From positions 1-24,284 of IMG/VR virus record IMGVR_UViG_3300032242_003012: a stretch of 24,284 bases of DNA. The stretch is one strand, 5' to 3'. Source of the stretch: a virus. The translations under genes and the position numbers were made by a program. Positions within the stretch are counted from its first letter, which is position 1. The number at the start of each line of letters is the position of its first letter. Positions 1 through 24,284 of the stretch are shown here, in pieces. The notes under the pieces were generated by a model. It searched no databases, had not been told where the DNA came from, and was given only the letters and a program-made list of their open reading frames with translations.

Positions 1-366
1 ACTCTTGCGATAGGTGACGCTAAGGGTATGGTCCAAACTATGATCAAGAACGATGCGTTTGAAAAGGCCGAACGTAAAATCAATCAATTAAAATACCTAG
101 AACGTGCATTAGATGCTATCGAGAACGGAAATAAAGAAACACCAGATTTTATTAAGACAGCAATGAGCTCAGCAGTAGCTATGACAGCGGCACACTATTA
201 TCCAGACGAAACTGGAAGCATTTCTAAACCAAGATACGGTGGTAGCGGTTATTCAACAGAAAGATCAGAGGGTATAACAAAACTCCTAAAAGATCTAACC
301 AACGGGGATCAGAAAAAACTAGGTACAGTTCTATCTTTCTTTAAGAGGAGCTTGATATCAGGATGA
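1..366 (+). CDS. Unknown phage protein, 5'-truncated by window edge
   Basis: The frame is open from base 1; the first Met in view (base 28) is preceded by nine in-frame sense codons (TLAIGDAKG), so the true start is probably outside the window. The visible part is soluble, lysine-rich and mostly helical in character (KNDAFEKAERKINQLKYLERAL), with a short Gly/Ser/Tyr-rich linker (KPRYGGSGYSTE) and no membrane segment. Its TGA overlaps the next start in an ATGA arrangement (363-366), so the two genes are probably translationally coupled. I recognise no family; it is called a gene because of the open upstream frame and the coupled stop. Confidence 0.75.
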   Translation, partial: TLAIGDAKGMVQTMIKNDAFEKAERKINQLKYLERALDAIENGNKETPDFIKTAMSSAVAMTAAHYYPDETGSISKPRYGGSGYSTERSEGITKLLKDLTNGDQKKLGTVLSFFKRSLISG

Positions 367-1502
367 AACTCAATCAATTTTTTGAAGGCATCACAGTCTC
401 CGAAGCAAACGTTGCGGCTAAGATCAAAGATCCAAAGACTATTAAAATGATTCGTATTGCCATGACACACGATGGCACACTACCTAAAGCTGATCTAGCA
501 AGACTAGGCACTAAACCATCTGATCAGGAAACCCTGGATCTATGGAGTCGCTTGTTAGATAGATCACTATCCAATACACGTTATGGAAACATATCCACTG
601 ATGGTAAGTTTGACGAATGGCTAACACGTCTTTACATGAACGGTCAAGCGGACTTTGAAGATATCAACGGAGAGGGTGGCGATGCTCTAGGAGCATGGAA
701 AGCACTTAGTATCCGTGGCAAGCTAGGGCAGAATCATCAGGACTTGAATAAGTTCAAGAGTATTAAACAAATACAGTCCATCATAAACAAACAAGAATAT
801 AGAGATGAGCTAAGACGTATAGCAGATGCTGAAGTGATTGAAAAACACAAGCGTGAACGTAAAGAAATCATCTTAGTAGATAATAACAAGTATATGGTTA
901 TATTACCATTGAACTACGGTGCTTGCTATACATTTAACAACTCAGTTGGTATTCAAGCTAACTTCTGTACAGGTAGCTCAAGCGGACTAAGTTGGTTCCG
1001 TAACTATGCTCCAGATGGTCCTGTGATTTCAATCGTAGACAAGGCTAAAATAAATGAAGTAGAAGGCAAATGGCAGTTACATGCTCCTACACGTCAACTT
1101 GTAGATGCAGAACAAAATCGCAGACATGATACTAATTGGAATGATGAGCGTTTTAGTAAACTATTCCCAGGACTTATGAAAGAAATAGGCAAGGGAATGG
1201 AAGCCAAAGCCGCTGAAATTAACGAAGCTTCCAAAGAAATAACTGATGGCAAAGGCTATGACGTAGCCAAAGCTGTTGCAGACTTACAAAAAACCTACCC
1301 ATTAAGTTGGGCTAGCGAACCAGAAAAAGCCGACGAGCCAGAAGATGGCGAAGGCACATGGATAGTAACTCATAAAGAATCTGGCAGGTCAGCACGTATC
1401 CCTGCAGAAAGTCTAGCAGACGTGAAACATAAGTTACTACAAAGACATACAACTGCTAACCTAGCTGATTTTACATTCAAGCTAGAAAAAGCAGAAGACT
1501 AA
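363..1502 (+). CDS. Conserved phage protein with an FCTGS...WF.NYAP.GPV..IVDK core
   Basis: This is a 379-aa soluble protein starting at the ATGA overlap with the upstream ORF. The N-terminus (MKLNQFFEG) resembles the short targeting peptides of T4 internal head proteins. Residues about 190-250 hold the most distinctive segment: FCTGSSSGLSWFRNYAP, then GPVISIVDK, then KWQLHAPTRQLVDAEQ. I associate this 'CT...WF..Y...GP....D....QLH' pattern with uncharacterised proteins of large phages, from memory and without an alignment. The flanks are charged and helical, with an acidic stretch near residue 325 (EPEKADEPEDGEG). It is the last plus-strand gene before a strong terminator. Function is unknown; an enzymatic fold is possible because of the invariant-looking Cys, Trp and Asp. 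Confidence 0.8.
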   Translation: MKLNQFFEGITVSEANVAAKIKDPKTIKMIRIAMTHDGTLPKADLARLGTKPSDQETLDLWSRLLDRSLSNTRYGNISTDGKFDEWLTRLYMNGQADFEDINGEGGDALGAWKALSIRGKLGQNHQDLNKFKSIKQIQSIINKQEYRDELRRIADAEVIEKHKRERKEIILVDNNKYMVILPLNYGACYTFNNSVGIQANFCTGSSSGLSWFRNYAPDGPVISIVDKAKINEVEGKWQLHAPTRQLVDAEQNRRHDTNWNDERFSKLFPGLMKEIGKGMEAKAAEINEASKEITDGKGYDVAKAVADLQKTYPLSWASEPEKADEPEDGEGTWIVTHKESGRSARIPAESLADVKHKLLQRHTTANLADFTFKLEKAED

Positions 1503-1607
1503 CACCTACCTTAGGACGTTATCGTTACTTTAGGTGTGCCCGGGTGCTGGGCTAGGATGGTAAGGAGTCGTGCCCTGGGAGCCATTCTTGAAGTGACCGC
1601 AGATAAG
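1503..1607. other. Non-coding stretch with a 7-bp hairpin; unassigned
   Basis: No ORF with a credible ribosome binding site is present. The first part can fold: ACACCTA (1502-1508) pairs with TAGGTGT (1531-1537). Next comes a GC-rich segment with a near direct repeat (GTGCCCGGG and GTGCCCTGGG) that stands out from the AT-rich surroundings. It lacks a T-loop consensus, so it is not a tRNA. It may be a structured 3' UTR or a small RNA ending at the terminator that follows. Confidence 0.3.
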
Positions 1608-1633
1608 AAAATACCACCCTAGGGTGGTATTTT
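1608..1633. terminator. Bidirectional rho-independent terminator (perfect palindrome)
   Basis: AAAATACCACCCT is followed directly by its exact reverse complement AGGGTGGTATTTT, giving an 11-13-bp hairpin with A tracts on one side and T tracts on the other in both orientations. It lies between the convergent genes ending at 1502 (+) and 1682 (-), where a shared terminator is expected. Confidence 0.9.
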
Positions 1634-1681
1634 GCTTTACGGATTATAGTATAGTAAACTTAAAAGGCTACGCCAAATGTA

Positions 1682-1945
1682 TTATTTTTTTGCGCCGTTT
1701 ACAAATGCATACATCTTCTCTGCTGTTTCTAAAACTTTTTCAAGTCCTGGAAACTCTGGCATATCTACCTTAGTAATAACTTGTCCTGTCTTTTCATCAC
1801 GCTGAACTGACATTTCCCAACCTCTAAATTTAGAGTGGAATTCTTCGCTAACTAAGCCCTTGGCCATATCTAAGATATCTGTACGGATTTCGTAACCGTT
1901 CTTGTTAAATTTAACTTCTGGTAGTTTTGGAGTTAGATCGGACAT
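1682..1945 (-). CDS. Conserved small phage protein, partner of the phasin-like gene
   Basis: This is an 87-aa soluble protein. Its central pattern (KFNKNGYEIRTDIL, then KFRGWEMS, then VDMPEFPGLEKVL) looks evolutionarily constrained and I associate it with small proteins of marine T4-like phages, from memory. The start is supported by AGGAG six bases upstream of the ATG, inside the last codons of the upstream phasin-like gene, whose TAA sits one base from this ATG. The two are therefore almost certainly co-transcribed and translationally coupled. The bidirectional terminator lies downstream. No catalytic motif is visible and the function is unknown. Confidence 0.8.
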   Translation of the reverse strand: MSDLTPKLPEVKFNKNGYEIRTDILDMAKGLVSEEFHSKFRGWEMSVQRDEKTGQVITKVDMPEFPGLEKVLETAEKMYAFVNGAKK

Positions 1946-1946
1946 A

Positions 1947-2174
1947 TTAAACTCCTGCTTTCTTAGGACTAAATGCCTTAACAGAATCGTTAAAATTCTT
2001 AACGGCTGTTTCGGTGACTTCTAATGTATTTTTGTAAGATGTCTTAGCAAACTTAGTTTGAGCTTCGATTAGCTTAACTAACTCTGATTGGACTTTTTTA
2101 TCTGTAACGTAAGTCTCTACGAAAGATTTTTGTGTACCGCTAACGGTATCGATGATTGAATCAAAATTAAACAT
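1947..2174 (-). CDS. Phasin-like small helical protein
   Basis: This 75-aa protein is almost entirely amphipathic helix: FDSIIDTVSGTQKSFVETYV near residues 4-23, then EAQTKFAKTSYKNTLEVTE. The spacing of aromatic and small residues (QKSFVET, AQTKFAKTSY) resembles phasin-family proteins, which coat polyhydroxyalkanoate granules or act as amphipathic scaffolds. It is shorter than typical cellular phasins (about 110-190 aa), so the match is to a core repeat at best. It has its own sigma70-type promoter (2232-2260) and an ACACACAGGAG leader. A generic helical packaging or membrane-binding protein is the alternative. Confidence 0.7.
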   Translation of the reverse strand: MFNFDSIIDTVSGTQKSFVETYVTDKKVQSELVKLIEAQTKFAKTSYKNTLEVTETAVKNFNDSVKAFSPKKAGV

Positions 2175-2180
2175 ATTTTT

Positions 2181-2191
2181 CTCCTGTGTGT
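2181..2191 (-). promoter_or_regulatory. ACACACAGGAG leader/RBS for the phasin-like gene
   Basis: On the minus strand ACACACAGGAG is followed by AAAAAT and the ATG, placing GGAG six bases from the start. The same 11 bases occur before the cupin gene (3266-3276) and before the LPP20-like lipoprotein gene (21974-21984). A small hairpin (2204-2227, CATAGG/CCTATG) lies just upstream in the same leader. Confidence 0.7.
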
Positions 2192-2231
2192 ATGTTTGTG
2201 TTTCATAGGTACTTCTTTTTCCCTATGTACT

Positions 2232-2260
2232 ATTATATATGCCTAACGGCAAAAATACAA
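2232..2260 (-). promoter_or_regulatory. Sigma70-type promoter for the phasin-like operon
   Basis: Reading the minus strand, TTGTAT (2260-2255) is separated by exactly 17 bases from TATAAT (2237-2232), a perfect -10 with a 4/6 -35. It lies about 60 bases upstream of the phasin-like ATG. It overlaps the end of the hydrolase gene, so the phasin-like pair can be expressed separately from the cupin-hydrolase pair. Confidence 0.7.
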
Positions 2261-2836
2261 CTACTTTCTGAACTTTTTTGTTCGTTCTTTAATAATCTTA
2301 ACTACTGGTTCTGCTAGAACAACTTCATAATGATTAAAGTCTACTTCTACTAGTTCCATATCCTCATGATGTTTTTGACTGGCAATAGTCACTACCCCAT
2401 CGTTATGGGCTAGCATAAATGGACTTTGACCTTTTACAGTTATAATATTAGTCCAGGGATGCTGTATCTTTATCTTATCTGCTTGTTCAAACGCCCAACT
2501 ATTAGGACCGATATCTCGCATTAGACGGCTAAATGGTAAAAAGTATTTGGCATACTCTGCTACTTCTGCGCCACCATAAGGTGTGCTTAGAGTAACTGCA
2601 CCTACTACTTGATCAGGCATGGCATTGGCAATATGGAGTGCATATATACCTCCCAGACTATGGGCTATAAATGCCATATCTTTTTCATCCTTCAACTGCT
2701 CTATCATTTCTGCTAGATTGTTTTTGAACCCGTTGCGGCTGTCGTAATTGATATCTATACCTTTACCTATCTTGCTTCTGATAAAGTTAAAGCTGTCACT
2801 GGTAGCACTAGCCCCGTGAATGTATACTAACGTCAT
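2261..2836 (-). CDS. Alpha/beta-hydrolase (lipase/esterase-like)
   Basis: This 191-aa protein has all landmarks of a compact alpha/beta hydrolase: an N-terminal oxyanion segment YIHGAS (residues 5-10), the nucleophile elbow AHSLGG with Ser60, an acid loop HNDGVVT with Asp146, and a C-terminal NHYEVV with His169. There is no signal peptide, so it should act in the cytoplasm. The ATG at 2836 is preferred because GGAG lies six bases upstream; a GTG at 2839, directly after the cupin stop, is the alternative. It follows the cupin gene with no gap and is surely co-expressed with it. The substrate is unknown: lipid, acyl ester or, given the nearby phasin-like gene, a polyester. Confidence 0.88.
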   Translation of the reverse strand: MTLVYIHGASATSDSFNFIRSKIGKGIDINYDSRNGFKNNLAEMIEQLKDEKDMAFIAHSLGGIYALHIANAMPDQVVGAVTLSTPYGGAEVAEYAKYFLPFSRLMRDIGPNSWAFEQADKIKIQHPWTNIITVKGQSPFMLAHNDGVVTIASQKHHEDMELVEVDFNHYEVVLAEPVVKIIKERTKKFRK

Positions 2837-2839
2837 CAC

Positions 2840-3256
2840 TTACTCCCAAGGAGTTGGCGGTGGTATTTCGCAGGGACCTTCTGCAGGTTCTGTACCGTAG
2901 TCAGCTGGGGTAATGATTTCCAAATACTCCATGTCCGGACTGTAGTCGTACAAATAGTGTACGATGCCTGGACGTTGCTGTACGCAATCGCCTGCTTCAA
3001 CTAGGTGTATTTTGTCTTCATACATAAACTTAGCCCAACCCTTTAGCATGTAAACGATTTGGAACTCAGCTACGTGAATGTGCCAGCCTGTGCCACCCGA
3101 ACCTTCTGGGGGTAAGTTAGCTTTGGTAATGTGTGCAAGCACACGCCCGTGTGTTGCATCTGCCACGCCCAGATCCTTGTAAAGAAAAAAGTCGCGAAGC
3201 CCGCCACCTTTGAACTCTACTTCGGAACCCTTAACGTGTGAAAATTTCGTAGTCAT
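2840..3256 (-). CDS. Cupin-domain protein
   Basis: This is a 138-aa single-domain cupin. Motif 1 is GTGWHIHVAEFQIVYMLKG (from about residue 56), with His59 and His61, and Gln66 at the usual Glu position. Motif 2 is GDCVQQRPGIVHYLYD, with His100. These would form a 3-His/1-Gln metal site typical of small cupins that act as dioxygenases, isomerases or metal-dependent binding proteins. The start is supported by AGGAGG upstream. It heads the cupin-hydrolase pair and has a late-type CGTAAATA box in its leader. The substrate cannot be predicted. Cupins occur sporadically in phage accessory regions. Confidence 0.88.
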   Translation of the reverse strand: MTTKFSHVKGSEVEFKGGGLRDFFLYKDLGVADATHGRVLAHITKANLPPEGSGGTGWHIHVAEFQIVYMLKGWAKFMYEDKIHLVEAGDCVQQRPGIVHYLYDYSPDMEYLEIITPADYGTEPAEGPCEIPPPTPWE

Positions 3257-3265
3257 CTAGAAGAC

Positions 3266-3276
3266 CTCCTGTGTGT
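3266..3276 (-). promoter_or_regulatory. ACACACAGGAG leader/RBS for the cupin gene
   Basis: The minus strand reads ACACACAGGAGGTCTTCTAG and then the ATG. It contains a full AGGAGG Shine-Dalgarno and the same 11-base leader seen at 2181-2191 and 21974-21984. Confidence 0.7.
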
Positions 3277-3277
3277 G

Positions 3278-3285
3278 TATTTACG
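3278..3285 (-). promoter_or_regulatory. Possible T4-type late promoter box (CGTAAATA)
   Basis: The minus-strand CGTAAATA lies about 22 bases upstream of the cupin ATG, a distance similar to the plus-strand late boxes of this window. It deviates from TATAAATA at two positions and overlaps a small hairpin (ACGCC/GGCGT). It is only a candidate. Confidence 0.4.
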
Positions 3286-3300
3286 CCGTAGGGCGTGATA

Positions 3301-3420
3301 TTACTCGCCGTAGATTGCTTTGGCGTCGGCAATTCTGCCTTGACGTGCTAGATGTGCGGCATATCTTGCTTGGCCTACAGCTTCTAACACTGTCCAAATA
3401 GACTTTAATATAGATTTCAT
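3301..3420 (-). CDS. 39-aa microprotein
   Basis: This short ORF starts at an ATGA overlap with the stop of the upstream 72-aa gene (3417-3420). The product begins MKSILKSIWTVLEAVGQARY and ends AKAIYGE. It is an amphipathic, positively charged helix without acidic residues in its first half, plausibly membrane-surface associated. The tight coupling, protein-like composition and position in a minus-strand operon support it as real despite its length. No function is known. Confidence 0.65.
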   Translation of the reverse strand: MKSILKSIWTVLEAVGQARYAAHLARQGRIADAKAIYGE

Positions 3421-3635
3421 AGTCCACGTCCCCAGTACTTTGCTTCAGTTTCGTATTGACGTTGCCAGTAGTCTACATCGGCCGCGTTGGTTGGGTTTTT
3501 GCTGTTGATATATTGTTCCAAACGGCTTTGATATTTCTGTGTTGGAAACATTTCTGCTAGCTTTTCTAGGATAGAAAGCATTTTCATTGATATTGTTGTC
3601 ATTTTGTGATCCTTTGTTAATGTGTAGTCACTCAT
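3417..3635 (-). CDS. Small helical protein of unknown function
   Basis: This is a 72-aa soluble protein with a C-terminal pattern YQSRLEQYINSKNPTNAADV followed by DYWQRQYETEAKYWGRGL. The compact 'YxSxLExYIxSKNPxxxADVDxW' segment resembles small conserved proteins of proteobacteria and their phages (DUF3563-like in flavour, not verified). It is the first gene of the minus-strand block and its stop overlaps the start of the 39-aa ORF. An in-frame internal Met (residue 12) could be an alternative start. An ACTAAATA box lies about 13 bases upstream (3649-3656). Confidence 0.75.
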   Translation of the reverse strand: MSDYTLTKDHKMTTISMKMLSILEKLAEMFPTQKYQSRLEQYINSKNPTNAADVDYWQRQYETEAKYWGRGL

Positions 3636-3731
3636 GGTTTCTACTGAGTATTTAGTACACTATACATTACATATAGATTAAATCAACCTTGCGTTTCGCC
3701 AATGATTCTGCTATGCTTATGGTAAGTTGAC

Positions 3732-3739
3732 AATAAATA
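3732..3739 (+). promoter_or_regulatory. T4-type late promoter box (AATAAATA)
   Basis: AATAAATA lies 18 bases upstream of the GTG start at 3758, with a Shine-Dalgarno AAGGAG in between. It matches the T4 late -10 octamer TATAAATA at seven of eight positions. A TTGACA (3727-3732) overlaps it but has no -10 at the right distance, so a late promoter is the better reading. Confidence 0.6.
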
Positions 3740-3757
3740 TCAGAACAAGGAGTCAAT

Positions 3758-4063
3758 GTGAAACGACATACCCGTAGTTTACTCGAAGAACTTAACGATA
3801 TTGCAGTTAAGAAAGATACCGAAGCAGTGATCGAATCACGTGCAGTACATGTTATCAATTCGGCTATCAATCTATTAACCCTTATCCGTGAAAACTTTGA
3901 TCCGGAGACGGCCTACGAATTAGAAAGGCGCTTGCTTAATTCAATAAAGGGCGCAGATCCTGCTAAATTCACTAGAGGTATACGTAGACTACGTGAGTCA
4001 CGTAGTGAAAATAATGTGCTGAAAACTCTAGAAGATACAGCAAAACCTTCTCAAATCGACTGA
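3758..4063 (+). CDS. Small basic helical phage protein
   Basis: The start is GTG, chosen because AGGAG sits five bases upstream and the nearby ATG (3756) is followed at once by a stop. The 101-aa product is helical and strongly charged (KRHTRSLLEELNDIAVKK at the start, FTRGIRRLRESRSENN near the end), with no membrane segment. Its arginine-rich second half suggests nucleic-acid or virion-protein contact. It begins the plus-strand late-type block and has a late promoter box. I do not recognise a family. Confidence 0.8.
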   Translation: MKRHTRSLLEELNDIAVKKDTEAVIESRAVHVINSAINLLTLIRENFDPETAYELERRLLNSIKGADPAKFTRGIRRLRESRSENNVLKTLEDTAKPSQID

Positions 4064-4098
4064 TTTAACATCCAATCCCCTAGGTTTTTTCAATAATT

Positions 4099-4106
4099 GG
4101 TAAATA
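4099..4106 (+). promoter_or_regulatory. Late promoter-like box (GGTAAATA) inside a hairpin
   Basis: GGTAAATA is embedded in the inverted repeat TTGGTAA (4097-4103)/TTACCAA (4110-4116). A second hairpin (AGCTCC 4117-4122 / GGGGCT 4129-4134) follows in the leader of the gene at 4168. The box is a 6/8 match to TATAAATA. The structured leader may stabilise the mRNA of what looks like a highly expressed gene. Confidence 0.45.
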
Positions 4107-4167
4107 TTATTACCAAAGCTCCAGAGTAGGGGCTTAAGGGTCATACGAGAAATCAAGGAGATATATT

Positions 4168-4599
4168 ATGGCTTTAGGAATTACACGTTTACACGGTACC
4201 GCAGAAACAGGTGCATCAAGCAACCTAACAGGTACAAAATCTAGCTTTTTCAGTGGCTATCAACCACTATTTGTAAAGATCCAAACAGTTTCAGCAACTT
4301 GGGACTTTACAACAGGCGCTTCAGCTGTTAACAGCGAGTTCGAACAATTGATTCGTGCCGCAGAAACAGTTGGTTCCGTAATTATGTACGGTGCTCCTGC
4401 TAACGCGGCTTCTAGCTCAACAGTAGTTGTTGCTTTTGACGCGGCTTCTGTTAACCAAGGCGACGGCACAGGCGGTCAATCTGGTGCTACAACAGGTTTT
4501 GGCGCATTGAAAACCGCTTTGGCTGGTGCAGGTTCATGTGCCGCTAGCGATATCGCTATCACAACATACACTGGTTTCACTGGTGCCGCTTTATCTTAA
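4168..4599 (+). CDS. Probable abundant virion protein (Ala/Gly/Thr/Ser-rich)
   Basis: This 143-aa protein is very rich in Ala, Gly, Ser and Thr and has few Lys or Arg, a composition typical of small phage decoration or tube-type beta proteins. It has a strong ribosome binding site (AAGGAG, 8 bases before ATG), a structured leader, a late promoter-like box and its own strong terminator (4623-4651). Such monocistronic packaging is common for highly expressed structural proteins. A single Cys occurs near the end (GAGSCAASD). No homologous family is recognised, so 'virion protein' is an inference from expression layout and composition. Confidence 0.8.
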   Translation: MALGITRLHGTAETGASSNLTGTKSSFFSGYQPLFVKIQTVSATWDFTTGASAVNSEFEQLIRAAETVGSVIMYGAPANAASSSTVVVAFDAASVNQGDGTGGQSGATTGFGALKTALAGAGSCAASDIAITTYTGFTGAALS

Positions 4600-4622
4600 T
4601 TCTTAATTAAGTTAGCAACAGG

Positions 4623-4651
4623 AAGGACGTTTTTTAACGTCCTTTCTTTTT
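4623..4651 (+). terminator. Rho-independent terminator
   Basis: AAGGACGTT (4623-4631) pairs with AACGTCCTT (4636-4644) around a TTTT loop and is followed by TCTTTTTG. It ends the transcript of the 4168-4599 gene and is followed immediately by the late promoter at 4655. Confidence 0.92.
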
Positions 4652-4654
4652 GAC

Positions 4655-4662
4655 TATAAATA
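4655..4662 (+). promoter_or_regulatory. T4-type late promoter (exact TATAAATA)
   Basis: This is an exact match to the T4 late -10 octamer, 23 bases upstream of the ATG at 4685 and directly after a terminator, with no -35 element. In T4 such boxes are read by the phage sigma factor gp55 with the sliding clamp. It is the clearest of the series in this window. Confidence 0.8.
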
Positions 4663-4684
4663 TCTAACAATTAACTAGGTATAT

Positions 4685-5098
4685 ATGGCACAGGTAGAAT
4701 TAAAAACTCTTATTGATATCACTAACACAGATGTTAGGCGGCCCAATCAGGGAACAGCAATTGAAGCAGATCAGTATCGCAACTGGACTACACTGAAGCA
4801 ATGTATCGAGCTTAGGAGTCTAGTAGAATTTGACCACGATCCTACGAGCGAAGTAGTAGACATCGCTGATCTAGGATTTGGCTCAGCTTATAAAGGCAAG
4901 CATAGGGTATGGACATTTAGATTCTTTCCGGACCAAGGCGGTGCTTTCTCCACAGGCGAGGATGAATTAGGATTGTTACATACAGCCCTCGACCAAGTTC
5001 CCATTGTTAAAAATCTCACAGAAACAATAAATACTAGCAGGTCCGTGTTCGACCTCAGTGACAATAAAAACAAAAATACCTCCATTAGGCTCATTTAG
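4685..5098 (+). CDS. Conserved phage structural-type protein, unnamed
   Basis: This is a 137-aa soluble protein, acidic and rich in beta-type residues. Notable stretches are IDITNTDVRRPNQGTAIEAD, KHRVWTFRFFPDQGGAF and a C-terminal polar tail (SDNKNKNTSIRLI). It sits directly under an exact late promoter, which implies a virion or assembly role. No strong Shine-Dalgarno is visible; the ATG follows TAGGTATAT. I recognise no named family. Its position suggests expression together with the following small membrane protein and further genes. Confidence 0.8.
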   Translation: MAQVELKTLIDITNTDVRRPNQGTAIEADQYRNWTTLKQCIELRSLVEFDHDPTSEVVDIADLGFGSAYKGKHRVWTFRFFPDQGGAFSTGEDELGLLHTALDQVPIVKNLTETINTSRSVFDLSDNKNKNTSIRLI

Positions 5099-5140
5099 GC
5101 AAAGTTAGATTAGAGAAAACTATCTTAGGAGAATAATGGG

Positions 5141-5383
5141 ATGTCAACACCCCAAACTACAGAATTAGAGAAGACTAGCCTTGAAGCTCACGTAGATCTA
5201 TGTGCATTGCGCTACGGCCAATTAGATCAACGTCTAACCAGCATCGAAGGCAAAGTAACTGTACTTCAACAAACTATAGAAAACGCCCATAACAGCATGA
5301 CTAAAATCCTTATCGGTACAGCAGGTACCGTTATTTGTGGAGTACTTAGTTTATTAGCTGTTATTATTACTAAGGGACACTAA
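5141..5383 (+). CDS. Coiled-coil plus C-terminal TM protein (XhlA/holin-like topology)
   Basis: This 80-aa protein has a polar N-terminal region and a heptad-rich segment (residues about 20-50, including QLDQRLTSIEGKVTVLQQTI). A single hydrophobic segment near the C-terminus (ILIGTAGTVICGVLSLLAVI) and a short ITKGH tail follow. This coiled-coil-then-one-TM plan is that of XhlA-type and related holin-accessory proteins, but also of small tail or membrane adaptor proteins of T4-like phages. AGGAG lies eight bases before the ATG. Its stop overlaps the next start (TAATG), indicating coupling. Confidence 0.8.
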   Translation: MSTPQTTELEKTSLEAHVDLCALRYGQLDQRLTSIEGKVTVLQQTIENAHNSMTKILIGTAGTVICGVLSLLAVIITKGH

Positions 5384-5997
5384 TGCGTATTAGTGAGCTA
5401 GTCCGCGAAGATCGCGTAGATGAATTCTTACCCGCCGTTGGTGCGGCAGTAGGGGGACTAGCAAGAGGAGCCCTAGCAGTCGGTCGCATGGGCGCACAAG
5501 CAGTAGGTCAAGGAATCAAAGCTGTAGGTCAAGGCGCAGGCCAGGTCGCAAAGACCGCAGGCAACACACTACAGAAATCAATCACGGCGGCTGGTTCACA
5601 GGGCGCCAAAATACTAGCCAATCCCAAAGCTATTACTAATATGCCTATCAATCAGCTGACCAAGGCTATGGGAGTTCCAAATCAAGGCGCACTTCCGCCA
5701 GATCTAAAGAAAGCGTTCGGTCTAGATAAGATACCCGGTAATCTTATGGTCAAGAGTGTTAACGGTCCGGGCAATAAAGATTCAGTTGAAGTAGACAGTT
5801 CACAACTTGGGTCGCCTATATCCTTAAACAAAGATACTTTTGTTGGCGCTCTAGGTAATCTAAAGAAACAACAAGCACAGCAGGATGCAGAGCAAGCTGA
5901 AAAAGATGCTCAACAAGCAGACAGAAATCAAGTACAATCAAGTTCGGGTGGCGCAGGTGCATCCGGTAGCGCAGGCGGCGCTGGTGGAGCAAGATAA
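5383..5997 (+). CDS. Ala/Gly/Gln-rich protein with capsid-targeting-like N-terminus
   Basis: This 204-aa protein begins MRISELVRED, similar in length and pattern to the targeting peptide of T4 internal head proteins. Next comes a Gly/Ala-rich amphipathic zone with repeats (GQGIKAVGQGAGQVAKTAG), a middle domain (residues about 85-155), a Gln/Asp/Ala coiled-coil-like stretch (QQAQQDAEQAEKDAQQAD) and a Gly/Ala/Ser-rich low-complexity tail. The composition fits a packaged or head-internal protein. Its TAA and the next ATG overlap at 5997. No named family is recognised. Confidence 0.75.
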   Translation: MRISELVREDRVDEFLPAVGAAVGGLARGALAVGRMGAQAVGQGIKAVGQGAGQVAKTAGNTLQKSITAAGSQGAKILANPKAITNMPINQLTKAMGVPNQGALPPDLKKAFGLDKIPGNLMVKSVNGPGNKDSVEVDSSQLGSPISLNKDTFVGALGNLKKQQAQQDAEQAEKDAQQADRNQVQSSSGGAGASGSAGGAGGAR

Positions 5998-6218
5998 TGA
6001 GAATCCACCAATTAGTATCAACCCCATCAATCATTCTAACTAACGAAGAAAGCAAATTCGTTAATAGTCATCCAAAAGAATTTCCTATAAGCAGTCTCTA
6101 CAATAGAGATCATGTTATCGCTCAGACCCTTGTACGCAAGGGAGTTTATGAAATAAGTAACGATAGTAAGAAATTAATCCTAAAACATGATGACGAACCT
6201 AACTCCGAAATTATTTGA
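5997..6218 (+). CDS. Small conserved-context phage protein
   Basis: This 73-aa soluble protein starts at a TAATG overlap with the preceding gene and begins MRIHQLVSTPS, again a short M-R-I-x-x-L-V motif. The rest (ESKFVNSHPKEFPISSLYNR, then RKGVYEISNDSKKLILKHDD) looks like a small winged or beta-rich fold but gives no family match. The next gene starts 32 bases before its stop, in another frame. Confidence 0.7.
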   Translation: MRIHQLVSTPSIILTNEESKFVNSHPKEFPISSLYNRDHVIAQTLVRKGVYEISNDSKKLILKHDDEPNSEII

Positions 6219-6651
6219 AGACGTCAAATACCTAGCCAGCAAGGTCAAAACTGATCTCAAAGGCAAGGGCTTTGTTGTACCTGCTAAAAGCAAAGATGGT
6301 TCTGTCCTAGTAGGTGACTATACTATTACCAAGAGAGATGACGGGTTTTATGTAATGAAAAGCAGTAAGACTATATATGGTCCTATTAACCTAGCAGAGT
6401 CCGCTATCGTTACAGCCAACAATCTAGCACTTGGTAAACAAGTAGATCACAACTTACTAGACAATGACAAGTGGTTTGGCTACAAAAAGTTTGATGAAGA
6501 AGTAAGTCTACATGGAGCCAAGGTGTGCAAACGCAAGGATCCCGATCGTGCAGACATGTTGCTAGTCAAAGCAGAATTAGCCAAGTTACAGAAGAATCAA
6601 TACAAACAAAGCATTTTAAGCGTGTTTAACCAGATTCGTAGGCTTAGGTAA
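6187..6651 (+). CDS. Conserved phage protein of unknown function
   Basis: This is a 154-aa basic protein. The N-terminal half is beta-rich (VVPAKSKDGSVLVGDYTITK, then DDGFYVMKSSKTIYGPINLAE). The C-terminal half is helical and Lys/Arg-rich (KVCKRKDPDRADMLLVKAELAKLQ) and ends QIRRLR. The ATG at 6187 lies within the previous gene; an immediately adjacent second ATG (6190) is an equally good start. No signal or membrane segment is visible. The basic C-terminal helix would suit binding to nucleic acid or an acidic virion protein. Confidence 0.75.
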   Translation: MMTNLTPKLFEDVKYLASKVKTDLKGKGFVVPAKSKDGSVLVGDYTITKRDDGFYVMKSSKTIYGPINLAESAIVTANNLALGKQVDHNLLDNDKWFGYKKFDEEVSLHGAKVCKRKDPDRADMLLVKAELAKLQKNQYKQSILSVFNQIRRLR

Positions 6652-6663
6652 TTGGATAAACGA

Positions 6664-6671
6664 AATAAATA
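6664..6671 (+). promoter_or_regulatory. T4-type late promoter box (AATAAATA)
   Basis: AATAAATA matches TATAAATA at seven of eight positions and lies 24 bases upstream of the ATG at 6696, in the short gap after the preceding gene. Confidence 0.6.
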
Positions 6672-6695
6672 CAATATCGGATTTTTGGAACTAAT

Positions 6696-8084
6696 ATGAA
6701 CACAAACGACCTTTCTAACCCAGTTACAGCGGCTCAACTAAATGAGACTATGTACAAGAAATTTGGCGTCAAAGTCAACTTCGATAAGTACACACGTGAG
6801 CAACTAGAAGATTATCGCAATCTACTACGTAGCAAAACTTATCATGCTGAAACACAGGCTAACTTTAACTCACTTTTACACGATGATGTTTATCAACGTG
6901 ACAAGTACATGTTGAACATGCTTAATCAGAAGATCAAAGAAATGTTAGGTGAAAGTATTGCTGAACTGAAATCAACCATCGCTGAACGCAAGTTGACTTC
7001 TGCAGAAAAAACCAAAAGAGAAAAAGAAGTTAAGAAACTTAAAGGTCAAAAATTTAAAGGCGGCGAAGAAGAAATGTACGCTGTCGCTACAAATATCGCC
7101 AAGGGTAAAAAAATGAATACAAAGAAAAAAACAAACGAAGGTATGGAAGGCCATCACATGGCACACTACCATGCACAAAAATGTGCAGAAGCCTATCATG
7201 AAGGCATGCTAGAAGTAGCCATGCATCACAAAGCTGAATGCGAAAAGTGCGGTGGTTCCGTAACTATGGGACGTGGCGGTGTACATCATACTCACGCTAA
7301 ACTAAACAACGGTATGCCATATGAGTGTTCAGGCATGTACGAAAGCGCAATGCAAGAAGGCAAAATGCCAATGAAGACAGTCAATGGCAAGAAGGTTCCT
7401 GCTTTTGCGGCTGATGGTAAAGGTAAAAATGACCTTACTAAAAAGAAGGCAAAAACAGAAGCTCTTGATCCGGTAGGCAAAGAAGACGATGATGTCAACA
7501 ATGATGGCAAGAAAGATAAGACAGACGACTATCTAAAGAATCGCCGCGCCGCAGTAGCTAAAGCTATTGGCAAGAAGAAAGTTAAAGAAAGTCTAGTACA
7601 AAAAGTTGTGCGCATGATCAATGAAGATCAAGAAGAAAAAGCCAAAGACGTTACCGCAGGTATTGACATGGTTAACGACTTCACATCATGGATGCAACGT
7701 GTTGGTCAATATCAAACTAAGTCAATGATTGAATTATCAGACAGCATCAAGGCAAACTTTGGTCCAGAGATGGCAGAACAATTCAAAGCCACAGTTGAAG
7801 GTGCCTTACAACAAGCACAAGAATCTCTACGCCAAGCACGTGAGACGATCAGTGGCGCTGTTACTAACCTAGCTAACGAAGAGTCTGGTGCAGAGCCAAT
7901 GGGTATGCCTCCAGAGTCAGGCATGGAAGAACCAATGCCAGGTATGCCAGGTGAAGAAGATATGGGCGGTGAAGACGAGTTTGCATCAGCAGATGCGGCT
8001 ACATCACGTGAGATGCGCGAATCAATGATCCGTGAAAGCATCTATCGTGGTGATCGACTAATGAAGATTTTAGGCTCACGTTAA
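6696..8084 (+). CDS. Large multi-segment virion-type protein with Cys/His cluster and Ca-loop motif
   Basis: This 462-aa soluble protein has clear segments. Residues 1-110 are helical. Residues about 100-140 are Lys-rich (KKLKGQKFKGG). Residues about 150-215 form a His/Cys cluster (HHMAHYHAQKC, HHKAECEKCGG, GGVHHTHAKL, PYECSGM). Residues about 262-280 carry an EF-hand/dockerin-like loop DVNNDGKKDKTDDYLKNRR. Residues about 305-395 form a long helical region (MVNDFTSWMQ, EGALQQAQESLRQARET). A Met/Pro/Gly/Glu-rich linker and a short basic end (RLMKILGSR) follow. Calcium-loop sequences of this kind occur in head or core proteins of T4-like phages, as far as I recall. It has a late promoter box. 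A prohead core or scaffold role is possible but unproven. Confidence 0.8.
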   Translation: MNTNDLSNPVTAAQLNETMYKKFGVKVNFDKYTREQLEDYRNLLRSKTYHAETQANFNSLLHDDVYQRDKYMLNMLNQKIKEMLGESIAELKSTIAERKLTSAEKTKREKEVKKLKGQKFKGGEEEMYAVATNIAKGKKMNTKKKTNEGMEGHHMAHYHAQKCAEAYHEGMLEVAMHHKAECEKCGGSVTMGRGGVHHTHAKLNNGMPYECSGMYESAMQEGKMPMKTVNGKKVPAFAADGKGKNDLTKKKAKTEALDPVGKEDDDVNNDGKKDKTDDYLKNRRAAVAKAIGKKKVKESLVQKVVRMINEDQEEKAKDVTAGIDMVNDFTSWMQRVGQYQTKSMIELSDSIKANFGPEMAEQFKATVEGALQQAQESLRQARETISGAVTNLANEESGAEPMGMPPESGMEEPMPGMPGEEDMGGEDEFASADAATSREMRESMIRESIYRGDRLMKILGSR

Positions 8085-8085
8085 T

Positions 8086-8445
8086 ATGCGTTTATTCGAA
8101 GCGGTCAGTGATGTTGCAAACTCACTGGCCGTATTTTTTACCAATAAAATCGGCACCGCTGATGAAATGGGCCAACCCCTAGAGCTGAGCTACGAAGATC
8201 CAGAATTGATTGGCTTCATGCATTCACAGGGACTAGGCGAACTAAACTATGACGCACTAGACAGTCTACTCAAAGATCCGAGTAATAAAGAACTAAAGAA
8301 TGCCGTAAGATCTTGGGACAGCCAAGGTATCAAACTCAAAACCAAAGTAGGCGCACAAGATCAAGAAACTAACCTTACCAGAAATTCATCAGCTGGTAAA
8401 AGCGTAGATCAAATGGCCCACAACGTGGTTGCAAAAGGTAGATAA
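8086..8445 (+). CDS. Small soluble phage protein (MRLFEAV N-terminus)
   Basis: This 119-aa protein starts one base after the TAA of the upstream gene, so it is co-translated with it. The N-terminus MRLFEAVSDVANSLAVFF is a short amphipathic helix similar to the MRISELVRE and MKLNQFFEG starts of other proteins here. The body is acidic and helical (ELSYEDPELIGFMHSQGLGE, then LDSLLKDPSNKELKNAVRSW) with a polar tail. No named family is recognised. Its proximity to the 462-aa protein suggests a head or assembly partner. Confidence 0.75.
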   Translation: MRLFEAVSDVANSLAVFFTNKIGTADEMGQPLELSYEDPELIGFMHSQGLGELNYDALDSLLKDPSNKELKNAVRSWDSQGIKLKTKVGAQDQETNLTRNSSAGKSVDQMAHNVVAKGR

Positions 8446-8462
8446 AGAAAGTAAAATAAGGC

Positions 8463-9161
8463 ATGGACCTTATAACACCACCTCCGTACGCAGAACGGAT
8501 TCAATATAAAAATTGCAAACAAGTAAATGACCCTGTAACTCGTAAACGAGTTTACGTCACTCCAGACGGCGAAAGCCTCCCTAGCGTTACTACCATCCTA
8601 AGTGCTACCAAAGATATGACAGCCATCAATGAATGGCGCAATCGTGTTGGTCATGAAAAAGCCAATCAAATAACCAAAGAAGCCGCAGGCGTTGGTACTA
8701 GTATGCATGGCAATCTAGAAAGATTCTTGGCAGGATTAGATCGCCAAGTTGGTGGAAATCTAGTACACGATCAAGCACATAAGATGGCCGATGTCATTAT
8801 CGAAAAGGCTATCAAGGACCTAGATGAGTTTTGGGCTATGGAACAAAGCCTATACTTTCCAGGATTATATTCAGGAACTACGGACCTAGTAGCTGTGTAT
8901 AAAGGTAATCCTAGCGTGTGCGACTACAAGCAGACTAACAAGCCAAAAAAAGCAGAATGGGTAGATGATTACTATATGCAATTGATGGCCTATATATTAG
9001 CACATAATGAAGTATATGGTACAGACATCCGAGAAGGTCACGTGTTTATGTGTTCTAGAGACCTGCAATATCAGCAATTTGATATATGGCCCTCTGACTT
9101 TAATAAATGGCAAGATGCCTGGTTAAACAAGGTCGAAGAGTATTATAAACTAGGCCTATAA
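8463..9161 (+). CDS. PD-(D/E)XK exonuclease (MGME1/RecB-family-like)
   Basis: This is a 232-aa protein with the full PD-(D/E)XK nuclease signature: PSVTTILSATK near the start; GTSMHGNLERF with His82; YSGTTDLVAVY with metal-binding Asp141; CDYKQTNKPK with Asp154 and Lys156; and MQLMAYIL with Gln173 and Tyr177. The order His, GxxD, DxK, QxxxY and the N-terminal PSVTTIL are typical of single-domain RecB/Cas4-like exonucleases and especially of MGME1-type enzymes, which degrade single-stranded DNA. In a phage it probably processes DNA ends or recombination intermediates. It lies at the end of a late-type gene run, before the tailspike promoter. Confidence 0.88.
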   Translation: MDLITPPPYAERIQYKNCKQVNDPVTRKRVYVTPDGESLPSVTTILSATKDMTAINEWRNRVGHEKANQITKEAAGVGTSMHGNLERFLAGLDRQVGGNLVHDQAHKMADVIIEKAIKDLDEFWAMEQSLYFPGLYSGTTDLVAVYKGNPSVCDYKQTNKPKKAEWVDDYYMQLMAYILAHNEVYGTDIREGHVFMCSRDLQYQQFDIWPSDFNKWQDAWLNKVEEYYKLGL

Positions 9162-9188
9162 GGCTCCAAGCAACTGCTAGCATAATAA

Positions 9189-9196
9189 GATAAATA
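9189..9196 (+). promoter_or_regulatory. T4-type late promoter box (GATAAATA)
   Basis: GATAAATA lies 24 bases upstream of the tailspike ATG at 9221, and a GAGG Shine-Dalgarno lies between them. It matches the T4 late octamer at seven of eight positions, with spacing equal to the 4655 and 6664 boxes. Confidence 0.7.
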
Positions 9197-9220
9197 TCCG
9201 TACAACGAGGATATTACAAC

Positions 9221-10891
9221 ATGGCAGTTTTACAGATATCGAAAATTCAGGTCAGACGTGGCCAAGAACTAGTAACAGGTGTACCACAATTATCGGCAGG
9301 TGAGTTCGCTTGGTCGACTGACGTACAAAAACTCTACATAGGTAACGGTAGTACTGCTAGTCCTTCAGTGGGCGGCGACGGAGCACCTACTGTAGGTAAT
9401 ACTGAAATCCTAACTGCCAACAGTATTTCTAATGGTAATCTATTCAGCTTAGAATCATATCAGTATCAAAAGAACAATCCCGTTATTCAAACTGGACCTA
9501 CTAATTTTCCAGTTATCAGAACACTACAGTCTAAACTAGACGACTCTGTTTCAGCATTTGATTTTGGTGCCAAAGGAGATGGTGTCAATGACGACACTAA
9601 ATCTCTACAACAGGCTCTTACACAACTGTATGCTAACACAGATGCCAGCATACCATCTAGTAGAAAGACTCTTCGTATTCCTGCAGGTACCTACAAGATT
9701 ACTGGTACTCTGTTTGTTCCTCCTTACGCTAGTATCGTGGGAGATGGTATGGACAAAACAATCATTAAGCAATTAAGCACAGGTAGCGCAGTTCTACAGT
9801 TCTGCGGACTTAATGCACAGGGTGTGTTAACCACATGGGATGCACATAACATATCAGCTGGAAGATATCAACCACAGAATATTTCTGTAGAAGGAATGAC
9901 AATTGGTTATGATACCTATCTAGCAGAATTTGGACAACAAGGTTTACTAGAAGCAGATTGCGCTGTGGATTCTAGAATCCACAACGTTAAATTTGAAGGT
10001 GCAGGCCAAACTCCGAGTACTGTAGCAGGTATTGAAATCAGGGGACTAGGTCAAACTACAACTAAGAATCTCAGAATTTCAAATTGCATATTTGAAAACT
10101 TAGGTAACGGTGTCCTATCATTTTACGACAGCAGTGAAATTTATATTAGCAACAGTGAATTCCGTAATCTAAATGTTGGAATTGATTTCTTTGACTACAG
10201 ATCAGGTGGAAACAATTGGCCACAGGTAGCACCATTTGCTTCAGGACAAGTATCTACAGTTGGACCCCAACACGTTCTAATACAAAGCAACCGTTTTGAA
10301 AACATCTATCAACAGGCTGTGTTCGTCGGTACTAATTCCACTAACGTTTCTACATTCATCAACAGCGTCAATAATGGATTCTTTAATTGCGGTAACTTTA
10401 CAGGCACAGAAGCTCAACAGAGTTACGAAGTATTAGGATTCTATACACCCGGTAATACTAGCGTTAATGACTATTTCTTTAGGATAGATGAAAATAATAC
10501 TACAACAAACGCATCATCTAAAATACTTCCGGCTGTAAATGGTCCGGCAGTATATCTACAGGGCAAAGGTGTACAGGCCATTACCCTACAACCTGCATTA
10601 GTAGTTTATCAACCTTTACTCACAGTGGCCAAGACCAAAACTGATCAAGTTATAAAGTTATCATATGTAGCTTCACAGTCATCGGTTGGTGTTACACGCA
10701 GAGGCGATCTTTCAATAGTATGTAATACTAACAATCCTGTTATCACAGACGCCTATACCTACATCGGTCCTGATGATGGACAGATTGGTTTTACTGCTAC
10801 AGTCAGCACCTTGTCTAATGCACTATCAATCAGTGCTTTAGTTCCTTATTCAACAACACTCTTAGAATTCACCTATAGTCAATTGTACTAA
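9221..10891 (+). CDS. Tailspike/tail fibre with pectate-lyase-like beta-helix
   Basis: This is a 556-aa virion protein. The N-terminal 45 residues (MAVLQISKIQVRRGQ, then PQLSAGEFAWSTDVQKLYIG) match the short attachment domain common on phage fibres and tropism proteins. Residues about 110-180 hold SAFDFGAKGDGVNDDTKSLQ and a nearby IPAGTYKI, the hallmark of pectate-lyase/epimerase superfamily tailspikes. After that come repeated beta-helix rungs with Asn/Ser ladders (RISNCIFENL, YISNSEFRNL, LIQSNRFENI). The C-terminal part (residues about 440-556) is probably the receptor-binding or trimerisation domain. It likely binds or cleaves host surface polysaccharide. Confidence 0.92.
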   Translation: MAVLQISKIQVRRGQELVTGVPQLSAGEFAWSTDVQKLYIGNGSTASPSVGGDGAPTVGNTEILTANSISNGNLFSLESYQYQKNNPVIQTGPTNFPVIRTLQSKLDDSVSAFDFGAKGDGVNDDTKSLQQALTQLYANTDASIPSSRKTLRIPAGTYKITGTLFVPPYASIVGDGMDKTIIKQLSTGSAVLQFCGLNAQGVLTTWDAHNISAGRYQPQNISVEGMTIGYDTYLAEFGQQGLLEADCAVDSRIHNVKFEGAGQTPSTVAGIEIRGLGQTTTKNLRISNCIFENLGNGVLSFYDSSEIYISNSEFRNLNVGIDFFDYRSGGNNWPQVAPFASGQVSTVGPQHVLIQSNRFENIYQQAVFVGTNSTNVSTFINSVNNGFFNCGNFTGTEAQQSYEVLGFYTPGNTSVNDYFFRIDENNTTTNASSKILPAVNGPAVYLQGKGVQAITLQPALVVYQPLLTVAKTKTDQVIKLSYVASQSSVGVTRRGDLSIVCNTNNPVITDAYTYIGPDDGQIGFTATVSTLSNALSISALVPYSTTLLEFTYSQLY

Positions 10892-10893
10892 GC

Positions 10894-11328
10894 ATGTTCA
10901 AAACTCCACCGGACGACCGGTTAACTCGATGGGCGGATTTTAGGCTCACGCTTGAGGAATCAGAGGATCCACTAAAAGATGTAGCTGTCTTTTGGAAACA
11001 GGCTCCGCTCATTCCCCACAACTCAAAAATAGATCCATACTACCAGGCCAGTTGGCCTACTCCTTGGGAAATCATAGTGGAAAATCGCTACGATGATTTT
11101 ACTCTAAGTGTCATGATGGCGTATACTTTATTATACACCGATAGATATAAAGATTCCAAAATAGAAATCAAAACACTCGTTGACGCCGACAATAACAGAC
11201 TGTATAATGTAGTTTATATAGATGAAAGTATGGTTTTGAATTTCTTGGACGGAGAAGTAGTTACTGCTGATAATGTACCTAGTTTATACAGGCTGGAAAA
11301 TCTGGTCACCTTAGAAAGACCAAGGTAA
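10894..11328 (+). CDS. Conserved phage protein following the tailspike
   Basis: This is a 144-aa soluble protein, two bases after the tailspike stop. Aromatic-rich patches are RLTRWADFRLTLEESEDPLK, AVFWKQAPLIPHNSKIDPYY and SWPTPWEIIVENRYDDF, and the C-terminus is IDESMVLNFLDGE. The many Trp, Tyr and Pro residues suggest a compact globular fold rather than a fibre. The position suggests a tail or assembly role, but I recognise no family. Its TAA is contained in a GGTAAATA box. Confidence 0.75.
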   Translation: MFKTPPDDRLTRWADFRLTLEESEDPLKDVAVFWKQAPLIPHNSKIDPYYQASWPTPWEIIVENRYDDFTLSVMMAYTLLYTDRYKDSKIEIKTLVDADNNRLYNVVYIDESMVLNFLDGEVVTADNVPSLYRLENLVTLERPR

Positions 11329-11331
11329 ATA
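11324..11331 (+). promoter_or_regulatory. Late promoter-like box (GGTAAATA) upstream of nrdA
   Basis: GGTAAATA overlaps the stop of the upstream gene, about 72 bases before the nrdA ATG. The leader also holds a hairpin GTCAAG (11355-11360)/CTTGAC (11368-11373) and a SD-like TAGGTAAAG just before ATG. A middle promoter would be more usual for nrdA, so the box is a weak candidate. Confidence 0.35.
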
Positions 11332-11402
11332 TAGGTTCCAGCGAAAAGAATCTAGTCAAGGTAGTTGCTTGACCATAACAATAAAAATTAGATAGGTAAA
11401 GA

Positions 11403-13766
11403 ATGATTACAGTAGTCAAGCGTAGTGGCGAACGAGTTCCACTAGACATAGCAAAAATACAGAGACAGGTGGCATTTGGTTGTAAAGGCATAGATGGGGT
11501 TAGTCCGTCGATGATTGAAATCAAAGCCCAAATAGAATTACATGACGGCATGACTACCGAAACAATCGACGAGCTACTATTAAAGGCGATGGTAGACTTA
11601 ATCGATGAAGAAGAAAATCCAGAAATCAATAATGTAAATTATCAATACGTAGCAGGCCGACAAAAAGTCAGCATGTTGCGTAAAGAAGTGTATGGCACAT
11701 ACACACCACCTTCCCTATATGACATCGTTAAAAAGAACATAGATTTGGGCATGTACACGTCTGAACTATTAGACTGGTACACTAAAGAAGAATGGGACAT
11801 TATCGATCTGTTTATCGATCATGCCAAAGATGAAGAATATACCTATGCGGCTATCGCTCAATTAGCAGAAAAATATTTGGTACAGAATCGTGCCACTGGT
11901 AAGATTTATGAAACGCCACAAGTACGATATGCTATTGCGGCCGCTACTGCCTTTCACAGCGAACCTAAAGATAAGAGATTAAAATATGTTAAGGAATATT
12001 ATGAATGTGCAAGTGACGGGCACTTCACTCTTGCCACACCTGTCCTTGCTGGCCTTGGAACTCCTACTAAGCAGTTTAGTAGTTGCGTCCTTATTAGTAG
12101 TGACGATACGTTGGATTCGATCTTTGCGGCAGGAGAGATGATGGCCAAATATGCCAGCAAACGTGCAGGCATAGGATTAGAATTGGGAAGAATTAGACCT
12201 GTCGGCGCCCCAATTAGAAATGGTGAGATCAAGCATACCGGTATGATTCCATTCCTTAAGAAATGGTTTGCCGACTTACGTTCATGCTCACAAGGTGGCA
12301 TTCGTAATGCATCATGTACAGTTACATTTCCCGTCTGGCATGCACAGTTTGAAGACCTTATTGTTTTAAAGAATAATCAAGGCACAGAAGAAGTTCGTGT
12401 GCGTCAAATGGACTATAGTGTAGTAGTCAACAAGATGTTCTGGAATCGTTATCGCAAAGGTGAAAACATTACCTTATTCGATCCGCATGAAGTCCCAGAC
12501 TTGTATCAAGCATATTATCGTGACTCCGCAGAATTTGAAAAACTATATCTAAAGTATGAACAAGATAAGACAAAGAAAAAGAAAGTACTATCAGCAGAAG
12601 ATGTATTCAAGAATGGTATCCTTAAAGAACGCACTGACACGGGTAGGATTTACCTCGTTAACATTGACAACGTTATTAACCAAGGCCCGTTTGATACCCG
12701 CCTTGATCCGATATATCAAAGTAACCTCTGCCAAGAAATCCTATTGCCCACGAAGCCATTCCAAAGAATTGAAGACCCTGAAGGCAGGATTGCTCTTTGC
12801 ACTCTTGGCTCAATAAATTGGGGAGCGTTTAATAATCCACAGCAGATGCGCAAAGCGTGTCGTGTACTTGTGCGTTCGTTAAGTAACTTATTAAACTATC
12901 AAGACTTTTTATCTATCCAGAGTAAACTGGCCAACGAAGATTTTGAGCCATTGGGTGTTGGTATTACTAACTTGGCCTACTGGCATGCTAAACGCAGTCT
13001 CAAATACGGAGATAAGGAAGCCCTAGCCGAAGTTAAAAAATGGATGGAACATCAGGCCTATTTCTTAACTGAAATGAGTGTTGAGCTTGCCCAGGAAAAA
13101 GGGCCATGCGGACGTAGTCAATACACTTATTATGGTAAGGGAGTATTTCCATGGGAGCGCAGAAACCCAGGCGTAGATGAGCTTACTGACTTTGCCCCTA
13201 GCGCCAATTTGGATTGGGAAGGACTACGCAAGAATGTCTTGCAATATGGTATCCGCAATGCCACACTAATGGCTGTAGCACCAGTAGAATCTAGTTCAGT
13301 AGTTTTAAACTCTACTAACGGAATCGAAATGCCAATGGAATTGATTAGTGTAAAGGAATCAAAAGCTGGATCGTTCGTACAGGTAGTACCAGAATACAAA
13401 CGTCTAAAGAATCGTTACCAATTGATGTGGGACCAAAAAGATTGCGATGGCTATCTAAAAACATCCGCGGTTCTAGCGGCCTATATCGATCAATCGTTGT
13501 CCACTAACACATTTTATAATCCTGCACATTTCGCAGAAGGTAAGGTTCCTGGAACACTAATCGCGAAAAATCTAATGCTGGCTTACAAGTGGGGCATCAA
13601 AACTATATACTATAGTCTAATTAACAAAGTCGGCGCCAAAGCTTCTGTAACTGGCACCAGCACTAATACTATTGGAGTCAATGGACATGCCAATGGTATC
13701 ATCACCGCAGACAACGCTGTGCTTTACGAAGCCATCGATGATGACTGCGAAGCTTGTAAATTATAA
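11403..13766 (+). CDS. nrdA: Ribonucleoside-diphosphate reductase class Ia, alpha subunit
   Basis: This is the 787-aa large subunit that reduces NDPs to dNDPs. Residues 1-90 form the ATP-cone regulatory domain (ITVVKRSGERVPLD). The redox Cys pair and the thiyl-radical Cys are at expected places: Cys228 in QFSSCVLIS, Cys443 in SNLCQEI, Cys466 in LCTLGSINW. The C-terminal shuttle pair is Cys782 and Cys785 in the end CEACKL. NASCTVTFPVWH and AVAPVESSSVVLNSTNGIEM are further conserved stretches. All catalytic residues are present, so the enzyme should be active. The order nrdA-nrdB-glutaredoxin forms a complete dNTP-synthesis unit with a matching reductant. Confidence 0.97.
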   Translation: MITVVKRSGERVPLDIAKIQRQVAFGCKGIDGVSPSMIEIKAQIELHDGMTTETIDELLLKAMVDLIDEEENPEINNVNYQYVAGRQKVSMLRKEVYGTYTPPSLYDIVKKNIDLGMYTSELLDWYTKEEWDIIDLFIDHAKDEEYTYAAIAQLAEKYLVQNRATGKIYETPQVRYAIAAATAFHSEPKDKRLKYVKEYYECASDGHFTLATPVLAGLGTPTKQFSSCVLISSDDTLDSIFAAGEMMAKYASKRAGIGLELGRIRPVGAPIRNGEIKHTGMIPFLKKWFADLRSCSQGGIRNASCTVTFPVWHAQFEDLIVLKNNQGTEEVRVRQMDYSVVVNKMFWNRYRKGENITLFDPHEVPDLYQAYYRDSAEFEKLYLKYEQDKTKKKKVLSAEDVFKNGILKERTDTGRIYLVNIDNVINQGPFDTRLDPIYQSNLCQEILLPTKPFQRIEDPEGRIALCTLGSINWGAFNNPQQMRKACRVLVRSLSNLLNYQDFLSIQSKLANEDFEPLGVGITNLAYWHAKRSLKYGDKEALAEVKKWMEHQAYFLTEMSVELAQEKGPCGRSQYTYYGKGVFPWERRNPGVDELTDFAPSANLDWEGLRKNVLQYGIRNATLMAVAPVESSSVVLNSTNGIEMPMELISVKESKAGSFVQVVPEYKRLKNRYQLMWDQKDCDGYLKTSAVLAAYIDQSLSTNTFYNPAHFAEGKVPGTLIAKNLMLAYKWGIKTIYYSLINKVGAKASVTGTSTNTIGVNGHANGIITADNAVLYEAIDDDCEACKL

Positions 13767-13779
13767 TAAAAGGCAAAAA

Positions 13780-14880
13780 ATGAGTAAAGCACAATACGAC
13801 ATTAGTCGTCAGACTAATTACCTAAAAAGAAAAATGTTCTTGGATCCAGAAGGACCAGTTACTGTACAACGATTTGAAGAAGTTAAGTATCCTAAGATAG
13901 CCAAGTATGAAGAAACAGCACGTGGATTCTTTTGGGTACCAGAAGAGATCAGTCTCACCAAAGACAAAATAGATCATAAAGATGCCACTGACGCCGTCAA
14001 GCATATCTTTACCAGCAATCTGCTACGTCAAACAGCTTTAGACAGCATACAGGGTCGTGCGCCTAATCAAGTGTTTAGCCCAGTTATCTCAATTCCAGAA
14101 TTAGAAGCTCTAGTCAGCAATTGGAGTTTCTTTGAAACAAACATTCATTCAAAATCATATTCACACATTATCCGTAACGTGTATGGTGTACCTAAGGAAG
14201 AATTTAATAAGATCCATGATACTACTGAAATCGTAGAGATGGCCGCTAACATTGGCAAATACTATGAGAATCTACATAGAATTAATTGTCAAAAAGAAAT
14301 GGATGGGAGTGTTAATGAAGAAGAACATATCAAAGCCATTTGGTTGGCTCTTAATGCCAGTTACGCTCTCGAAGCCTTCCGCTTCATGGTATCATTTGCA
14401 ACTTCTCTTGCTATGGTAGAGAACAAGATCTATATTGGCAACGGCAATATTATTAGTCTTATACTACAGGACGAAATACTCCATGCAGAATGGACTGCCT
14501 TTTTGATCATGCAAGTAGTAAAAGAAGACGACCGATTTGTTAAAGCCAAACAGGAGTGCGAACAAGAAGTTTACCAAATGTATCTAGATGTCATCCGAGA
14601 AGAAAAGGCATGGGCAGATTATCTGTTCAGTAAAGGTGTAGTCATCGGATTGAATGCACAGATTCTAAAAGATTTTGTTGACTATACAGCATTTACTCGC
14701 TTGAAAGAAATTGGTATCAAATATCTTGAGGATCATCCTCGCCAGAGTCCAATCCCCTGGTTTAACAAGCACGTAAATATCAATAAGAAACAAACAGCAT
14801 TACAAGAAAACGAATCAACTAATTATGTTATCGGGGTAATGAGCGATAACGTAATTTACGAAGAACTACCGGAGTTATAA
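13780..14880 (+). CDS. nrdB: Ribonucleotide reductase class Ia, beta subunit
   Basis: This is the 366-aa diiron-tyrosyl radical subunit. The start at 13780 (AAAGG upstream, MSKAQYDISRQ) is chosen over an in-frame extension into nrdA. Ligands by comparison with E. coli NrdB are Asp88 (LDSIQGR), Glu119, His123, Glu198 (LEAFRFMVSF), Glu232 and His235 (DEILH); the radical Tyr127 is in HSKSYSH. The Glu119-His123 segment reads E-T-N-I-H, one residue longer than the E-T-I-H of E. coli, while the Asp88-Glu119 and Glu198-Glu232 distances are unchanged. The C-terminus (YEELPEL) should dock to NrdA. It follows nrdA by 13 bases. Confidence 0.96.
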   Translation: MSKAQYDISRQTNYLKRKMFLDPEGPVTVQRFEEVKYPKIAKYEETARGFFWVPEEISLTKDKIDHKDATDAVKHIFTSNLLRQTALDSIQGRAPNQVFSPVISIPELEALVSNWSFFETNIHSKSYSHIIRNVYGVPKEEFNKIHDTTEIVEMAANIGKYYENLHRINCQKEMDGSVNEEEHIKAIWLALNASYALEAFRFMVSFATSLAMVENKIYIGNGNIISLILQDEILHAEWTAFLIMQVVKEDDRFVKAKQECEQEVYQMYLDVIREEKAWADYLFSKGVVIGLNAQILKDFVDYTAFTRLKEIGIKYLEDHPRQSPIPWFNKHVNINKKQTALQENESTNYVIGVMSDNVIYEELPEL

Positions 14881-14881
14881 A

Positions 14882-15106
14882 ATGAAAGCTATTGTATGGA
14901 GTAAAAATGCCTGCCCTTTCTGTGATCAGGCCAAGAATCTGCTCAAACTGAAGGGTATTGAATTTGAAGAGCGCAATGTAAGTAAAGATTGGACCAAAGA
15001 GCAACTGCTAGAAGCAGTACCTACTGCGAGGACAGTACCGCAGATATTTTTAGATGAGGAACTGATTGGTGGATTCACAGAGCTCAAAAAATACTTTAAT
15101 TCTTAA
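14882..15106 (+). CDS. Glutaredoxin
   Basis: This 74-aa protein is a minimal glutaredoxin: active site CPFC (Cys11, Cys14) after a first beta strand (MKAIVWSKNA), the cis-Pro segment TVPQIFLD and the glutathione-binding GGFTEL. It starts one base after the nrdB stop, so it is very likely the electron donor of the phage ribonucleotide reductase, like T4 NrdC. The size is at the short end of the family but all elements are present. The start of the next gene lies inside its 3' end. Confidence 0.95.
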   Translation: MKAIVWSKNACPFCDQAKNLLKLKGIEFEERNVSKDWTKEQLLEAVPTARTVPQIFLDEELIGGFTELKKYFNS

Positions 15107-15542
15107 TGATCCTGCAGACGAGGATGTGGTTACTATCGGCGATGGCATAACAGATGGGCTATCTTACAGCGTAACCGCTCCGGTAACAGGCAGTTACTAT
15201 TCTACAGCGACTATGAATTACGGCAACATTACTATTAGTAATGGCGGTTCTAGTGGTAGTGGTTTTCTCTACAGTAATGGGGCTGGCAATTCTTGGAGCA
15301 CTATCACAGCAGGAACAAACACGCCTAGCCTACATGTAACAGGTGAAGCCGAATTTGAAAATGATATTACTATCAAAGGTGTTAGCATCATCAAGACACT
15401 AAATGACATCAACAAACGTCTAGCGATATTAGTCCCAGATCCGGAAAAACTCGAACACTTTGAGGCACTTAAAAAAGCCTACGATCATTATAAGATGATA
15501 GAAGCACTTTGTGAACTTCCCAAGGAACAAAATGACTCCTAA
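15069..15542 (+). CDS. Phage structural-type protein starting inside the glutaredoxin gene
   Basis: The frame continues upstream of the grx stop. GAGGA at 15056-15060 precedes a TTG (15066) and a GTG (15069); GTG is preferred, and no in-frame ATG exists before base 15211. The about 157-aa product has a Gly/Ser/Thr/Asn-rich beta N-terminal half (LILNDPADEDVVTIGDG, then ITISNGGSSGSGFLYSNG). Its C-terminal helical segment, DITIKGVSIIKTLNDINKRL followed by AILVPDPEKLEHFEALKKAY, is a pattern I know from T4-like virion-associated proteins (a KGxSLxxxLxxIxxRLAILxPxPE motif). A structural role is likely; coupling to grx is unusual. Confidence 0.8.
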   Translation: MDSQSSKNTLILNDPADEDVVTIGDGITDGLSYSVTAPVTGSYYSTATMNYGNITISNGGSSGSGFLYSNGAGNSWSTITAGTNTPSLHVTGEAEFENDITIKGVSIIKTLNDINKRLAILVPDPEKLEHFEALKKAYDHYKMIEALCELPKEQNDS

Positions 15543-15693
15543 AGATCCACAAGTTGAAAAACTAGAACAACGTATAAAAGAACTTGAAAGAGTCGTAAAG
15601 ATCCTAGCAGGTAAAATTTCTTATCTCGAGCGTGAGAATACACGTAGGAAAGATAATATTAATAATATTGCACAACACATTACTAGAAAGTAA
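15532..15693 (+). CDS. Small coiled-coil protein
   Basis: The ATG at 15532 has AAGGA five bases upstream and is preferred over an in-frame GTG at 15511. The 53-aa product is a single charged coiled coil (VEKLEQRIKELERVVKILAG, then YLERENTRRK) with leucine and isoleucine at heptad positions and a basic tail. It overlaps the end of the preceding virion-type gene by 11 bases and precedes thyX. It may be an oligomerising partner or chaperone of its neighbour. No family is recognised. Confidence 0.7.
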   Translation: MTPKDPQVEKLEQRIKELERVVKILAGKISYLERENTRRKDNINNIAQHITRK

Positions 15694-15699
15694 AATTAA

Positions 15700-16374
15700 A
15701 TGAATGTTAGACTACTTAGTTACTCACAGCCAACTAAAGAATTCGCCGAGCTGGGTATCGGCGACGCCCAGGAACTCATTGCCTATTGCGCCCGTGTGTC
15801 CAATCCAAGCAATCAATTCAATACGGAAACATCCGAAAAACTTATACGATACCTTATCAAACACCAGCACTGGAGTCCTCTCGAAATGGTCTCAGCCTGT
15901 CTCGAAATCACCACTACCAGAGACATTGCAAGACAAATACTTAGACATCGTAGCTTCAGCTTCCAGGAGTTCAGTCAGCGATATGCTGACCCTACTAAAG
16001 ACCTGTCGTTTGTATGTAGAGAAGCACGATTGCAAGATACAACTAACAGACAAAACTCAAGAGAGCTTGACCTCGAGGACGATATGCACAGACAGATCGC
16101 GTATCAATGGGAAAATCTACAAAGAGATATCATTGATAAAACTAGATCGGCCTACGAATGGGCTATCAGTCGTGGCATAGCTAAAGAACAAGCTCGTGCA
16201 GTCTTACCTGAAGGACTGACTGTTAGTCGAATGTACATGAATGGTACTCTGCGCAGTTGGGTACACTACATTGATCTACGTAGTGCTAATGGCACACAAC
16301 TAGAACATCAGGAAATCGCTATCGCTTGTGCAAAAGTAATAGCCGAAGTATTTCCAATGGCTTCTACACTATAA
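15700..16374 (+). CDS. thyX: FAD-dependent thymidylate synthase ThyX
   Basis: This is a 224-aa protein with the complete ThyX motif RHRSFSFQEFSQRY (Arg82-Tyr95, pattern RHRxxSxxxxSxRY) that binds FAD and dUMP. It also has an upstream HWSPLEMVSACLEI helix and a C-terminal SRMYMNGTLRSWVHYIDLR segment. It converts dUMP to dTMP using methylene-tetrahydrofolate, FAD and NADPH. Together with nrdA, nrdB and glutaredoxin it gives the phage control of the thymidine pool. It starts six bases after the coiled-coil ORF. The length is normal and no residue looks missing. Confidence 0.97.
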   Translation: MNVRLLSYSQPTKEFAELGIGDAQELIAYCARVSNPSNQFNTETSEKLIRYLIKHQHWSPLEMVSACLEITTTRDIARQILRHRSFSFQEFSQRYADPTKDLSFVCREARLQDTTNRQNSRELDLEDDMHRQIAYQWENLQRDIIDKTRSAYEWAISRGIAKEQARAVLPEGLTVSRMYMNGTLRSWVHYIDLRSANGTQLEHQEIAIACAKVIAEVFPMASTL

Positions 16375-16378
16375 TGTC

Positions 16379-16858
16379 ATGTCAAATCTAGCAAAGGGGC
16401 GAGATAGCTACGATTCGACTAGTACAGGACTAATAGCATTTTTTAATAGGAACATAACTCCTTATCCTACAGAAGTAGGTGGCCCTGCGTTTGACCTAAT
16501 ACCTGTAGAAAAGCAAAAAGACCTAATGGTTAATATTGCTCGTATGCACGGCCAGCAGGAATACAATCGTATTATGGAATTGGTAAGTGTTTTACAAAAG
16601 CAAGCTGAATCTATAAAACGAAGATTAGAAATCACAGATGCTGTACATGCGGCCAAATACCAGTTCCAAGTAGCACACGGTCAGATATATTGGCTGGCAT
16701 GGGACACTAGGCATAAATGTACTTTACTAACACACCACGGACCAGATGATTGGTCTACTGGTAAACCAGAAAATTACGACTATATTGCCCAAGTAAAATA
16801 CTTAGGGGATTACAGTTGGCAAGAAGTTGACAAAGAGGGAAATTATGTTAATCAATAA
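16379..16858 (+). CDS. DUF2452-type conserved protein
   Basis: This is a 159-aa soluble protein. A helical N-terminal part (QKDLMVNIARMHGQQEYNRI, then VLQKQAESIKRRLEI) is followed by a compact beta-rich C-terminal part (KYQFQVAHGQIYWLAWDT, then HHGPDDWSTGKPENYDYIAQ, then KYLGDYSWQEV). The pattern YxFxxxxGxxYxLx... PxxW ... YxAxVKxLxDxxW fits my memory of the DUF2452 family. Function is unknown. It starts four bases after thyX, and the next gene overlaps its 3' end by 14 bases. Confidence 0.78.
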   Translation: MSNLAKGRDSYDSTSTGLIAFFNRNITPYPTEVGGPAFDLIPVEKQKDLMVNIARMHGQQEYNRIMELVSVLQKQAESIKRRLEITDAVHAAKYQFQVAHGQIYWLAWDTRHKCTLLTHHGPDDWSTGKPENYDYIAQVKYLGDYSWQEVDKEGNYVNQ

Positions 16859-17135
16859 AGGTCTAAGCAACGGAGACGTTGTAAGTATTAAAATACTCAA
16901 CGGTGATGAGATCATCGCACGTTTTGAATCAGAAGATAAAGATACTGTTACTATCAGTCGTCCACTAGCTCTTACTATGGGCGCACAGGGGTTGGGTATG
17001 ATTCCTTGGGTTTTTTTAGGTAATTCAGAAAAGATTACTCTACAGCGTAATCATGTATTCTTTGTTGTTCCAAGCAAGAAAGATGCGGCTGATCAGTATA
17101 TGGAAGGCACCACTGGAATCGCCCTGGTTAAATAA
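16845..17135 (+). CDS. Small Sm-like beta-barrel phage protein (tentative)
   Basis: The ATG at 16845 has GAGGGA four bases upstream and is preferred over an in-frame TTG at 16827. The 96-aa product is beta-rich: LSNGDVVSIKILNGDEIIAR, FESEDKDTVTISRPLAL, then IPWVFLGNSEKITLQRNHVF. The sequence 'GDxVxIKxxxGxEIxAxF...TxxxxxPL' resembles the first strands of an LSm/Sm-type barrel, an RNA-binding or scaffold fold, and similar proteins occur in T4-like marine phages as I recall. There is no direct evidence for RNA binding. Confidence 0.72.
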   Translation: MLINKGLSNGDVVSIKILNGDEIIARFESEDKDTVTISRPLALTMGAQGLGMIPWVFLGNSEKITLQRNHVFFVVPSKKDAADQYMEGTTGIALVK

Positions 17136-17156
17136 TAGTTTAACTAAGGAAGAATT

Positions 17157-18038
17157 ATGTCTACTCCGTGGATTAGCAGTAGTATACAAAGGTTTAGTAG
17201 CGACCCAGGCGTCCACGACCTTTATAAATCAGACAATGTTTTTGTTAACGGTGTTAATGTCGTCCTGTACGATGTTCCGGGAGAAAGCCCTGCACAAGCC
17301 GCGGCTACCTTAGCCAATATTAGCCTAGACGATGTATTCCATAGTCAAGGTCCAGAAGCGGCCGATAAGGCACAGCAAGCACTTGTAACAGCCGGGATCA
17401 TAAGTCAAGCAGAATACGACAATGCCAAAACAGCCGCGGCTGACAAGAATAATATCGACTCTGCAGGCAGTGCGTTTACAGGAACTAGTGCCATTATAGG
17501 ATTGGCTAATTTTGCCAACATTCAAGCTCCTGTTCCTGACACACTTCAATTGACGCCTAATGGTACCACAATGTCTACTATGATACGCAAAGTCACATTC
17601 CCTAAACATAATGTTCAAGCTCAGAAGGGGCTAACTGTTCCTCAGATTGTAACAAATTTAGCTAACCTAGCTCAGAACATTTGGGAACCATTAAAGGCTC
17701 AGTATCCGGACGCCTTTATCACTAATACGTTCCGCGAAGGTGAAAATCAAAGCCAACACGGCACAGGGCAAGCTATGGACATACAGTTCCACAAATTGCC
17801 ATCTAGCCAATATCTAGCCCGAGCACAATGGATGCGAGATAACCTACCATTTGATCAACTGTTGCTAGAATGTCATACCAGCGGTGCTCTTTGGATACAC
17901 GTCAGCCATTACAGCGGATATGGTGTAAAAGTACAACCAATTAACAAAGTAGCCTACATGATAAATGACGCTAATTTTACTCCAGGTCTGAAAGATTTAA
18001 GCACAGTTCCTGGTGTACGTCAATTTCCTGCGGCTTAA
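17157..18038 (+). CDS. Virion-type protein with C-terminal M15-like peptidase domain
   Basis: This is a 293-aa protein with AAGGAAG upstream. The N-terminal part (residues 1-60: DNVFVNGVNVVLYDVPGE) resembles the short 'xxVxVNGxxV' units of PAAR-like or baseplate proteins. The middle is Ala/Asn-rich and helical. The C-terminal domain (residues about 165-270) has the zinc-peptidase M15 pattern: SQHGTGQAMDIQF with His201 and Asp208, Glu238 in LLLECHTSG, and WIHVSH with His248. Enzymes with this signature cleave peptidoglycan peptides (D-Ala-D-Ala or L-Ala-D-Glu bonds). With no signal peptide it is probably virion-borne and acts during entry, though a lysis role is possible. Confidence 0.85.
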   Translation: MSTPWISSSIQRFSSDPGVHDLYKSDNVFVNGVNVVLYDVPGESPAQAAATLANISLDDVFHSQGPEAADKAQQALVTAGIISQAEYDNAKTAAADKNNIDSAGSAFTGTSAIIGLANFANIQAPVPDTLQLTPNGTTMSTMIRKVTFPKHNVQAQKGLTVPQIVTNLANLAQNIWEPLKAQYPDAFITNTFREGENQSQHGTGQAMDIQFHKLPSSQYLARAQWMRDNLPFDQLLLECHTSGALWIHVSHYSGYGVKVQPINKVAYMINDANFTPGLKDLSTVPGVRQFPAA

Positions 18039-18041
18039 ATA
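18034..18041 (+). promoter_or_regulatory. Late promoter-like box (CTTAAATA)
   Basis: CTTAAATA overlaps the stop of the M15-like gene, about 90 bases before the adhesin ATG. The leader between them contains a hairpin GACGAG (18088-18093)/CTCGTC (18110-18115). It is a 6/8 match to the late octamer. Confidence 0.4.
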
Positions 18042-18118
18042 TAGTATCCGTTAAGCGTAGTTGCATAGCAATTCCAGAATATTATCAGACGAGGGTAGAT
18101 CTTAACGGGCTCGTCACC

Positions 18119-18126
18119 GATAAATA
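18119..18126 (+). promoter_or_regulatory. T4-type late box (GATAAATA) abutting the adhesin start
   Basis: GATAAATA ends only five bases before the ATG at 18132. If used as a -10 box, transcription would begin at or next to the start codon and give a leaderless mRNA. No Shine-Dalgarno is visible just before this ATG. Confidence 0.45.
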
Positions 18127-18131
18127 ATCGT

Positions 18132-19055
18132 ATGACCCTACAATCCTCTGGCCCAATTTCAATAAACGATATAGATAACGAACTGCGTAGAATCCATTCG
18201 TCTTCCGATCTCGGGTCGGCCAATCCTAGAAAACTTGCTGGTATAAGTAGTGGACCTATTAGTTTAAGAGATTTTTATGGCAAAAGCCTAACCTACTCGG
18301 TAGAATATTTGGTAGTTGGAGGGGGAGGCGCTGGAGGAAGTTGGCAAGATTCTGTTGGTGTTGGTGGTGGCGGTGGAGCTGGCGGCTTAATCCGAGGAAC
18401 TGCTATTTTAACACCGGGTCAGACCTACACAGCGGTAATAGGTATGGGCGGGCAGGCTAATGGCGGGAATGGCGGTGATTCATCCTTAACTGGGTATGGT
18501 ATTTCAATACCGACTGCGATCGGTGGTGGCGGTGGCGGAACAATTAGCGGCAGTGGTGCCCCTGGTGGTTCAGGCGGTGGTGGTGCAGGTTATCGCTTTG
18601 GCGGGACTGCCGGCGGTTCCGGTACTGCAGGACAAGGATATGATGGCGGTGGCAGTTCTGGCGGAGGTAACAATCCGGGTGGCGGTGGAGGTGGTGGTGC
18701 AGGCGGACCCGGTCAAGGTGGTTCCGCAAGTAGCTACGGAAATGGTGGCCCCGGAGTACTAGTTTCATTCAATGGTACGCCTTATTATACTTTCGCAGTT
18801 GGTGGAAATAGTGGTAGTGCAAATGATGCAGATCCTGGCACCGGCAATGGCGGAGGCGGATGGACTGGTCCTTATGGGCCAGGCCGTGGCGGAAATGGTG
18901 GTTATGGCACTGTAATACTTGCCATACCTACCGCATTTTTTACTGGTAACCTTAGCGGATATTACAGTATAGGGTATGGTACTATACCTGGATATAACGT
19001 AGTCAGCTTTGGTGTAGGTTCATTAGGTGGATCTGGAGGAAGTTATACTGCATAA
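18132..19055 (+). CDS. Polyglycine-rich phage adhesin / tail-fibre tip protein
   Basis: This is a 307-aa protein. The N-terminus holds two copies of a short attachment motif (SSGPISINDIDNEL and SSGPISLRDFYGK), common at the start of T4-like tail proteins. The region from about 60 to 260 is dominated by Gly runs (VVGGGGAGG, GVGGGGGAGGL, NPGGGGGGGAGG) separated by short variable loops, like polyglycine-helix sandwich adhesins (gp38-type). The C-terminus is Tyr/Gly/Ser-rich. The likely role is receptor recognition at the tip of a fibre, with the loops setting specificity. GGT/GGC-rich codons raise local GC content, and ORFs in other frames here are by-products of this repetition. Confidence 0.85.
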   Translation: MTLQSSGPISINDIDNELRRIHSSSDLGSANPRKLAGISSGPISLRDFYGKSLTYSVEYLVVGGGGAGGSWQDSVGVGGGGGAGGLIRGTAILTPGQTYTAVIGMGGQANGGNGGDSSLTGYGISIPTAIGGGGGGTISGSGAPGGSGGGGAGYRFGGTAGGSGTAGQGYDGGGSSGGGNNPGGGGGGGAGGPGQGGSASSYGNGGPGVLVSFNGTPYYTFAVGGNSGSANDADPGTGNGGGGWTGPYGPGRGGNGGYGTVILAIPTAFFTGNLSGYYSIGYGTIPGYNVVSFGVGSLGGSGGSYTA

Positions 19056-19071
19056 CCAAATATTCCTTAGG

Positions 19072-19100
19072 TTGACAACATCCCTAGATTGTTGTATAAT
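19072..19100 (+). promoter_or_regulatory. Consensus sigma70 promoter for the basic peptide-tmRNA unit
   Basis: TTGACA (19072-19077), a 17-base spacer and TATAAT (19095-19100) are a perfect match to the bacterial housekeeping promoter. Transcription should begin near 19107 and run through the 33-aa ORF and the tmRNA to the terminator at 19605. Such a strong host-type promoter implies early or constitutive expression. Confidence 0.92.
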
Positions 19101-19129
19101 ACTAAAACTTTAACTAAGAAAGGTGCTAT

Positions 19130-19231
19130 ATGCCAAGTCCACGTAGAGTTAGTCAAATTTTAAAACGTAAAACCTCTTCAAGTGTTTTGGGTAAGCGTAA
19201 AGCTAGTCCAAAACCTAGAAAACGCAAGTAA
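19130..19231 (+). CDS. 33-aa highly basic peptide encoded upstream of the tmRNA
   Basis: The ATG follows AAGAAAGGTG and the ORF ends at TAA 19229-19231. The product starts MPSPRRVSQILKRK and ends ASPKPRKRK; about 40 percent of residues are Lys or Arg and none are acidic. It lies directly between a consensus sigma70 promoter and the tmRNA acceptor piece, leaving only a few bases before the RNA. Its composition resembles ribosomal-protein tails, small nucleoid proteins or RNA-binding peptides. It has no visible fold or known family. The ribosome binding site, promoter and composition support expression. Confidence 0.72.
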   Translation: MPSPRRVSQILKRKTSSSVLGKRKASPKPRKRK

Positions 19232-19298
19232 AGAATTGTTGTAATCCCTTCAAAGCGAAGGACTTCTGGACGTGGGTTCGACTCCCACCTGGTCCACC

Positions 19299-19393
19299 GA
19301 AGTATATTAGAATCCGTAAAAAGATCAGGTTTGGTATCCCAGTCACTGTCTTGGCATAGCCAGCATACTTAATAAACCGTAGTATATTTCGTT
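19299..19393 (+). other. Intervening segment of the permuted tmRNA precursor
   Basis: This approximately 95-base spacer lies between the acceptor 3' end and the coding-piece 5' end. It should be removed during maturation, leaving two separate RNA chains held by base pairing. It contains the repeated word AGTATATT (19301-19308 and 19381-19388) near both boundaries, which might help processing. No ORF with a ribosome binding site is visible. Confidence 0.7.
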
Positions 19394-19463
19394 GGGCCAG
19401 CCATGGTTTCGACAGGGGTAGATAGTAGAGACGGCAACACAGTAGGCGATGACTGTAAATCAA

Positions 19464-19556
19464 GCAAAACATACAAATGCAAAAACATTTGAATTCAAGA
19501 CATTCAGCGTAGAAGAAGTTGCTAGCAACGACTTCGCGTTCGAACTAGCGGCCTAA
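19464..19556 (+). other. tmRNA tag reading frame
   Basis: The reading frame ends GAA CTA GCG GCC TAA. Reading from the GCA at 19464, eight bases after the preceding hairpin, gives a 30-residue tag that starts AKHTNAKTFE and ends SNDFAFELAA. A second in-frame GCA (19479) would give 25 residues. The ELAA end fits the small-hydrophobic C-terminal degrons of other tmRNA tags, recognised by ClpXP and related proteases. The tag is long compared with the roughly ten residues common in proteobacteria. Confidence 0.85.
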
Positions 19557-19604
19557 GAAACCGCACTTGCGAGGCAACTATGCCTTGTCATCCAAAATAG
19601 TAAG

Positions 19605-19630
19605 AACCCGCTTTGGCGGGTTTCTTTTTG
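19605..19630 (+). terminator. Rho-independent terminator after the tmRNA
   Basis: AACCCGC (19605-19611) pairs with GCGGGTT (19616-19622) around a TTTG loop and is followed by TCTTTTTG. It closes the promoter-peptide-tmRNA transcription unit. Confidence 0.93.
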
Positions 19631-19693
19631 ATTCTTGTAAACTTTCCTCGGGACTAGCACGTTATTAGTGTATATAAACCCAAGGAGGGTATT

Positions 19694-19873
19694 ATGTTAA
19701 TGAGGACTAGGAATGAGAGAGTTTTGGATAGTTACCGCGATGATGTTAAGTCTCCTAAATATGAATCAGGCTGGAGCAACATCTGTGGATGTGGTAGCAA
19801 GTGGTGCGATACAAAAAGAACACACCCGTGCAGTTACTACGAAGGTAAAAAGAAAGACCACACTCAAAGGTGA
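19694..19873 (+). CDS. Alternative 59-aa Cys-rich ORF overlapping the next gene
   Basis: This ORF starts at an ATG after the best Shine-Dalgarno in the region (AAGGAGGGT, 19682-19690). The product begins MLMRTRNERVLDSYRDD and contains a CGCGSKWCDTKRTHPC cluster (Cys31, 33, 38, 46) that could bind zinc. It overlaps the 19713 ORF in another frame for most of its length, so one of the two may be spurious or both may be real. The strong ribosome binding site favours translation; no homologue is known to me. Confidence 0.4.
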   Translation: MLMRTRNERVLDSYRDDVKSPKYESGWSNICGCGSKWCDTKRTHPCSYYEGKKKDHTQR

Positions 19874-20057
19874 GATTGTCCGATATGGATTAAACGATGA
19901 CGAAATCGTCATTGACGATGATATCACGTTTGGCAGAAATCGTAATAAAATAAAACTACAACAAGAAGATCAAGACGAACTTAGTGATTATGTTAAGTTT
20001 AGATTATTCTTAGCTAGACAACTTGCCATGCGCAAATATCATCAAACTTGGGGTTGA
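19713..20057 (+). CDS. Secreted/periplasmic small protein of unknown function
   Basis: This 114-aa protein has GAGGA six bases upstream of its ATG. The N-terminus MREFWIVTAMMLSLLNMNQ followed by AGATS looks like a Sec signal peptide with an A-x-A cleavage site. The mature part is basic at first (TTKVKRKTTLKGE), then acidic (LNDDEIVIDDDITF), then helical (YVKFRLFLARQLAMRKYHQ). Apart from the overlapping 59-aa frame, it is the only candidate downstream of the tmRNA terminator. It would act in the periplasm, and its function is unknown. Confidence 0.7.
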   Translation: MREFWIVTAMMLSLLNMNQAGATSVDVVASGAIQKEHTRAVTTKVKRKTTLKGEIVRYGLNDDEIVIDDDITFGRNRNKIKLQQEDQDELSDYVKFRLFLARQLAMRKYHQTWG

Positions 20058-20082
20058 CTAGAAAGCCCTAGTACTGTAAACT
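20054..20082 (+). promoter_or_regulatory. Candidate sigma70-like promoter for the DksA-like gene
   Basis: TTGACT (20054-20059), 17 bases, then TAAACT (20077-20082). The -35 is good and the -10 weak (4/6). It lies so close to the ATG at 20090 that the transcript would have almost no leader; no Shine-Dalgarno is seen. Confidence 0.4.
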
Positions 20083-20089
20083 ATCGGCT

Positions 20090-20350
20090 ATGAACCACAA
20101 AGACGAATTCGAATACAACAATGAAGAAGAAGCCGAAATGGCTCAGATTCATTCCATCCACATGCATATGAATGCAGTCGCTGAAGTTCAGCGTAAGTTA
20201 GAAAAACAAGCTGAACAGCCTAGCCTAGAGGAATGCGAAGACTGTGGGGAAGAAATTCCCCTAGCCCGAAGAGAAGCAATTAGAGGGGTACAGCGTTGCA
20301 TCCATTGCCAAGAAATTCTTGACAAACGTAAAAAACTCTACGGGGCCTAG
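20090..20350 (+). CDS. DksA/TraR-type zinc-finger protein
   Basis: This 86-aa protein has a helical acidic N-terminal half (YNNEEEAEMAQIHSIHMHM, then VAEVQRKLEKQAE). The C-terminal C4 zinc finger is CEDCGEEIPLARREAI with Cys49 and Cys52, then RCIHCQEILDKRKK with Cys70 and Cys73. This is the DksA/TraR signature (CxxCGxxIPxxR...CxxCQ). Short members such as TraR and phage homologues bind the RNA polymerase secondary channel and change promoter choice without needing ppGpp. It is therefore a candidate modifier of host transcription. Its stop interlocks with that of the convergent gene. Confidence 0.88.
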   Translation: MNHKDEFEYNNEEEAEMAQIHSIHMHMNAVAEVQRKLEKQAEQPSLEECEDCGEEIPLARREAIRGVQRCIHCQEILDKRKKLYGA

Positions 20351-20592
20351 GCCATTCCGCTCACGATAGTGATCAAACCAGATAGTGCTTGATCAAACGC
20401 AACGTGTTCTTGCAGAGTATTTGCTTGAGCTTCGATTTGGTTTTGAGTTTTTAGGTCTTCCAAAAGCTCAGCGGCTTCCTGCTTGCTAATTTGGCCTTCC
20501 TGTATAGCCTGAGCTATTTGAACTGCCTGTTGGCTTCGGCTACCTACTGTGGGATATCCTGCCAAGCTCATTAATTGTTGTATTGGGTCCAT
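20347..20592 (-). CDS. Small helical protein, coupled to a lipoprotein gene
   Basis: This is an 81-aa soluble helical protein, Gln/Ala/Leu-rich (QQLMSLAGYPTVGSRSQQ, then ISKQEAAELLEDLKTQNQ). GGAG lies upstream in the end of the lipoprotein gene, and the ATG overlaps that gene's TAA (TAATG), so the two are coupled. No motif is recognised. It overlaps the DksA-like gene tail to tail by four bases with a shared CTAG. Confidence 0.72.
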   Translation of the reverse strand: MDPIQQLMSLAGYPTVGSRSQQAVQIAQAIQEGQISKQEAAELLEDLKTQNQIEAQANTLQEHVAFDQALSGLITIVSGMA

Positions 20593-20993
20593 TATGGTCT
20601 CCTACGTTGTGCTACTGCTGATTTGATCGTGCCTGCGGCATCACGTATTGCATTTAATTTTAGAGTGCAATAGAATTTGGTGCGTGGTTCATTTGCGCCA
20701 TAAGCCTTGTATGCTTCATCAACGACTTTATCCAAATTAATAGTCATGCTTTTGGTAATATCGTTATGTGGTAAATCTGCGCTATAGTTTACCAAAAATT
20801 GTGATTCTTTTTTAAGCTCAAAAAAGTTCTGCTTAGACACAGCCTGATCAGCACAGTCTGATTTATACCATTCTGCATTAGTATAGATCTTGTTTATTGC
20901 GCTATATTCTACAGGATCAAACGGTGCCGTTGGAGTTAACCAAGCACACCCCGTTAAAGCTGTTACTACTACGATTGATAGTAATTTGGACAT
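20592..20993 (-). CDS. Phage-encoded lipoprotein
   Basis: The start at 20993 is preferred: GGAGG lies seven bases upstream, and the product then opens with a classic lipoprotein signal (MSKLLSIVVVTALTGC, lipobox LTGC, Cys16). An upstream in-frame start (21050) would hide the signal. The 133-aa product is thus anchored in a membrane with a mostly polar periplasmic domain. That domain has two further Cys residues (KSDCADQ, KFYCTLK) that could form a disulfide, and it ends AQRRRP. It could be an outer-membrane spanin-like or superinfection-exclusion protein; no family is recognised. Confidence 0.82.
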   Translation of the reverse strand: MSKLLSIVVVTALTGCAWLTPTAPFDPVEYSAINKIYTNAEWYKSDCADQAVSKQNFFELKKESQFLVNYSADLPHNDITKSMTINLDKVVDEAYKAYGANEPRTKFYCTLKLNAIRDAAGTIKSAVAQRRRP

Positions 20994-21043
20994 AGTTAAT
21001 CCTCCCATGCTATTTAACCAAAACATTTTGGTAAAATTTGCCA

Positions 21044-21072
21044 TTGACAAATAATAGATAAAACCATATAAT
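21044..21072 (+). promoter_or_regulatory. Consensus sigma70 promoter
   Basis: TTGACA (21044-21049), a 17-base spacer and TATAAT (21067-21072) are a second perfect housekeeping promoter. It drives the operon starting at 21105, whose Shine-Dalgarno AAAGGAGGT is also near-perfect. Such signals are typical of early phage genes transcribed by unmodified host polymerase. Confidence 0.92.
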
Positions 21073-21104
21073 TGTAACTGTAGTATAACTAAAGGAGGTT
21101 CGTT

Positions 21105-21431
21105 ATGAACGCAGATATTACGATTAATGCAGTTAAGAAGTTCTGTAAAGCTAATTCCAGCGATGAGCAGATTTGGTCTGGTAACACAGGCACTTATTAT
21201 TGGAATATTGGCAAGATCACTTCACAAGGCATTGTCAACGGTGTAGTACGCAAGTTGGCAGGTATTGATGTAAGTGGCAAGCAGATTTGGGTAGTTGCAG
21301 GATCACTCAAAATTATGCCAGACGGAACTATCGCTCGTTTTACCGGTTTGAATAAAAAATTGGTAGCACAAGTGTTGTCCTTGCGTGAAGTACATGTTGC
21401 TGTTTCGGAAAAAGAAACTGTAGCTGTATAA
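21105..21431 (+). CDS. Early-type phage protein of unknown function
   Basis: This 108-aa soluble protein sits under a consensus promoter with AGGAGGT upstream of the ATG, so it should be strongly expressed early. It looks like a compact mixed alpha/beta fold: an N-terminal helix (TINAVKKFCKAN), beta-rich middle (TGTYYWNIGKITSQGIVNG, KQIWVVAGSLKIMPDGTIAR) and a C-terminal helix-strand end. No catalytic or binding motif is evident. It is followed in the same operon by a 29-aa membrane microprotein and a conserved phage protein. Confidence 0.82.
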   Translation: MNADITINAVKKFCKANSSDEQIWSGNTGTYYWNIGKITSQGIVNGVVRKLAGIDVSGKQIWVVAGSLKIMPDGTIARFTGLNKKLVAQVLSLREVHVAVSEKETVAV

Positions 21432-21432
21432 T

Positions 21433-21522
21433 ATGAAATGGCTTTTACCAATTTGTTTGATAGTTACAGGACATTTCTTTTGGGCGATGTTTTTTTCAAT
21501 CATTTTCATTATGAGTGAGTAA
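21433..21522 (+). CDS. 29-aa single-pass membrane microprotein
   Basis: The ORF starts one base after the preceding stop and ends three bases before the next ATG. The product begins MKWLLPICLIVTGHFFW and ends FIIMSE; nearly the whole length is one hydrophobic helix with Lys at the N-terminus and Glu at the C-terminus. It fills the gap between two genes exactly, which supports it as real. Small phage membrane peptides of this size often modulate lysis or envelope functions, but nothing specific can be said. Confidence 0.6.
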   Translation: MKWLLPICLIVTGHFFWAMFFSIIFIMSE

Positions 21523-21525
21523 ACT

Positions 21526-21927
21526 ATGAGTATGCATTTGGAAGGTCCGTGGTTAAGCACTACGGGTAAGAAACGTGGCAAAGTAAAATGGGCTAGTGCT
21601 GAACACAAGCGTAAGGCTGAAGAAGCTGATCGTGCATGGAAGGAACTGCTCAAACGGCAAGGTATTGAACAGGAAGAACGCAAACGTAAACGTGCTATGA
21701 GTGCAGGTAATTTGACTAGCACTGGTTACAGTTTGGCTATTCCAGAAGGCCGTAATACCACAGCCCATATTCCCAGTAGAGACACAGGTGGCGGGACAGC
21801 TACACTTCCTCCTCCAAAAGTCTATACAGGAACTAAGGTCAAAGGTATTGCTACGATGCACAAATCAAACGCTGTTCCGGTATTTTCGGACGAACAAGCA
21901 GTTGATATTTCCAGAATGCGTAGGTAA
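21526..21927 (+). CDS. Conserved phage protein with MHKSNAVPVF motif
   Basis: This is a 133-aa basic protein. The N-terminus (MHLEGPWLSTTGKKRGKVKW) leads to a charged helical stretch (HKRKAEEADRAWKELLKRQG). The second half includes an IPSRDTGG segment, YTGTKVKGIATMHKSNAVPV and DISRMRR at the end. I recognise the 'YTGxxxxGIxxMHKSNAVPVF...AxDISxMRR' ending as recurrent in unrelated tailed phages, though without a known function. It is the third gene of the operon led by the consensus promoter at 21044. Confidence 0.82.
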   Translation: MSMHLEGPWLSTTGKKRGKVKWASAEHKRKAEEADRAWKELLKRQGIEQEERKRKRAMSAGNLTSTGYSLAIPEGRNTTAHIPSRDTGGGTATLPPPKVYTGTKVKGIATMHKSNAVPVFSDEQAVDISRMRR

Positions 21928-21930
21928 TGG

Positions 21931-21967
21931 TTGACCTATAGGTAAAACCGTGTTATACTAATAACAC
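21931..21967 (+). promoter_or_regulatory. Sigma70-type promoter with an inverted repeat over the -10
   Basis: TTGACC (21931-21936), 17 bases and TATACT (21954-21959) make a strong promoter for the lipoprotein operon. The inverted repeat GTGTTAT (21950-21956)/ATAACAC (21961-21967) covers the -10 and probable start site, a typical operator position. A similar hairpin would form at the 5' end of the mRNA. Confidence 0.72.
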
Positions 21968-21973
21968 ATTAAC

Positions 21974-21984
21974 ACACACAGGAG
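21974..21984 (+). promoter_or_regulatory. ACACACAGGAG leader/RBS for the LPP20-like gene
   Basis: This is the same 11 bases as at 2181-2191 and 3266-3276. GGAG lies six bases before the ATG at 21991. Confidence 0.7.
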
Positions 21985-21990
21985 TTAGTT

Positions 21991-22506
21991 ATGAAGAAGT
22001 TTATGTTAGTTCCAATCGTTGTAGCTCTTACCGCTTGTTCTGGTATGACTACACTGAAAACGGAAAATGTCAAAGAGAAACAAGTGCCTACTTGGTATTT
22101 GGATCACGCTGACATCGGTAAAGAAGGTTGGTTTTGGGATCGTCAAGGCATGTACTATGCTGTAGCCGAAGATGTAAGTCCTAGCATGGAAATGGCTGTT
22201 AAAAAGGCCACGCTCAAAGCTAAGGCTAAAATCGCTGATCGTGTTGCTGGTGAGTTATCAAATACAACTAGTATCAACTATCACGAAACAGGTGCGCCTT
22301 CCAATCCAACCGGCAAAGGTTCAGCTAGCGATGTGATCGTAAACAAGATCACTGATAACGTTTTACGCACTTATGGCGTAGACGAGAAGGCTGTTACATA
22401 TAATCCAGAGCAAGGTAACTACCGTGCATTCATTCGTTTGAAGATCAGCCAGAAAGACGTGCAGACTTTGGCCGCGGCTTTTGACGCTAAGAAAGTCCAA
22501 CAATGA
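21991..22506 (+). CDS. LPP20-like lipoprotein
   Basis: This 171-aa protein opens with a lipoprotein signal (MKKFMLVPIVVALTAC, lipobox LTAC, Cys16). The mature domain shows PTWYLDHAD, then WDRQGMYYAVAEDVSPSMEM, then a helical AVKKATLKAKAKIADRVAGE. This 'PxWY...YxVA...A...A...Ak.iA' arrangement is that of the LPP20 lipoprotein family found in many proteobacteria. It would sit in the inner or outer membrane facing the periplasm. It is the first gene of an envelope operon, under a promoter with an operator-like repeat. Its role in a phage may be surface modification or exclusion of other phages. Confidence 0.82.
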   Translation: MKKFMLVPIVVALTACSGMTTLKTENVKEKQVPTWYLDHADIGKEGWFWDRQGMYYAVAEDVSPSMEMAVKKATLKAKAKIADRVAGELSNTTSINYHETGAPSNPTGKGSASDVIVNKITDNVLRTYGVDEKAVTYNPEQGNYRAFIRLKISQKDVQTLAAAFDAKKVQQ

Positions 22507-22862
22507 AAAACAGGATACTAGCACTGGTCATTGCTGTAATTCCTACGCTGTTACTAGCGTGTCTTATGGTACTAACCGGATGCAGTTCTACTCTACATCG
22601 TCCGCCGACAGAGCAGATGTGCAATATGCGGAGCGAAACTGTGGCTACTCGAGATATGCAGGGTAACATCCTTAGTCAAAAGACTAAAGAAGTTATGGTA
22701 TGCTCGGATGATCAGCTAGATCGAATTACTATCAAGAAAGCAGGTCTCGCTAGTAACTGTGGTGAGTATGTATATTATATCAATCTAAACGGAAAGGCAG
22801 TAGCTCAACGTGGAATCGCATGCCAAAAATTTGATGGCCGCTGGGAAGTGGTTAATAATTAG
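22503..22862 (+). CDS. Second lipoprotein, coupled to the LPP20-like gene
   Basis: This 119-aa protein starts at an ATGA overlap with the upstream gene. The long hydrophobic N-terminus (ILALVIAVIPTLLLACLMVL) ends in a lipobox LTGC (Cys27); an earlier LLAC (Cys20) is a weaker site. The mature region has conserved-looking Cys residues (EQMCNMRSE, VMVCSDDQ, ASNCGEY) and ends RGIACQKFDGRWEVV. The final ACQ...W pattern recurs at the end of the next gene product. It is probably a periplasm-facing, disulfide-containing lipoprotein of unknown function. Confidence 0.8.
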   Translation: MKNRILALVIAVIPTLLLACLMVLTGCSSTLHRPPTEQMCNMRSETVATRDMQGNILSQKTKEVMVCSDDQLDRITIKKAGLASNCGEYVYYINLNGKAVAQRGIACQKFDGRWEVVNN

Positions 22863-23169
22863 TTTGCTGTTGTCTAGCTCACAGGCTATGGCTTGGGGCT
22901 GGGGCAATAGGTTAGAAGCCGAAGATGAGCGATTGCTTATCCAAGCTGTGGCCATAGCATTGAACAACTCCCAAAACGGTGAAACTGTAGATTGGTATTC
23001 TAAGTACCATCCCGCGAATGGACACGTGAGAGTAGTTTACACGTATCCCACAGGAGATGGATTTTGTAGGGTGTTCCAAGCTGAAATCGTTATCAAAGGT
23101 GAATCACAATATTACCAAGAACGAGCATGTCAGCAAGTTGGAGCAAAAGGATGGCAGTTTTATAGATAA
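22834..23169 (+). CDS. Exported protein resembling 17-kDa surface antigen C-terminal domain
   Basis: The start at 22834 (MAAGKWLIISLLLSSSQAMA) gives a clean Sec signal peptide, probably cut before WGWGN; an in-frame GTG at 22810 is the alternative. The 111-aa product continues with a pattern of Leu/Ala helix, W-Y, GHVRVVYTYPTGDGFCRVFQ, EIVIKGESQYYQE and RACQQVGAKGWQFY. This order (helix, W, VxPxxT, CRxF, xIxIxGxxxxxxGxACxxxxxW) matches what I know of the 17-kDa surface antigen domain of Alphaproteobacteria. It overlaps the previous gene by 29 bases in another frame and belongs to the same operon. Confidence 0.75.
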   Translation: MAAGKWLIISLLLSSSQAMAWGWGNRLEAEDERLLIQAVAIALNNSQNGETVDWYSKYHPANGHVRVVYTYPTGDGFCRVFQAEIVIKGESQYYQERACQQVGAKGWQFYR

Positions 23170-23172
23170 ATA
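23165..23172 (+). promoter_or_regulatory. Late-type box (GATAAATA) close to a start codon
   Basis: GATAAATA overlaps the stop of the upstream gene and ends ten bases before the ATG at 23183. If active it would give a leader of only a few bases; GGGA lies in between. It could also be a chance match to the stop-codon context. Confidence 0.35.
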
Positions 23173-23182
23173 GGGAACAAGC

Positions 23183-24284
23183 ATGTTAATAGGTTACTTA
23201 ACTCTCATATCAGGACTGTTGATCAGTGCTGTTGCAATATACTATTCTGTAGAAGGATTGGTAGCCATTTATCCGGCTATGGTCATTCCCATCGTTATTA
23301 TGGGCGTGGCTATCGAGTTAGGTAAACTTAGTCTTACAGTATGGCTAAAACAATATTGGGAACGTGCTCCTATATTCCTTAAAACTTATATGCTACCAGC
23401 TGTAGCAGTATTGATGCTGATTACATCGATTGGTGTATTCGGCTTCTTATCAAAAGCCCACTCGGATCAAAACTTAGTAAGTGGGGAAGTTCAATCTAAA
23501 ATAGCTATATATGATGAAAAGATTAAAACCGCGAAAGAAAATATTGAGAGTAACCGTAAGCAACTTAAACAGATGGATGAGGCAGTGGACCAAGTTATGG
23601 CACGATCCCAAGACGAAAAGGGAGCAGACAAAGCCAATGCTATACGTAAAAGTCAGTCCCGCGATAGACTTGCTCTTGCCAAAGACATTGAAGCCAACCA
23701 GAAGATCGTTGTACAACTTAATGACGAAGCCGCACCAATTCGCGCCGAAGTACGCAAAGTTGAAGCAGAAGTCGGGCCGATAAAATACATTGCGGCATTT
23801 ATATATGGTACTACACCAGACGAGTCAATGCTTGAGCGAGCAGTAACATGGATTATTATTCTAATTGTTATTGTATTTGATCCACTAGCAGTTATCATGT
23901 TATTAGCTGCACAGATGACCTTTGCATGGCACAAGCGTAACTGGATTGACGACCAAGAAGATGAATTGAATAATTCTGCGTTTGTAGCAGATGTAGGCGA
24001 GAAGCCAACAGAAGAAGAAAAAGCAGAATGGGAAGTACATCCAGATGAAGGTGTAGCCAATCCTGCACCAAAAGTTGATTATCAATTTTTAGAAGAATTC
24101 CACGAGCCCGACCACACAACGCCGGCGACTGCACTAGGAGGTGATATAACAGCGCCAGAAGAGCTTACAGCAGATTCAACCGAATCAGTAAGCGAGTTAG
24201 ACAAATGGAATCGTATGATAGAAGAAGCCGAACGCGAAGTATCCAAATCGCAATCTACTGTAGAAGAAAGGCTTGCAACTGGGG
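23183..24284 (+). CDS. Multi-pass membrane protein with long coiled coil, 3'-truncated
   Basis: The frame is open from ATG 23183 to the window end (367 codons, no stop). Membrane segments lie at about residues 3-22 (GYLTLISGLLISAVAIYYS), 30-47, 68-90 (LPAVAVLMLITSIGVFGFL) and 217-245 (TWIIILIVIVFDPLAVIML). Between the third and fourth is a charged coiled coil of about 100 residues (KTAKENIESNRKQLKQMDEA). After the last segment comes a long acidic soluble tail (EKPTEEEKAEWEVHPDEG). I know this architecture from unnamed membrane proteins of marine T4-like phages. A role in lysis control, envelope binding or superinfection exclusion is possible. Confidence 0.85.
   Translation, partial: MLIGYLTLISGLLISAVAIYYSVEGLVAIYPAMVIPIVIMGVAIELGKLSLTVWLKQYWERAPIFLKTYMLPAVAVLMLITSIGVFGFLSKAHSDQNLVSGEVQSKIAIYDEKIKTAKENIESNRKQLKQMDEAVDQVMARSQDEKGADKANAIRKSQSRDRLALAKDIEANQKIVVQLNDEAAPIRAEVRKVEAEVGPIKYIAAFIYGTTPDESMLERAVTWIIILIVIVFDPLAVIMLLAAQMTFAWHKRNWIDDQEDELNNSAFVADVGEKPTEEEKAEWEVHPDEGVANPAPKVDYQFLEEFHEPDHTTPATALGGDITAPEELTADSTESVSELDKWNRMIEEAEREVSKSQSTVEERLATG

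Follow-up and report, generated by a model that had tools for sequence, protein, structure and literature searches.

The stretch of viral DNA analysed here, positions 1 to 24,284 of IMG/VR record IMGVR_UViG_3300032242_003012 (hereafter the window), almost certainly carries a permuted tmRNA gene, and the tag that this gene encodes is 25 residues long, AKTFEFKTFSVEEVASNDFAFELAA, against the usual 10. The extension is under protein-level purifying selection, and the extended tag module is restricted to phages within the sets we searched. The novelty appears to lie in this tag and not in the permutation. tmRNA releases stalled ribosomes and labels the unfinished protein for degradation, and its tags are usually seen as short degradation labels common to host and phage.

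A permuted tmRNA gene and its surroundings

Two covariance models from Rfam and one gene finder agreed on the locus. RF04321 (tmRNA_permuted) matched positions 19237-19556 over its whole model (120.6 bits against a cut-off of 47, E 2e-23), RF01850 (beta_tmRNA) matched 19173-19590 (112.7 bits against 84, E 6e-34), and ARAGORN called a permuted tmRNA at 19207-19647 with the tag given above. The first-pass annotation had placed a permuted two-piece tmRNA, borne by a phage and containing a tag ORF, at 19238-19600 and had proposed a covariance-model search as its check; both models returned matches above cut-off, and the prediction holds up.

The gene lies on the plus strand. Its 3' piece (19237-19298, from the two Rfam alignments and the sequence) comes first and contains a tRNA-like T arm (19272-19288), the 3' acceptor strand CTGGTCC (19289-19295) and a discriminator, A19296, followed by CC, so that the full CCA is not encoded. 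The 5' piece (19394-19478) opens with the other acceptor strand, GGGCCAG (19394-19400), and continues through the conserved TGGTTTCGAC and a reduced pseudoknot-region hairpin to a resume signal, ACAAAT, ahead of the tag. All seven acceptor pairs form, exactly where the first reading had put them. The third is G19396-U19293, that is G3-U70, the alanine identity pair of the acceptor stem. Twelve more pairs between the halves (19298-19309 with 19380-19391) stack on the acceptor stem and extend it, so the precursor would be one long hairpin; the fold of 19289-19400 has a z score of -4.5, and none of 200 shuffled sequences folded as well. The intervening segment (19299-19393), whose ends make up the 12-pair stem of this fold, is expected to be removed. 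Resume codon, tag ORF and stop codon are all present: ARAGORN and the codon analysis of the tag class place the tag ORF, 25 codons and a TAA, at 19479-19556. An 8-pair hairpin 3' of the tag (19569-19588, from the Rfam alignment and the fold) corresponds to the last stem of RF01850.

Putative expression signals flank the gene on the same strand. A sigma-70-type promoter, TTGACA-17-TATAAT, agrees with the consensus at 12 of 12 bases (19072-19100) as a pattern match only; a simple promoter scan is by itself not significant (2 found, 1.9 expected). An intrinsic terminator with an 8-pair stem and a T-rich tail lies at 19604-19623 (19604-19631 when delimited more widely). Between promoter and tmRNA, a Lys/Arg-rich ORF of 33 residues was read from the sequence, MPSPRRVSQILKRKTSSSVLGKRKASPKPRKRK (19130-19231, plus strand). 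It is probably on the same transcript as the tmRNA, and it had no match in Pfam or PHROG. A DksA/TraR-type zinc-finger protein is encoded just 3' of the tmRNA unit (20090-20350), as one also is in L110, which in its tag and its gene neighbourhood stands nearest to the window. Far upstream, at 2261-3256 on the minus strand, a cupin protein adjoins an alpha/beta hydrolase-like ORF, an unusual phage cargo.

The upstream neighbourhood is conserved. On the plus strand it comprises NrdA (11403-13766), NrdB (about 13696-14880), glutaredoxin (14882-15106), ThyX (15700-16374) and a phrog_527 protein (16845-17135). Each of 72 related loci has a phrog_527 homologue upstream of the tmRNA, on the tmRNA strand, and phrog_527 and glutaredoxin keep this arrangement wherever they are found in related loci, whatever the tag class. 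Might the gene simply be a functionless host tmRNA remnant left at an integration site? Integration into host tmRNA genes is common (PMC11915505). However, both pieces of the window gene are complete, expression signals are present, scans of the window proteins identified no integrase, and the fixed genomic place across all 72 loci contradicts the idea, which we find hardly credible.

Permutation does not identify the host

Permuted two-piece tmRNA on a phage is by itself not new, because such genes have already been published. One report describes a two-piece ssrA in phage Melnitz and counts 133 distinct phage tmRNAs with 53 two-piece genes among them, 50 of these marine or aquatic (PMC9004378). 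Another study lists 79 phage tmRNA sequences (PMC11915505), and huge phages with tmRNA and SmpB have been described (PMC7162821). Our pattern scan of IMG/VR gave at least 119 permuted-type matches. The earlier remark that phage tmRNA genes are uncommon therefore stands for phages at large but not for aquatic phages, given these matches and the counts in PMC9004378.

ARAGORN also called permuted tmRNAs in cultured isolates: the Stenotrophomonas phages Bhz51 (Menderavirus) and QDWS359, Pseudomonas phage PA_L9, Alcaligenes phage QDWS595, Acinetobacter phage BUCT628, and the Xanthomonas phages X1 and Rb1. Those from Stenotrophomonas, Acinetobacter, Pseudomonas and Xanthomonas phages are beta-like, and all four isolates scanned with Rfam (Bhz51, PA_L9, QDWS359 and X1) passed tmRNA_permuted. 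The permuted tmRNA is missing from the deposited annotation of five isolates (L417, which is PA_L9, and L418, L419, L421 and L422), whose hosts include one-piece tmRNA genera.

The first-pass annotation had taken permutation to point to a host lineage with two-piece tmRNA. We reject this inference, since permuted phage tmRNA is not confined to permuted hosts: permuted genes occur in isolate phages of Stenotrophomonas and Acinetobacter, whereas the genomes sampled from those genera, Stenotrophomonas tumulicola and Acinetobacter ihumii, have one-piece, full-length tmRNA (RF00023, about 189 bits). In the order around a Rhodoferax genome, a clear permuted gene was found in about 7 of 200 genomes, and nearly all others examined were one-piece. 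Searches of betaproteobacterial-type genomes with RF01850 and RF04321 gave mostly weak matches, which ARAGORN called as one-piece genes. Phage gene permutation is thus a caution against reading host type from a permuted tmRNA.

A class of phage tmRNAs with extended tags

The window tag consists of an N-terminal module, AKTFEFKTFSVEEVA, and a host-like ending, SNDFAFELAA. Its last residues, ELAA, form an LAA-type ending like that of ssrA tags directed to ClpXP and ClpAP, and the NYAFA ending of Lon-directed, Mollicutes-type tags is absent from it.

Tag length separates phage tmRNAs into two groups. Our IMG/VR scan was blind to the tag, and tags could be called in 113 of the matches listed; among these, 84 were of 8-15 residues, 29 of 22-32, and none of 16-21. 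We then described the module as a DNA pattern (TGGTTTCGAC, 58-88 bases, then ACNTTYGANTWY), which occurred in 102 viral stretches, most of them permuted tmRNAs. Among the matches listed, the extended-tag class (22-32 residues) comprises 92 records including the window, with 43 distinct tags, gene and tag being called by one program in every record. The aligned tags share A-x-A-x-T-F-[DE]-[FY] near the start and then diverge into variable endings: 39 of the 43 end in [LIVMF]AA, and the host-like AND-type stretch is kept in 18 and missing in 25.

Some records depart from this plan. L035, L037 and L097 have another type of extended tag, for example AKANTQSGVKVTVGKGFRFGGSKSARTEAAFA, that lacks the usual LAA ending, and proteins so tagged may therefore be stable or handled differently. 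In L160, a short internal duplication in the extended tag gene shifts the frame and ends the tag early, giving a broken or alternative allele.

The extension is selected as a peptide

We compared distinct sequences of the class along minimum spanning trees. Third codon positions account for 65 of the 100 substitutions in the extension, and the computed dN/dS is about 0.26 (P about 1e-10 for both tests). The structural 5' piece, put through the same substitution analysis, showed no codon periodicity in any frame. Of 41 distinct extended tags, 40 have the resume hexamer NNAAAN directly ahead of them, whereas the hexamers ahead of the internal Ala-Asn do not match it. Stop codons interrupt the other two frames in 32 and 33 of the 41. 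We conclude with high confidence that the extension is translated and selected as a peptide.

Alternatively, the extension could be constrained as RNA structure, a pseudoknot or hairpin, with the peptide incidental. Part of the window tag can indeed form a hairpin (19503-19544). However, this hairpin is no better than those of shuffled sequences (z = -1.1), and RNA pairing would not be expected to give an excess of third-position substitutions. The RNA-structure explanation is largely refuted and, in our judgement, very improbable.

The module is found in phages and its presence has changed repeatedly

The module pattern matched 116 times in 84,980 bacterial and archaeal genomes. ARAGORN found no tmRNA at any of these 116 loci and recovered the window in the same batch; this negative holds for a single exact DNA pattern and for one genome of each species, with some stretches masked. 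With the window tag and a 28-residue tag of the class as short queries, tblastn found no match in 50,697 annotated phage records. We also considered whether the extension derives from a phage protein or another known protein, and tblastn against the viral loci, annotated phage records and PDB yielded nothing convincing. The main texts of openly accessible articles that were searched contained no report of such extended phage tags.

L110 has the tag ANTFEFKTFSVKEVASNDFAFELAA. In an NrdB tree, it and the window group with strong support with L107, L067, L108, L002 and L040, all of which have short tags. The NrdB tree requires at least 9 changes of tag class, and a tree of the tmRNA core, which is short and weakly resolved, requires 17. 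Given these repeated changes in a constant neighbourhood, the extension has been repeatedly gained, lost or exchanged within one genomic niche. The core tree, weakly supported, also sets hosts apart from most phage sequences. Four short-tag members of the window's clade (L107, L108, L002 and L080) have a longer 5' domain from TGGTTTCGAC to the resume codon, about 109 bases or more in short-tag relatives against about 87, which suggests that phages have exchanged tmRNA domains with one another. A T4-type gp23 capsid gene is present in 6 of 18 larger extended-tag contigs (270-383 kb).

What the extended tag may do

Taken together, the sequence features indicate that the window probably encodes a working, beta-like permuted phage tmRNA that would rescue ribosomes with host SmpB and retune the fate of the tagged chains. 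Activity in ribosome rescue, taken alone, we consider quite likely. Host tRNA-processing enzymes would cut out the middle of the precursor hairpin to leave two base-paired pieces, and host alanyl-tRNA synthetase would charge the product through G3-U70. SmpB, assumed to be the host's, would then bring it to stalled ribosomes; neither the window nor any of 15 related phage contigs of up to 383 kb yielded an SmpB. By analogy with the family, the ribosome would resume on the phage tag, add 25 residues ending in ELAA and terminate. The freed ribosome could return to phage translation, and the broken chain would pass through ELAA to a Clp-type protease. The module T-F-[DE]-[FY] might change the handling of the tagged chain, for instance which unfoldase or adaptor receives it; this is the weakest step.

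Perhaps phage tmRNA instead acts as a decoy against host trans-translation, tying up SmpB or stalled ribosomes? A decoy role has been proposed for the tag-less tmRNA of mycobacteriophage DS6A (PMC4131195, PMC11915505), and since these phages lack SmpB, excess phage tmRNA would compete with the host's. However, a decoy would have no need of a resume signal, a reading frame with its stop codon or a degradation ending, and the extended-tag genes keep all of these under selection. Hence we regard a decoy as highly unlikely.

A more serious competitor holds that this is an ordinary rescue tmRNA in which the extension is a generic, soluble, stop-free linker and the host-like ending does all the work. 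The [LIVMF]AA ending kept in nearly all distinct tags fits such a linker, as do the frequent changes of tag class on both trees. Plain ANDEQFALAA tags serve close relatives from the NrdB clade of the window, which makes the extension dispensable. However, T-F-[DE]-[FY] is kept across divergent phages while endings vary, which is more specific than a linker needs, and more than half of the distinct extended tags lack the AND-like stretch. We judge a mere linker unlikely, though it deserves real weight. That the extension would alter the choice of protease or adaptor is a tentative proposal, which we doubt slightly more than we credit. The first-pass annotation had suggested that tagging might be redirected by a phage copy. 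An extended, phage-only tag, a feature which that annotation did not mention, lends this possible effect some support.

We examined Clp genes as candidate partners. Among the larger contigs, ClpS was present in 17 of the 18 that have extended tags and in 1 of the 19 that have short ones (Fisher P 2e-8); L009, for which no tag was called, encodes ClpS as well. Could ClpS be tied specifically to the extended tag? We set this aside as confounded by lineage: L100, the one long short-tag contig within the NrdB clade, has ClpS, and the short-tag larger contigs are largely from other phage lineages. We therefore treat the association as lineage-level: ClpS, ClpA and ClpP are frequent in phages of this lineage, and the Clp link to the extended tag may reflect only shared ancestry. 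Of the 38 larger contigs, 9 extended-tag and 2 short-tag ones encode full-strength ClpP (at least 200 bits). ClpA-like proteins of about 750 residues occur in both tag classes, with an IGF loop at the site of the IGL loop of ClpA, which is the ClpP-docking loop. None of the 38 encodes an SspB adaptor. Family scans found no Clp gene among the proteins of the window, itself a 24-kb fragment. L386, L397 and related T4-like contigs (200-383 kb) encode a ClpP that is close to cellular ClpP and keeps the catalytic Ser motif, together with ClpA-like unfoldases bearing the IGF loop, and ClpS; neither SspB nor SmpB turned up in them. Large T4-like phages could conceivably run a tag-and-destroy route of their own, with the module read by phage ClpS, ClpA and ClpP or by another dedicated partner, and we think this rather doubtful. 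If it were true, the phage would take over from the host adaptor SspB the sorting of the products of stalled translation in the infected cell.

A recurrent, selected module that comes and goes among close relatives, and that the bacterial genomes searched do not have, suggests that phages use the tag itself. Why phages carry tmRNA is a long-standing question, and sister phages with extended and short tags make it testable.

Comparison with known systems

Like the window, Methylophilales phage Melnitz, a T4-like aquatic phage, has a complete permuted ssrA (PMC9004378). The Melnitz gene is reported to be of alphaproteobacterial type with a glutamine riboswitch (PMC9004378), whereas the window gene scores as beta type and Rfam found no riboswitch. 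The extended tag is a feature of the window, and the parts of PMC9004378 available describe no tag extension for Melnitz.

The betaproteobacterial permuted tmRNA (RF01850) shares with the window the permutation, the tRNA-like core, the reduced 5' domain and the terminal hairpin. However, a host copy (L327) scores 296 bits with this model against 112.7 for the window, and intervening segments are longer in phages than in betaproteobacterial permuted host tmRNA. Six of the seven permuted host tags sampled have 10 residues and one has 11; the window tag has 25. The isolate phages (Menderavirus, Samunavirus PA_L9, Alcaligenes QDWS595 and Acinetobacter BUCT628) have permuted genes, some unannotated, with tags of only 10-14 residues.

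The accessible portions of two reports on Rak2-like jumbo phages, Atu_ph07 (PMC6102473) and AP-J-162 (PMC11242549), describe phage-encoded Clp proteins. AP-J-162 has a tmRNA and Atu_ph07 does not, and those portions mention no tag extension for either phage (PMC11242549, PMC6102473).

The ssrA tag of Mollicutes (Mesoplasma) is longer than usual, has a different ending and is read by Lon (PMC9382460). Mollicutes tags end in NYAFA, in cells without active ClpXP (PMC9382460), whereas the window tag ends in ELAA. The Mollicutes tag is the best precedent for the altered protease choice that we propose.
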